Below the pieces are notes generated by a model. That model was not told the origin of the DNA and searched no databases. It was given only the letters and a program-made list of their open reading frames with translations. Shown piece after piece: positions 1 through 64,000 of a DNA stretch of 64,000 nucleotides. The DNA is taken from NCBI GenBank assembly GCA_021772435.1, contig JAJFLZ010000037.1, positions 1-64,000 on the forward strand, read 5' to 3'. This DNA comes from Chlamydiota bacterium. GTDB taxonomy: Bacteria; Chlamydiota; Chlamydiia; Chlamydiales; JACKPQ01. The translations under genes were made by a program, and so were the position numbers. The first letter of the stretch is position 1; each line of letters starts with the position of its first letter.

Positions 1-33
1 GTGGTTATCAAAAGTTCTTCGGACACTTTTGCC

Positions 34-75
34 TCCTGTTGTTAGGGTGAAGATTTAACAACAGGATTTTTTATT
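34..75 (+). terminator. Rho-independent terminator of a gene upstream of the window
   Basis: A perfect 11-bp inverted repeat (34-44 with 56-66, core CCTGTTGTT/AACAACAGG) has an 11-nt loop and is followed by a T-rich run (67-75). This is a classic intrinsic terminator on the plus strand. It separates whatever lies upstream from the DUF4143 remnant that follows, so the remnant is not simply the tail of an upstream operon gene. Confidence 0.8.
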
Positions 76-128
76 TGATGATTTTTCTCAAGTCTTTTTT
101 GTTAAGCTATTTGCTCTAGAGTTGATCC

Positions 129-881
129 ATGATTCGCGTTAGCTTAAAACATGGTCACCTCCCTTCTGTATTTTCGACAAAACATCCAGCTGATTATTTA
201 AAATCTTATATCGGTGTCTATCTCAAAGAGGAGGTCCTACAAGAAGGGTTAACAAGGCAGCTCGATTCTTTTGCTAAAGCTTTAGAAATTGCGAGCTTTT
301 CACAAGGTTCTACCATCAATTATTCTGAAATCGCTAGAGAAGTTGGTATCGATCGCCGGGTAGTTACTGGCTATATTGATATCATGGTTGATTTGCTTTT
401 AGCTGTACGTCTGCCAATTTTCACGAGGCGAGCTAAGCGCAAGTTAATCACAAATGCAAAGTTTTATTTTTTTGATGTGGGCGTCTATCGATCGCTCCGG
501 CCAACGGGCCCTTTTGATCAAACAGCAGACATCGAAGGCACCGCACTTGAGACGTTATTTTTTCAAGAATTGCGAGCTGTCAATGATTACTATCAATTAA
601 ATTACACGCTTCATTTTTGGCGCACTCAAAGTAAATTAGAAGTTGATTTTGTTTTATACGGTGAAAACGGATTTTTTGCATTTGAAATTAAGCGATCAAA
701 AAACATAACACCAAAAGATTTAAAGCCCTTGCAAGAATTTATCAAAGACTATCCTGAGGTTAATGCGTTTGTCGTGTACGGAGGGAATCAGAAGCTTTAC
801 TTTGGTAAAATCACAGCCATCCCGTTTACAGAATGCTTACAAGCTCTACCAAAATTACTACAAAACTATAACAAGATCTAG
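129..881 (+). pseudogene. DUF4143 / AAA-type ATPase C-terminal remnant
   Basis: The 250 residues match the C-terminal half of the prokaryotic AAA (AAA_14-DUF4143) proteins: the SYIGVYLKEEV segment, a small winged-helix part (INYSEIAREVGIDRRVVTGY), the KFYFFDVGVYRSL strand, and the nuclease-like C-terminus with FWRTQSKLEVDFVL and FAFEIKRS. Full-length relatives have about 380-450 residues with a Walker A/B ATPase domain in front; that part is absent. A strong terminator lies 54 bases upstream of the first ATG, so the 5' half cannot lie just beyond the edge. A second frame (about 101-139) reads a short FVKLFALELI stretch that resembles the family residues just before this domain, which suggests a frameshift as well as a deletion. 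Its stop interlocks with the trxA stop by 4 bp. I read it as a decayed copy of a mobile-type ATPase; a functional short protein is less likely. Confidence 0.6.
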
Positions 882-1186
882 AGGGCGCCGCTGACAAAGT
901 GCTTGATGGCTTCAGCATCGCGCAGACCTACAAGGCGGTTTACCTCTTTTCCATCTTTGAAGAGAATAAGCGTTGGAACAGAAGTCACCTGGTATTGACC
1001 GGCAACTTTTTGGTTTTGATCGATATCGAGTTTGCCAAAAGAGGCCTTGCCTTGGAGTTCGGATGCAACACCTTCAATAACGGGTGTTAACATACGGCAT
1101 GGGCCGCACCAATCAGCGAAAAAGTCTACTAAGATAACCCCTTGTTTGATTTTTTCTTCAAAGTTGTCGTCGGTGAATTGGTCCAT
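878..1186 (-). CDS. trxA: Thioredoxin
   Basis: Small cytoplasmic dithiol-disulfide oxidoreductase that keeps target proteins reduced with thioredoxin reductase. At 102 residues it has the normal thioredoxin length. The active site is WCGPC at residues 26-30 after the beta strand ILVDFFAD, the buried Asp is D21, and the cis-Pro is in TSVPTLILF near residue 70. The start ATG is preceded by GGAGG at good spacing. It is transcribed alone from the region it shares with the ankyrin lipoprotein gene, and its stop overlaps the DUF4143 remnant on the other strand by 4 bp. Confidence 0.96.
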   Translation of the reverse strand: MDQFTDDNFEEKIKQGVILVDFFADWCGPCRMLTPVIEGVASELQGKASFGKLDIDQNQKVAGQYQVTSVPTLILFKDGKEVNRLVGLRDAEAIKHFVSGAL

Positions 1187-1243
1187 GATAATGCCTCCAT
1201 TTATGGGCCTAATGTTATCACAAATACCTACTTAGAGCAAGTG

Positions 1244-1271
1244 TGTATACCGATCGTGAATGAAAATTCAA
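1244..1271 (-). promoter_or_regulatory. Candidate sigma-70-type promoter for trxA
   Basis: On the minus strand TTGAAT (1271-1266) and TATACA (1249-1244) are 16 bp apart, upstream of trxA. A second option, TTGCTC-17-TAACAT, lies nearer the gene. Called from hexamer match and spacing only. Confidence 0.4.
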
Positions 1272-1288
1272 GGAATGAGGAGCTAACA

Positions 1289-1317
1289 TTGATAATTCCC
1301 TAGAAGAAGAATTAAAT
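1289..1317 (+). promoter_or_regulatory. Candidate promoter for the ankyrin lipoprotein gene
   Basis: TTGATA and TTAAAT are separated by 17 bp, 48 bp before the start codon. The -35 hexamer is good and the -10 is weak. The gene itself has a clear GAGGG ribosome binding site. Confidence 0.35.
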
Positions 1318-1364
1318 ATTTTGATATTGTTGACTTAACAAACGCTAACGCACGCGAGGGAACC

Positions 1365-2210
1365 ATGAAAAGTTTAAGTTTAATCACGTTAATGTCTCTA
1401 TGTATTCTCGGCTGCCAAAAGAATCAAACGACAGAACAAACTGTTACAAGTTATACATCGGATGTATCTCAAAAAATGGCAATGTCTCAGACTGAGGAAA
1501 ACTTGATTAGCAAATATAAAAATTTTGTCGCCACGACGGAAAATATCGACGAATACGATTCAAAAGGCCATACATATTTAATCTCTGCAATCGAAGAAAA
1601 TAATATTCCCGCTGTAAAGTTAATCTTATCCAAAAATCCTGACGTCAATAAACCTTCAAAAGGTGGTGTGTCTCCCCTTATGGCTGTCATTCAAAACGGC
1701 AATAAGAGCATTCCAAAGGTTTTAAGAAACGGTGCTGTCACATTTATTGAGCCAAAAGGTTCTGTTAACGAGCTCTTACTTCAACAGCTGCTTGATGCTG
1801 GCGCAGATGTCAATTTAAGTAACCATGATGGTCTAACAGCTCTGATGGTAGCTGCCAACTTTGGCAACAAAGATGGCGTACGTTTTTTACTCGACAATAA
1901 CGCAGATTATAATAAAAAAGACAAAAACGGGATTTCTGCTTTAGGCTATGCGGTAGCAAATGACCATGCTGAAATTGTCGGTGTTTTAGCCAAGTCAGGC
2001 GCTGAAGTAGATGTGATCGACAATCAAGGTCAGTCACCTTTGATGTATGCTGCTGAAAATGGTTTTTTAGATACCGCAAAGCTTTTGATACAAAAGGGAG
2101 CCAACGTTAATATCAGGGATCATTATGATGTATCTCCTCTGCAACTCGCAAAGTTGCAAGAGCACTTAGACGTAGCAAAATTAATTTCTCGTAACGGTGG
2201 CAAGGATTGA
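1365..2210 (+). CDS. Ankyrin-repeat lipoprotein
   Basis: The 281-residue protein begins with a type II signal peptide: a short basic start, a hydrophobic stretch, then CILGC with Cys17 as the likely lipidated residue. It should therefore be exported and membrane-anchored. A linker of about 45 residues is followed by ankyrin repeats, one near residues 65-97 and four well-formed units from about 140 to the end with the usual DGLTALMVAA and G-AD/GANVN signatures. Ankyrin repeats bind proteins; many Chlamydia-related bacteria and amoeba symbionts use such proteins at the host interface, but a lipoprotein version could equally act in the periplasm. GAGGGAACC precedes the ATG. The 3' end overlaps convergent plsC by 30 bp. 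The partner is unknown. Confidence 0.85.
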   Translation: MKSLSLITLMSLCILGCQKNQTTEQTVTSYTSDVSQKMAMSQTEENLISKYKNFVATTENIDEYDSKGHTYLISAIEENNIPAVKLILSKNPDVNKPSKGGVSPLMAVIQNGNKSIPKVLRNGAVTFIEPKGSVNELLLQQLLDAGADVNLSNHDGLTALMVAANFGNKDGVRFLLDNNADYNKKDKNGISALGYAVANDHAEIVGVLAKSGAEVDVIDNQGQSPLMYAAENGFLDTAKLLIQKGANVNIRDHYDVSPLQLAKLQEHLDVAKLISRNGGKD

Positions 2211-2840
2211 GGTTTTAAGTCTGCGCAATTCAGACATGAAGCAGTCCGTTATCTGTTTTTGAGCATCTTTTCTTTCGAGATGGCTAAAATTTTGGGGTTT
2301 AATTGCAGAGCCAAAGGACACTGTAATTTTTCCCCATAATTTTGGAAATTTTCGAGACCGAGGCCAAACTTTTTCTGCACCGGCAATGTAAACGGGAATG
2401 ATAGGACAACCGCTTTTTTGCGCCAAAAGCCCCAGCCCTTCTCGAACCTCCCCAAACTCACCTTCAGTACGTGTGCCTTCTGGAAAGATTAGAACTTTTT
2501 TGCCTTCTTTTAGCAATTTTAAAATAGTGCGCAAAACGGAAACATCACTAGCCCCGCCAGATACAGGATGAGCGTTGAGATTACGTATAAAAAGCCCAAG
2601 TAGTTTGTGATCAAAGAGTGTTTTTCTAGCAAGAAAATGTATTTCTTCTGAAACAGATGCAGCTACAAGGGGAGGATCGTAAAAAGAAACATGATTAGCA
2701 GCGATGATAGCACCACCTTTAACATAATTTTCGATACCGCAAATTTTATGGCGATAAAATAGGCGAAAAAAAGAACCGAAAAGCAAAATAACCCATTTAT
2801 AGAAAAGGGATGCCGATGTATTCTTGATCCAGTATTTCAA
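2181..2840 (-). CDS. plsC: 1-acyl-sn-glycerol-3-phosphate acyltransferase
   Basis: Inner-membrane enzyme that adds the second acyl chain to lysophosphatidate to give phosphatidate. It has the PlsC signatures: H50-x4-D55 in NHVSFYDP and FPEGTR at about 119-124, with a hydrophobic N-terminal segment (residues 13-28) for membrane attachment. The 219 residues are normal for the short bacterial form. The start codon overlaps the cmk stop by 4 bp, so the two are translationally coupled. It ends the minus-strand uppS-cdsA-cmk-plsC unit, which matches the Chlamydia order; its product feeds CdsA encoded in the same unit. Confidence 0.93.
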   Translation of the reverse strand: MKYWIKNTSASLFYKWVILLFGSFFRLFYRHKICGIENYVKGGAIIAANHVSFYDPPLVAASVSEEIHFLARKTLFDHKLLGLFIRNLNAHPVSGGASDVSVLRTILKLLKEGKKVLIFPEGTRTEGEFGEVREGLGLLAQKSGCPIIPVYIAGAEKVWPRSRKFPKLWGKITVSFGSAIKPQNFSHLERKDAQKQITDCFMSELRRLKTSILATVTRN

Positions 2841-3496
2841 CTTTTCACCTGCTTTTTGATTGCCTCCACAACTTCAGCAATCGTCATTGTGCTAGTATCG
2901 ATTACATGTGCGTCTTCTGCCTGCAAAAGAGGAGCAATTTCGCGGTTAGCATCTTGAGCGTCCCTTGCAATAATGCTCTGTTTAATCTCTTCTAAATCAA
3001 AATGTTGATCCGGAAATTTAGCTCTCATCTCCTCAAAGCGCCTCTTAGCTCGAATATCTGCACTTGCAGTCAAAAAGATTTTAAGCTGCGCATTAGGAAA
3101 AATAACGGTCCCAATATCGCGCCCTTCACATACGAGATTGCCTCTTTCTCCAGCACCACGCTGCAGGGCAGCCATGGCTTTTCTAACAAAGGCGTATGTA
3201 GCAATTTTAGATGAGAGCGTTGAAACCTCTTCAGTCCGGATCTCATTTGTGATATCTTGGGAACCTAAATAATGAAGCCAATTGCCCTTTTCAAAACGAC
3301 TGTGAAAATTGAAAGCTCTCGATAGCTCCTCAATTTGTTCAAAGTCACTTGCATCAATGTTTTTTTCAAGCATTTGCAAAGCTAAACCCCGGTACATAGC
3401 CCCGCTATCGAGATAGTCGAATTTTAAATTTTCCGCGAGTAATCTTGCTATTGTCGACTTACCGGTGCCTGACGGCCCATCAATTGTGATGATCAT
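2837..3496 (-). CDS. cmk: Cytidylate kinase
   Basis: Phosphorylates CMP and dCMP, recycling the CMP released when phospholipids are made from CDP-diacylglycerol. The 219-residue protein has the P-loop GPSGTGKS at residues 7-14, the CMP-binding region with YLDSGAMYRG, and EGRDIGTVIFP, which is highly conserved in Cmk. The length is typical. The gene sits between cdsA (5 bp upstream) and plsC (4-bp overlap), which fits its link to lipid synthesis. Confidence 0.95.
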   Translation of the reverse strand: MIITIDGPSGTGKSTIARLLAENLKFDYLDSGAMYRGLALQMLEKNIDASDFEQIEELSRAFNFHSRFEKGNWLHYLGSQDITNEIRTEEVSTLSSKIATYAFVRKAMAALQRGAGERGNLVCEGRDIGTVIFPNAQLKIFLTASADIRAKRRFEEMRAKFPDQHFDLEEIKQSIIARDAQDANREIAPLLQAEDAHVIDTSTMTIAEVVEAIKKQVKS

Positions 3497-3501
3497 AACA
3501 T

Positions 3502-4362
3502 TTAGAAACCTTGAATGAAGAAATAAGTAAAGGGCGCTGTAAATAGAAGGGAATCCAAAACATCAAGCACACCGCCGATTCCGGGAATTTTGTTGCTGTC
3601 TTTGACTTTGGCATCTCGCTTTAAGAGTGACTCTGCTAAATCGCCCACCTGCGCTAAAATCCCAATGAGCGCGCCTAGCCAAATAGCTCGTGAAAGGGTA
3701 AGGGAAAAAGCTTCAAACGAGAGAGCTTGCGCTAAATAATAGAGCCCAATACTTGTACCAATCGCGGTTGCAAGCCCCATGATCGCCCCCTCATGCGTTT
3801 TGTTAGGAGAGAGCTTTGTCGTCAGCTTTTTTTGACCCAAAAACTTGCCAACAAAATAGGCACCCACATCGGTCATTTTCGTTACAGCAATGAGGTACAC
3901 AAGCCACCAAATCCCATCTTGACCGGGCAGATAAAGAATGCGCAGCATAAGAGCTAGAGGAATGGCGACGTAACACACGCCAAAAAAACCCGTAGCAATA
4001 TTGACAAGTGAGTTTTCAATCTTGTCAAAATAATATACGCATAAAGCGACGACTGAAAAAAGGAGAATAATGACTGAAATTTGATTCCAAAGTCCAAAAA
4101 CAGGAGGAGCATAAATCGCAAAAACTTCTAAAACACCTACAAAAATGAGCAGTCTAGAGGGTGGATTCAATTTTTTTGCAATCATTAGCCTAGCATATTC
4201 CCAAACCCCTACCCCAGCAAGCAAAGCCACAAAGAGTAAATTCAAAATTTGAACTACGGGATTTAAACGATAGACAAGCAGTAAGATCACAAGCGGAATG
4301 ATGATCGCATAACACACGATGCGACGAGCTAAATCCGATGCAATATTTGATTTTTTATTCAT
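3502..4362 (-). CDS. cdsA: Phosphatidate cytidylyltransferase (CDP-diglyceride synthase)
   Basis: Polytopic membrane enzyme making CDP-diacylglycerol from phosphatidate and CTP. The 286-residue sequence has about eight hydrophobic segments and the C-terminal family signature, here KRDAKVKDSNKIPGIGGVLD followed by VLDSLLFTAPFTYF, with the conserved Lys-Asp and Asp residues that bind metal and substrate. GKFLGQKKLTTKLSPNKTHEG is also typical. It overlaps the uppS stop by 4 bp and precedes cmk. CDP-diacylglycerol is the substrate class of the CDP-alcohol transferase encoded at 31.6 kb. Confidence 0.94.
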   Translation of the reverse strand: MNKKSNIASDLARRIVCYAIIIPLVILLLVYRLNPVVQILNLLFVALLAGVGVWEYARLMIAKKLNPPSRLLIFVGVLEVFAIYAPPVFGLWNQISVIILLFSVVALCVYYFDKIENSLVNIATGFFGVCYVAIPLALMLRILYLPGQDGIWWLVYLIAVTKMTDVGAYFVGKFLGQKKLTTKLSPNKTHEGAIMGLATAIGTSIGLYYLAQALSFEAFSLTLSRAIWLGALIGILAQVGDLAESLLKRDAKVKDSNKIPGIGGVLDVLDSLLFTAPFTYFFIQGF

Positions 4363-5057
4363 TTGCCAAACCGCCTTTTACGGTTTTGATATTCTTGTAA
4401 TGCCCCAGCCAGATGATCTTTTGTAAAATCTGGCCAAAGTGTTTCTGTAATGTATACCTCAGAATAGGAAATCTGCCAAAGGAGAAAATTACTAAGACGC
4501 ATTTCTCCTCCTGTTCGAATGAGTAAATCTGGATCTGGCCAATGCCTCGTATCGAGATAATTTGAAAAAAGTTTTTCATCTAGATCGTTCGGGTCTGCTA
4601 AATTGCTAGCACATTCCTTTGCAAACTGGCGAGCAGCTCTGCAAATCTCATCTCTTGCTCCATAACCAAGAGCTAAAACCAAATCAAATTCCGTTCCACC
4701 TGTGGTCATGCGCTTTGTTTCAGCAAGAATTTTTTGAATTTTCTCTGGTAAATCTAGTAAATTGCCGATGGTGTGCAATCGTACGCTATCCTCAATGAGA
4801 TTTTGCCTCTTTTTGACAAGATATGTTTCTAAAAGCTGCATCAGCATTCCAATTTCTAATTTACTCCGTGATCTGTTTTCAGTGGAGAACGCATAAAGCG
4901 TCAAAATTTTGGCCCCACTATCTTTTGCGGCTTTAATCACATCTTGTACTTGCTCAGCACCCTGCAGATGCCCTAGGTCAAATTGTAATTTTTTTTGCTT
5001 AGCCCACCGCCGATTTCCATCCATGATAATCGCAATGTGCTTTGGCTTAGAATTCAT
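4359..5057 (-). CDS. uppS: Isoprenyl transferase (undecaprenyl diphosphate synthase)
   Basis: Condenses isopentenyl diphosphate onto farnesyl diphosphate to make the C55 lipid carrier for envelope polymers. The cis-prenyltransferase signatures are present: IIMDGNRRWA with the catalytic Asp, LYAFSTENRSR, LLIRTGGEMRLSNFLLWQ, and the Glu in the YSEVY motif. From the chosen ATG it is 232 residues. I prefer this ATG because GGAG lies 9 nt before it; a TTG five codons upstream would remove that site. It is the first gene of the uppS-cdsA-cmk-plsC unit. Confidence 0.93.
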   Translation of the reverse strand: MNSKPKHIAIIMDGNRRWAKQKKLQFDLGHLQGAEQVQDVIKAAKDSGAKILTLYAFSTENRSRSKLEIGMLMQLLETYLVKKRQNLIEDSVRLHTIGNLLDLPEKIQKILAETKRMTTGGTEFDLVLALGYGARDEICRAARQFAKECASNLADPNDLDEKLFSNYLDTRHWPDPDLLIRTGGEMRLSNFLLWQISYSEVYITETLWPDFTKDHLAGALQEYQNRKRRFGK

Positions 5058-5080
5058 GAGAACAGTCTCCAAATATCTGC

Positions 5081-5120
5081 ATTATAGCACGTTGATTAAT
5101 ATCCCTCCATCAGCTACGAT
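5081..5120. promoter_or_regulatory. Divergent promoter region uppS / secDF
   Basis: For secDF, TTGATT (5092-5097) and TACGAT (5115-5120) are spaced 17 bp on the plus strand. For uppS, a perfect TATAAT lies on the minus strand at 5086-5081, but its -35 is poor. The two face away from each other in the short gap between the genes. Confidence 0.45.
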
Positions 5121-5149
5121 TATGTAAACGAAAAAATCAGGAAATGTTC

Positions 5150-8100
5150 ATGAAAAAAACAAAACGTTGGCAAGTTTTTTTAATCATCGCAGTCGTCACC
5201 TTAACCGTGATCAACATCCTTCCCACCATTTTTTACTATGCAAAACCGCTGCATAAACCCGTCGATCAAAAAAATGCAGAAAAGATTGCCCAAACGCTGA
5301 CTAATCGAGTCAATAATCTTGAAAATGAGTCACTTAACTGGGTAAAATCGTACGCGAATATCCTGCATCTTAAACCTGAAAAAATCCTCTTTGACGAGCA
5401 AAAACCAGATCAAATCGAAGTTAAGTTCGCTCAAGAGAAAGATGCTAAGCTTTTTGCATCGCATATTGAACGTGCCGGTCACATGATTCCCTTTGTCCCT
5501 ATGCAACTGACCCTTGCCGAAACAGACGATGCTAAAACTGTGGCACTCAAACGCCAAATACCGTTGCATTTTGAAAGCCCCGATGTAAAAAACATGTTTA
5601 AATACAGCGCAAAACGAGGGCAAGATGGCACCATCACAAACGAGTACCGTCAAATTGTTTTTGACAGATTAACAAGCCTTTTGGACACCTTAGCTGGCAC
5701 AGCGGAAAATGCGCGCTATCTAGATGCTGTTATTTCTAATCCAGCAAATCCGCAAACCGATGACCTGCTACTTTACATCGCCCACACCATTCAAACTTAT
5801 AGTGACACATTCGGAGCCGATACACCGATCGCTCAAAGGTTTTTTAGCACATTCACGCAAGGACCCTTCTCATCTTCAACTGAAGCTACCAACCAATTAA
5901 GCAAAAGCTTGGATGGTCTCAAAGATAAGTTAAAACTTCAACGCATTCAGCTTGAAACTGACACTGATCCGGCAAAAAAACAGCACTTAGAAGCCTTACT
6001 ATCTCACGAAGAACGCTTATCTTCCGCTCAAAAGATTTTAAAAAAATACAGCTCCCATTTTGCTGCTGGTCAGGCTCCCTTTGATGACAAAGCCATAAAA
6101 GTTAAGCTTGCCGCTCTGTCTGATCAAAAAAATGCTATCCATCTAGGAAAAAACAATCCATTCATCGAAAGTGTAACGATTGATTGGGCGGCCGATAAAC
6201 TTTTGTTTAAGCTACACGCTGACATCAAACAGGACGACCAACTGCTCTATGGAGAAATCGCCCGCATCAAACGAGAAACAAACGAAGAGATCAAGCCTGC
6301 GTCTGCTGGATTTGAAGTAGCTTTAAACAATCTCAGTAACAGCCAAAGCTTTCTTGTTTTCGATTTAGGCGAGCTTGCAAAAAAACGTAATCAGTCCATT
6401 TTATCTCTTTTGCAAGGCAGCTGGAACCCAAGTCACGTCGATTTTCAAAAAGAACATTTTCCGATTTGCGATCACAAGAGCTATCAGCAGTTATCAAAAG
6501 AAGATCAAGCATTTGGATTGCAAATTTACGCACCTGGAGCTGATGACAACGAACCCATGCCTGGATTTAAACGCGGATCACTCTACGTAATTGCTAGAGG
6601 GGCTGATCAAATCCTTAAAAAGCATCAAAACAACCAGAATTCCGATGGCGCAGCAGAATTTATCGATGATTTTCAGTCTCTACAAAAAATTCTAGCAAAC
6701 CAAGGTTTTCAAGGATATCCCGGAACAACTTACCCTTTAAATCGCTCATTTTCCAAAGATTTTATTTTCGAGGCTCCAGACTACTTCTCGACATTATTAA
6801 CAGCTACTAGGGAAAATTTTAAAGTTGTGGGAACAAACCGTTTTGCTATTTTAGAGTTTTCTGATGTAGAAGAGCGCATCCTGACCGAAAACCGCATCGA
6901 TACAGCTATCCACGAAGATCTGCTTAAATGGAAAGATGAATACCAAACAGCAAAATACAGCCGAGACATTCAAAAACGATTTGATGTCGCAGAACCTACC
7001 AAAAACAGCTTACTCAGCAATTTAGCTTTGAGTGTGAAAAAATATTTTCGCGGTGACGACCGTAAAATCCTTCACTGGGGCCTGGATTTATCCGGAGGTA
7101 AAACCGTGCGGATCGAACTGCGGGATCAAAACAACCAGATCGTCACAAACGAAGATCAACTGGACCAAGGCATCAATGAATTGCACGCCAGAGTTAACAA
7201 AATGGGCGTCTCGGAAATTTCTATAAGGAGAGAAGGCACACATATTTTGCTCGACTTTCCAGGCTCTCAAAACTATTCAGCAAGCGATTTAGTCAAAGCT
7301 TCATCAATGTATTTTCACGTAATCAATGAGCAGTTTTCTCCCTACAACCAAGCTCTTGGTGATGCCACATCTCAATTTCTACAAGGCGTCTGGAATGAGG
7401 CGATGGTAAAGGGTAAATCAGATGCCGATAGCATTCATGCCATTGCTTTTAGTCACCTTTACGGAGATTCAACGCAGCATCCCACTCCAAAAAACCAAGC
7501 TGCTAAACAGCTGCTTGCAAATGGATTGCAGCTTGTCAACCCACAAACGGCGCACTCATCAACAGATTTTAACGATAGCGTCTGCAAAATTGCCCTATGG
7601 CGCGGAGAAAAACCTGCAGATTGGCAAGGCCAGCCGCATCCTTTAATGATCGTCTTTAACACATCTGCCTTAGAAGGCTCATCTCTTACCAATGTGCGCG
7701 CTGGATACGATCCTTCCAAAGGCAACTATCTCTCTTTTAACGTAGGCGACTCTGAATCCAGACAGCAACTAGGTGCTTGGACAGGTCGTTTTTGCAAAGA
7801 AAAAGTTATCGGCACACCGCTTGCAGCTTTTACCGGTGGCAGAGGTTACCGCATGGCTGTTGTCCTAAACGGATCTATTGTCAACGCTCCCACACTTGAG
7901 AGTGGATTTTCCGATAGCGCCATGATCACAGGGTCTTTTACGCAAAGAGAAATTAACAAACTTGAAGCTGATCTAAAAGCAGGAAGCTTAAGCTTTGCTC
8001 CAAAAATTCTATCTGAGCAAAACGTCAGTCCTGAGCTTGGTCAAAAAGATCGCATGAAAGGGATCATTGCAACAGGTATTGCCCTGGTAGCTGTGATTGC

Positions 8101-9559
8101 CGTGATGATCGGCTACTACCGCTTTGCTGGGGTGGTTGCCTCGTTTGCAGTCATTTTCAATTTATTGATGATGTGGGCTACTTTGCAAAACATACAAGCA
8201 ACGCTTACTCTCGCCGGGATCGCTGGCATTATTTTAACATTGGGCATGGCAGTCGATGCTAACGTCCTCGTTTTCGAACGTGTGCGAGAAGAATACGATG
8301 AATGTGGAAACATCCAAACAGCTCTCTACACCGGCTATCGCAAAGCTTTTACAGCGATCTTTGATTCAAACATCACAACGCTTATCGCCGCGGTGATTCT
8401 GCTCAACTTCGATTCAGGGCCCATTAAAGCTTTTGCGATTATGCTCATTATTGGACTTGTTTCCTCAATGTTTTCGGCCCTTTTTCTAACACGCACCTAT
8501 TTTAATCACTGGGCAAAAAATCCTAAAAACACAGCACTCAAAATGGCGTCTTGGATCAAAACTCGTCAATTGAACTTTTTAGCCTACGCCAAATACGCCA
8601 TCTCTGCATCTGCTATTTTAGCCATCATTGGAGGCGTCTTCCTGTACAAAGAACGCGGCTCTATCATGGGCATGGACTTCACGGGCGGCTACTCGCTCAA
8701 CCTAGAACTCAAGTCTAACTCTTTGAAAAACTATCACGAGCTTGTAGAAAACGCATTGACACAAGCTGGCCTAAAATCTCAAGATTTCAAAGTGCGCGTG
8801 CTATCTCCTGCCAATCATCTACGTATCAATCTAAGCGCTAGCATGGACAATGAAGGAAGGCCGTTTCATGACATGCCATTTGCAACTGAGACGCAAAACA
8901 ATCCTAGACTAGCATGGACACTTAGCGCACTGCAAGATGCTGGCCTAGAAATGACAGATAGCTCTCTGCAGAAAATAGAACACAATTGGAATGCCATTAG
9001 CGGGCAGATATCTGGTGCTATGCGCCACAGTGCATTCATTGGCGTCATTTTGGCACTGCTATGCATCATGGTCTATATCACCATTCGCTTTGAATTTAAA
9101 TACGCCATGAGTGCGACGCTCAGCTTAGCACACGATGTTGTCTTAAGTATTGCTTGCATCGCCATTTTCCATGCTTTAGGCTTGCCGATTCAAATCGACC
9201 TAACCACTGTGGCAGCCTTGATGACTATCGTTGGTTATTCTTTAAACGATACGATCATTGTTTTTGACCGTATTCGAGAAGATGTGAGACTCCATCAGCG
9301 TAAATTGCACTTTAGAGAGATTATCAACCACGCGCTCAACGTAACCTTAAGTCGCACGTTAATGACATCAGCGACAACGCTCATTGTACTTGTAGCCCTC
9401 GTCCTCTTTGGCGGTACTTCCATTTTAGGATTTGCTTTAAGCATGACCATGGGTGTTATTATTGGAACAATTTCATCGCTGTTTGTAGCGACATCCCTCA
9501 TTCTTTTCTTCCATAATCGCGAGCAAAAAAGTCCCAAGCATGTTACATTAAAAGCTTAA
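5150..9559 (+). CDS. secDF: Protein translocase SecD-SecF fusion
   Basis: Inner-membrane motor that uses the proton gradient to complete Sec-dependent export. One chain of 1469 residues carries both units. The SecD part has an N-terminal membrane helix (about 8-28), a very long periplasmic region, GLDLSGGKTVRIEL near residue 645, and the membrane block ending in LGMAVDANVLVFERVREE with the essential Asp. The SecF part follows with MGMDFTGGYSLNLEL and GYSLNDTIIVFDRIRED. Such a fusion is also seen in Chlamydia (about 1400 residues). The region between the first helix and the canonical SecD P1 start is about 600 residues, much longer than in most bacteria. The ATG at 5150 is favoured over the one at 5144 because AGGA lies 7-8 nt before it. 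It is followed closely by recJ. Confidence 0.95.
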   Translation: MKKTKRWQVFLIIAVVTLTVINILPTIFYYAKPLHKPVDQKNAEKIAQTLTNRVNNLENESLNWVKSYANILHLKPEKILFDEQKPDQIEVKFAQEKDAKLFASHIERAGHMIPFVPMQLTLAETDDAKTVALKRQIPLHFESPDVKNMFKYSAKRGQDGTITNEYRQIVFDRLTSLLDTLAGTAENARYLDAVISNPANPQTDDLLLYIAHTIQTYSDTFGADTPIAQRFFSTFTQGPFSSSTEATNQLSKSLDGLKDKLKLQRIQLETDTDPAKKQHLEALLSHEERLSSAQKILKKYSSHFAAGQAPFDDKAIKVKLAALSDQKNAIHLGKNNPFIESVTIDWAADKLLFKLHADIKQDDQLLYGEIARIKRETNEEIKPASAGFEVALNNLSNSQSFLVFDLGELAKKRNQSILSLLQGSWNPSHVDFQKEHFPICDHKSYQQLSKEDQAFGLQIYAPGADDNEPMPGFKRGSLYVIARGADQILKKHQNNQNSDGAAEFIDDFQSLQKILANQGFQGYPGTTYPLNRSFSKDFIFEAPDYFSTLLTATRENFKVVGTNRFAILEFSDVEERILTENRIDTAIHEDLLKWKDEYQTAKYSRDIQKRFDVAEPTKNSLLSNLALSVKKYFRGDDRKILHWGLDLSGGKTVRIELRDQNNQIVTNEDQLDQGINELHARVNKMGVSEISIRREGTHILLDFPGSQNYSASDLVKASSMYFHVINEQFSPYNQALGDATSQFLQGVWNEAMVKGKSDADSIHAIAFSHLYGDSTQHPTPKNQAAKQLLANGLQLVNPQTAHSSTDFNDSVCKIALWRGEKPADWQGQPHPLMIVFNTSALEGSSLTNVRAGYDPSKGNYLSFNVGDSESRQQLGAWTGRFCKEKVIGTPLAAFTGGRGYRMAVVLNGSIVNAPTLESGFSDSAMITGSFTQREINKLEADLKAGSLSFAPKILSEQNVSPELGQKDRMKGIIATGIALVAVIAVMIGYYRFAGVVASFAVIFNLLMMWATLQNIQATLTLAGIAGIILTLGMAVDANVLVFERVREEYDECGNIQTALYTGYRKAFTAIFDSNITTLIAAVILLNFDSGPIKAFAIMLIIGLVSSMFSALFLTRTYFNHWAKNPKNTALKMASWIKTRQLNFLAYAKYAISASAILAIIGGVFLYKERGSIMGMDFTGGYSLNLELKSNSLKNYHELVENALTQAGLKSQDFKVRVLSPANHLRINLSASMDNEGRPFHDMPFATETQNNPRLAWTLSALQDAGLEMTDSSLQKIEHNWNAISGQISGAMRHSAFIGVILALLCIMVYITIRFEFKYAMSATLSLAHDVVLSIACIAIFHALGLPIQIDLTTVAALMTIVGYSLNDTIIVFDRIREDVRLHQRKLHFREIINHALNVTLSRTLMTSATTLIVLVALVLFGGTSILGFALSMTMGVIIGTISSLFVATSLILFFHNREQKSPKHVTLKA

Positions 9560-9572
9560 ATAAGAGGGGCTC

Positions 9573-11306
9573 ATGGAAAAGGTTGAAACAAGCCCTATTT
9601 GGGTTCCCCCGAGAGAAGATCCCAAGACACTCCACGCAGTCATGAAAGACTTTGGTGTGCATTGCATCACCGCTCAAATTTTAGTTTCTCGAGGTATTAT
9701 TAGCCCTGAGCTTTTGCATAACTTCCTTTATGCTAAACTCCCTCAGCTCAACGATCCTGAAATGTTCGCTGAAATGGAATCTGCTGTAAAGCGCATCCAA
9801 CAAGCTATCGATAACCACGAAAAAATCATGGTCTACGGAGATAACGACGTCGATGGTATGTCAGGCACAACATTGCTTGTCGATTTTTTCCAACGCCTCG
9901 GTGCTGACATGCTTTACTTCCTACCTGACCGTTCGTCACAATTTCAAGGCATGCTTTTGGACAGTTTAGAATACGCCCAAAAGAACGCCTGCAAACTCAT
10001 TATCACTGTCGACTGCGGTATTACTGCCACAGAAGAAATTCGAGAGCTGTGCCAGCAAGGAATCGATGTCATTATCACTGACCACCACGAGCCAACCAAA
10101 ACACTTCCCAAATGCTGCGCCATTCTCAATCCCAAAGTTGACGGCAGCAACTATCCCAATCGAGATATTACAGGCGTTGGCGTGGCTTTTAAGCTCGCGC
10201 ACGCATTTTTAAATTCTTTAATCAACAAAGGAGAAGTCAGCTCTGGGCGAGTTAACCTCAAAAGCTATCTCGATTTAGTCGCTCTTGGCACGATAGCGGA
10301 CATGGGATCACTCCTTGGGGAAAATCGTATACTAGTCAGATATGGGTTAAGGCAAATCGGGATGACAAAACGCGTGGGGCTCACCAAACTCATTTCAATT
10401 GCTGAGGTCAGCAGCCGCGATATTACACCTATCGATATTGCCTCCAAAATAGCACCTCGTCTTAATAGTTTAGGACGCATTGCCGATCCAAAACGAGGCG
10501 TTGAGCTTTTGCTCACGAGAGATCCTTTTCAAGCTGAAAAACTAGCAAGAGAGCTCGATCTAAATAATCTCGAGAGGCAAAAAATCGAAAAAGGCGACTC
10601 TGAGGATATTGAGCGCACACTGAGGCGCACACCCTCACTCGTCGAAAACAAAGCCATTATTCTAGCCTCCAAAAAATGGCACCCTGGAATCATTCCCATC
10701 ATTACTGCGCGCCTCTCAAAACAATACAACCGCCCTACAATCGTCATCTCCATCGAAAACGGTATCGGCAAAGGATCGATACGCACCATTCCTGAATTCC
10801 CGCTTCTCCAACACCTACGTGACCAGAAAGATCTGCTTATTAACTTTGGTGGTCACGATTTTGCAGCAGGACTTACCATCAAAGAAGAAAATATCGGAGC
10901 GTTTACAAAAAACTTTATTCAAGCAGCTGAAGATAACTTAAAAGAAAAAGATGTTTCACCCAAGCTCTATATCGACGCTGTAGCCTCGTTTAAAGACATC
11001 ACTTTTGATCTGATGGATTCATTCACACTTCTTCAGCCGTTTGGGACAGATAACCCTGCCCCTATTTTGTATGCTAAGGCAAAACAGGCATGGCCGCCAA
11101 AAGTCGTAGGAAAAACGCATCTAAAGCTCTACCTAGAACAAGATGGAAGAGCGCTTGAAGGCATCGGATTTAATATGGCGAGCATGCGCAAAGATCTATG
11201 CAAAAAAAACATGACCCTTGAAATTGCGTACACTCCCCATGTAAATAACTTCCTCAATAAATCAAGTATTCAACTTATCATCAAAGACTTTAAGATTTGT
11301 TCCTAG
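9573..11306 (+). CDS. recJ: Single-stranded-DNA-specific exonuclease RecJ
   Basis: 5'-3' single-strand exonuclease of the DHH phosphoesterase family, used in recombination and mismatch and base excision repair. The 577-residue sequence carries the motifs in order: VYGDNDVDGMSGT (metal-binding Asp residues), VDCGITA, ITDHHEP (DHH), the GTIADMGSL segment, and the DHHA1 domain with NFGGHDFAAGLTI, then the OB-like C-terminus. Length is normal. It starts 13 bp after secDF with a GAGGGG site, so the two are very likely co-transcribed as in Chlamydia. Its stop interlocks with the convergent gene by 4 bp. Confidence 0.95.
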   Translation: MEKVETSPIWVPPREDPKTLHAVMKDFGVHCITAQILVSRGIISPELLHNFLYAKLPQLNDPEMFAEMESAVKRIQQAIDNHEKIMVYGDNDVDGMSGTTLLVDFFQRLGADMLYFLPDRSSQFQGMLLDSLEYAQKNACKLIITVDCGITATEEIRELCQQGIDVIITDHHEPTKTLPKCCAILNPKVDGSNYPNRDITGVGVAFKLAHAFLNSLINKGEVSSGRVNLKSYLDLVALGTIADMGSLLGENRILVRYGLRQIGMTKRVGLTKLISIAEVSSRDITPIDIASKIAPRLNSLGRIADPKRGVELLLTRDPFQAEKLARELDLNNLERQKIEKGDSEDIERTLRRTPSLVENKAIILASKKWHPGIIPIITARLSKQYNRPTIVISIENGIGKGSIRTIPEFPLLQHLRDQKDLLINFGGHDFAAGLTIKEENIGAFTKNFIQAAEDNLKEKDVSPKLYIDAVASFKDITFDLMDSFTLLQPFGTDNPAPILYAKAKQAWPPKVVGKTHLKLYLEQDGRALEGIGFNMASMRKDLCKKNMTLEIAYTPHVNNFLNKSSIQLIIKDFKICS

Positions 11307-11827
11307 CACTTCCCGTTTTTAATATTTTCTAAAGAATTCGCAATCTCTTTATGAGCAAGCTCTGTTTGCAACGGCTGCAAGGCTTTTGCAATTTCTTCTA
11401 AAAATACGGGAAGTTTTGGATACAGCTCTAGGCGAACTTTGACTTTTGCTTCAATCAGAGGTCTGCTTGTGACCACCCAATTTTCCCTTTTTGACTGGAA
11501 CACTCCATCATGATGCATGACAGTTTGTTCTTCTGCTTCATAGAGCAGTCGATACTGTCCATCCTTAGACTTTCCCCAACAGAGATAATCTAAGCAACGA
11601 ATCTCTTTTGAAGTTTTTGCGGAAGGGTCCTGTTCAACGTCTTTTAACCGTTCATTGCAACAGTATCGAAAGGGGAAGTGAATGCTGCAAGCGCGTAAAA
11701 AACGCTCCACTTCCTTAATATCTGCAGACACTTGGTCTAATTGCACCTTGTGCTGCGTAAGTATTGGTTCAATTTGCTGAAATACCTTTTGCAGATCAGG
11801 CGAATTGAAATGAGATTTGGAGTCCAT
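11303..11827 (-). CDS. Hypothetical protein, 174 residues
   Basis: I do not recognise this protein. It is soluble-looking, without signal peptide or membrane segment, and has six cysteines, two of them adjacent in FRYCCNER. The N-terminal part is predicted helical (LQKVFQQIEPILTQH); the middle (residues 80-140) looks like a beta-rich domain with YLCWGKSKDGQYRLLYEAE and ENWVVTSRPLIEAKVKVRLE; the end is helical again. GAGGAAACC precedes the ATG at good spacing, which supports real expression. It lies between recJ and euo, where Chlamydia as I recall has no gene, so it may be lineage-specific. Confidence 0.6.
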   Translation of the reverse strand: MDSKSHFNSPDLQKVFQQIEPILTQHKVQLDQVSADIKEVERFLRACSIHFPFRYCCNERLKDVEQDPSAKTSKEIRCLDYLCWGKSKDGQYRLLYEAEEQTVMHHDGVFQSKRENWVVTSRPLIEAKVKVRLELYPKLPVFLEEIAKALQPLQTELAHKEIANSLENIKNGKC

Positions 11828-11878
11828 CCTGGTTTCCTCTTGGTTACTTTTTTAAGTAAACAACAAAAGGACGTATAG

Positions 11879-11981
11879 CCCTTTGAAGGAAGGACTCAAC
11901 CTTCGCAAACGCTTAAATCAATTGCAGGCCCTTCTCAAGGGCACGCTACTCTGATTTCAACCTTCGTCCCAAGTCAAAGGG
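11879..11981. ncRNA. Candidate structured RNA in the 469-bp recJ-side/euo gap
   Basis: The stretch 11828-12296 has no convincing gene. Within it 11879-11981 can fold into one long rod: CCCTTTGA (11879-11886) pairs with TCAAAGGG (11974-11981), GGAC (11892-11895) with GTCC, AAATCA (11915-11920) with TGATTT (11952-11957), and the tip is a perfect GCCCTT-CTC-AAGGGC hairpin (11928-11942). A 10-bp direct repeat TCAACCTTCG (11896-11905 and 11957-11966) flanks the inner part. Stacked helices with internal loops resemble the outline of regulatory RNAs such as 6S RNA, but I see no diagnostic sequence, and the strand is undetermined. The rest of the gap, 11982-12220, holds nothing I can name. Confidence 0.3.
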
Positions 11982-12220
11982 AAAATGGGTTCTAAAATAG
12001 TGCGTTGGAGTCGGCGAATTTGCCAACAGTTTCTTGGCCCCAGATCAAGGGATAAGCTTTGATTTCTCGTAGCTAAACTTCCCTGATATTCTCATCAAAC
12101 AAAACAGGAAGTTCTCAAAAGCGCGTTTAGGTGCTTTGAGTAATACCAAATAGAGACATATCTCTATTGTCTTACAAAAAAACTTTAGCACTTTATGATA
12201 AAATTGACAAGCAAATATGT

Positions 12221-12254
12221 ATAAAAAAATGGAGATCATCCTTAGATGATCTCC
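12221..12254 (-). terminator. Rho-independent terminator of euo
   Basis: On the minus strand a perfect 10-bp stem GGAGATCATC/GATGATCTCC with a 4-nt loop (12254-12231) is followed by A and seven T. It lies 43-76 bp past the euo stop. A second, AT-rich 9-bp hairpin (12262-12289) lies between the stop and this terminator. Together they isolate euo transcription from the unknown gene downstream. Confidence 0.88.
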
Positions 12255-12296
12255 ACATGAGATTTTAATCCGAGAAAAAAGATTAAAATTTAAACC

Positions 12297-12818
12297 TTAG
12301 CCAACGTCTGCTTGCAGAGTTGAGCGCTTGCTTAAATAATTTTCTTGATAACCCTTGATGTCATTTACATGAATGACCCAAGCAGCTCCTTTTCTCGATG
12401 CTTTCAAAAGACCGATACGCGTAGCGTAATAAATCTTTTGAACTGGCACGCCTAAAATGTCCGCAGCTTGACGTACAGAGTAATATCCCTTGTCGTTATC
12501 AAAGAGAAGCTCTCCGTCAAACATTGACTTTGTGCGTGAATACTTTTGACGACGATAATCTTCTAGATCATCAATATGGATTTTCCAGCGAGTAGCATCT
12601 TTAGTAGCTTTAAGCTTCTTTTGCTTAATTGCGACGTAGATAGCTTGCCTGGTTACACCATTGATGCGCGCAGCTTCAGTAATAGAGACGATCTTCTTAT
12701 CTTCTCCATCTCCCTCTTGCTCATCGAGTTTCAGACGAGACTTGAGGTAATTTTCTAGCTGACGCATGATCTCTTCTTTCTTGATCTCGTCTTCTTGGTG
12801 GTTATTTTCATCAACCAT
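12297..12818 (-). CDS. euo: EUO-like DNA-binding transcriptional regulator
   Basis: In Chlamydia EUO is an early repressor that keeps late (EB-stage) genes off during replication. This 173-residue protein has two tandem excisionase/MerR-type winged-helix modules: residues 44-90 (SITEAARINGVTRQAIYVAI, then KATKDATRWKIHIDDLEDY) and residues 112-160 (SVRQAADILGVPVQKIYYAT, then KASRKGAAWVIHVNDIKGY). The acidic N-terminus is helical. Position supports the call: it lies between tsp-gltX and recJ-secDF, as in C. trachomatis (CT446). The start has AAGGA 8 nt upstream. It has its own terminator and a palindrome-rich upstream region. Assignment rests on fold and synteny, so confidence in orthology is good but not absolute. 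Confidence 0.85.
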   Translation of the reverse strand: MVDENNHQEDEIKKEEIMRQLENYLKSRLKLDEQEGDGEDKKIVSITEAARINGVTRQAIYVAIKQKKLKATKDATRWKIHIDDLEDYRRQKYSRTKSMFDGELLFDNDKGYYSVRQAADILGVPVQKIYYATRIGLLKASRKGAAWVIHVNDIKGYQENYLSKRSTLQADVG

Positions 12819-12907
12819 GGCTAGTGTCCTTTTACTTTAAACGTTAAACAGCTCTTACACATCGCGATATTAGCTTATTATTTTGCTTTTGTGTGTTTGG
12901 TAAGCCA

Positions 12908-12923
12908 ATTATTACATAATAAT
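12908..12923. promoter_or_regulatory. Palindrome in the euo promoter region
   Basis: ATTATTA-CA-TAATAAT is a perfect 7-bp inverted repeat about 90 bp upstream of euo. On the minus strand it overlaps a possible promoter, TTGCTT-16-TAATAA, so a bound protein would block euo transcription. This would suit an autoregulatory operator; the binding protein is inferred, not seen. Confidence 0.35.
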
Positions 12924-12949
12924 GTATTGAAAGCAAGCGTTTTTGAATA

Positions 12950-12963
12950 TTTTTTCGAAAAAA
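12950..12963. promoter_or_regulatory. Perfect 14-bp palindrome in the euo/tsp gap
   Basis: TTTTTTCGAAAAAA is self-complementary and lies between the palindrome at 12908 and the tsp promoter. It stands out in the AT-rich 295-bp gap. It could be a regulator site for either divergent gene; the evidence is symmetry and position only. Confidence 0.3.
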
Positions 12964-12998
12964 CATAAATTGTTCTCTTTCAATCGTTAAGTCTTTTC

Positions 12999-13027
12999 TT
13001 GATTCAATCTTAATGTTTATCTAATAT
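12999..13027 (+). promoter_or_regulatory. Sigma-70-type promoter for tsp
   Basis: TTGATT (12999-13004) and TAATAT (13022-13027) are separated by exactly 17 bp. The predicted start leaves a leader of about 80 nt before the tsp ATG, which lacks an obvious Shine-Dalgarno sequence. Confidence 0.55.
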
Positions 13028-13113
13028 GTTATAAATGAATTATTTAAGTAAATAACACCATATAATCTTTTAACTGGCGTCAAATCTCTTCTAACTGCTA
13101 TAGCTATAAACTT

Positions 13114-15075
13114 ATGAAGCCCTTTTTCCTATCGCTGATTTTTGGTCTCTCCGTACTAAGCGCTAAACCGCCGGAAATGGGACCATCTGATGCCAAAAAC
13201 AAAATAGAGCAAATCTTCAAAGCTCACGTCTCACACAAACGTTTTACTCCTGACCTAATGCAGCGCACGCTTCAAAACTTCCTAGCCGAGCTTGACCCAA
13301 CAAAGACGTATCTCACTGTAAATGAGGTGGATAAATGGGATAACGCCTCTCCTGAGCTGCTAAACCAAATAATACAAGACTTTGAGCGTCATAATTTTAG
13401 TGAATTTGAAGCTCTTCACGAAAAAATGATCGCTTCAATTGCCCGTCGAAATGAGCTAGAGAAAGAAGTCGCTGAGGCCACCTTACCCCAAGACGTCTCA
13501 CCCGATGAATTCAAAGAGCTTACTTGGGCAGTCAATCGTTTGGAATTAAAACAAAGACTGCTGAAAATCAAAGCATTGCAACTTGATGCCGCTAAAAACC
13601 TCGAAGATGACACGCATGAACAATTCTTCAAACGCTTAACAAAAAGACGTTTAAATCGAGAGCAAGAGATTGCAAATAAGGATGTTAAAGAAAAATACCG
13701 CCAGACACTTGTTTATTTCCTTAAAGCAGCCAGCTCTTCTCTAGACAGCCATACAGTCTACTTTACACCTTCAGAAGCCTCTCAATTCATGATTGAAATC
13801 GATCAGCGCCTCTTTGGTATTGGCGCTCAACTGCGCGATGACCTCAACGGCCTTACCGTCGTACGCCTGCTAGATGGAGGCCCTGCTAAACAGTCCAAAA
13901 GTCTCAAAATCGGAGACCGCATTATCGCAGTCAATAACGAGCCAATCGTCGGATGGGAAATCTCTGATGCAGTGGGGCTCATCCGCGGCAAAGAAGGCAC
14001 CCCTGTTACTCTCACCCTTCTGCGCGAACACGAAGAGTCCAAGCAAAAGCTCGATGTTCAAATCGTACGTCGCGAAATCGTCCTCAAAGAGACCCGCTAC
14101 GACGTTGCTGTTGAGCCTTTTGGCGATGGCGTCATCGCCCACATCAACCTTTACTCCTTCTATCAAGATCCTAAAAGCTCTTCGACTTCCGATCTCAAAA
14201 AAGTCATTCAAGATCTCAAAAAAGAACACAATGATAGTTTACAAGCCATTCTCCTCGATTTGCGAAGCAATCCCGGCGGTCACTTGCCGCAAGCCATCGG
14301 CGTTACAGGCCTTTTCATCAATAAAGGTGTTGTCGTCTCAATAAAAGACAACAATGGCGCTGTGCAAACGCTACGCAACCTCGACTCCAACAAAGTCTGG
14401 GATGGCCCGCTACTTGTTCTCACAAACCGTGCTAGCGCATCCGCTGCAGAAATCGTGGCTCAAACACTTCAAGATTACGGCAGAGCACTCATCATGGGCG
14501 ACGATCGCACCTTCGGAAAAGGAACTTACCAAACCTTCACACTCGACCCAAGCAACCACAAAGTCAATCCCAAAGGTGAATTCAAAGTCACACGCGGCAT
14601 GTACTTTACCGTCTCCGGCAAAAGCCCTCAGCTCGTTGGAGCTAAAGCTGATATTGAAATTCCCGGCGCTTTCACAGCCCTCGATGTAGGTGAAAGCTTT
14701 GCTAAATTCCCTCTAGAGAGCGATCATATCTCTGCTAAATTCAACGACGATCTCTCCGATATCTCTCCCTTCCAGCGCCGTAAAATCAAAATGTTTTACG
14801 AAAAAGACTTGCAAGAGCGTCTCACAACTTATGAGCCTTATCTAGATATCCTCAGAAAGAACTCATCCACCCGCATACAGAATAACACCAACTATCAAAA
14901 CTTTTTAAAAGCCATCGAAAAAGACAAGGCCAGTGCAGACGATATCGAGATATTTGGTCAGAATGACCTCCAGCTAGAAGAGAGCTACAACGTGATGAAA
15001 GACCTCATCATGCTCATGCGTCTTAAAGTCCACCACACAGCATCTGTCACTCACCCAGCCCAAGCCGGCGCTTAA
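13114..15075 (+). CDS. tsp: Tail-specific protease (S41 carboxyl-terminal processing peptidase)
   Basis: Exported serine protease that degrades proteins from their C-terminus. The 653 residues begin with a signal peptide (about residues 1-17, ending LSAKPP). They continue with a helical N-terminal domain, a PDZ domain near 220-320 (LFGIGAQLRDDLNGLTVVRL, GPAKQSKSLKIGDRIIAVNN), and the S41 core with LDLRSNPGGHLPQA, NRASASAAEI (catalytic Ser near 445) and TFGKGTYQTF (catalytic Lys near 469). It matches Chlamydia CT441 in length and in position near gltX and euo. In Chlamydia the cysteine-rich outer membrane protein genes lie between tsp and gltX; here they are missing and only 85 bp separate the two. 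Confidence 0.93.
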   Translation: MKPFFLSLIFGLSVLSAKPPEMGPSDAKNKIEQIFKAHVSHKRFTPDLMQRTLQNFLAELDPTKTYLTVNEVDKWDNASPELLNQIIQDFERHNFSEFEALHEKMIASIARRNELEKEVAEATLPQDVSPDEFKELTWAVNRLELKQRLLKIKALQLDAAKNLEDDTHEQFFKRLTKRRLNREQEIANKDVKEKYRQTLVYFLKAASSSLDSHTVYFTPSEASQFMIEIDQRLFGIGAQLRDDLNGLTVVRLLDGGPAKQSKSLKIGDRIIAVNNEPIVGWEISDAVGLIRGKEGTPVTLTLLREHEESKQKLDVQIVRREIVLKETRYDVAVEPFGDGVIAHINLYSFYQDPKSSSTSDLKKVIQDLKKEHNDSLQAILLDLRSNPGGHLPQAIGVTGLFINKGVVVSIKDNNGAVQTLRNLDSNKVWDGPLLVLTNRASASAAEIVAQTLQDYGRALIMGDDRTFGKGTYQTFTLDPSNHKVNPKGEFKVTRGMYFTVSGKSPQLVGAKADIEIPGAFTALDVGESFAKFPLESDHISAKFNDDLSDISPFQRRKIKMFYEKDLQERLTTYEPYLDILRKNSSTRIQNNTNYQNFLKAIEKDKASADDIEIFGQNDLQLEESYNVMKDLIMLMRLKVHHTASVTHPAQAGA

Positions 15076-15122
15076 AAGTTTTCTTTCAATCAAAACGAAT
15101 GAAATATTCAATAGTTTGATAA

Positions 15123-15151
15123 TTGAATTGATTTGCGTGTTAGGTTAAAAT
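15123..15151 (+). promoter_or_regulatory. Promoter directly upstream of gltX
   Basis: TTGAAT and TAAAAT are spaced 17 bp. The -10 ends 9 bp before the gltX ATG, so transcription from it would start within a few bases of the start codon and give a leaderless or nearly leaderless mRNA. No Shine-Dalgarno sequence precedes the ATG, which agrees. Confidence 0.5.
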
Positions 15152-15160
15152 AACAAATCT

Positions 15161-16678
15161 ATGGAACAAGTACGTGTACGCATTGGGCCATCGCCAACGG
15201 GCGATCCGCACGTAGGCACAGCCTACATTGCCCTATTCAATTATATTTTTGCTAAGCACCACCAAGGTAAATTTATCCTTAGGATTGAAGATACCGATCA
15301 GAGCCGCAGCAAACTCGAATATGAAGAAAATATTTACAAGGCGCTGAGATGGACTGGGCTGGAATGGGATGAAGGACCTGATGTTGGCGGCGATTACGGG
15401 CCGTATCGACAGTCTGAACGTACCAAGATCTATCAAGAGCATGTGCAAATGCTGCTTGATAAGGGCGCTGCTTACAAATGCTTTGCCACCAAAGAAGAGC
15501 TAATGGAAATGCGCGAGATGAGCGCAAAACTTGGAAAACGCTCCGCTTACGACCGCAGATACCGCAACATGACACCTGAGGAAATCGCTGAAAAAGAGAA
15601 AGCCGGCTTGCCTTGCACAGTCAGATTGAAAGTCCCTTTAACAGGTGACTGTGTATTTGATGATGGCATCAAAGGACGCATTACAACGCCATGGGCCGAT
15701 ATCGATGATCAGATTTTGCTTAAATCGGATGGATTCCCTACCTATCACCTCGCTAACGTAGTTGATGACCAGTTGATGGGTATTTCACACGTCATTCGCG
15801 GTGATGAATGGATCAGTTCTACGCCAAAACACATACTCCTTTACGAAGTCTTCGGTTGGAAACCACCTGAATTTTTGCACATGCCATTATTACTAGGACG
15901 CGATGGCAAAAAACTTTCGAAACGCAAAAACCCCACATCCATTTTCTACTACCGCGACTCGGGCTATTTGCAAGAAGCTTTCATCAACTTTCTATCGCTC
16001 ATGGGCTATAGCATGCCCGGCGATAAAGAGATTTACCCCTTGGATGAACTTATTCGTGAATTTGACCCAAAACGCATTGGGATCTCGGGCGCATTTTTCG
16101 ATATTCAAAAATTCGATTGGATCAATCAGCAATACTTAATCAACAATATTCCAGAAGAAAAACTGTGGGACCGCCTCAAAGAATGGAGCTTTAATGATGA
16201 CTTCATGCAAAAATTGATGCCCCTTGTGCATACACGCATCAAAACTTTTGGCGAATTTATGGAATTGTGCGAATTTTTCTTCATTAATCACATCCCCTAT
16301 ACTGAAGAAGGCCTAACATCTGGAAAAATCACAAATGATACCGCTATGTATCTGTTGCAAACGATGATTTGGCGAATGGAAGAGCTCGAAGACTTTGGCC
16401 GCAAAGGGTTTGAGCAAGCATCAAGAGATATTGCTGAGTATTTTGGCGTGAATCACAAAAAAATTGTCATGCGCCTGCTATTTGCAACCCTTATCGGTAA
16501 GCCCACAGGCCCACCACTATTTGACTCGGTTGAAATTTTAGGCAAGGACCGCACTCGCGCTAGGTTTTTACAAGCGATTGAATTTTTAGGCGGTATTTCG
16601 AATAAAAAACTGAGCAACCTAACAAAAGCTTGGAATAGCAAAGAGCTAAAAGATTTAGTGGAAAAAACTACCGGGTAA
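15161..16678 (+). CDS. gltX: Glutamyl-tRNA synthetase
   Basis: Class I synthetase that charges tRNA-Glu in the cytoplasm. The 505 residues have the usual length. The HIGH motif is HVGT in RIGPSPTGDPHVGTAY (residues 6-21), and the KMSKS motif is KLSKR in LLGRDGKKLSKRKNP near residue 247-250. The catalytic-domain signature LRIEDTDQSR and the insertion with VIRGDEWISSTPKH are intact. The gene follows tsp and lies close to euo as in Chlamydia. Its last 11 bp overlap a short gene on the other strand. Confidence 0.96.
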   Translation: MEQVRVRIGPSPTGDPHVGTAYIALFNYIFAKHHQGKFILRIEDTDQSRSKLEYEENIYKALRWTGLEWDEGPDVGGDYGPYRQSERTKIYQEHVQMLLDKGAAYKCFATKEELMEMREMSAKLGKRSAYDRRYRNMTPEEIAEKEKAGLPCTVRLKVPLTGDCVFDDGIKGRITTPWADIDDQILLKSDGFPTYHLANVVDDQLMGISHVIRGDEWISSTPKHILLYEVFGWKPPEFLHMPLLLGRDGKKLSKRKNPTSIFYYRDSGYLQEAFINFLSLMGYSMPGDKEIYPLDELIREFDPKRIGISGAFFDIQKFDWINQQYLINNIPEEKLWDRLKEWSFNDDFMQKLMPLVHTRIKTFGEFMELCEFFFINHIPYTEEGLTSGKITNDTAMYLLQTMIWRMEELEDFGRKGFEQASRDIAEYFGVNHKKIVMRLLFATLIGKPTGPPLFDSVEILGKDRTRARFLQAIEFLGGISNKKLSNLTKAWNSKELKDLVEKTTG

Positions 16679-16793
16679 GGGGTTCTGGCACTTCTTCGAT
16701 CGGGTTTGAAATAATGTAGTGCCGATTATAACCAGTACTCCCGCACGACATACAAATGATAGATACAAAAATGCATAAAACCAAAACCTTCAC
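16668..16793 (-). CDS. Small exported Cys-containing (lipo)protein, 41 residues
   Basis: A short reading frame starts at GTG 16793 with an excellent AGGAGGG site 5 nt upstream. It encodes a basic start, a 13-residue hydrophobic stretch (VLVLCIFVSIICM) and then SCGSTGYNRHY, with the final ISNPIEEVPEPLTR tail. This is the shape of a small lipoprotein with Cys17 as the possible lipidated residue, although the -3 residue is Cys rather than Leu. It overlaps the gltX end by 11 bp. From memory, C. trachomatis also has a tiny gene (CT444.1) beside gltX in the omcA region; equivalence by position is an inference. The strong ribosome site and signal-like N-terminus argue against a chance frame. Confidence 0.65.
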   Translation of the reverse strand: MKVLVLCIFVSIICMSCGSTGYNRHYIISNPIEEVPEPLTR

Positions 16794-16805
16794 AGTTTCC
16801 CTCCT

Positions 16806-17858
16806 ATGACAACAGTCTATACCAAAGATCGCCTTTTTCTAGCACGCCTAAAAGAGCGCTATGTGCTGAATAAACTTGGTTCTACAAAGCAAACCTATCA
16901 CGTGTCACTTGATATTAAAGATTCTGGTATTCAACACCAACCCGGGGACACACTTGCTATCATGCCGTCTAACCAACCAGACGCTGTTGCAAACGTTCTC
17001 TCCTATTTTGATCACCCATCTGATACCCCAATTATCGATCCCAGGTCAAAAAAACTTGTGACCCTGCACGAATTTATAACGCAAAGAGTGAACATCAACC
17101 GCGCTCCAAAAAAACTTTTAGAGTCCCTTGGCATAGATGGATCATTCCCAGACCTTGTAAGCTGCCTGCAAGAAATCGGTCTGTACAAGGATTCGGTAGA
17201 AAAATTTTGCACACTTTGCGCTCCCATGCTCCCTAGGTTTTATTCCATTGCCTCATCTATGCAGGCATCTCCTCATAGCATAGACCTTTTAGTTTCCACC
17301 TTCACTCATCCTGTTGGAACTCGCGAAGTTCCTGGTGTAGGTAGCGATTTTCTCTGCCATCAAATTGATGAAAAAACTCCCATTCCACTCTACCACCAAG
17401 CAACAAAACACTTTTTACTGCCAGAAAATCTACACACGCCAATCATTATGGTGGGCCCTGGCACAGGTGTTGCCCCTTACCGAGCCTTTTTGCAAGAGCG
17501 CGAAGGTGGCCCTGGAAAAAACTGGCTGATCTTTGGTGAAAGACAAAAAAACTACGACTTCTACTACGAGGATTTTTTTAGAGAGATGGAAGCAAACGGT
17601 GAGCTCATTCTAGATACCGCTTTTTCACGAGATCAAGATAAAAAACATTACGTTCAACACAAGCTAATGGAACACAAAGACCGCCTATGGCAGTGGCTAG
17701 AAAACGGAGCCCTCCTCTATGTCTGTGGTGATGCCAAACGCATGGCAAAAGATGTTTTAAACGTGTTAGAAAATATTATCGTTGAAAATTGTTCTGATCC
17801 GGGCGGGTACATCAAAAATATGCGCAAAGAAAAGCGCCTGCTTTTAGACGTCTATTGA
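16806..17858 (+). CDS. cysJ: CysJ-type NADPH flavoprotein reductase (FNR module)
   Basis: Moves electrons from NADPH through FAD to an acceptor. The 350-residue protein matches the reductase half of sulfite reductase alpha subunits without the N-terminal flavodoxin domain. It has the connecting/FAD region (about 40-140), RFYSIASS (FAD binding, near 146), GVGSDFLC, VGPGTGVAPYRAFLQER (NADPH binding, near 217), YVCGDAKRMAKDV, and a C-terminal aromatic residue (LLLDVY). Chlamydia has the same truncated type (CT435) near ispF. No sulfite reductase beta subunit is visible here, so the true acceptor is unknown. Its TGA stop straddles the left boundary of the MITE-like element. Confidence 0.85.
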   Translation: MTTVYTKDRLFLARLKERYVLNKLGSTKQTYHVSLDIKDSGIQHQPGDTLAIMPSNQPDAVANVLSYFDHPSDTPIIDPRSKKLVTLHEFITQRVNINRAPKKLLESLGIDGSFPDLVSCLQEIGLYKDSVEKFCTLCAPMLPRFYSIASSMQASPHSIDLLVSTFTHPVGTREVPGVGSDFLCHQIDEKTPIPLYHQATKHFLLPENLHTPIIMVGPGTGVAPYRAFLQEREGGPGKNWLIFGERQKNYDFYYEDFFREMEANGELILDTAFSRDQDKKHYVQHKLMEHKDRLWQWLENGALLYVCGDAKRMAKDVLNVLENIIVENCSDPGGYIKNMRKEKRLLLDVY

Positions 17859-18020
17859 CTGACCTTACGCACAGAGGTGGGTTCAGATGCGCAAGTGGAG
17901 GCGCCAAGATACAAAGATGACAACGAGGCAAACTCCAAAGAGTTTGGTGAGGAAGATGCCGTAGATTGGTGCCTGCTAACCCGCAGATGAATCCAGATAT
18001 GCGCGTAAGGTCAGTTATTG
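17853..18020. mobile_element. MITE-like element, 158 bp, with 5-bp target duplication
   Basis: The element spans 17858-18015 and is flanked on both sides by TATTG (17853-17857 and 18016-18020). Its ends are inverted repeats: ACTGACCTTACGC at the left and GCGTAAGGTCAGT at the right (13 bp perfect; 15 of 16 if extended one mismatch inward). The interior has no transposase. Removing the element and one TATTG rejoins the cysJ and ispF ends in one short convergent overlap, with both stops still in place. It is thus a non-autonomous insertion that landed exactly between two essential-type genes. The parent transposon family is not identified. The folded ends could act as a bidirectional terminator for the two genes. 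Confidence 0.8.
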
Positions 18021-18479
18021 AGCAGTTAAAATACACAAGCACTGCAAACCTAAGCCTTTGCCAAAATCTGTTAGCTCATCACCAGATGTAAACGTCAAAC
18101 CAACTTGAGATAACTTGAGATCTAAAATACTCGCTACTGATTGCCTAATTTCGTCACTGCGAGATTGCATACGTGGCTGTTTGGCTTCAACAGAAAGGGC
18201 CACATGAACAATGGTTTGATTGAGCGTTTTCAAAGCTTTTTCAACATAAGCCTTGCTGTCAGTGATTCCATCGATGCACATTTCATTTGCAACGCCTCCT
18301 AAAATTGGAACACCTGAAATTGATGTGATCGCGTTGCAAATCGCGTGTAAAATGACATCGCCATCCGAATTTGCATCCAGACCTGGCACATCATCGAATG
18401 AGACAGCCCCAATCACAAATTTTTTATCTGTGCGCTCTTTTAAAAACCGGTGACTATCTTGCCCTATTCCTACAATCAT
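18015..18479 (-). CDS. ispF: 2-C-methyl-D-erythritol 2,4-cyclodiphosphate synthase
   Basis: Fifth enzyme of the MEP isoprenoid pathway; it cyclises CDP-methylerythritol 2-phosphate and releases CMP. The 154-residue protein has the zinc ligands in GIGQDSHRF (Asp8, His10), LDANSDGDVILHAICNAI (the Asp-Gly-Asp and His segment), and the C-terminal TSGDELTDFGKGLGLQC, which fits the family's TT-E-LGF-G-G-I-A region with substitutions. Length is normal. Its UAA stop is completed by the last base of the MITE-like element; before insertion it would have been UAG. Isoprenoids from this pathway feed UppS encoded at 4.4 kb. Confidence 0.92.
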   Translation of the reverse strand: MIVGIGQDSHRFLKERTDKKFVIGAVSFDDVPGLDANSDGDVILHAICNAITSISGVPILGGVANEMCIDGITDSKAYVEKALKTLNQTIVHVALSVEAKQPRMQSRSDEIRQSVASILDLKLSQVGLTFTSGDELTDFGKGLGLQCLCILTAQ

Positions 18480-18520
18480 GTATTTAGGCTATCATAAGCA
18501 AAACTACCTAATCAAGTGCC

Positions 18521-19537
18521 ATGCCAATACTACACATCGCCAACACGCAATTTGAACGAGAACTCCTTTGCCCAAGTGAGCTTAAGGCATCATTTTCCAG
18601 CCAGTCATTTCACATTCAACTTCAATTTCTCCCCTTTCTCTATGCAAGCCCAGAAGATTTTGTTCTTCTATTTCACAAACCCGATAAGCATTATTTTGAA
18701 TCTCTAAAGCAGATCAGACCAGCCTATCCCAAACCGATCTACTTTGATGAGCTAAATTTAGACGGTATAACGCACATTGAGAGCTGGGGAGCCTCTTTAG
18801 CTATTCAAGCTTGGGCTGGTAAGCATCATATTAAATACCGCATTCCGGATCTCGCGATTGTAAAACAGTTAGCTGCAAAATCGTTTACTTTTTCTCAGGT
18901 GCCAAAATTACCAAATGCAAAAGCTTTACATAGCGAAGAAAAATTAAACGCGTGGTTAGATTTAGATTTTTGGCCTAAAGTACTAAAAGCCAACTACGGG
19001 ACTGCGGGCAGAGGGCACCGCATCATCCAATGTAAAACCGCTTTACATCTGCAGGATCTTCTAAAATTTTGTCATCAGGAATGGCAACGAGGTGATGCTG
19101 TCATTGGAGAACCGTGGGTAGAGAAGCAATGTGATTATAGTTCTCAATGGACCATTGGTCAAACAATTGAATACCTCGGATCAACAATCATGGAATGTAA
19201 TAGATTTGGCACCTATCGTGGATCACAAGTTTCAAAAGATTCGTTTTTTGACATGCACATGCCGCTTCTTGAACAAGCAAAAAAACTTGGGTTTTTTGGA
19301 CAGATAGGAATCGATGGCTTTACATATGACGGCGGCGAACATATAACAGAAATCAATCCTCGCAAAACGATGGGTTGGGTGGCTCTTGAATTATCACGTA
19401 TTTTAAAACAGCCGCAACTAAAGATGACATTTGTCAAATCAAAAGATGCTCAAACACCTTTATTGCCATTTCAAGTCGATGGATTACCGCTCTTTAAAAT
19501 GCAGCTTGACTTAATGAACGCTGCAATGGTTAATTAA
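18521..19537 (+). CDS. ATP-grasp domain protein of unknown substrate
   Basis: Likely an ATP-dependent carboxylate-amine (or similar) ligase. The 338 residues show an N-terminal Rossmann-like part, then the ATP-grasp fold: WPKVLKANYGTAGRGHRI near residues 147-166 (ATP-binding Lys and glycine-rich loop), VIGEPWVEKQCDYSSQW near 195-211, and GIDGFTYDGGEHITEINPRK near 262-281 with the metal-binding Glu-x-Asn. The substrate cannot be read from sequence. It lies 4 bp upstream of murA and may be co-transcribed with it, which could hint at an envelope role. A dispersed 19-bp palindrome lies inside the coding sequence at 19030. Confidence 0.72.
   Translation: MPILHIANTQFERELLCPSELKASFSSQSFHIQLQFLPFLYASPEDFVLLFHKPDKHYFESLKQIRPAYPKPIYFDELNLDGITHIESWGASLAIQAWAGKHHIKYRIPDLAIVKQLAAKSFTFSQVPKLPNAKALHSEEKLNAWLDLDFWPKVLKANYGTAGRGHRIIQCKTALHLQDLLKFCHQEWQRGDAVIGEPWVEKQCDYSSQWTIGQTIEYLGSTIMECNRFGTYRGSQVSKDSFFDMHMPLLEQAKKLGFFGQIGIDGFTYDGGEHITEINPRKTMGWVALELSRILKQPQLKMTFVKSKDAQTPLLPFQVDGLPLFKMQLDLMNAAMVN
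19030..19048 (-). repeat. Dispersed 19-bp palindrome, copy 1 (inside ATP-grasp gene)
   Basis: ATGTAAAACCGCTTTACAT, the exact reverse complement of copies 2 and 4. Arms ATGTAAA/TTTACAT flank a 5-bp centre. It is read as codons within QCKTALHL of the ATP-grasp protein, so it is kept inside a functioning gene. Confidence 0.85.
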
Positions 19538-19541
19538 GGGC

Positions 19542-20897
19542 ATGGATGTTCTAAAAATCAATGGCCAAAAACCCTTAGAAGGTAGAGTCAGAGTCGCTGG
19601 CGCGAAAAACGCCATCACAAAAATGCTCGTCGCCTCACTTTTATCGGATAAACGCTGCATCTTTTTCAACGTTCCCACAATTTCTGAAGTTGAAGTCACA
19701 ATTGATCTATTAAAAGAAATCGGTTCAGAAATCATTTGGGATAAAGAAAACGGTATCATTGAAATTGTCACAAAAGAGCTAAAATCGACCTACATTCCAC
19801 AAAGGTTCTCTGGATCAAATCGCATTCCCATCTTGATGATTGGAGCTTTGCTAGCGCGCACTGATGAAGATATTATTGTACCTACTGTCGGTGGTTGTAA
19901 AATTGGCAAGCGCCCCGTTGATTTTCACATCAAAGCCCTAGAGTCTCTTGGAGCAACCATTGAGCTGCGCGAGATGAAAAAAGAAGGCGCTTATTTTGCA
20001 AGAGCCCACGATGGATTAAAGGGAACCATCATCAATCTGCCTTACCCTTCAGTCGGTGCTACAGAAAACACGATTTTAGCAGCCTGCCGAGCAAAAGGCA
20101 CAACAGTTATCAAAAACGCCGCCATCGAACCTGAAATCATTGACCTTATTCTATTTTTACAAAACTTAGGCGTTATCATTCACGTCGATGCGGACCGTAC
20201 AATTCATGTGCAAGAAACCAAAACATTTTATGAGGTTGAGCACACTGTCATATCAGATCGCATTGAAGCTGCCTCTTTTGGCATGGCAGCTATCGGCACA
20301 AAAGGGCACATCTTTGTAGAAGGCGCCGATCAAGCCCATCTGATGATTTTTCTAAACAAACTAAGAGAAATCGGTGGCGGCTATCACGTAAAAAAAGATG
20401 GCATAGAATTCTTTTATCAAGGTCCCCTTAAAGGCGGCTTGCATTTAGAGACTGATGTACACCCGGGGTTTTTAACCGACTGGCAACAGCCATTTGTCCT
20501 TTTACTTACACAAGCAAAAGGCACATCGGTGATTCATGAAACTGTCTACGAGAACCGCTTTGGCTATACAGACATGCTAAAAAAAATGGGTGCTGATCTA
20601 TCGCTCTTTTCCCAATGCCTCGGTGGAAGAGCCTGCCGTTTTGCCGAGCTTAATTACCAGCACAGTTTAATTATCCGGGGCCCCACACCTCTTACACCTT
20701 GCGACATCGCTATCCCAGACCTGCGTGCTGGTTTTGCCTACGTGATGGCAGCACTGACCGCCCCTGGCACCAGCCACATTTCCAATTTACATTTTCTCGA
20801 CCGCGGCTACGAAAATGTCGAAACTAAACTATCAGCACTCGGTGCCGATATCAGCCGAGTCCCTCAAACCGAACCAGCCCTAGCATCCGTTAACTAA
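19542..20897 (+). CDS. murA: UDP-N-acetylglucosamine 1-carboxyvinyltransferase
   Basis: First committed step of peptidoglycan synthesis: transfers enolpyruvate from PEP to UDP-GlcNAc. The 451-residue protein has the inside-out alpha/beta barrel signatures: GAKNAITKMLVASLL near the N-terminus (Lys in the active site), the catalytic loop GGCKIGKRPVDFH with Cys119, and FLTDWQQPFVLLLTQAKG and HFLDRGYENVETKL in the second half. Cys at this place is the usual residue targeted by fosfomycin; Chlamydia trachomatis has Asp at position 119. It is 4 bp downstream of the ATP-grasp gene. In Chlamydia murA is next to argS; here a secreted glycosidase-like gene lies between them. Confidence 0.95.
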   Translation: MDVLKINGQKPLEGRVRVAGAKNAITKMLVASLLSDKRCIFFNVPTISEVEVTIDLLKEIGSEIIWDKENGIIEIVTKELKSTYIPQRFSGSNRIPILMIGALLARTDEDIIVPTVGGCKIGKRPVDFHIKALESLGATIELREMKKEGAYFARAHDGLKGTIINLPYPSVGATENTILAACRAKGTTVIKNAAIEPEIIDLILFLQNLGVIIHVDADRTIHVQETKTFYEVEHTVISDRIEAASFGMAAIGTKGHIFVEGADQAHLMIFLNKLREIGGGYHVKKDGIEFFYQGPLKGGLHLETDVHPGFLTDWQQPFVLLLTQAKGTSVIHETVYENRFGYTDMLKKMGADLSLFSQCLGGRACRFAELNYQHSLIIRGPTPLTPCDIAIPDLRAGFAYVMAALTAPGTSHISNLHFLDRGYENVETKLSALGADISRVPQTEPALASVN

Positions 20898-22495
20898 TGC
20901 TTGTGTGCTGCTTGGGCATCTTTTAAAGCCATTTGAAGTGCAGCAGTAGCCCAGCTCAATGGACAAATGGGTGACGGCAAAGCAGTGATTTGCCCGTGAA
21001 TATCTACAAAATTAATGCTTTCAGCTAGCTGCCATTCTGGCAGTTTCTCACCGCTTGCAGAGACGCTCTTTGGCCCTGTTAACTGCCCAAGCACCCGTTT
21101 TAGATGTACATCTCCCTCTTGCAAATAATACTGTTTTGCAAAAGGATCTGTTTCCATTTGTGATAGCTGGTAGTAGATAGATGCAAAATTGGCGTCAAAA
21201 AACCATTGAGCATCGAGCGGCTGTTGATTGGGCATATAGCCTTTTTGAAAGCGCGTAATAAATTGCTTTTCTTTTGTATTTGAGCCCAATATTTTAGACG
21301 TCATTTCAGAAGAGATCCAGTAATTACGAGCTTGATAGGCATCATCGTGGTAACGATTGACACCATACGGACCAACCAAACTTTTTGTTATATTCAGAAT
21401 TTGTTTGATGCGTTCTGCGTTATGATAATAAGGAGTATGTTCAACTAGACAGAGAAAAAGAAGAGCGATATCAGCTTGCCGGTTATAACCTTCAATGCTA
21501 GGAGCTTCTCCACCAAGGCTTAGATTATACTCAACTCGCCTTATTCCATCTTCGTATAGCGTATTGATGTTGCTTTGCGATAAGGCCTGATTAATTGTAG
21601 GGCGCAGCATGGAGTATTGCCTGCCAAGGGCTTGTACCCCTCTTGCAAAATCCATCTGATGTCCGAACACATCTATCATGCGTTTGACACCGGCTGCTAC
21701 AAGTCCTGCCGATGATGCATTATAAAGCGGAACCTCTTCCCACGGCCCGACATCTTTTCTCTTTGCATAATTCAGAGCTGTAAAAAAAACAGGGAATAAA
21801 GCCAGCGATTCATAATCATTTTCTGATAGCTCATCAATTGGTAAAATATTTGATGTCACTGCATCGGACAGTGCGAGCAAAAATAGTCCATGTGAATCAA
21901 ATTGATTGTGATTCCATACCTGATCATCACCCTGGATCTGATGGTGACTAAGCGAATCTTTCGAAAATCGAATGAGTGGCAAAGCCATGCAGTTATTTGC
22001 AATTTCTGGATGCATGATCACATTGATAAAACGCTTTCTTTGCGCGCTGTAAAACCGAAGAAGGCTCTGAATGAGCCTTTTTGCATCAGCTGGGTGATCG
22101 ATTTTTAATCCATAATAATGCCAACAAGCGTCTCGCACCCAGATTGCAGAATAATTCGTTGTGTCTAGCTCCCCCTCTCGCTTGCGAACAGAGGCCATCG
22201 TAAAACCTTCTTTTGTCAAAGGAATGCGCAGGTGTGGTTTGAGAGTTTGACTAATTATAGCAATGCGATCTGCGTTGAGAGGTTGCTCTAGCCAAGGCAA
22301 AACCTTGGGATGGAAAAAATAAACAAAATTTCCTTCAGGAATCCCTGCGCATTCGGCTTGACTCAATCCCTGTTGCAAAAGACGACTGCGATTAAGCGAG
22401 GTCTCTTGAGGAGTGGGAAAATATGCAAAAACAGCTGATGTAAATAATACGCATGTTAAGCACAAATGTCTCATGATATTCACCATAAGCATCAT
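20894..22495 (-). CDS. Secreted six-hairpin (alpha/alpha)6 glycoside-hydrolase-like protein
   Basis: The protein of up to 533 residues has a signal peptide (MRHLCLTCVLFTSAVFA; the ATG at 22474 is the likelier start as GGTGA precedes it). The mature part resembles glucoamylase (GH15) and phosphorylase-kinase-type helical barrels: SAIWVRDACWHYYGL near 118-132, VWNHNQFDSHGLFLLALSDA near 197-216, and SIEGYNRQADIALLFLCL near 332-349. These are the places where that fold carries substrate-binding aromatic and acidic residues. It would act in the periplasm or outside the cell on an alpha-glucan-like or other polysaccharide; the substrate is not known. It follows argS by 15 bp and its stop interlocks with murA by 4 bp. 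Confidence 0.55.
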   Translation of the reverse strand: MMLMVNIMRHLCLTCVLFTSAVFAYFPTPQETSLNRSRLLQQGLSQAECAGIPEGNFVYFFHPKVLPWLEQPLNADRIAIISQTLKPHLRIPLTKEGFTMASVRKREGELDTTNYSAIWVRDACWHYYGLKIDHPADAKRLIQSLLRFYSAQRKRFINVIMHPEIANNCMALPLIRFSKDSLSHHQIQGDDQVWNHNQFDSHGLFLLALSDAVTSNILPIDELSENDYESLALFPVFFTALNYAKRKDVGPWEEVPLYNASSAGLVAAGVKRMIDVFGHQMDFARGVQALGRQYSMLRPTINQALSQSNINTLYEDGIRRVEYNLSLGGEAPSIEGYNRQADIALLFLCLVEHTPYYHNAERIKQILNITKSLVGPYGVNRYHDDAYQARNYWISSEMTSKILGSNTKEKQFITRFQKGYMPNQQPLDAQWFFDANFASIYYQLSQMETDPFAKQYYLQEGDVHLKRVLGQLTGPKSVSASGEKLPEWQLAESINFVDIHGQITALPSPICPLSWATAALQMALKDAQAAHKH

Positions 22496-22510
22496 TGATT
22501 TTTTTACAAC

Positions 22511-24205
22511 TTACATCTTGTCGAGTGTTTTGAGGCCGAGAATGTTTAAGCCAGCAGAGAGCACCTGACCAGTTAGTTCAGAGAGGGCTAATCTTTCTGA
22601 TTCTTCTGGTGTACCTTCAACATGGCAATCGCGAAAAAATGCATGGAATTTTTCAGATAGCTCATAGAGATAATCTGTTAAGCGGTTGGGCAGTAGCTCG
22701 CGGCTCATGGTTTCTAACGTTTCACCAAAGCGTCTAATATGTAAACCCAGAGAAATTTCGGATGGATGCTTAAGGGCAATCTTAGGTGTGATATCTTTAT
22801 TAATGCGACGCTTGATGCCTTGAATGCGCACATAGGCGTAAAGCAAGAAGGCTGCTGTATTGCCTTCGAATTTGAGCATACGATCGTAGCTGAAGGTATA
22901 ATCTTTGGTGCGTAAGCACGATAAATCAGCGTACTTAACAGCATCGATGCCAAGAATTTTAGCCATTTGATGTCTTTCATCTGAATCTAAATCAGGCAGG
23001 CGCTCTTGGAAAATTTCTTCTGCTTTTTGCACAGCAGTATTTAATAGATCGATGAGTTTTTCGGTTTCCCCTTCACGCGTTTTAAACTTTTTGCCAGATG
23101 CTGATAAAACAACACCAAATGTCACATGTTCAAATTGATCTTTTAAAAAGCCTGCTTTTTTGGCTGCTGCTTCGATCATCTGAAAATGGAGTTTTTGCCC
23201 ATTATCAGTCACAACAATGATGCGATCTGCTTTTTCTTCATGGACGCGGTGTTTCATCGCTGCCATGTCAGTTGTGGAATAGTTAAATCCACCATCCGAT
23301 TTTTGAATAATCATCGGGAAGGGGTTTCCATCCTGTCCTTTAAAACCATCTAAAAATATGCATTTTGCTCCGTCAGAGACAGTGACCATGCCTTTGGACT
23401 TAAGATCTGACACAGTATCAGCAAGGTAAGGGTTATAAAACGATTCGCCACGCATGGTTAGTTTAACATCGAGTAGGCCGTAGATTTCTTCAAATGCCTG
23501 GCGTGAAATATCGCAAATAGCTTCCCATGCAGAAATAGACTCAAGATCGCCTCCTTGCAGGGCAACAACTTCTTTTTGAGCACGGCTTTTAAAGTCCGGA
23601 TCTTCGTCAAATCTCTTTTTTGAGGCTTTATACCACTCCATCAATTGGAAGAGCTCAGCATTTCTTGTGCCGGATAAAACATCAGAAGCATTTTCTTTCA
23701 TATAACAAATGAGCATGCCAAATTGTGTTCCCCAGTCGCCAACGTGATTGAGGCGTAACACATCATGACCCAAAAATTCAAAAAGCCTTGCTAAGGCATC
23801 TCCAATAATAGTCGAACGCAAGTGACCCACATGGAGCTCTTTAGCGATGTTTGGTGATGAAAATTCAACGATAATACGCTGGGATTTGATCTCTGGGGCG
23901 CCAAAACGAGGGTCACCCATTTGTTTGATCAGCTCCTCAGACAAAAAACCAGGGCTTAAAATGATGTTGATAAATCCAGGACCCGCAATCTCTAGTTTTT
24001 CAATGGCCTCTGAATCAAGATGGTCAATGATTTTTTGAGCAAGCTCTCGTGGGTTGCATTTTGCAGCCTTGGCTAGCTTTAGGGCGTCATTACATTGATA
24101 GTGAGCATGTGAACTTGTGGTAATCTCAGGAATAATAGATTCGCCGCATGCAGCCAAAATGGCTTTTGCGGCTAAATCCTGAAGTTTTTTTTGCAATGTT
24201 TGCAT
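22511..24205 (-). CDS. argS: Arginyl-tRNA synthetase
   Basis: Class I synthetase charging tRNA-Arg, a tRNA that is itself encoded at 50.8 kb. The 564-residue sequence has the N-terminal Add1 domain, the HIGH motif HVGH in PNIAKELHVGHLRSTIIGD (near residues 115-133), the tRNA-interacting region with TKDYTFSYDRML, and the DALR anticodon-binding C-terminal domain (from about 450) ending GLNILGLKTLDKM. KMSKS is replaced by a degenerate KFKTREG, normal for ArgRS. It is 2 bp downstream of the leucine dehydrogenase gene. Confidence 0.96.
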   Translation of the reverse strand: MQTLQKKLQDLAAKAILAACGESIIPEITTSSHAHYQCNDALKLAKAAKCNPRELAQKIIDHLDSEAIEKLEIAGPGFINIILSPGFLSEELIKQMGDPRFGAPEIKSQRIIVEFSSPNIAKELHVGHLRSTIIGDALARLFEFLGHDVLRLNHVGDWGTQFGMLICYMKENASDVLSGTRNAELFQLMEWYKASKKRFDEDPDFKSRAQKEVVALQGGDLESISAWEAICDISRQAFEEIYGLLDVKLTMRGESFYNPYLADTVSDLKSKGMVTVSDGAKCIFLDGFKGQDGNPFPMIIQKSDGGFNYSTTDMAAMKHRVHEEKADRIIVVTDNGQKLHFQMIEAAAKKAGFLKDQFEHVTFGVVLSASGKKFKTREGETEKLIDLLNTAVQKAEEIFQERLPDLDSDERHQMAKILGIDAVKYADLSCLRTKDYTFSYDRMLKFEGNTAAFLLYAYVRIQGIKRRINKDITPKIALKHPSEISLGLHIRRFGETLETMSRELLPNRLTDYLYELSEKFHAFFRDCHVEGTPEESERLALSELTGQVLSAGLNILGLKTLDKM

Positions 24206-24207
24206 GT

Positions 24208-25317
24208 TTAGTCGTGATGGAAAACAAGTTGGCTACCGCGTTTACCAACGCCATAGCGCAAACGATAACTAGCAAGCTCTACAGCCGCCTGATGTGTCGA
24301 ACATTTGTTATCCTTTGAGATTTCGAAAATCGTGAGAAGTTGCTCGTAAATCGTGTCGATTTTATCACGAGCAAGAACTGGGTTATAGCCTTCGGGCTCG
24401 ATTTCAAAAGATACGTTGATCAACCCGCCTGAATTAATGAGAAAATCAGGTGCGTAGATGATACCGTGTTGAATCAAATCGATCGCGTGATTGTCACTCT
24501 GCAGTTGGTTATTCGCAGCACCTGCAACGGCTCGGCAATTCAACTTAGGGATTGTGACACTATTTAAAATACCTCCCATAGCACAAGGAGCAAGAATGTC
24601 ACATTTTACCGAAAGAATTTCATCCGGCGAACACACTGTGGCTGCGTATTTTTTTGCGAGTCTTTCCGCTTTTTCATTATCTCGATCACACACAATCAGG
24701 CGAGCTCCAGCCCAAAAAAGATGTTCTGCTAAAGCCTCTCCAACAGCGCCAAGCCCCTGAATGGCGATCGTTTTTCCCTGCAATAAGTCAGAACCATAGG
24801 CATGCTGAGCTACTGATTGAATACCGCGAAATACTCCGTATGCCGTAAAAGGCGATGGGTTACCACTTGATTTAGGATGCGCTAGCCCCACAACATATTC
24901 CGTCTCTTCGCGAACGTATTTAAGATGCTCTTCTGTACAACCCATATCTTCTGAGCAGATGTATGTTCCCTCTAGCTGATTGACAACTCTACCGAAAGCT
25001 CTAAGCTGGTCTGGGGTTATATGATGTTTAGGATCTGCGATAATAACGCTCTTTCCGCCGCCAAGACCAAGTCCTGAAACAGCCGCTTTGTAAGTCATTC
25101 CTTTAGAAAGACGTAATACGTCAAATAGTGCTTCATCCCAATTAGCATAAGGAAAAATACGCGTACCACCCAGGGCTGGCCCAAGTGTAGGATCGTGAAT
25201 AGCGATGAGGGCTTTCAATCCTGATTTTGGATCGTGAATTTTAATAATTCTCTCGTATCCAGGGATATCGATTTCTTCTAATGCGATTTGCTCTTGAGTG
25301 ACTGTTTTCATAAGCAA
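24208..25317 (-). CDS. ldh: Leucine/branched-chain amino acid dehydrogenase
   Basis: NAD-dependent oxidative deamination of leucine and similar amino acids (or the reverse). The 369-residue protein has the Glu/Leu/Phe/Val dehydrogenase signature with the catalytic Lys in LSKGMTYKAAVSGLGLGGGKSVI, the NAD-binding GLGAVGEALAEHLFWAGARL followed by Asp, and PCAMGGILNSVTIPKLNCRAVAGAANNQL. Length fits the leucine dehydrogenase group rather than glutamate dehydrogenase (about 410-450). AGGA lies 6 nt upstream of its ATG. A 23-bp inverted repeat lies in its leader. It heads the ldh-argS-glycosidase unit. Confidence 0.88.
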   Translation of the reverse strand: MLMKTVTQEQIALEEIDIPGYERIIKIHDPKSGLKALIAIHDPTLGPALGGTRIFPYANWDEALFDVLRLSKGMTYKAAVSGLGLGGGKSVIIADPKHHITPDQLRAFGRVVNQLEGTYICSEDMGCTEEHLKYVREETEYVVGLAHPKSSGNPSPFTAYGVFRGIQSVAQHAYGSDLLQGKTIAIQGLGAVGEALAEHLFWAGARLIVCDRDNEKAERLAKKYAATVCSPDEILSVKCDILAPCAMGGILNSVTIPKLNCRAVAGAANNQLQSDNHAIDLIQHGIIYAPDFLINSGGLINVSFEIEPEGYNPVLARDKIDTIYEQLLTIFEISKDNKCSTHQAAVELASYRLRYGVGKRGSQLVFHHD

Positions 25318-25347
25318 TCCTATTTTTTAAAACTAAAAATTCTCTTT

Positions 25348-25370
25348 AAAGATCATACCAGATGATCTTT
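25348..25370. promoter_or_regulatory. Inverted repeat in the ldh leader
   Basis: AAAGATCAT-ACCAG-ATGATCTTT is a perfect 9-bp inverted repeat 31-53 bp upstream of the ldh start. It may be an operator or an mRNA leader hairpin. The divergent gap 25318-25573 holds this site and the dispersed palindrome at 25470, and I see nothing else in it. Confidence 0.35.
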
Positions 25371-25469
25371 TAGAATTCAACCAGCATTTCTATCCCTATT
25401 CAACAGCCCGCGCCATATGAATCAAAAAATGATTTAATCCGTTGAGGCTATTGATTATAAACAACTTAA

Positions 25470-25498
25470 ATTAGATGTAAAGCGGTTTTACATCTAAT
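25470..25498 (+). repeat. Dispersed palindrome, copy 2 (intergenic, extended arms)
   Basis: The 19-bp core ATGTAAAGCGGTTTTACAT (25475-25493) is extended here by ATTAG and CTAAT to 12-bp perfect arms around GCGGT. The core is identical to the copy at 54383 and is the reverse complement of that at 19030. It lies in the divergent gap ldh/DUF2709, so it is not a normal terminator. Confidence 0.9.
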
Positions 25499-25573
25499 CG
25501 ATAAATACCTTGATCTTTAGGGGGTCTCTTAGGTAAAATTGAGCATTAGCAAATAAATTTTTAAAGGCAAGAC

Positions 25574-26296
25574 ATGGCAAAATTTGAGATTCCAGAAAAC
25601 CTAAAGCAAGAATTAAAGGATTTTTTAGAGGACGAGCAACAAGCTGATCTGGTCAGCACCTACCTGTTCTTTTTGGAAAAAAAACATAAACTTAGACCCG
25701 TATTGTACATTCGTGAAAAAACGATCTACAGCACTCCTGCTGAAGTTACAGATCGTTTGGGAGCAGAAGGCAAGCTATGGCGCGAAACGGAGATCAAGAT
25801 TCAATTTGGTCAGCCAAGCGTAAATGCGGAAACAAAACGCGTCTATATTTGCCCCTTTACAGGTAAAGTATTTGGAAACAACACTCACCCAAACCCTCAA
25901 GATGCCATTTACGACTGGGTGTCGAAATGTCCAGAAAATACCGAGCGTCATGATGGCCTAAAAGTTAAACGTTTTTTTATCTCTGAAGACCCGGAAGTGA
26001 TTAAAAATTATATTCAAAAAGGTAAAGACCCCATCACTAAAACCGTTTTCTCATCTGCGATTAGCGGCAAGTTATTCAATAGTAAAGACGGCGTGGTTGA
26101 TGATTTTGTAAAAAACCAATTGAAGCCACTATCTTTAAGCGAAGTACCAAGTCAAAATCGCTTTACAATCGATGAAAAACTTTTGGCCTTTATCCAAGAA
26201 CATCTCGAAGAGTCTAAAATCAATAGCTTTGTTGAGGCCCTAGGTAATTTTGCCGAGTTTAAAGAGCACGTAGAGCTTTGGCTAGAAGAAGCGTAA
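25574..26296 (+). CDS. Conserved chlamydial protein (DUF2709-type)
   Basis: Cytoplasmic protein of 240 residues that I recognise as the Chlamydiae-restricted DUF2709 group (C. trachomatis CT538 as I recall). Visible features are a KHKLRPVLYIREKTIYSTPAEV segment, a CPFTGKVFGNNTHPNPQDAIYDWVSKCPEN core with two cysteines (possible metal site), a second similar half with KDPITKTVFSSAISGKLFNS, and a helical C-terminus. The inner similarity of the TGKVFGN and ISGKLFNS halves suggests a duplicated fold. No enzyme function is known. AAAGG precedes the ATG. The next gene, tsaE, overlaps its end, as the neighbouring gene in Chlamydia also is tsaE. Confidence 0.75.
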   Translation: MAKFEIPENLKQELKDFLEDEQQADLVSTYLFFLEKKHKLRPVLYIREKTIYSTPAEVTDRLGAEGKLWRETEIKIQFGQPSVNAETKRVYICPFTGKVFGNNTHPNPQDAIYDWVSKCPENTERHDGLKVKRFFISEDPEVIKNYIQKGKDPITKTVFSSAISGKLFNSKDGVVDDFVKNQLKPLSLSEVPSQNRFTIDEKLLAFIQEHLEESKINSFVEALGNFAEFKEHVELWLEEA

Positions 26297-26718
26297 TTTC
26301 AGAAAATATTGAAGAAACTGCAAATCTTGCAATAGACCTAGCAAGAGAATTATCTCTCGGAGATATCGTCTGTTTTTTTGGGGATTTGGGTGCCGGTAAG
26401 ACAACTTTGATCAAAACGCTGGTTTCTAAACTAACAAACACACCGTTACATGACATCACGAGCCCAACTTTTAACTATTGCCAAACGTATGGAAATGTTC
26501 ATCACTTTGATCTCTACAGATTACAAACATCTAGGCAGTTTTTTGAGCTAGGTTTTGATGAATTTTTAGGTCATGGCGCGATTTGTTTGATCGAGTGGTC
26601 AGAAAGAATACAAGATGTGATTCCTCCACATGCATGGAAAATCACCATTGATGTGATAGGAAATAATAAGAGAAAAATTACGTATGAAACGCCTTCTTTT
26701 TCAACAAGGAACATTTGA
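26278..26718 (+). CDS. tsaE: tRNA N6-threonylcarbamoyladenosine biosynthesis ATPase TsaE
   Basis: ATPase that regenerates the TsaB-TsaD complex making t6A37 in ANN-decoding tRNAs. The 146-residue protein has the Walker A GDLGAGKTTLIK near residues 35-46, the switch with ITSPTFNYC, HFDLYRLQT, and a Walker-B-like CLIEWSERI. The likely start is TTG 26278, which overlaps DUF2709 by 19 bp; no ATG lies before the conserved core. Its end overlaps engB by 35 bp. Confidence 0.92.
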   Translation: MARRSVISENIEETANLAIDLARELSLGDIVCFFGDLGAGKTTLIKTLVSKLTNTPLHDITSPTFNYCQTYGNVHHFDLYRLQTSRQFFELGFDEFLGHGAICLIEWSERIQDVIPPHAWKITIDVIGNNKRKITYETPSFSTRNI

Positions 26719-27277
26719 ATTATCTGCTGCAGATAAGAGTCAATTTCCAGCTTCATCTCTCCCAGAGATCGCCTTAATTGGTAGATCCAACGTAGGTAAA
26801 TCTTCTTTGATCAATCATTTGCTCAAAATGAAAAAATTAGCAAAGGTGTCTAACACGCCAGGTAAAACCCAACTCATTAACTTTTTTACCATCGATAATA
26901 TCCTAACCATGGTCGATTTACCTGGATATGGCTACGCTAAAGTTTCAAAGTCGATGAGAGAAGATTGGGGAGGTCTGATTGAGGATTATCTACATACTCG
27001 TAAAGATCTACAGCTTCTTTTGGTTTTACTCGACCTTAACCGAACTCCCAACGATGACGACCTAGCTTTTTTTGAATGGGCAAGACATTTTAAAAAACCC
27101 CTTCTGATTGTTTTTACAAAATGCGACAAATTAAACCAAAAGCAGCGACACTCTCAAATTCAAAAAAATTTAGAAGCATTAGGGCCTTCGAATGTGTTAC
27201 CCTACGTCCTGTACTCGATAAAGGATGGAAAAGCGCGCAGTGCTTTAATTCAGAAAATTCAAGAAGAGCTTAAATGA
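26684..27277 (+). CDS. engB: Ribosome biogenesis GTPase EngB (YsxC/YihA)
   Basis: Circular TRAFAC-class GTPase needed for assembly of the large ribosomal subunit. The 197 residues carry G1 GRSNVGKSS (near 32-40), G2 in NTPGKTQ, G3 DLPGYGYAKV and G4 TKCDK, followed by SIKDGKA in the G5 area. Length and architecture are normal for the family. It overlaps both neighbours (35 bp with tsaE, 4 bp with dnaQ), so the DUF2709-tsaE-engB-dnaQ block is one tightly coupled transcript. Confidence 0.94.
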   Translation: MKRLLFQQGTFELSAADKSQFPASSLPEIALIGRSNVGKSSLINHLLKMKKLAKVSNTPGKTQLINFFTIDNILTMVDLPGYGYAKVSKSMREDWGGLIEDYLHTRKDLQLLLVLLDLNRTPNDDDLAFFEWARHFKKPLLIVFTKCDKLNQKQRHSQIQKNLEALGPSNVLPYVLYSIKDGKARSALIQKIQEELK

Positions 27278-28023
27278 CGCTGCTAAAAAAAGCCCGTTTT
27301 GTTTGTGTCGACTGTGAAGCTACAGGCCTAGACCCAAAAAACGACCGCATCATTGAAGTTGCCGGAATTGATTTCACATTTGATGAAACAAGAGCAACTT
27401 ATGAATCATTGATTGACCCAGAAATACCGATCCCACAGGCATCAACTGACATCCACAATATTACTGATAGCATGATCGCAGGCAAACCAAAAATCGCAGA
27501 CGAATTGCAGCGTGTCTTAGATTTTATCGGACAAGGCCCTATCATCGGCCACAGCATTAGCTATGATATTGAGCTCATTGCCAATGCTGCAAATAAAGCT
27601 AATATTCCACACCACCTTCATACTTTAGCATTCATCGATACACTACGGCTCGCAAGACTTTATGACGAAAGCCCTTCTAATTCGCTTGAAGCTTTGCGTA
27701 AGCATTTTAACATTCCAGCCGAAGGCGCACACCGAGCCATGAGTGATGTCATCGTGAATATCCAAGTTTTCAAACACCTTGTGACAAAATTCACAACCGT
27801 TGAACAAATTCTCGAAAGACTCAAACGCCCTATTGTGCTTTCAAAAATGCCACTTGGCAAACATAAGGGCAGACCCTTTAGCGAAATTCCTCTCGAGTAC
27901 TTGCAATGGGCTCGCCATCAAAATTTCGATCTTGATCTTTCGACTTCAATCAACCAAGAGCTCAAAAAAAGAAAGAAAGGGCGCGGCTTTACACAAGCAT
28001 CAAACCCTTTCAGCGATTTATGA
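27274..28023 (+). CDS. dnaQ: DnaQ-family 3'-5' exonuclease
   Basis: DEDDh exonuclease, either the proofreading epsilon-type subunit or a general nuclease. In 249 residues the motifs are FVCVDCEATGLD (Exo I), IIGHSISYDIEL (Exo II) and GAHRAMSDVIVN (Exo III, His and Asp). A C-terminal segment of about 50 residues (KMPLGKHKGRPFSEIPLEYLQWA) matches the small DUF3820-like module found in several exonucleases. Chlamydia carries a comparable dnaQ next to tsaE (CT536-CT537 by memory). Start ATG overlaps the engB stop by 4 bp. Confidence 0.88.
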   Translation: MTLLKKARFVCVDCEATGLDPKNDRIIEVAGIDFTFDETRATYESLIDPEIPIPQASTDIHNITDSMIAGKPKIADELQRVLDFIGQGPIIGHSISYDIELIANAANKANIPHHLHTLAFIDTLRLARLYDESPSNSLEALRKHFNIPAEGAHRAMSDVIVNIQVFKHLVTKFTTVEQILERLKRPIVLSKMPLGKHKGRPFSEIPLEYLQWARHQNFDLDLSTSINQELKKRKKGRGFTQASNPFSDL

Positions 28024-28087
28024 TTTTATCACTTTGATGTTAAAAAATAATTCTTTCCGGTAAACTATCCCAGAAAAGGAGATAAAG

Positions 28088-29275
28088 ATGCCGATGACCT
28101 CTCTGCAGAGTCTAGACTTAAAAGAAAAGCGTGTGCTTGTGCGCGTCGATTTTAACGTCCCGCTGGACAAGTCTGGAAATATCACAGATGATACCCGTAT
28201 TCGACAAGCCCTTCCAACGATTAAGTACCTAATCAAGCAAGGCGCCAAAGTCATTTTGATGAGCCATCTTGGACGGCCAAAAGGGTCAAAAGATGAAAGC
28301 TCGTCATTGAGCCCTTGCGCTGACAGGCTAGGAGAATTGCTAGAGAGAGATGTTAAATTAGCACCCGACTGTATAGGGAAAGCAACGCAAACACTTGTCA
28401 TGGCTATGGAACCTGGCGATGTGGTATTGCTTGAAAATTTACGTTTTCACAAAGAAGAAGAGTCTCCAGATGATGAGTTTGCAAGCCAGCTAGCTGAATT
28501 GGGAGAAATTTATGTCAATGATGCCTTTGCTACAGCTCATCGAAAACATACATCAACGTATTTGCTACCATCCTTATTCCAAGATAAAGCAGCAGGCGGC
28601 TTTTTGATGGAAAAGGAAATCAACCATTTAACTCCTTTGGTTTTGCAGCCTAAGCGTCCATTTTACGCTATTTTAGGCGGTGCTAAGATTGAGTCAAAGC
28701 TAGGTGTTTTAAATGCGCTATTATCTAAAGTCGATGGATTGTTCATCGGAGGTGGAATGGCATTTACTTTCATAAAAGCCTCTGGCATCCCAATTGGCAA
28801 CTCTCTTTGCGATGACCACCTTCTGGATGAGGCGCGCCGCATTATGCAGACTTGCGAAGAAAAAGCCATTAAATTGTGGCTTCCAAAGGACATCATGATT
28901 GGCCGTGGGTTTACAGACGAGGCAGAATTTAAAACAGTCCCGACTAAAGATGGACTTCCAGATGGATGGCAAGGCATGGATATCGGCGAAGAAACCGTTA
29001 AAGAATGGTCCGAAGCTTTGAAATCAGCCGCTACGGTTTTTTGGAATGGTCCCATGGGCATTTTTGAGTTTGAGGAGTTTGCTAAGGGTACACAAGGGAT
29101 TGCCGAGACTCTTTCTGGTTTAGATGCCGATACGATTGTAGGTGGTGGAGATTCTGTTGCTGCGGTCAATCAATTAGAGTTAAGTAAAAATTTTACTCAC
29201 ATATCAACTGGTGGTGGAGCTGCTCTAGAATTTATTGAGCACGGCCATCTTCCTGGAATTGATATTCTATCTTGA
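28088..29275 (+). CDS. pgk: Phosphoglycerate kinase
   Basis: Glycolytic enzyme that makes ATP from 1,3-bisphosphoglycerate. The 395-residue chain has the family signature RVDFNVPLD, the substrate-binding SHLGRPKG, LRFHKEEE, the hinge region with AILGGAKIESKLGVL, and the nucleotide site WNGPMGIFEF and GGGDSVAA. AAAGGAGAT lies before the ATG. It follows dnaQ by 64 bp. The promoter of the nucleotide transporter overlaps its stop codon. Confidence 0.96.
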   Translation: MPMTSLQSLDLKEKRVLVRVDFNVPLDKSGNITDDTRIRQALPTIKYLIKQGAKVILMSHLGRPKGSKDESSSLSPCADRLGELLERDVKLAPDCIGKATQTLVMAMEPGDVVLLENLRFHKEEESPDDEFASQLAELGEIYVNDAFATAHRKHTSTYLLPSLFQDKAAGGFLMEKEINHLTPLVLQPKRPFYAILGGAKIESKLGVLNALLSKVDGLFIGGGMAFTFIKASGIPIGNSLCDDHLLDEARRIMQTCEEKAIKLWLPKDIMIGRGFTDEAEFKTVPTKDGLPDGWQGMDIGEETVKEWSEALKSAATVFWNGPMGIFEFEEFAKGTQGIAETLSGLDADTIVGGGDSVAAVNQLELSKNFTHISTGGGAALEFIEHGHLPGIDILS

Positions 29276-29299
29276 AAACAATCTTTCTATCCGTATAAT
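29272..29299 (+). promoter_or_regulatory. Strong promoter for the nucleotide transporter
   Basis: TTGAAA (29272-29277) and a consensus TATAAT (29294-29299) are 16 bp apart. The -35 hexamer overlaps the pgk stop codon. The predicted leader is about 54 nt and ends with an AAGGA ribosome site. This is the best -10 match seen in the window on the plus strand. Confidence 0.6.
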
Positions 29300-29359
29300 T
29301 GAAGGCATATCAGTTGTTGGAGATGTTTCTCGTTTTGACACCTTTTTTAAGGACAATTA

Positions 29360-30883
29360 ATGGAATTTGGTAAGCTCCGCCGTTGGATCTGGCCGATACA
29401 TCGTTTTGAGCTCAAAAGGTTTTTGCCCTTATTCCTTATCTATGGCCTGATTTGTTTCAATTATAGTTTATTACGTGCAGCCAAAGATGCCCTGGTGATC
29501 ACTGCACCATCCTCAGGCGCCGAGGCCATTCCATTTATCAAGGTTTGGGCAGTTCTGCCAATGGCTTTCTTAGTTACCTATCTCTTCACCCGTATTTCGA
29601 ATCGACTTGGTAGAGAGCGCACTTTTTTTGTCATGATCAGTATTTTTTTAGCTTTTTTTGCCCTCTTTGCTTTTGTGATCTACCCTTTTAAGGACACTCT
29701 GCATCCTCATGAACTAGCCGACAGGTTGCAAACATCTCTACCTAAAGGATTTAACGGGATGATTGCTATGGTGCGTAATTGGACATTTACCGCTTTTTAT
29801 GTCATGTCCGAGCTTTGGAGCACAATGGTCATGACCGTCCTTTTCTGGCAATTTACAAACCAAGTCGTTAATATCAATGATGCTAAACGGTTTTATGCCA
29901 TTTTTGGCCTATCTGCCAATATTTTCGCCACGATCGGAGGCCTCGTTGCTGCTTCTCTTTCGAGTGGGTGGATTGCCGCTGCTCTTAGTCGTTTTGATGA
30001 TCCATGGGGCTATTCCTTGATGCTAATTACAAGCGTTATCATTGTCATTGGTGTTGTCATTATGGGCATTTATCGTTGGTATTGCAAAAATGTCATCGAT
30101 CCGTCTCAAGCTGCAGAAGGGCGAACTAAGCCCAAGATTAAGATGGGTATGCGTAAAAATTTTGCTTACCTAGCTAAATCCAAATATTTAATATGTATTG
30201 CAGTCATCGTGTTAGCCTACAACATCGCACTCAATATGATTGAGGTTGTTTGGAAGGATCAGGTTAAACTGGTGTGCCCAACAGCTGCCGATTACAATGC
30301 GTATATGGGTAATATCATGGCCATCATGGGCGTACTCTCCACATTTATGGCCCTTTTCGTTACAGGCAGCAGTATTCGTCGTTACGGTTGGACATTTAGC
30401 GCGATGATTACGCCGGTAATCATGCTTGTAACAGGCGTTGCTTTTTTCTCTTTCCTTCTCTTCAAGGATTTTGGAATGGGATCGTTAGCGGCAATCGTTG
30501 GCATGACACCCCTAGCATTTGGAGTTATTCTTGGTACTATCCAAAACTGTTTTGCAAGGTCGTGTAAATATACGCTTTTTGACGCCACAAAAGAGATGTC
30601 CTTTATCCCTCTTAGCGAAGAGTGCAAGCTCAAAGGAAAAACAGCTATCGATGGCGTAGGATCTCGTTTAGGAAAATCAGGCGGTTCGCTGCTTCATTCG
30701 GGCCTGTTGCTCACCTTTGGCACAGTCTCGATGAGCACCCCTTACATTGCTGTCATACTCCTCTTTGTTGTAGGTGGTTGGATTATTGCAACCAAAGCTC
30801 TTGGCAGACAGTTTAAAGACCTAACTGAAACACAAAGAGAAATCCCCGATCTGGATACTGCAGCTCCAGCTAGCGCTGGTTAA
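29360..30883 (+). CDS. NTT-family ADP/ATP or nucleotide translocase
   Basis: Inner-membrane carrier typical of obligate intracellular bacteria and plastids. It exchanges host ATP for ADP or imports nucleotides with protons. The 507-residue protein has about twelve membrane segments and NTT hallmarks: LLRAAKDALVITAPSSGAEA near residues 38-57, FYAIFGLSANIF, NIALNMIEVVWKDQVK, and FDATKEMSFIPLSEE CKLKGKTAIDGVGSRLGKSGG near 414. The exact substrate cannot be told from sequence. In C. trachomatis the npt2 gene lies beside pgsA and sohB, and this locus has the same neighbours, so the proton-driven Npt2 type is the first guess. It has its own promoter and terminator. Confidence 0.92.
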   Translation: MEFGKLRRWIWPIHRFELKRFLPLFLIYGLICFNYSLLRAAKDALVITAPSSGAEAIPFIKVWAVLPMAFLVTYLFTRISNRLGRERTFFVMISIFLAFFALFAFVIYPFKDTLHPHELADRLQTSLPKGFNGMIAMVRNWTFTAFYVMSELWSTMVMTVLFWQFTNQVVNINDAKRFYAIFGLSANIFATIGGLVAASLSSGWIAAALSRFDDPWGYSLMLITSVIIVIGVVIMGIYRWYCKNVIDPSQAAEGRTKPKIKMGMRKNFAYLAKSKYLICIAVIVLAYNIALNMIEVVWKDQVKLVCPTAADYNAYMGNIMAIMGVLSTFMALFVTGSSIRRYGWTFSAMITPVIMLVTGVAFFSFLLFKDFGMGSLAAIVGMTPLAFGVILGTIQNCFARSCKYTLFDATKEMSFIPLSEECKLKGKTAIDGVGSRLGKSGGSLLHSGLLLTFGTVSMSTPYIAVILLFVVGGWIIATKALGRQFKDLTETQREIPDLDTAAPASAG

Positions 30884-30941
30884 AATATGCATAGCCACAC
30901 AAATCGTAATTTTATTATATATACCGAAGTAAACGCAAAAT

Positions 30942-30979
30942 GCGGGCTCGGGAGCCTCCTTTCCAGATCCCCGCTTTTT
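30942..30979 (+). terminator. Terminator after the nucleotide transporter
   Basis: GCGGG (30942-30946) pairs with CCCGC (30970-30974), followed by five T; the loop holds a nested GGCT/AGCC stem. An outer 8-bp inverted repeat, ATACCGAA (30921-30928) and TTCGGTAT (30988-30995), encloses the whole structure, which is more elaborate than an ordinary terminator. Confidence 0.6.
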
Positions 30980-31003
30980 CATTCACATTCGGTATGTTAG
31001 GTC

Positions 31004-31609
31004 ATGGAAGCTTTAGCTAGTTTTATCTCTGCTCATCAATCTTACGCCCACTGGCTCATCTTTGGTGCGATTTTACTAGCTGGTTTCGGCATTCCTATCA
31101 GTATCGATATCGTCATGATTTGCAGCGCGCTACTCGCTGCTAATATCATGCCCGATAAAATCGCATTACTTTTTTCCTTCACTTTAGCCGGATGCGTATT
31201 TTCTGCTTGGATCGCGTATTGGCTAGGTCGCACTGTGGGGCCAAAACTGATCAAGCTCCCCATCTTACGCTCTGCTTTAAGCGAAAACCGCATCGAGAAA
31301 ACTAAGGGTTTTTATCAAAAGTACGGTTTTATGACGTTTATCGTCGGAAGGTTTATTCCTTTTGGTGTCCGTAATTGCATTTTTATGAGCTCAGGCCTGT
31401 CTCGTATGTCGTTTGTAAAATTTGCCCTGTTTGACTTGATTGCCTGCGGCATTTGGGCATCACTTGCTTTTTATGCGTTCTTTGCAGCCTGCTCCAATTA
31501 CTCAGCTTTAGTCAGCTATGTGAAGATGTTCAATATTGCCATCTTCTCAACTTTCGCTGTAGCTGTTATTGGATTTGTCTGGTATAAGAAGAAAAAAACT
31601 TCGAAGTAA
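31004..31609 (+). CDS. DedA-family membrane protein
   Basis: The 201-residue membrane protein of the DedA/SNARE-associated family; members act as lipid scramblases, including undecaprenyl-phosphate flipping. It has five to six hydrophobic segments and family signatures GFGIPISIDIVM, AYWLGRTVGPKLIKLP (the G-x-x-x-G region), and FIVGRFIPFGVRNCIFMSSGLSRM with the conserved Arg-Phe-x-Pro. The last segment ends in a KKKKTSK tail. One base separates it from the CDP-alcohol transferase gene, so both lipid-related membrane proteins should be made together. Confidence 0.82.
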   Translation: MEALASFISAHQSYAHWLIFGAILLAGFGIPISIDIVMICSALLAANIMPDKIALLFSFTLAGCVFSAWIAYWLGRTVGPKLIKLPILRSALSENRIEKTKGFYQKYGFMTFIVGRFIPFGVRNCIFMSSGLSRMSFVKFALFDLIACGIWASLAFYAFFAACSNYSALVSYVKMFNIAIFSTFAVAVIGFVWYKKKKTSK

Positions 31610-31610
31610 T

Positions 31611-32120
31611 ATGTTTACGGTTTCAAATTGTCTGAGTGCTCTTAGAGCCCCGCTTGCACTATTGTTTGCTTTTGGATCTCCAATCGCAAGGCTATGGGCC
31701 GTTGTTCTAGCCATGTTTACCGATTCGGTTGATGGTTTCATCGCTAGAAGATCCCATACAGCAACGCGTTTCGGTGCTATTTTAGATCCCTTGATGGATA
31801 AATTTTTTGTCTATGTTTGCTTGGCGGTCTTACTCGGAGAAAATCAACTGGAGCTATGGCAAGCTGCTGCCATGCTATCTCGAGATGGAGCTTTAATTCT
31901 TTTTGCTATCTATCTTACAGCATTGCGCAAATGGCGTAATTATTCTTTCCGTTCGATTTTGTGGGGCAAAATTTCTACTGCTCTCCAATTTCTCGTTTTA
32001 ATTGCGTTAACAGTAAAACTTGATATTCCTTCTAGCTTTTATTTTGTCTTTATCGCTATGGGACTTTTGGCATTATACGAACTTTTTACAGCAGAAAGAA
32101 TTCAAATTCAAAAAAAGTAG
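31611..32120 (+). CDS. CDP-alcohol phosphatidyltransferase (PgsA-like)
   Basis: Membrane enzyme moving a phosphatidyl group from CDP-diacylglycerol to an alcohol, most likely glycerol-3-phosphate. The ATG at 31611 gives 169 residues; an in-frame upstream TTG would run into the previous gene. The full catalytic motif D-G-x2-A-R-x8-G-x3-D-x3-D is present in DSVDGFIARRSHTATRFGAI followed by LDPLMDK (near residues 38-64). Several membrane helices follow. Chlamydia has pgsA next to npt2 and sohB, which supports the name, but the acceptor alcohol is inferred. Confidence 0.85.
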   Translation: MFTVSNCLSALRAPLALLFAFGSPIARLWAVVLAMFTDSVDGFIARRSHTATRFGAILDPLMDKFFVYVCLAVLLGENQLELWQAAAMLSRDGALILFAIYLTALRKWRNYSFRSILWGKISTALQFLVLIALTVKLDIPSSFYFVFIAMGLLALYELFTAERIQIQKK

Positions 32121-32157
32121 TTGACGTTTGTGTGCACTTTAGCATAAGCTTGTAGCC

Positions 32158-32589
32158 ATGCGTAAAGTAGCACTCATCATGTTGACCTTTCTAATCGGAC
32201 TTTTCTCGCTAGTGGCAAGCCAGTCACCTTTCCCTCGCATTGGGGTTTCGACCATTGTGATCCGCGATGGCAAGATTTTAGTCGAAAAGGACACAGGCCA
32301 TCTGCCTGGTAGGCGCCTCCACTTTGGAGAGAGCCCGAGCGTTTGCGCCCTGAAGGAGCTGCAAGAAGGTACAGGCCTAACCGCCCATCAAACAAAAAAG
32401 ATTTCATGGACAAGTGAGGTCTTTGACCCATTAGATAAACATTACATCACACTCTTTGTGCTAGTAGACGATTTTGAAGGTAAAGTAAATTTAGAATCTC
32501 ACAAGTGGGTCGACCTCAACTCTCTCCCCGGCCCAGTTTATACGCATATAAAAGAAATTTCTCTCGATAAAATTGATTCCCTATCTTAA
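32158..32589 (+). CDS. Nudix-fold protein with signal peptide and degenerate Nudix box
   Basis: The 143 residues start with a clear signal-like segment (MRKVALIMLTFLIGLFSLVA), after which a Nudix domain begins (PRIGVSTIVIRDGKILVEK). The Nudix box at 52-74 departs from G-x5-E-x7-R-E-U-x-E-E-x-G-U: Gly52 is Arg, Arg66 is Lys, and the last Glu71 is Gly, while Glu58, Glu67, Glu70 and Gly73 remain. Loss of one metal ligand suggests weak or no hydrolase activity. A Nudix enzyme normally acts in the cytoplasm, so export would be odd. It may have been repurposed, or the N-terminal segment may act as a membrane anchor. It lies in a plus-strand run between lipid and transporter genes. Confidence 0.65.
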   Translation: MRKVALIMLTFLIGLFSLVASQSPFPRIGVSTIVIRDGKILVEKDTGHLPGRRLHFGESPSVCALKELQEGTGLTAHQTKKISWTSEVFDPLDKHYITLFVLVDDFEGKVNLESHKWVDLNSLPGPVYTHIKEISLDKIDSLS

Positions 32590-32598
32590 AATAGTTAA

Positions 32599-33813
32599 AT
32601 GAAATCGAACTTATTCATATTATTAGCCTTCTTTTTAGGTATAGCTGGAGGCGTGCTTGCCATTCCAGGCCTCTACCCAGCAGCAGGGCTGGTTGCTGAA
32701 CTTTTCCTCAATTTTTTAAAATTGATTAGCTTGCCCGTTATTTTCCTCTCGATAGTCGCAACAATTACTAATATGAGCTCGCTTGGCGAAGCCAAAACGC
32801 TTTTGCGCAAAATTTTGACGTATACCGTCATGACGACATTAATCTCTGCAGCAATTGGCTTAGCACTCTTTGTGCTAATCAAACCCGCAGCAACAGGCTA
32901 TATTCCATCGACTCCTATTCCAAATCTAAAGCTTCCAAGTTACGCCACTTTCATTAAAACACTTGTACCCAGTAATATTGTCACAGCTTTTGCAAGCAAC
33001 AACGTAGTCGGCATTGCCTTTATTTCAGCTATTTTAAGTTTTGCCATTCTAAAACTTCCCAAGTCGCATAAAGATCCATTGCAAAATGTTTTCCAAGCTC
33101 TTTTCCAAGCCTTGCTGAAAATCTCTGGTGGTATTAGCCGTATTTTACCGATAGGCGTTTTTTGCTTTACAACGCTGTTTGCCTTTCAATTTCGAGCAGG
33201 GGATAAGGATTTTGGCCCGCTCTTACTCTACACGTTTACCGTCATCGGCGCTAATTTGATCCAAGGATTAGTTGCTCTTCCCATTTTATTAAAATCCAAA
33301 GGGATCTCACCGATTAAGCTTGCAAAAGTTATGTTACCGGCCTTGGCAACCGCTTTCTTTTCCAAGTCTTCAAATGCTGCCCTGCCTCTTGCTCTTTCAA
33401 GTGCTGAAAAAGCCAAAATTGACCCCAAAGTCAGCTCGTTTAGCTTTCCGCTCTGTTCTGTGATCAACATGAACGGTTGCGCTGCTTTTATTTTGATCAC
33501 TGTGCTTTTTGTTTTAACAAGCTCTGGTTATCAGCTAACGCTTTTTGAGATGTTGCCTTGGATTGGCATCGCTTCGATTGCAGCGATCGGCAATGCGGGC
33601 GTCCCCATGGGATGCTATTTCTTGACCAGTGCATTCCTCGTAGGTTTCGATGTGCGCTTAGAGCTAATGGGCCTTATCCTGCCGCTTTACTCTCTATTTG
33701 ATATGGTTGAAACTGCTCTCAACGTTTGGTCCGACAGCTGCGTCACCGCTATTACAGACAAAGAGCTCAAAACAGCTCCTGCTACCAGCCTAAAAGAAAA
33801 ACCTTTTGCTTGA
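32599..33813 (+). CDS. Sodium/proton:dicarboxylate (SDF, DAACS) symporter
   Basis: Inner-membrane symporter for glutamate, aspartate or a related dicarboxylate or amino acid. In 404 residues it shows the SDF layout: TM1-6, then the hairpin-containing transport core with ATAFFSKSSNAALPLALSSA (HP1 serine-rich loop), CSVINMNGCAAFILI (TM7 NMDGT-type motif, here NMNGC), IGNAGVPMGCYF (HP2) and the last helix with a Asp/Asn-containing NVWSDSCVTAI. The family has roughly 400-430 residues. NMNGC instead of NMDGT changes a substrate/ion-binding Asp and may alter ion coupling. It may supply amino acids from the host. Confidence 0.85.
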   Translation: MKSNLFILLAFFLGIAGGVLAIPGLYPAAGLVAELFLNFLKLISLPVIFLSIVATITNMSSLGEAKTLLRKILTYTVMTTLISAAIGLALFVLIKPAATGYIPSTPIPNLKLPSYATFIKTLVPSNIVTAFASNNVVGIAFISAILSFAILKLPKSHKDPLQNVFQALFQALLKISGGISRILPIGVFCFTTLFAFQFRAGDKDFGPLLLYTFTVIGANLIQGLVALPILLKSKGISPIKLAKVMLPALATAFFSKSSNAALPLALSSAEKAKIDPKVSSFSFPLCSVINMNGCAAFILITVLFVLTSSGYQLTLFEMLPWIGIASIAAIGNAGVPMGCYFLTSAFLVGFDVRLELMGLILPLYSLFDMVETALNVWSDSCVTAITDKELKTAPATSLKEKPFA

Positions 33814-33867
33814 GAGCACTTTGGTTTAGACTGGCAATTTAAAGTACAAAGATTGTGAGGCCACTGT

Positions 33868-34893
33868 ATGGAAATTCAACAAGAATCTGTAATGCTGTCT
33901 GCTATGCGCGCTTTTTGCAAAGCCTTATTTGGCGCTGCCGGCTTTTTAATTGGCATCATTGTTGTCGGATTCATCGCTCTGCTTTTTTTAGGCGGCAGCT
34001 CTCCTACTGCTAAAACTGACCTCCTTGTCGCACCCGATGCAGAAGGGAATAAAGAGCTATTGCCGCACAACACACCTGTTATTTTACGCATCAACATTCA
34101 CGGCGTCATCGGAATGGACAAGCTAACTGGCAAGAATATTGAACTGCAACTGCAAGACTCACAAGGTCCCATGATCAAGAAAGGACGCGTAAAAGGCATT
34201 TTGCTCCATATGAATACACCTGGTGGAACTGTCAATGACTCCGATCAAATCTACCGTGCGCTAGAAGAATATCAAAAACGATTTAACGTGCCCGTTTACG
34301 CCTATATCGATGGCATGTGCGCATCTGGTGGCATGTATATTGCATCCAGCACTGAAAAATCACTTGCCACACCTGTGAGTGTGATTGGCTCTGTTGGAGT
34401 GCGATTAGGTCCAAATTTTAATATTTTTGATGTGATGCAAAAACATGGTGTCATGGAAAAAACACTGACTGCTGGTAAAGATAAAAATGCGCTCAGCCCT
34501 TTTAAGCAGTGGCAACCCGGAGAAGCTGACTCTATTCAAGCAATCGTAGATCACGACTATAACCGTTTTGTCGATATCGTCGTGAAAAGCCATCCCCGTC
34601 TTGATCGGAATAACTTGATTAATGACTACGGCGCCAAAGTTTTTGACGCGTCCAAGGCCGCATCTTTAGGCTATGTCGATAATGGAGACAGCAGCTACAG
34701 CCAAGCGCTTTTAGCCCTATGCGAAAAAGCTGGCATTAAACAAGATCAAAAATACCAAGTGATCGAACTTGTACCGCAACGGTTCTTTATTGCAGATTTG
34801 CTTGAAGGCAAAGCTTTGGGATTAGATAAACTGAAGTGGCTGTATGACACAAATATTAGCCATAAACTTCTCTACTTATACGACCATGGATAA
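33868..34893 (+). CDS. sohB: S49-family signal peptide peptidase / SohB-like protease
   Basis: Membrane-anchored serine protease, probably clearing signal peptides or misfolded exported proteins. The 341-residue protein has an N-terminal membrane helix (about 20-50), HMNTPGGTVNDSDQIYRAL, and DGMCASGGMYIASS with the catalytic Ser in ASGG, then VSVIGSVGVR; the general-base Lys is probably within AGKDKNALSPF. One S49 domain is present, as in SohB and SppA36. A GAGG site precedes the ATG. It overlaps polA by 8 bp; Chlamydia has the same sohB-polA-coaE-rho order. Confidence 0.88.
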   Translation: MEIQQESVMLSAMRAFCKALFGAAGFLIGIIVVGFIALLFLGGSSPTAKTDLLVAPDAEGNKELLPHNTPVILRINIHGVIGMDKLTGKNIELQLQDSQGPMIKKGRVKGILLHMNTPGGTVNDSDQIYRALEEYQKRFNVPVYAYIDGMCASGGMYIASSTEKSLATPVSVIGSVGVRLGPNFNIFDVMQKHGVMEKTLTAGKDKNALSPFKQWQPGEADSIQAIVDHDYNRFVDIVVKSHPRLDRNNLINDYGAKVFDASKAASLGYVDNGDSSYSQALLALCEKAGIKQDQKYQVIELVPQRFFIADLLEGKALGLDKLKWLYDTNISHKLLYLYDHG

Positions 34894-37594
34894 ACTCTAC
34901 ATCATCGATGCGGCTGCATATTTGTTTCGCTCTTATTTTGCCATTAGGCATATGACAAATGATAAGGGTGAATCGACAAATGCCTTGTTTGGTTTTATCC
35001 GCTCGGTCCAAAAAGTCATCAAAGATTTTGATCCCAAATACCTCGTTGCTATTTTTGATGGCCCCGATAACAAGAAATCACGCACAGATGTTTACGAAAA
35101 ATACAAAGCGCACCGCACCGGAATGCCAGAAGATCTTTTTCCGCAACTCGACCATGCCATTGATTATTGTAAGCGCGCCGGTATTCCGACTTTAGAGTTT
35201 CCAGGTGTGGAGGCTGATGATACGATCGGCGCTGTGGCTTTATGGGCTGCAAAAAAAGGCTCTAAAGCGTTTATGTGCTCAAATGATAAAGATCTAGCGC
35301 AGCTTGTCACAGATAAAATCGTCATGGTTAATACCTACAAAGACAACTTAATCATGGGGCGCAAAGGCGTTAAGGAACAGTACGGCGTTTATCCCGAACA
35401 AATCGCAGATTATCTAGCGCTTATGGGAGATGCTTCCGATAATATTCCCGGCGTTCCGGGCATTGGAAAGAAAACAGCCGCCGACCTTCTCACAAAATAT
35501 GGTAGCGTCGAAAAAATGCTAGCAAATCCTGATATCATCGAAAATGAAAAGCAACGCGCGCGTATTTTAGACAACGAAGAAACGCTTTTAATCTGTCAAA
35601 AACTTGCCAACCTCTACACTGACATGAAAATTCCCACAACATCTGACTTTTATCTCATAAAAGAGCCTGATCATACGCAAATGTCTGAGATGTATCGCGA
35701 AATGAGTTTTTTCACGCTTTTAAAAGAAATTGGCGGATCGAGAGAAGAGCCTGAAGAGCGCGAAGAGTCCAAATCTGAACCAATACCAACAGGTGTAGAA
35801 CGAGCGCCAAAAGGCAAGTATCACCTCATCGACACAGAGATAGAGCTTTCAGCCCTTGTAGGCAAATTATCCGAAAAAAATGAGCTGTGCATAGACTTAG
35901 AAACCACACATTGGAAGCCGATGGACGCTAAAATCGTCGGTATTGGCCTCGGATACAAGTCAGGTGAGGCTTGGTATGTTCCATTCAATGGCAATCTTGG
36001 CCCTGACCTAGCAAAAGAAATGCTGCGTCCCTTGCTTGAAAATAAGAAGATCGATTTTTTTGGTCACAACATCAAGTATGATCTCCATGTTTTGATGAAT
36101 GCTGGAATTGAAATTGAAGGAATTTCATTTGATACAATTTTAGCCTCCTATCTGCTTAACCCGCAAAGCAACCGCCACAGCCTCGACCACAATGTGTTGG
36201 AGCATTTTAATGTCGTGAAAACGCCTATCAAAGAGCTGCTTCCTACCAAGAAAAAAACAATGGACAACGTACCCATTGAAACGGTCAGTGATTATTGCTG
36301 CGAAGATGTCGACTACACTTGCAAACTCAAAGACATCTTTGAAAAAGAGCTCACAAAAAAAGGACTGGGTAAAATCTTTTATGATATCGAGTTGCCTCTC
36401 ATCTGGGTTCTACTCCGCATGGAGCACGCAGGTCTATTCATCGATTTAGACAAACTCAAAGATAGATCAAAATATCTTGCCAAAACCTTGACTGGTTTAA
36501 AAAATAAAATCTACAAACTTGCAGGCCAAGAATTTAACATCAATTCACCAAAGCAGCTATCCGATATTCTATTTAACAAATTAGAATTGCGGACTGTGGG
36601 TCGCAAAAAAGCAACCGGCTATTCAACAGGCTCTGCTGTATTAGAAAGCTTAAAAGGCGAGCATCCTATTATTGAAGAGATCTCCGACTATCGCATGATC
36701 GAAAAGCTGCGTTCCACCTATGTTGACTCCCTTCCCGATCAAATTTGTGAGAAAACACATCGTATCCATTGCAATTTTAATCAATCGGTTGCAGCAACCG
36801 GTCGCCTATCTTGCCAAGACCCCAACTTGCAAAACATCCCCATCCGCACACCCGAGGGCAAAAAAGTACGTGAGGCTTTTGTCCCGGAAAAACGAGGATG
36901 GCGCTTTTTATCCGCTGACTATTCGCAAGTGGAATTGCGCATTCTCGCTCATTTAACTGGAGATCCATCACTGATCGATGCATTTGAAAAAGGACACGAT
37001 ATTCACGCAGCTACAGCAAGTGCTATCTTCGGTATCCCGATTAGTAACGTCACTTCCGATGAGCGGCGAAAAGCAAAAGCTGTCAACTTCGGCATCCTCT
37101 ACGGCCAGCAAGCTTATGGGCTATCACAATCACTGGGCATGAATTTTGCAGAAGCCAAAGACTTTATCGCTGTTTACTTTGAAACCCATCCAAAAGTTAA
37201 AAAATTTATCGAAAAATGCAAACTAGATGCATATAAAACTGGTTTAGCCAAATCGATGACAGGTAGGATCAGACCTCTTCCTGAGATCAAAAGCAAAAAC
37301 CCTCATCTAAGAGCTGCATCCGAACGTTTTGCAGTGAATACTCCCATCCAAGGAACACAGTCTGATATCATCAAAATGGCGATGATTGAGATCGATAAAG
37401 AGCTGAAAAATAAACCAGAACTAGGTCAAATGGTCTTACAAATTCATGACGAATTATTATTTGAATCACCTGAAGATCAACTAAAAAACCTTGAAAACCT
37501 CGTCAGGCCTATCATGGAAAAAGTTTATCCGCTAATAGTGCCCCTTGAAGTAGACATCTCGATTGGCAAAAATTGGGGAGACTGCTATAATTGA
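34886..37594 (+). CDS. polA: DNA polymerase I
   Basis: Repair polymerase that removes RNA primers and fills gaps. From the ATG at 34886 (overlapping the sohB stop) the protein has 902 residues with three intact domains. The 5' nuclease (1-290) has IFDGPDNKKSRTD, GVEADDTIGA and GDASDNIPGVPGIGKKTA. The 3'-5' exonuclease (about 320-500) keeps its acidic residues: LCIDLETTHW, FFGHNIKYDLHVL and YCCEDVDYTC. The polymerase domain has motif A DYSQVELRILAHL, motif B RRKAKAVNFGILYGQQAYG and motif C QIHDELLFE. Proofreading is therefore probably active. Its stop overlaps coaE by 4 bp. Confidence 0.96.
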   Translation: MDKLYIIDAAAYLFRSYFAIRHMTNDKGESTNALFGFIRSVQKVIKDFDPKYLVAIFDGPDNKKSRTDVYEKYKAHRTGMPEDLFPQLDHAIDYCKRAGIPTLEFPGVEADDTIGAVALWAAKKGSKAFMCSNDKDLAQLVTDKIVMVNTYKDNLIMGRKGVKEQYGVYPEQIADYLALMGDASDNIPGVPGIGKKTAADLLTKYGSVEKMLANPDIIENEKQRARILDNEETLLICQKLANLYTDMKIPTTSDFYLIKEPDHTQMSEMYREMSFFTLLKEIGGSREEPEEREESKSEPIPTGVERAPKGKYHLIDTEIELSALVGKLSEKNELCIDLETTHWKPMDAKIVGIGLGYKSGEAWYVPFNGNLGPDLAKEMLRPLLENKKIDFFGHNIKYDLHVLMNAGIEIEGISFDTILASYLLNPQSNRHSLDHNVLEHFNVVKTPIKELLPTKKKTMDNVPIETVSDYCCEDVDYTCKLKDIFEKELTKKGLGKIFYDIELPLIWVLLRMEHAGLFIDLDKLKDRSKYLAKTLTGLKNKIYKLAGQEFNINSPKQLSDILFNKLELRTVGRKKATGYSTGSAVLESLKGEHPIIEEISDYRMIEKLRSTYVDSLPDQICEKTHRIHCNFNQSVAATGRLSCQDPNLQNIPIRTPEGKKVREAFVPEKRGWRFLSADYSQVELRILAHLTGDPSLIDAFEKGHDIHAATASAIFGIPISNVTSDERRKAKAVNFGILYGQQAYGLSQSLGMNFAEAKDFIAVYFETHPKVKKFIEKCKLDAYKTGLAKSMTGRIRPLPEIKSKNPHLRAASERFAVNTPIQGTQSDIIKMAMIEIDKELKNKPELGQMVLQIHDELLFESPEDQLKNLENLVRPIMEKVYPLIVPLEVDISIGKNWGDCYN

Positions 37595-38139
37595 GGAAAA
37601 TAGCCATAACTGGAACGCTAGGAGCAGGAAAAAGCACAGTTTGCCAAATCCTTGCAGATAGCGGAGCTTTTATTATCGATGCAGATAAGATCGCTCACCA
37701 GCTTATCCTTGACGATTGCCGTCAAGACATCATTCAGCTACTCGGTCCAGAAATCATAACGGATGGAGAAATCGACCGTCAAAAAGTAGCAGATATCGTT
37801 TTTAACAACGGAAAGAAACTAACATCATTAGAAGAGATTCTTCACCCACACATATTAAAAAAGATCAAAGATACAATTGAAAACATCCAAACAGCTAACA
37901 CACACTCTCTCTTTGTTGCAGAAATTCCTCTGCTTTTTGAATGCAACTGGCAAAAATTATTCGATCTCACTATCTGCGTCACAAGACAACAAAAGCCTGA
38001 TAAGCCTGAATGGAAAAAGCGAATGAATTACCAAATGATTGAAGAAGAAAAAGCTAAAAATGCCGATATCATTCTTACTAATGACGGCACATATAATGAT
38101 TTAAAAAGTCAAATCCAAAACCTAAAATTAGGAGCATAA
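37591..38139 (+). CDS. coaE: Dephospho-CoA kinase
   Basis: Last step of coenzyme A synthesis: phosphorylates dephospho-CoA on the ribose 3'-OH. The 182-residue protein has P-loop GTLGAGKSTVCQ at residues 8-19, the IIDADKIAHQ segment that binds CoA, the LHPHI lid motif and FVAEIPLLFEC. Start is TTG, overlapping polA by four bases (TTGA). Length is slightly short but all motifs are present. It sits between polA and rho, as in Chlamydia. Confidence 0.92.
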   Translation: MRKIAITGTLGAGKSTVCQILADSGAFIIDADKIAHQLILDDCRQDIIQLLGPEIITDGEIDRQKVADIVFNNGKKLTSLEEILHPHILKKIKDTIENIQTANTHSLFVAEIPLLFECNWQKLFDLTICVTRQQKPDKPEWKKRMNYQMIEEEKAKNADIILTNDGTYNDLKSQIQNLKLGA

Positions 38140-38145
38140 ACCCCA

Positions 38146-39576
38146 ATGGCTGACGAGAAAAAGAGCAAAAACCAAGGCAGTAAAATCCTCCCTCCCCCTA
38201 TACCCGTGCCAGCTCCAATTAAACAAGAAAAACCAATGCCAAAACCCCCTGCGCCTATGCCAGCTCCAGCTAAACAAGAAAAACAAAATCAGCAACCCCA
38301 AGAGCCTACCGGCCCTGTAAATACGACAAAAATTTCTGCTCTGCAGCAGATGAACATCGATGAGCTCAGTCATTTTGCGAAAGACTTAGGACTCACGAAT
38401 TTGGCCTCACTGACTAAATCACAAATGGTTTTCGAAATCGTTAAAACGCTATCTGGAAGGCCAAACGAAGTCCTAGCAGGTGAAGGTGTCCTAGAAATTC
38501 TTCCCGACAACTTTGGATTCTTACGTTCTCCTAACTACAACTATTTGCCTTCTGCTGAAGATATCTATGTCTCTCCTGCTCAAATCCGCAGATTTGATCT
38601 CAAAACTGGTGACACAGTCTACGGCCCGCTAAGACAACCAAAAGAGAAAGAAAAATACTTTGCTCTGCAAAAAGTCGACTTGATCAATGGTGGATCACCT
38701 GAGAAAGCCAAAGAACGCATCCACTTTTCCAACCTAACACCTCTCTATCCTGATAAACGCATTATCATGGAAACAAATAAAGAGAAGCTGACAACGCGCG
38801 TTATCGACATAGCAGCTCCAATTGGAAAAGGACAACGAGGACTGATTGTGGCACCACCAAAATCAGGTAAAACCGTTCTTTTGCAGGATATTGCCAATGC
38901 TATTGCGATCAATCATCCTGAGATTACTCTCATTGTATTGCCTATCGGAGAGCGTCCTGAAGAGGTGACTGACATGCAACGGAACGTTAAAGGCGAAGTC
39001 GTTGCATCCACATTTGACGAACCGCCAGAGCGGCACGTTCAAGTTGCGGAAATGGCGCTAGAAAAAGCTAAACGCTTAGTTGAGTACGGCCATGATGTTG
39101 TCATCTTGATGGACTCCATTACAAGACTTGCAAGAGCTTACAACACCATACAACCACACTCTGGCAAAATCCTATCCGGTGGTGTAGATGCAAACTCCTT
39201 GCACAAACCCAAACGCTTTTTTGGAGCAGCACGTAACGTTGAGCAAGGCGGATCACTTACGATCATAGCAACTGCCCTAATCGAAACTGGCTCCCGCATG
39301 GATGAAGTCATTTTTGAAGAGTTTAAAGGCACGGGTAACAACGAACTCGTCCTAGACCGTAGACTGGCTGAAAGACGTACATTCCCAGCCATTGACATCA
39401 ACAAAAGCGGCACGCGAAAAGAAGAGCTTCTGTTCCATCCCGACGAGTTGGATAAAGTTTATATTCTTAGACGCGGCTTAGCTGACCTATCGCCCGTCGA
39501 TGGCATGAAACTTTTGCTGTCAAAACTGAAAAAAACCAATAGCAATACAGAATTCCTTCTATCCATAAAGGAGTAA
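38146..39576 (+). CDS. rho: Transcription termination factor Rho
   Basis: Hexameric RNA helicase that ends transcription at unstructured C-rich RNA. The 476 residues have an N-terminal Rho_N helix bundle (about 67-105), the cold-shock-type RNA-binding domain ([20 protein letters not shown], near 116-135), Walker [12 protein letters not shown], Walker [17 protein letters not shown], and the Q/R-loop regions [21 protein letters not shown] 55-residue N-terminal extension is rich in Pro, Lys and Gln and contains two copies of a P-x-PAP-x-KQEK unit, so it is disordered and repeat-derived. AGGAG in the coaE end serves as ribosome site. Gene ends 3 bp before the next. Confidence 0.95.
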
Positions 39577-39578
39577 TT

Positions 39579-40895
39579 TTGAAAAAAAAATGTCTCATCA
39601 TTACGTCATCGGGCGGTGGAGGGCATCTTCAAGCAGCAAAAGCCAAGGCGCATGAGCTTAAAGAGCAAGATCCAAGTCTTGAAATCATTCAACGCGATAT
39701 TTTACTCGACTGGCTAGGCAAAAGACTTGGCGGCTTTTTGGCAGGTTGCTGGAATTTTGCTCAAAAGCGCGGCGATGTGGCTTTTCAAAAAGTGATGATT
39801 CGTAACATGCACCTTGTGGGATTATTCACATGGATGCCTACCTTTTTCTGTGCTTTTTTTCTTATCTATTTCCAAGATATTGATCTAGTTATTGACACCC
39901 AACCCAATGGAACATCTGCGATTTTAACTGCATTTGTACTTGCAGAAAAACTAAAAAACCGCGCACGGCGCTACGAAAAAGTCTTAGTCGATTTGCCAAC
40001 AGACAAAGCCGGCCACTACTTTCAACCTATCAAAAAAATGAAAGCCGCCAAGCGCAAATCCATTTACCTCATCACAACTAAACCCTTATTGTCAGATGGC
40101 CAAACAGAACAAGATTTCTGGGATGAGCATACCGGTTTGCCTATTGAAAACATCCTCTACAGCGAATTTCCTCTACGTCCTAAATTTAAAGATATTGACC
40201 CTCTTCCCAAACACAAAAGCTGTACTATTGCACCTAGAATTTCTTCCGATAGCGAATGGCAGCTCATTCAATCCGTTTTAGATAAAGGCCATCTTGATTA
40301 TGACTACTGCAAACCTTATCTCGATATCACTATTCCTCCAAATGCGTACGTTTCAACTTTGATGCTAGGGTCTCAGCCTGCAAAAAAAGCCACACTTAGC
40401 TACGTGCAATCCTTTATGGAACTTAAAAAAGAGAACGCGCCAATACGAGATGATTTACTCTTTGTTTTTTGCAGATCGCACCGAACCAAAAAAAGCCTGC
40501 TCAATTTAGTGTGTAATCAAATTTTACAAGCAGATTGCTTTTCAAACTCTCTGACAATTATTCCACTGACTTTTCAAGATGACTCCGTCATTGCGCCTTT
40601 ATTTGCTCGTAGTGATGCCACACTGACGCGCTCTGGGGGAATTACATCTATGGAGCTGCTTTCGATTATGGGAGGCCGTATTTGGATCCATTCCGAATCA
40701 AAAAAATCAGACCAACTTCTCCATGGCATTCCATTTTGGGAAAAGGGAAACGCAAAATACCTAGAGGCACATAAAGGTGCTCACATTGTCACCCCCTCAA
40801 TCTTCAAAAACAAAGCCAAAAGCTATTTTGAAAACAGCACAGTATTTAAAAATGCAGACCAATCGCCTGCTTGTGCTAGTTCTAACAACGTGTGA
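39579..40895 (+). CDS. Glycosyltransferase-like protein (MurG/MGDG-synthase type N-terminus)
   Basis: The 438-residue protein begins with LIITSSGGGGHLQAAKAKA, the glycine-rich loop plus His of GT-B enzymes such as MurG and monogalactosyldiacylglycerol synthase. A hydrophobic stretch (near 85-105, LFTWMPTFFCAFFLIYF) may attach it to the membrane. A C-terminal region with PLFARSDATLTRSGGITSMELLS resembles the donor-sugar site (SGG...E) of these enzymes. The middle is divergent. It may glycosylate a lipid, but the acceptor and sugar cannot be inferred. It starts 3 bp after rho and may be co-transcribed. Its last 73 bp overlap the opposite-strand gene. Confidence 0.62.
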   Translation: MKKKCLIITSSGGGGHLQAAKAKAHELKEQDPSLEIIQRDILLDWLGKRLGGFLAGCWNFAQKRGDVAFQKVMIRNMHLVGLFTWMPTFFCAFFLIYFQDIDLVIDTQPNGTSAILTAFVLAEKLKNRARRYEKVLVDLPTDKAGHYFQPIKKMKAAKRKSIYLITTKPLLSDGQTEQDFWDEHTGLPIENILYSEFPLRPKFKDIDPLPKHKSCTIAPRISSDSEWQLIQSVLDKGHLDYDYCKPYLDITIPPNAYVSTLMLGSQPAKKATLSYVQSFMELKKENAPIRDDLLFVFCRSHRTKKSLLNLVCNQILQADCFSNSLTIIPLTFQDDSVIAPLFARSDATLTRSGGITSMELLSIMGGRIWIHSESKKSDQLLHGIPFWEKGNAKYLEAHKGAHIVTPSIFKNKAKSYFENSTVFKNADQSPACASSNNV

Positions 40896-41371
40896 TCATC
40901 AGCACCAATATCGTTACTTAAACTGGTAAGATATGGGCGTACTTCGCCTGCTGAATCGGCATGTGCTAAGCCCTTAGTAAATCCTTGCTGAAACGGCTTC
41001 CAAATTTTGGATCGCCTGCGAATTTTTTGAGCAAAAACTTGCAGTTCAGGAGTCATCCTGACAAAGGCCAAATACCGTAAAATCGGAATATCCTTTGTTG
41101 CAGCCCCCCGCTCTTCAATCTTACCGCGGTTAAATCCAAGAGAAATCAAGGACCAATTTGCTAAAGGCTCTAAAAGCTCGTAGATGTTTTTCTTATCTAC
41201 ATCCGATAAGGGTAAATCCAAATAAGACACTTCTTTAGCTGGAGAACTAGACTCTGTTTGTTTTGCAATATACGTGAATTCTTCCTCGAGGCTCTCTTCA
41301 AGATTCAACAGCAGGAAAGTGGCAGCTACGACCAAAATACCAATCCCCCATAAATACGTTTTACGTTTCAT
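40823..41371 (-). CDS. Membrane-anchored hypothetical protein, paralogue A
   Basis: Unrecognised family. From ATG 41371 the 182-residue protein has an N-terminal membrane helix (YLWGIGILVVAATFLLLNL) followed by an acidic linker; the bulk is probably periplasmic. The C-terminal part (IWKPFQQGFTKGL, VRPYLTSLSNDIGA, GDWSAFLNTVLFSK) matches the neighbouring gene: W-x2-F-x2-G, then PYL with six or so residues to G, then DW-x2-FLN-x2-L. The two are therefore diverged duplicates. The 3' end overlaps the glycosyltransferase-like gene by 73 bp. Confidence 0.6.
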   Translation of the reverse strand: MKRKTYLWGIGILVVAATFLLLNLEESLEEEFTYIAKQTESSSPAKEVSYLDLPLSDVDKKNIYELLEPLANWSLISLGFNRGKIEERGAATKDIPILRYLAFVRMTPELQVFAQKIRRRSKIWKPFQQGFTKGLAHADSAGEVRPYLTSLSNDIGADDHTLLELAQAGDWSAFLNTVLFSK

Positions 41372-41428
41372 AAATTGCCACAATAATTTGAGTTTTTATT
41401 GCAAAGGAATATAAATACAGAATTAAAA

Positions 41429-42016
41429 TCACAATAGCGCATTTAAAAACCCATCCCAATCTTCACGCTGAATGTAATGAGCAAGCAGCTGTTTTTCAAC
41501 ACCAACTGCTTTTGCAAAACCTGCCAAATAAGGATAGAGCTGGCCACGATCAAATTCTTTTTTTAGGTTAGGAAATAAGCCACCCTTAAACTGTGACCAC
41601 TTAATGGTGCTTTTCTTGACCATATGCATATAGTGTTTGCGTTGAGGGTCCGAAAAAATAAAACCTAAAAATCTCAATGGATGTACATGGCGTACACTAT
41701 CACCGCACCGCTCCATTTCAGACTTTTTCTTGAGGAGAGTGAACCAACCGCTTTTTGCCATTGACTTGATAATAAAATGAATATTCTGACCATCTTCTTG
41801 CGTTAAAGTCAGTGTGTAAAAATCTTCAGATCCAAGATCATTGCCTTTCATCAGATAAAAATTTGCATGTCCAATGCACGGAGACAGCTTCAGCGCTGTA
41901 CTTCTCACAGTCATTTCTTCTTTCGAATAATCCCAACAGAAGGCTTTGATCTCAGTAAACTCAGATGAGGCAAAAACTCGAAAACCAAAAAATACACAAA
42001 ATAACCAAAGCTTCAT
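41429..42016 (-). CDS. Exported hypothetical protein, paralogue B
   Basis: Unrecognised 195-residue protein with a cleavable-looking signal peptide (MKLWLFCVFFGFRVFASSEF). The mature region is basic, with a C-terminal part (KWSQFKGGLFPNL, LYPYLAGFAKAVGV, EDWDGFLNALL) that matches paralogue A downstream. A good AGGGA site lies before the ATG. B is first and A follows after 57 bp on the same strand, consistent with a tandem duplication. The function is unknown; export suggests an envelope or host-facing role. Confidence 0.62.
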   Translation of the reverse strand: MKLWLFCVFFGFRVFASSEFTEIKAFCWDYSKEEMTVRSTALKLSPCIGHANFYLMKGNDLGSEDFYTLTLTQEDGQNIHFIIKSMAKSGWFTLLKKKSEMERCGDSVRHVHPLRFLGFIFSDPQRKHYMHMVKKSTIKWSQFKGGLFPNLKKEFDRGQLYPYLAGFAKAVGVEKQLLAHYIQREDWDGFLNALL

Positions 42017-42131
42017 GACATCCCTCGAATCTATCTTATAATCGCAACATTACCGCAAAATACCTAACAATAGTCAAGTGATTTTCTTTCATACCCAAAA
42101 TATTTTATAAAGACTACTTGAAATTAATCAA

Positions 42132-42155
42132 TATAACTATTAATTGATAGTTATA
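42132..42155. promoter_or_regulatory. Inverted repeat upstream of the holin-like gene
   Basis: TATAACTAT-TAATTG-ATAGTTATA, 9-bp perfect arms, ends 27 bp before the holin-like ATG in the divergent gap 42017-42182. Position suits an operator; no further support. Confidence 0.35.
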
Positions 42156-42182
42156 AAGAGTAATCAAAACAAAGGGTTATTG

Positions 42183-42500
42183 ATGAAAAAATTGAATGTA
42201 TGGAGCTTCGGCCTTGCAATTGGTATTGTATGTGGCGCAGCTGCAATTTTAACGGGCTGGTTTGCCGCATTAGGTTGGGGCGATCTATATGTCCGCGTGA
42301 TGTCGTCGGTTTATGTCGGTTTCGAACCAGGATTTTGGGGCGGAATTGTCGGCGGTATTTGGTCATTTTTCTGGGGAGGTCTTTGGGGTCTTTTAGTTGC
42401 TTATCTTTACAACGTGATGAGCGAAGAAAAAAAGAAGCCAGAGCCAAAGAAAAAAGCTGCTCCTAGAAAGAAAACAACAACAGCTAAGAAAAAACGCTAA
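42183..42500 (+). CDS. Small holin-like membrane protein with Lys-rich tail
   Basis: From ATG 42183 (AAAGGG upstream) the 105-residue protein has two to three membrane segments (NVWSFGLAIGIVCGAAAILTGW, GFWGGIVGGIWSFFWGGLWG). The glycine/tryptophan pattern resembles the small chromosomal proteins often annotated 'bacteriophage holin' and found widely outside phages. There are no phage genes around it. The C-terminus, after YLYNVMSEEKKK, is a 30-residue run of Lys, Ala, Pro and Thr, like the tails of histone H1-type proteins of Chlamydia (Hc1/Hc2). That tail would face the cytoplasm and could bind nucleic acid or acidic lipid. Confidence 0.7.
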   Translation: MKKLNVWSFGLAIGIVCGAAAILTGWFAALGWGDLYVRVMSSVYVGFEPGFWGGIVGGIWSFFWGGLWGLLVAYLYNVMSEEKKKPEPKKKAAPRKKTTTAKKKR

Positions 42501-42532
42501 GGTTCAATTGAGTACTCTCATATAATGGGTGT

Positions 42533-43780
42533 ATGACAAAAGAACATCTCGAAGCGGGCCAAACCGTCGTTAAAGCTTTAGTCAAGGCAGGATACACTGC
42601 CTACTTTAACGGTGGTTGGGTCCGCGATTTTTTACTTAAAATTCCCTCAGATGATATTGATATCGCCACTTCCGCCTCAACAGATGATATCCAATCTCTA
42701 TTTGATAAAACCATTCCTGTCGGGCTAGCCTTTGGCGTTGTTATCGTCGTGTTGCAAAGCCACCACTTTGAAGTTGCCACATTTCGCACAGACAGAACCT
42801 ACATCGACGGCAGAAGGCCAATTGGCATTGATCCAGCCTCACCTGAAGAGGATGCAAAGAGGCGCGATTTCACCATCAACGGCATGTACTACGATCCACT
42901 GAAAGATGAGCTCCATGACTATGTCGGTGGAAAAGTTGATCTTGAAAAAGGCATCGTGAGAGCCATCGGTAATCCCGATGAGCGTTTTGCAGAAGATCGC
43001 CTGCGCATGATGCGCGCTGTGCGCTACGCTGCAAGGTTTCACTTTATTATCGAAGAGGAAACCCTAAAAGCCATAGCCCTGCATGCCTCTGAGATCCTAA
43101 ACGCAGTCGCTATCGAACGCATCTGGCAAGAATTTGAAAAAATGGCCAGATACCCACACTTCGATAAAGCCATCATCAGCATGCATCGCCTAGGACTCTT
43201 ACAAACCATTTTCCCCATTCTCACAAACGTATCCCTAGAAGAAGTGGAAAAACGCGTCAGTCATCTACCCAAATTTTCAACGATGAGTCCCACCATTGCA
43301 TCTTTACTAGAGCTATTTCCAAACTCCTCAATTGAGCAAAAACTAGCTCTTTGCGACCGGTTCAAAGTCTCCAACAAGGTCAAAGACTTCACTTTATTCC
43401 ATCATAAAATTGAAAAACTGAATGTAAAGCCAGGAAACATGGGCAAATATCTCGATGACTACGCTTGGGTCAAAATCCTATCGCATCCTGATTTTGACAC
43501 CTCGTTACATGTTTTAGCCTGTAGGCTCTCGCCAGACGATGAACAACTCCTCATGCAAGAAATCAATGAACGCAAATCCAAACTCCAAACAAACATCGAA
43601 CGCATGCGGAACGGTAAACCGATTCTGCAATCTTCTCATCTAATCTCCGCTGGTATTCAGCCCGGTCCGTCCATGGGTGAACTTCTCTCCCTCGGGGAAA
43701 AGCTATCCATCAACGATCATCTTGAAACACCAGACCAAATCCTAGAAAAGCTCAAAACAACCGACATCTGGCCTATGTAA
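42533..43780 (+). CDS. tRNA nucleotidyltransferase / poly(A) polymerase family protein
   Basis: Class II nucleotidyltransferase with 415 residues that adds CCA to tRNA 3' ends or A tails to RNA. The head domain has FNGGWVRDFLL, DDIDIATSAS with catalytic Asp pair, and AKRRDFTINGMYYDPL, then EDRLRMMRAVRYAARF and a helical C-terminal domain. The tRNA-Arg gene in this window lacks an encoded CCA, so a CCA-adding enzyme is needed; whether this protein or another copy does it is not decidable here. Its stop codon lies within a copy of the dispersed palindrome. Confidence 0.85.
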   Translation: MTKEHLEAGQTVVKALVKAGYTAYFNGGWVRDFLLKIPSDDIDIATSASTDDIQSLFDKTIPVGLAFGVVIVVLQSHHFEVATFRTDRTYIDGRRPIGIDPASPEEDAKRRDFTINGMYYDPLKDELHDYVGGKVDLEKGIVRAIGNPDERFAEDRLRMMRAVRYAARFHFIIEEETLKAIALHASEILNAVAIERIWQEFEKMARYPHFDKAIISMHRLGLLQTIFPILTNVSLEEVEKRVSHLPKFSTMSPTIASLLELFPNSSIEQKLALCDRFKVSNKVKDFTLFHHKIEKLNVKPGNMGKYLDDYAWVKILSHPDFDTSLHVLACRLSPDDEQLLMQEINERKSKLQTNIERMRNGKPILQSSHLISAGIQPGPSMGELLSLGEKLSINDHLETPDQILEKLKTTDIWPM

Positions 43781-43793
43781 AACGGCTTTACAT
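43775..43793 (-). repeat. Dispersed palindrome, copy 3 (over a stop codon)
   Basis: On the minus strand it reads ATGTAAAGCCGTTTTACAT, one base different (centre C for G) from the other three. It shares the flanking TAG with copy 2. It covers the TAA stop of the nucleotidyltransferase gene and lies in the 41-bp gap to convergent rsbU, where it could double as a weak terminator. Confidence 0.82.
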
Positions 43794-43821
43794 CTAGATT
43801 TTACCCTTAAATATAAACCCC

Positions 43822-45741
43822 TTAAAGAATTTTAACGACAAGAACTGTCACGTCATCAAATTGGGCAGCGCCTGTTGTAAAGCGACCTACATCAGTCAAA
43901 AGGTCATTGACGATTTTCTGAGCATCATCGCATGCGTGAGATTCTAAAAATTGCAAAAGACGCGCCTCGCCATAGAGCTCTTTTGCTGTGCTATGCGCTT
44001 CGATAATGCCATCGGAATAAAGCATCAGTACATCGCCAGAATTAAGTTGCACTTCACTTGTTTGAACGTGATCCAGGTGATCGACACCGAGGGCAATACC
44101 AGGCGTGGTAAGCTTTTCTATGCCATCGTCTTTTCGCTTGAGCAGCGCCGGGGGGTGACCGCAGGATGAATAGATCATCTTTTTATTTTTCTCGTCGATG
44201 AATGCCACCCATGCTGTGACAAATACACCAGAATCACCTGTGTCATGACAAAAGGCATTATTTGATTGTGTAAGAATTTGCCCTAAGTTGGAAGAGACAG
44301 CTGCATAACTGCGTAAAATACTACGCAAGCCCAGTGAATAAAAACAGGCCGATATGCCTTTTCCAGCCGTGTCGGCAACAGCGCACATGAGATTATCTTG
44401 ACCCCCAGCCTGTACAGTAAATAGGTCGTAGAAATCTCCGCCAACCTCCTTTGCCGAAATGAATCCCGAGGCAATATCGAGGTTGGAAAAAGCGGGAACT
44501 TGCTTAGGTAAAATGGCTTTTTGCACTTCTTGACCAATGAGCAACTCTCTTGCTAAGGTTTCCTTTGCAACGCGTTCGTTTGCTGCCTCACGCATATGAG
44601 ATAAAAGCGTGTTAATCATCTCGTTGAAAATTTTTCCAATCACATTGATCTCAAAACCCATTTTTTGCTCATTAAATCTTGCCTCTAAATCCCCTTGCTG
44701 AACTTTAATCATCGTCTTACAAAGAACATTAAATGGCTTTGCCATGCGACGAGTAAGCCAAAAAGTACCAACTCCTCCGATGACAATCACAATTCCCATA
44801 AAAATCCCTAAGTCATACAGATGCTTTTCAAAGTGTTGAAGCACAGTAAATTTCGGAATTGAAACGAGCAATCGTAAATTGGAACCTTGAATGGGCACTA
44901 AAACCCCATATTCTTCATGATTTGAAACATCGAAAGTATAATCGTTATCCGCATCACTGACTTTGGATTCATAAGGCTTCAACACAATCACTTCTTTTGG
45001 TGGACCGCCCCTTAAAATTTTCCGATGTTCACCTTCAACAACTACTTGGTTAAACACCATGTCCTTTTCAGTACTTAAAAAAACCATACCACTGGGACCT
45101 AACATCGATACGAGCGTTGGATCCTTCGATTTATGAATGATCTCAATACGCTTCATCATGGCTTCATTGGTTAATGCAATATTGAGCATCCCTGTGATTT
45201 CTGCAGATTCCGGTGAATAGATGCGTTTGCTTACGACGTAATAACCATCATGTTGATCAGGATCCCATCGAATGGTTGCGCGGTGTTCTTGGCTCAAAGT
45301 GTAATTATCTACATACGCGCTAAAATCTTTGCCCAAAAGATGGGGATTTGAAGATATGGTACAAATCCAGCGATTATCAGCTTCTTTTTTCATATAGAAA
45401 ATCGATGAAACGTTCTGTTCTTTCTGAAGCTGCGTGATAAAGGCATTCAATTGTCCCGGCGTCATGCCCGGTTCTTTTGATTTGAGCTCAATTAGCTCGT
45501 TTGTGAGATCTAGAAATCGGTACTCTAAGTGATTGAACTGATCTAAGAGCCTTGCTCGGCTATCCCCTAAAATTCGAATCGATAAAAAAATATCTTCGAA
45601 TTCGTCTTCATAATCGTGAATAAAGCTTATGACTGAATAGATAACAAGAGGCACAACAAGCATGGTCAAAGCAACTGTCAGCACACGGGATGCTAACGAA
45701 CCTTGAATTTTATCTGGTTGTTTTTGATTAAAATCGCCCAT
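43822..45741 (-). CDS. rsbU: RsbU-type sensor PP2C phosphatase
   Basis: Membrane sensor that dephosphorylates an anti-anti-sigma factor to control the major sigma factor through partner switching. The 639 residues contain a first membrane helix (about 20-40), a large periplasmic Cache-type sensor region (45-305), a second helix (310-332), HAMP (333-390), a coiled-coil linker, and a SpoIIE/PP2C domain (about 420-639). Metal-binding motifs are intact: SAKEVGGDFYDLF, VADTAGKGISACFY, YSDGIIEAHS and QFDDVTVLVV. Chlamydia RsbU (CT588, about 650 residues) has the same plan and is located close to enolase, as here. The RsbV/RsbW partners are not in this window. Confidence 0.9.
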   Translation of the reverse strand: MGDFNQKQPDKIQGSLASRVLTVALTMLVVPLVIYSVISFIHDYEDEFEDIFLSIRILGDSRARLLDQFNHLEYRFLDLTNELIELKSKEPGMTPGQLNAFITQLQKEQNVSSIFYMKKEADNRWICTISSNPHLLGKDFSAYVDNYTLSQEHRATIRWDPDQHDGYYVVSKRIYSPESAEITGMLNIALTNEAMMKRIEIIHKSKDPTLVSMLGPSGMVFLSTEKDMVFNQVVVEGEHRKILRGGPPKEVIVLKPYESKVSDADNDYTFDVSNHEEYGVLVPIQGSNLRLLVSIPKFTVLQHFEKHLYDLGIFMGIVIVIGGVGTFWLTRRMAKPFNVLCKTMIKVQQGDLEARFNEQKMGFEINVIGKIFNEMINTLLSHMREAANERVAKETLARELLIGQEVQKAILPKQVPAFSNLDIASGFISAKEVGGDFYDLFTVQAGGQDNLMCAVADTAGKGISACFYSLGLRSILRSYAAVSSNLGQILTQSNNAFCHDTGDSGVFVTAWVAFIDEKNKKMIYSSCGHPPALLKRKDDGIEKLTTPGIALGVDHLDHVQTSEVQLNSGDVLMLYSDGIIEAHSTAKELYGEARLLQFLESHACDDAQKIVNDLLTDVGRFTTGAAQFDDVTVLVVKIL

Positions 45742-45777
45742 ATAGTAAAATAATACTAAAAAACCCCTCTGTTCGAC

Positions 45778-46483
45778 ATGTTACCATTTTCAATTAAGAG
45801 TTTACAACATCCAATCGTCAAGACTTGCGTCAAAATACGAAAGTCTCCAGGAGATCAGGACCATGTCCTCATCACGGGGAAAAAAATGATTATAGAACTG
45901 AGTCAATCTTTTTCATTATATACACTTTTTTTAAGAGAAGACCTCGACTGTGCTGACTTTCCAAGCGCCGAGCATATTTATCAGACCACAGATGCCATTA
46001 TCAAAAAAATAACAGGATTACAATCGACAGATGGAGTTTGTGCACTCATAAAAAAACCCACATATCAAAATCTTGAAGAAAAAAAACGGCTGCTTGTGCT
46101 CGACCATATCAACGATCCGGGTAATATGGGCACTCTGCTACGGACAGCTCTAGCCCTTGGATATGATGGCGGCTATCTCATCAATGGCGTCTGCCCATTC
46201 AACGACAAAGCTCTGCGCGCTGCTAAAGGAGCAACATTTTACTTGCCGCTACAACAAGGATCCGTTAAAGACTTTATTGAATTATCCATCACCAAAGTCT
46301 TAGCATCTTTAGATGGCACGCCTCTTGATAGTGCCAAAATCTCTGAGCCGTTTGCATTAGTGCTAGGCAATGAAGCCAAAGGCGCTCATCCTGAAATTAA
46401 AAAAATCTGCACTCCAATTACAATACCTATGTCAGAAAAGAGCGAATCACTTAACGTAGCCGTTGCAGGAGGAATATTGCTTT

Positions 46484-46500
<17 letters not shown>
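45778..46500 (+). CDS. SpoU/TrmH-family RNA 2'-O-methyltransferase
   Basis: The 240-residue protein uses SAM to methylate ribose 2'-OH in rRNA or tRNA. It has an N-terminal substrate-binding part (LQHPIVKTCVKIRKSP, VLITGKKMIIE), and the trefoil-knot SPOUT domain: LLVLDHINDPGNMGTLLRTA (motif 1 with Asn-Pro-x-Asn-x-G-like), LVLGNEAKGAH (motif 2), and ITIPMSEKSESLNVAVAGGI (motif 3, usually PM-G-xxSLNVSVA). All three motifs are recognisable. It could be an RlmB-, TsnR- or TrmH-type enzyme. rsgA starts before its end, so the two are coupled. Confidence 0.86.
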
Positions 46501-48863
<2,363 letters not shown>

Positions 48864-48867
48864 ATCT

Positions 48868-49521
48868 CTACCTGCCAGAATGGTCTGGTGTTAAAGTTTG
48901 CCAATACCATTTCTTGCCTTGACATTGTTCAGTATTCAATAAATAGGCTTTAAAACCTTTTTCTCTCATTTGCTTGTTTGAAATAGTCACAAAACAGCCA
49001 TTAGATCTTTGAAATACGATGGAATTTCCTATGTCTGTATCAGGAGTCAAGTAGCCGTATTTATGAACGTACACGATTTGATTTTTCACATGCAAAAGTT
49101 CAACCCAGCTTATTTTTTTTATTTGGGCGTCATCTTGATTAAATTCTTTTCTTGTAATTTCTACCAGTTTTCCTTCGCCAGTTCTAATTGTAAGCTTGTT
49201 ACTTACATCAACTAACAATCCCGCGTGTGCTTGTTTCGATTGTTGAATATGCAACGCATCACCCAAAGCGAGTGTAGAGACAAAATCTTCAAACGGATCA
49301 TTAATATCAATTCCAACGGACCCGCTTGATACTGTCCTCTCACAAAGACAAAACTCTTCGCCTGAACTAGCTGTGCATTTAATTTGCTTTTCAGAAATTT
49401 GTTTTATCGTTTCGACGAGTGTTTTACGAGCACCTCGGTCTACTTGAATGGAACAGCCATCTTTAAAAGCAGATAACAAATCCTCTAAACTTCGTCTTCT
49501 GGGATGGCAACTCAATACCAT
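48868..49521 (-). CDS. Hypothetical protein, 217 residues
   Basis: I do not recognise this protein. The ATG at 49521 is preceded by AAAGG and is preferred over a TTG ten codons earlier. There is no signal peptide or membrane helix. It begins MVLSCHPRRRSLEDLLSAF. The middle shows short alternating beta-like stretches (AGLLVDVSNKLTIRTGEGKLVEITRKEF, KNQIVYVHKYGYL), suggesting a beta-rich domain, and the N-terminal half has Cys residues in IKCTASSGEEFCLCER. It follows ahpC on the same strand after 68 bp and may be the last gene of the tRNA-Arg/hydrolase/ahpC unit. Confidence 0.55.
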   Translation of the reverse strand: MVLSCHPRRRSLEDLLSAFKDGCSIQVDRGARKTLVETIKQISEKQIKCTASSGEEFCLCERTVSSGSVGIDINDPFEDFVSTLALGDALHIQQSKQAHAGLLVDVSNKLTIRTGEGKLVEITRKEFNQDDAQIKKISWVELLHVKNQIVYVHKYGYLTPDTDIGNSIVFQRSNGCFVTISNKQMREKGFKAYLLNTEQCQGKKWYWQTLTPDHSGR

Positions 49522-49589
49522 AATATGCTTACCTTTGGGTATTTCGGGCAAAAATACTCAAAAAGATTGTTTAGTTGCAAGTGTATATT

Positions 49590-50177
49590 TTAGCTAAAGT
49601 AAGCAGCAAGGCCTTCTTGTGTAGGTTTCATCGAGGCTGCGCCTTGGGTCCAGTTTGCAGGACAAACTTCTCCATGCTCTTCGACAGAAATCCAAGCTTG
49701 CAAAAGACGCAGAACCTCATCAACCGAACGGCCGAGGGGCAAGTCATTGACCAGTTGGTGACGTACGACGCCTTGTTTATCGAGCAAAAATAGACCGCGA
49801 AAAGAAATCCCTTCTTCTTCATTAAGGACGTGATAATCTTTAGCGATGGTTTTATTGATATCAGAAACGATGGGGTAGTTAATGCCTTGAATGCCGCCTT
49901 TTGATTTAGGTGTATTTAGCCAAGCTAAGTGGCTAAAGTGACTGTCGATGGAGCACCCGATAACGGTTGCATTTAAGCGTTCAAACTCAGCAAGCTTTTC
50001 TTGAAACGCATGGAGCTCAGTTGGGCACACAAATGTAAAATCGAGAGGATAGAAGAAAAAGACGACGTACTTCTTGCCTTCAAATTGCTCAAGCGAAAAA
50101 TTTTCGATGATTTGATCACCGATAACTGCTTTTGCTGAAAATTTAGGAGCTTTTTTTCCAATCAATAAACTGTTCAT
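49590..50177 (-). CDS. ahpC: 2-Cys peroxiredoxin (AhpC/Prx type)
   Basis: Thiol peroxidase that removes hydrogen peroxide and organic peroxides. In 195 residues the peroxidatic Cys is in YPLDFTFVCPTE (near residue 50) and the resolving Cys in EVCPANW (near 171). ISDINKTIAKDYHVL and SFRGLFLLDKQGVVRH are typical of the typical 2-Cys group. AGAGG precedes the ATG. It lies 11 bp after the metallo-hydrolase gene. A matching thioredoxin is encoded at 0.9 kb. Chlamydia CT603 is of the same kind. Confidence 0.95.
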   Translation of the reverse strand: MNSLLIGKKAPKFSAKAVIGDQIIENFSLEQFEGKKYVVFFFYPLDFTFVCPTELHAFQEKLAEFERLNATVIGCSIDSHFSHLAWLNTPKSKGGIQGINYPIVSDINKTIAKDYHVLNEEEGISFRGLFLLDKQGVVRHQLVNDLPLGRSVDEVLRLLQAWISVEEHGEVCPANWTQGAASMKPTQEGLAAYFS

Positions 50178-50188
50178 ATTATCCTCTT

Positions 50189-50809
50189 TTAACTAAAAAT
50201 TTCTTGTGCTCGGGTTAGCCAATCTTCAACGCCGATGGTTGTCTCTGGCCCATGTCCGGGGTACACTTTTGTATTGGGCCTAAGTTTAGCTAACTTTTCC
50301 AATGATTGCCACATCGCATCTGGATCAGCTGTGGGAAATGAGAGGTTGCCAATCGATCCTTTAAAAAGCGTATCGCCTGAAATTAAGATGTTTTCTTCTT
50401 TTATGTAAAAACAAACGCCTCCTGGCGTGTGGCCGGGCGTGTGGATAACTTCCATCACGTGTCCATTAAAATTTATTCTTTGTCTGTCGGTTAAAAAACC
50501 ATCCGCTTTTGCGCCTTGAATGGGGAACATGAGCGGCAGACCATCACTGCCAGGATCTTCCAAATTTTTACTATCGAGTGTGTGGACATACACAGGAGCG
50601 TTAAGTTTTTCTTTCAAAAGCGCCACATCACCAATATGATCCCAGTGGGAATGCGTCAGGTAAATGCCTTGAACGTGCAGGTCTTTTACTGTGTCTAATA
50701 TCCACTCAGCACTTTCCGGGGCCGGATCGAAAATGAGGGCTTGTTTCTCATGAATGATCACATAGGCGTTGGTAGCAAATGGACCTGAGGATTGTTTTTG
50801 AAGATACAT
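50189..50809 (-). CDS. MBL-fold metallo-hydrolase (glyoxalase II-like)
   Basis: Zinc hydrolase of 206 residues, probably acting on a thioester or related small substrate. Motifs: THSHWDHIGD (H-x-H-x-D-H), HTPGHTPGGVCFY, ISGDTLFKGSIG and VYPGHGPETTIG. The family start (MYLQKQSSGPFATNAYVI) aligns well with homologues, so the ATG at 50809 is right. That ATG directly follows the last base of tRNA-Arg, so there is no room for a ribosome binding site outside the tRNA. The enzyme is therefore probably read from a leaderless processed mRNA. It is followed by ahpC. Confidence 0.88.
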   Translation of the reverse strand: MYLQKQSSGPFATNAYVIIHEKQALIFDPAPESAEWILDTVKDLHVQGIYLTHSHWDHIGDVALLKEKLNAPVYVHTLDSKNLEDPGSDGLPLMFPIQGAKADGFLTDRQRINFNGHVMEVIHTPGHTPGGVCFYIKEENILISGDTLFKGSIGNLSFPTADPDAMWQSLEKLAKLRPNTKVYPGHGPETTIGVEDWLTRAQEIFS

Positions 50810-50883
50810 TGCACCGGAGAGGACTTGAACCTCTAACCTCCTGGTTCGTAGCCAGGTACTCTATCCAGTTGAGCTACCGGTGC
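50810..50883 (-). tRNA. tRNA-Arg (anticodon ACG)
   Basis: The reverse strand folds into a full cloverleaf: acceptor stem GCACCGG/CCGGTGC, D arm GCTC...GAGT, anticodon stem CCTGG/CCAGG with loop CTACGAA (anticodon ACG, read as ICG after deamination), variable loop, T arm AGAGG-TTCAAGT-CCTCT, and discriminator A at 50810. No CCA is encoded. The A is followed directly by the ATG of the metallo-hydrolase gene. Confidence 0.97.
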
Positions 50884-50896
50884 ATAGGTTATGATG

Positions 50897-50925
50897 ATTA
50901 TCTTCTATTTTGGTTTTTTTCGCAA
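50897..50925 (-). promoter_or_regulatory. Promoter of the tRNA-Arg/metallo-hydrolase/ahpC unit
   Basis: On the minus strand TTGCGA (50925-50920) and GATAAT (50902-50897) are spaced 17 bp and lie 13 bp before the tRNA 5' end. Position and spacing fit tRNA transcription; no other promoter is evident for the hydrolase. Confidence 0.6.
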
Positions 50926-50963
50926 GCTTCAAAATAATGATAGATATGTGTAATTATCGGGAT

Positions 50964-52307
50964 ATGAGTATTGTCATTATTGGCGCTGGATCCATCGGCA
51001 CCCACTTAGCCTCTGTACTGGCAAAAGAGGGTAAAAGTGTTATCCTTATAGATGAAGACGGATCTAAATTAGAGCGGTTTGCAAGATCTGCTGATGTAGC
51101 CACCATTTGTGGATGCGGTACAGACTGGCAAATTTTAGAAGAAATTGCTCAGCAAAATCCATCTCTTTTTTGCGCTTTAACAAGCCGCGATGAAACAAAT
51201 TTAGCATCTTGTGCCATTGCTAAACATTTAGGCTTTCCCACAACACTCGCCAGAATTTCCAAACCCTTTTTGCTCGATCACGCGCGTGTCGATTTTGGCA
51301 GGCTTTTTTACATCGATCATTTCATCGCGCCAGATCTCATCGTCGCAAGAGACTTGTATAAACACATCACTACTCCGGGATCGATTGCCGCAGAAAACTT
51401 TGCGCAAGGAGCGGTTCAAATGTTCACGCTACGCATTCCAGAAAAATGGAGTGGTGGTGATAAGCCTATTTCAGCATTCAATTTTGGAGAGAATATCCTC
51501 ATTGGTCTAATTAGAAGACATGAGGGAGATCAAGTGATTTTCCCGCACGGCCATGATCAGCTCAAACCTTGTGACGAAGTCACATTTATCGGTAGCAGCG
51601 AGTCTACAGAAAAAATTCCCGATATGTTCGGTGTGGAAAAAAAGATTGTTAAGTCCGTTGCTATTGCAGGCGGATCGATGACAGCGCAGCATTTAAGTTC
51701 TATTTTACATGGTCATCATATCGATGTGACCATCATTGATGGTGATGAAAATACATGTAAGCATCTAGCAGAAACACTGCCTTACGCCACGATTTTACAT
51801 CATAGCTCCACTGATGTTGACTTTTTAGTTGCAGAAAAAATCAATCAAATCGATGTATTCGTCGCAGCATCAGATTCGACTGATCGTAATATTTTAGCAG
51901 CGACAATCGCCCAAGAAGCTGGCTGCTCTGAGGTGATCACAGTCGTCTCTGACACAAGCTATTCACATCTTTTACGTCGCCTTGGCATTCACTATAGCGT
52001 CTCAGATAAGTTGTGTGTATCGAATCGTATTGTGCCTATCGTACATACCGAAGCTGTAACATCAATGACCTCTCTTTGCGATAACCGTGCTAAAATCGTC
52101 GAGCTGAAAGTTTCCCAAGAGACTAAAGTTTCTGGCATGCCCATTAGTGAGCTTGCGCCACTGCTTCCGCAAAACTGCTTAATTGCGTTGATTGAGAACC
52201 GCGGACAGATAGCCATTGCAAAGGGAAGCAGCGTTATTTCCCCGGGTGATACTGTGATTGTCATCACAGCTCCTGAACACGTAACCGAGCTCCAAAAGCT
52301 TTTTTAG
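50964..52307 (+). CDS. trkA: Trk potassium uptake regulatory protein TrkA
   Basis: Cytoplasmic gating subunit that binds NAD(H) or ATP and controls the TrkH channel. From ATG 50964 it has 447 residues in the double RCK layout: RCK_N 1 (SIVIIGAGSIGTHLASVLAK), RCK_C 1, RCK_N 2 (SVAIAGGSMTAQHLSSILHG), RCK_C 2 (KVSGMPISELAPLLPQNCLI). The start was chosen because the Rossmann fold begins there, although earlier in-frame ATGs exist. The second dinucleotide motif has Ala-Gly-Gly-Ser rather than G-x-G-x-x-G and may not bind NAD. Eight bp separate it from trkH. Confidence 0.93.
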   Translation: MSIVIIGAGSIGTHLASVLAKEGKSVILIDEDGSKLERFARSADVATICGCGTDWQILEEIAQQNPSLFCALTSRDETNLASCAIAKHLGFPTTLARISKPFLLDHARVDFGRLFYIDHFIAPDLIVARDLYKHITTPGSIAAENFAQGAVQMFTLRIPEKWSGGDKPISAFNFGENILIGLIRRHEGDQVIFPHGHDQLKPCDEVTFIGSSESTEKIPDMFGVEKKIVKSVAIAGGSMTAQHLSSILHGHHIDVTIIDGDENTCKHLAETLPYATILHHSSTDVDFLVAEKINQIDVFVAASDSTDRNILAATIAQEAGCSEVITVVSDTSYSHLLRRLGIHYSVSDKLCVSNRIVPIVHTEAVTSMTSLCDNRAKIVELKVSQETKVSGMPISELAPLLPQNCLIALIENRGQIAIAKGSSVISPGDTVIVITAPEHVTELQKLF

Positions 52308-52315
52308 AGGAATCG

Positions 52316-53971
52316 ATGTACACTCGCGCCATATGCCGCATTCTCGGTTTCTATCTCGGTCTCTTTTCCTTAATTTTGCTCATCCCCCTATGTGTCTCTA
52401 TCTACTTTCAATTTTTTGTTGATCCTGTGACCCACCCGCAGCCTCACTCTACAATGGCCTTCGTGTATTCGATCCTTGTCACACTAGGCTTTGCTCTTAT
52501 TTTTCATTTAATAGGTAGAAAAACAAAACAGCAGCTTTACAAGCGAGAAAGCATTTTGCTTGTCATGATCATTTGGATGATCACGACCGCATTAGGCGCT
52601 TTGCCGTTTATGTTTTCACAAACTTTAACCAACCCAATCGATGCTGTTTTTGAAACCATGTCGGGTCTAACAACAACCGGCTCATCGATCATCTATCCCA
52701 AGCAATACAATCCTCAGACCGGAAAGGAAGTTCCCATTACCCTAACTCTTCCCAAGCTGACTATGCGAACGTATGAATTTTTTGGCACAGTCACCCCTGT
52801 GCGAAACCCTGTAACCGGCAAAATTATTTTAGAGGGTTTTGAGGCTGTCGGGCGCGGTATTTTATTTTGGCGCAGTTTTTTACAATGGATAGGAGGCTTG
52901 GGAATAATCTTCCTCTTCATTGCCATTTTTCCCCTACTTTTGATTGGGGGGAAATTTATGGCAGAAGCTGAAATGCCAGGACCCTACCAAGGATCCTATA
53001 GTTCAACGCTTGTTCCCAGGTTAAGAGAAACGATGGGGCTTCTTTGGAAGATATATCTTGGCTTTACATTGCTTCAAATCTTACTGCTTCTCGGCACAAA
53101 TCCCAAACTCCCTGTCTTTGATGCGATTACGTTATCTTTATCATCGATTTCTACTGGCGGGTTTTCGATTCACAGCTCCAGTTTAGCTTATTACAACAAT
53201 CCGTGGACAGAATCGATTGTCATGATCTTTATGGTGCTAGGAGCAATCAACTTTGCACTCTATTTTTATTTGCTGCGGGGTAAAATTTATAAATTCTATG
53301 AGCCTGAATTTTTCTTCTTTATCGGAACAATCATTGCCGGAATCGCTCTTGTCTCATGGGATATCTGGGATATCAATCTCCCATTTGCAAACTACTTTCC
53401 CAATTACGATTTTACTCAATCGATTCGTTATGGCTCATTTCAAGCCATCTCTGCATTAACCTGCACAGGATTTAGTTCTGTGAATTACGACTATTGGCCC
53501 TTTGGGGCTCAAGCTGCTATGCTCATCTTGATGTATATCGGCGGAATGTCGGGATCGACAACAGGGGGGTTAAAATCAGCTAGACATTTGATTTTGTTCC
53601 GCTCAGCTAGACATAAGATCGAGTCATTATTTAGACCTGATGCGGTGCGCTGTCTAAAAATCGGCGATCGCGAAGTTTTGCAAAAAACGAGTCTTACTGC
53701 ATTCATTATGTTTTGGATTGTTATTTGCTTTTCTGCTCTTGGCATCGTTTTGCTCCTTTTAAACGGGATTGGCTTTGAAACAGCACTTGGCCTTGTCGGC
53801 TGTAGCATCAATAATGTCGGGCTTTCCTTTCGCTTCGCGGGTCCTGCAGGCACCTGCGCTTTTTTGCCAATTTTTTCCAAAATCATTTTAATCTTTTGGA
53901 TGCTGATGGGTAGAGTCGAGTACTTTGCTCTTCTGATTATTTTAACCCCTGCTTTTTGGCGCTCTCGTTAA
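52316..53971 (+). CDS. trkH: Trk potassium uptake channel TrkH/TrkG
   Basis: Inner-membrane K+ channel subunit gated by TrkA. The 551-residue protein has ten or so membrane segments and four pore-loop repeats with the selectivity-filter pattern: MSGLTTTGSSI, LSSISTGGFSIHSSS, SALTCTGFSSVNY and GCSINNVGLSFRF. IGGMSGSTTGGLKSAR carries the conserved intramembrane loop region. An insertion of about 50 residues lies between the first filter and next helix (KEVPITLTLPKLTMRTYEFF). AGGAATCG precedes the ATG. Its stop overlaps the next ATG by 1 bp (TAATG). Confidence 0.93.
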   Translation: MYTRAICRILGFYLGLFSLILLIPLCVSIYFQFFVDPVTHPQPHSTMAFVYSILVTLGFALIFHLIGRKTKQQLYKRESILLVMIIWMITTALGALPFMFSQTLTNPIDAVFETMSGLTTTGSSIIYPKQYNPQTGKEVPITLTLPKLTMRTYEFFGTVTPVRNPVTGKIILEGFEAVGRGILFWRSFLQWIGGLGIIFLFIAIFPLLLIGGKFMAEAEMPGPYQGSYSSTLVPRLRETMGLLWKIYLGFTLLQILLLLGTNPKLPVFDAITLSLSSISTGGFSIHSSSLAYYNNPWTESIVMIFMVLGAINFALYFYLLRGKIYKFYEPEFFFFIGTIIAGIALVSWDIWDINLPFANYFPNYDFTQSIRYGSFQAISALTCTGFSSVNYDYWPFGAQAAMLILMYIGGMSGSTTGGLKSARHLILFRSARHKIESLFRPDAVRCLKIGDREVLQKTSLTAFIMFWIVICFSALGIVLLLLNGIGFETALGLVGCSINNVGLSFRFAGPAGTCAFLPIFSKIILIFWMLMGRVEYFALLIILTPAFWRSR

Positions 53972-54711
53972 TGCATTACCAATTTTCTATTCCTGATACA
54001 ACGCTTGTCGAGGACGCTTTAAGCGAGCTTGAAACTCTGGGTTTACATAGCCTCTATACGATAGAAGAAGAAACAATTACCATCGGCGGTCTTGGAACGC
54101 TGCGCTGTCTGCCCAAGCTTAGTCAGCTAAAATATGAAGAGTCCGAAACGATTGATTGGCATTCTCAGTGGCAAAGTTTTGCACCCAATTTCGATGGACA
54201 GCATGCTCATTTTAAAGTCGGTAATCAGACAGTTAAACTGCTTCCCGGACCAGGATTTGGAGACCTTTCTCATCCAACTACGCAACTAATGGCAATTGCC
54301 ATGCAAGAAATCTCTCTTGGCGACACCATTTTAGATATCGGCTCAGGCAGTGGTGTTTTAGACTGCATCGCTCTTCATTGTAATGTAAAGCGGTTTTACA
54401 TTGTCGACATCGATCCCCAAGCACTGACGCATTCCAAGCAAAATATGCAGCTAAACGCCCCCAATATAAACCCAATCTACTCACAAACAATCGATCCAAC
54501 TTGGACCGATATCGACACAATTTTGATGAACATGATCTTGCCCGACCAAGAATCTGTCTTCGCATCTTATCCTTTCCTAAAAAATTTTAAAGGCACCTTT
54601 TTGTGCTCTGGTCTATTGTCTCATCAAGTCGATCACTACCAACCTCACGCTACAATCTACCAAACATGGGAAAAAGACGGTTGGCTTGCCATTCAATTTT
54701 CTTTTAGTTAG
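53971..54711 (+). CDS. prmA: Ribosomal protein L11 methyltransferase-like (PrmA family)
   Basis: SAM-dependent methyltransferase; PrmA trimethylates L11. The 246-residue protein has a small N-terminal domain, the family's substrate-side motif as LLPGPGFGDLSHPTTQL (PrmA: G-FGTGTHPTT), motif I ILDIGSGSGVLDCIAL, IVDIDPQAL, and ILMNMILP in place of the NI(L) post motif. Length is a little short (E. coli 293). GDLSH rather than GTGTH makes the exact target less certain. A copy of the dispersed palindrome lies within it, at the codons for NVKRFYI, without disturbing the alignment. It starts within the trkH stop. Confidence 0.78.
   Translation: MHYQFSIPDTTLVEDALSELETLGLHSLYTIEEETITIGGLGTLRCLPKLSQLKYEESETIDWHSQWQSFAPNFDGQHAHFKVGNQTVKLLPGPGFGDLSHPTTQLMAIAMQEISLGDTILDIGSGSGVLDCIALHCNVKRFYIVDIDPQALTHSKQNMQLNAPNINPIYSQTIDPTWTDIDTILMNMILPDQESVFASYPFLKNFKGTFLCSGLLSHQVDHYQPHATIYQTWEKDGWLAIQFSFS
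54383..54401 (+). repeat. Dispersed palindrome, copy 4 (inside prmA)
   Basis: ATGTAAAGCGGTTTTACAT, identical to the core of copy 2 at 25475. It codes for part of the beta strand between motif I and the acidic motif II, and compared with PrmA relatives no residues have been inserted, so the site arose or is retained within the reading frame. Confidence 0.88.
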
Positions 54712-54720
54712 AATTTGCAC

Positions 54721-64000: not shown

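What the first reader, a model, noticed from the sequence alone, without database searches (positions are those of the whole stretch)
40823..42016. New exported paralogous family
Two neighbouring genes share a C-terminal pattern W-x2-F-x2-G ... PYL ... G ... DW-x2-FLN-x2-L, although the rest is very diverged and one is membrane-anchored while the other has a cleavable signal. I know no family with this pattern; it may be Chlamydiae-specific.
Basis: seen in the sequence. Interest (0 to 1): 0.5.

Follow-up and report, generated by a model that had tools for sequence, protein, structure and literature searches.

The report
Exported CT734-family pair, undescribed chlamydial domain
Two neighbouring genes encode distant copies of a probably exported helical domain found in most chlamydiae, apparently including the human pathogens' lipoprotein CT734, which has no described domain or function and which in many amoeba-type relatives is joined to a ubiquitin-like module and sits beside a likely outer-membrane barrel gene.

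Summary
P0001 (40823-41371 -) and P0002 (41429-42016 -) share a ~130-residue C-terminal domain (BLASTP E 7e-18, no gaps; 63.5 bits against at most 23.5 for shuffles). No convincing Pfam, NCBIfam, PHROG or PDB match covers it. A profile finds it in 204 of 232 Chlamydiota genomes searched. By gene order the Chlamydia member is CT734, a putative lipoprotein printed in 2006 as a hypothetical Chlamydiales signature protein, so the family is not new; the domain is undescribed. AlphaFold gives a confident nine-helix domain without a close PDB match. New here: Parachlamydia-like members carry an exported ubiquitin-like N-terminal module (Pfam above cut-off in two; fold match to ubiquitin) and lie beside a predicted outer-membrane barrel gene (53 of 55 genomes); another group fuses the domain to a degenerate M16-peptidase-like part. 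Best reading: an envelope-facing protein-binding adaptor, conserved helical domain plus exchangeable N-terminal module. Function is inferred, not shown.

The parts
40823..41371 (-). P0001: divergent CT734-domain protein, 182 aa, probable N-terminal membrane anchor (alternative TTG start at 41383)
41303..41353 (-). hydrophobic stretch of P0001 (about residues 7-23), probable signal anchor
   Evidence: read from the sequence; hydrophobicity
40835..41224 (-). CT734-type domain of P0001 (residues 50-179); the His of the HPLRFL motif is replaced (IPILRYL)
41429..42016 (-). P0002: canonical CT734-domain protein, 195 aa
41969..42016 (-). probable cleavable signal peptide of P0002 (residues 1-16, ...FRVFA)
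   Evidence: read from the sequence; no signal-peptide program run
41432..41824 (-). CT734-type nine-helix domain of P0002 (residues 65-195; mean pLDDT 95-98 per block of ten from residue 71 on)
41666..41683 (-). HPLRFL motif of P0002 (residues 112-117); H in 143 and P in 146 of 153 family proteins
41372..41428 (-). 57-base gap between the two genes, same strand; co-transcription likely (inferred)
39579..40895 (+). neighbouring gene, glycosyltransferase-like by my reading (Pfam only E 0.02); its relatives lie next to the family gene in several other genomes; overlaps the 3' end of P0001 by 73 bases, convergent
42144..42500 (+). small protein without a Pfam match upstream, divergent; its relatives also sit here in a few genomes

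Best explanation
The pair are two members of the phylum-wide CT734 family. The protein is exported across the inner membrane by a Sec-type signal or lipobox, and its shared C-terminal part folds into a nine-helix domain that works as a protein-binding platform in the periplasm or at the inner face of the outer membrane, docking onto a partner of the chlamydial envelope through the conserved HPLRFL/W-x2-F-x2-G region. Lineages equip this fixed domain with exchangeable N-terminal parts: little more than a signal (window pair, many others), a lipid anchor (Chlamydia), a ubiquitin-like beta-grasp module (Parachlamydia-like groups, where a predicted outer-membrane barrel is encoded next door), or a non-catalytic M16-like part. 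In the window P0002 would be the canonical soluble copy and P0001 a fast-evolving membrane-tethered copy. Shown by computation: homology, distribution, predicted fold, architectures, gene pairing. Inferred: export, location, binding role, binding region and partner.
For: Homology and controls. 204 of 232 Chlamydiota genomes, 128 of 137 of the more complete ones (own genome included). Hydrophobic N-terminus in 143 of 153 proteins, 18 of them with a lipobox-like motif by a loose pattern. Confident nine-helix model and matching helices in a distant relative. Conserved adjacency: of 55 genomes with a strong hit (E<1e-50) to the barrel-like neighbour, 53 have it within 1634 bases of the family gene, median gap 168; up to 13 of these gave the barrel profile its rows and count by construction, which leaves 40 of 42. 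The neighbour matches the outer-membrane barrel family PF13505 in 3 of 13 members, best 6.5e-6. N-terminal ubiquitin-like module. M16-like part: PF05193 in 15 of 21 long members at E<=0.1, best 1.3e-6, and no HxxEH in 26 of 26 members of 380 or more residues. CT734 is called a putative lipoprotein in print (passages).
Against: No experiment seen here places any member in the envelope; signal peptides were judged by a crude test and by eye, and 10 of 153 members failed it. None of the 117 genomes with a match to the barrel is of the Chlamydiaceae-type family f7 or of the window's family f1, so the barrel cannot be the universal partner. In the window and in G026 the genes next door look like unrelated housekeeping genes. 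The domain's closest solved structures are weak (best Z 4.2), so a binding role by likeness to helical repeats is only a hint. The domain is missing from all 8 genomes of family f2, so it is not needed for a chlamydial envelope as such.
Confidence: 0.4

Rival explanations
1. Dedicated periplasmic chaperone or assembly factor: the helical domain binds an unfolded or newly made outer-membrane protein and helps its insertion; in Parachlamydia-like groups the client is the barrel encoded next door.
For: Tight gene pairing with a predicted barrel in 53 of 55 genomes; hydrophobic N-termini.
Against: The client gene has no match in families f1 and f7, where the domain is still present; the conserved C-terminal tail and the N-terminal module would need separate explanations.
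Confidence: 0.15
2. Host-directed effector: exported by Sec and then released (for instance by a type II route), with the N-terminal module mimicking host ubiquitin.
For: Ubiquitin-like module directly after the signal in Parachlamydia-like members; chlamydiae are known to release some Sec-exported proteins into host cells (recalled, not tested).
Against: The window pair and the Chlamydia protein have no PF00240 match; no di-glycine end was seen in the module; a lipobox in the Chlamydia protein points to the membrane; presence does not follow the type III export gate, found in 7 of 8 genomes of family f2 that lack the domain (this bears on a type III route only).
Confidence: 0.13
3. Structural envelope protein: a minor lipoprotein or wall-associated component that holds inner and outer membrane or the cysteine-rich outer layer together.
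For: Phylum-wide presence, lipobox in the Chlamydia protein (sequence; pattern).
Against: No wall-binding domain found by Pfam in the members scanned; absence in family f2; no pattern with the cysteine-rich protein family PF03504, matched in 4 of 10 genomes with the domain and 4 of 20 without.
Confidence: 0.15

Closest known systems
CT734 / CTL0103 of Chlamydia trachomatis (putative lipoprotein, Chlamydiales signature protein)
   Same: Same C-terminal domain. The G026 protein (218 residues) and the G007 protein (232 from an upstream start, 217 from the matching Met) match the profile at E 1.3e-46 and 8.7e-46. In G026 the gene order reads serS-ribD-ribBA-ribE-x-family-AGCS-PEBP-SET-MBL-ftsK by my reading; the SET protein of C. 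trachomatis is CT737 (search listing), hence CT734 by counting back.
   Different: Window proteins lack the lipobox and the Chlamydia N-terminal region, come as a tandem pair, and sit between a glycosyltransferase-like gene and a pcnB-like gene.
Ubiquitin family (PF00240), only for Parachlamydia-like relatives
   Same: Beta-grasp module after the signal; two members above the Pfam cut-off; predicted module superposes on ubiquitin with Z 7.2, rmsd 1.7 over 57 residues.
   Different: Fused to the helical domain, exported, no di-glycine end seen; no match in the window pair.
M16 peptidase inactive domain (PF05193), only for another group of relatives
   Same: Weak to moderate match N-terminal to the helical domain in 15 of 21.
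   Different: No HxxEH zinc motif; no match in the window pair.
HEAT/ARM-type helical repeats (Hsm3, CAND1, CLASP2)
   Same: A series of short helices; best structural neighbours among the chains compared.
   Different: Z at most 4.2 over 86 residues; no sequence link; may be only a common arrangement.

Membership tests
CT734 family (Chlamydiales signature protein) | Homology to the Chlamydia protein encoded between ribE and the SET-domain gene | tested here: met
   One profile hit in each listed genome of family f7; gene order in L107; CT737 = SET protein (search listing). CT734's own record was not available, so the name rests on gene order and length.
CT734 family (Chlamydiales signature protein) | Restricted to chlamydiae | tested here: inconclusive
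   One motif scan of genome contigs: 32 pattern matches, 16 confirmed relatives, 15 with chlamydial titles, 1 titled Verrucomicrobia whose contig length (503,668) equals that of G165:C3, a genome the tool lists in this phylum; no relatives in viral contigs by a like scan. No other phylum was searched with the full profile.
Any described Pfam/NCBIfam/PHROG domain | Match over the shared helical domain | tested here: not met
   None for P0001 and P0002 at E<=10 (weak matches may be filtered). Domain-only set of 65: no Pfam family in more than 3 members (DUF3667, best 0.054), best single-member hit 5.3e-4 (DUF2428); PHROGs single members only, best 0.0017. Full-length set of 37: Pfam hits besides ubiquitin and NCBIfam hits in single members only.
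HEAT/ARM helical-repeat proteins | Fold | tested here: inconclusive
   Best Z 4.2, rmsd 3.9, 86 aligned; Foldseek best E 0.62.
Ubiquitin family (relatives, not window) | PF00240 match over the curated cut-off | tested here: met
   Met by L075 (31.3 bits) and L068 (26.5) against 25.4; L015 21.6, below. 3 of 43 candidates match at E<=0.01; the other 40 do not.
Ubiquitin family (window pair) | PF00240 match | tested here: not met
   No hit at E<=10; N-terminal part of P0002 modelled with low confidence.
M16 peptidase (relatives) | HxxEH zinc-binding motif | tested here: not met
   0 of 26 members of 380 or more residues (one of them, L066, has no M16-like part).
Type III secretion-linked protein | Occurs with the type III export gate | tested here: not met
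   Family f2: gate in 7 of 8, domain at E<=0.01 in 0 of 8.
Inc proteins | Bilobed hydrophobic domain | not tested
   None seen by eye in P0001 or P0002; no program run.

The most novel reading that the evidence does not exclude
Chlamydiae export a ubiquitin-fold module fused to a phylum-specific helical domain, and use it outside the bacterial cytoplasm, either as an envelope-assembly module working with its neighbouring outer-membrane barrel or as a ubiquitin mimic that meets the host; CT734 would be the stripped-down form of the same machine in human pathogens.
Probability: 0.15. Interest if true: 0.75.

Novelty: new variant of a known kind. Interest (0 to 1): 0.45.

Why it matters
A gene found in 204 of 232 chlamydial genomes searched, apparently including the human pathogens, has no named domain in the libraries searched, no relative of known structure found here and no function in the passages seen. 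Giving it a domain boundary, a confident predicted fold, a set of architectures and, in one large group, a likely outer-membrane partner turns an old 'hypothetical signature protein' into something that can be tested. An exported ubiquitin-like module is, as far as I recall, unusual for bacteria; two paper searches listed nothing whose title or abstract start reports it.

Tried and rejected
Known domain: Pfam and NCBIfam for the pair; Pfam/NCBIfam for 37 members and Pfam/PHROGs for 65 domains: scattered single-member hits, best 5.3e-4. Two PDB profile searches: best E 0.017 (Abl interactor 2) and 0.012 (an entry named Gogy), short stretches. Foldseek against PDB best E 0.62, against viral models best E 3.5. 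The fold is not claimed to be new, since a weak match does not show that.

Type III link: rejected as a general explanation. Link with the cysteine-rich outer-membrane protein PF03504: no pattern, though that model is narrow. Viral origin: no relatives by one scan. Promoters and terminators: 8 promoter-like sites against 4.5 +/- 2.1 in shuffles and 1 terminator-like site against 1.8 +/- 1.3; not informative. Tree of 153 domains, few columns: P0002 groups with one G001 copy (99/89) and P0001 with the other (100/98), so the duplication probably predates the split of the two genomes; P0001's further placement near L062 joins long branches and is not relied on. Literature: the spelling CT734 or CT_734 occurs in 7 held papers, 4 of which also name Chlamydia; CTL0103 in 2, one of them new. 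Passages were seen in these 5 and none gives a function. One missense change and one SNV in the gene are reported in laboratory L2 derivatives, and a transposon hit lies at residue 221 of 222, which says nothing about need. PMC4209131 on ubiquitination genes in chlamydiae holds none of three terms for such a module. Section 12 of PMC2811131 was read; it speaks of chlamydia-specific lipoproteins in general and its text does not hold 'CT734'.

Against the ubiquitin reading: 40 of 43 candidates give no Pfam match at E<=0.01; the 34-sequence profile matches only the first part of ubiquitin (positions 7-43); Foldseek E-values of the model to ubiquitin are only 0.09-0.3 although its probability is 1.00; and the tool warns that a Z of 7-8 can be a common arrangement, though all 50 rows shown are ubiquitin, NEDD8, ISG15 or their variants.

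Rows dropped before counts: alignment A1 left out 4 of the 41 proteins (the most diverged or second copies); A7 used 65 of 73 picked domains; A9 used 34 of the 43 N-terminal regions (left out: the three with a Pfam ubiquitin match, plus L014, L017, L087, L093, L094, L096). The 153 proteins are those in the loci fetched, not all matches, whose listing was cut; frames running off a contig end were left out. Of 28 genomes without a match the 20 that were listed were searched again; with the domain-only profile G073 gave a weak hit (E 0.0026) and G002 one at 0.27.

Full report
Observation. Two minus-strand genes at 40823-41371 (P0001, 182 residues) and 41429-42016 (P0002, 195 residues) share their C-terminal 130 residues: 31 of 130 identical, no gaps, E 7e-18. 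The real pair scores 63.5 bits; the 1860 of 2000 shuffles that gave an alignment reach at most 23.5 and the reversed sequence 14.6. A profile of relatives built without the window pair finds these two and nothing else in 356 window frames. A search of the own genome shows no third copy.

Family. With P0002 as a single query 31 of 38 related genomes match, with P0001 28 of 38 (the window's own included). With a 37-sequence profile 204 of 232 Chlamydiota genomes match, 128 of 137 of the more complete ones (the window's own included). Of the 28 without a match the 20 listed were searched again with a domain-only profile: none of 8 genomes of family f2 has it at E 0.01 or better, nor have G005, G014, G015 and G017; G073 gives a weak hit at 0.0026. 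One motif scan of genome contigs gave 16 confirmed loci, 15 with chlamydial titles and one titled Verrucomicrobia whose contig length equals that of a contig of G165, which the tool lists in this phylum. No viral relatives by a like scan.

Identity with CT734. In G026, a 1.1-Mb genome, the family gene lies between ribE plus a 448-residue gene and an AGCS-type transporter, followed by a PEBP-like, a SET-domain, a metallo-beta-lactamase-like and an ftsK gene (gene names are my reading of the sequences). The SET-domain protein of C. trachomatis is CT737 (search listing and starts of abstracts), so the family gene is CT734 by counting back. Griffiths and colleagues (PMC1403754; passages seen) list CT734 as a 221-residue Chlamydiales-specific hypothetical protein with a 240-residue Protochlamydia relative at E 1e-8 and mid-late expression; G111, a 2.4-Mb single-contig genome, has a 240-residue member. 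Later papers call it a putative lipoprotein (PMC9318579; PMC11925237; passages seen). The G026 protein has no Pfam match at E<=1. So the family is in print; its domain is not described in the libraries searched.

Domain. AlphaFold2 on P0002 with 20 other sequences gives block means of pLDDT 95-98 over residues 71-195 (pTM 0.68 for the whole chain): nine helices after a short leading one; residues 1-60 are low-confidence. A distant relative (L075, 254 residues) gives the same nine helices in register, at +44/+45. Foldseek finds no PDB match better than E 0.62; a second look gives at most Z 4.2 to HEAT-type repeats. Most conserved positions in 153 fetched members: Pro113 (146), His112 (143), Phe143 (141), Phe167 (141), Gly105 (139), Trp187 (129), Trp140 (128). 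P0001 and its G001 relative are among the 10 without His112. Sixteen fetched loci hold two or three copies side by side (some are close relatives of each other).

Architectures. 143 of 153 members have a hydrophobic N-terminal stretch, 18 of them with a lipobox-like motif by a loose pattern that also catches doubtful cases. A conserved tail of the type IPRxGDxxRYDM ends 50 of 153 by the looser pattern and 44 by the stricter one. Most of these, 43 of 50, have a region of some size between signal and domain, and it looks like ubiquitin: PF00240 above cut-off in L075 and L068, below in L015, 3 of 43 candidates at E 0.01. A profile of 34 N-terminal regions, none of which matches PF00240 at that level on its own, still ranks ubiquitins first in the PDB (all 60 rows shown are ubiquitin or made from it; most single-copy ubiquitins E 0.002-0.01, two at 1e-5 and 3e-4; the poly-ubiquitin values are inflated by repeats), though only over the first part of the fold. 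A 4-sequence profile that includes the three Pfam-positive members gives 8e-8 for Dsk2 and about 2e-6 for ubiquitin; the two profiles match each other (probability 92.8 over 45 columns). The predicted module superposes on ubiquitin with Z 7.2, rmsd 1.7 over 57 residues, at moderate pLDDT; Foldseek gives probability 1.00 but E only 0.09. No di-glycine end was seen. In another group (family f23 mainly) the domain follows an M16-like part: PF05193 in 15 of 21 at E 0.1 or better, best 1.3e-6, without HxxEH in 26 of 26 long members. One member without a signal by the crude test, L066, has two tandem domains.

Neighbourhood. In the window and in relatives from several families the gene is convergent with a glycosyltransferase-like gene downstream of a rho-like gene (names are my reading). 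In Parachlamydia-like genomes it lies beside a ~260-residue protein with outer-membrane barrel matches (PF13505 in 3 of 13, best 6.5e-6). Of 55 genomes with a hit to that protein at E<1e-50, 53 have it within 1634 bases of the family gene (median gap 168), one has the two on different contigs, and for one the family position was not listed. The barrel profile was built from 13 such neighbours, so up to 13 of the 53 count by construction; 40 of 42 remain. None of the 117 genomes that match the barrel at all belongs to families f1 (window) or f7 (Chlamydiaceae-type). Presence of the domain does not follow the type III export gate.

Interpretation. Probable export, wide retention, one confident helical domain, changing N-terminal parts and a conserved outer-membrane neighbour in one large group fit best an envelope-side protein-binding adaptor. 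This is inference; no partner, location or activity is shown. Rivals are an assembly factor for the barrel, a structural envelope protein and a host-directed ubiquitin mimic; the tests that would separate them are given. For the window pair, the tree puts each copy with a different copy of G001, so the duplication probably predates these two genomes, and G001's P0001-type protein begins with an ordinary-looking signal, so the anchor seen in P0001 is a local trait.

Noticed in passing
L075 5671-6435, L068 1157-1933, L015 1453-2259 and about 40 relatives: Signal followed by a ubiquitin-like module in Parachlamydia-like chlamydiae; by eye L093 and L094 carry the module twice.
   Followed up: partly
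L067 2882-3643, L124 7288-8094 and relatives: Predicted outer-membrane barrel family of about 260 residues that lies beside the CT734-type gene in 53 of 55 genomes with a strong hit; weak or no match elsewhere.
   Followed up: partly
L070, L072, L063, L071, L149 and others: M16-like part without the HxxEH motif in front of the CT734-type domain, in L070 and L072 as two tandem fusion genes.
   Followed up: partly
genome G000: No match to the type III export gate family PF00771 in the window's own genome (92.6% complete), though 27 of 30 genomes searched have one; a gap in the assembly or a real loss.
   Followed up: no
window 40823-40895: The 3' ends of P0001 (-) and the glycosyltransferase-like gene (+) overlap by 73 bases.
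   Followed up: no
CT734 / CTL0103 in print: A missense change (PMC9318579) and an SNV (PMC4590699) in this gene are reported in laboratory L2 lineages; chance, shared ancestry or adaptation to cell culture.
   Followed up: no
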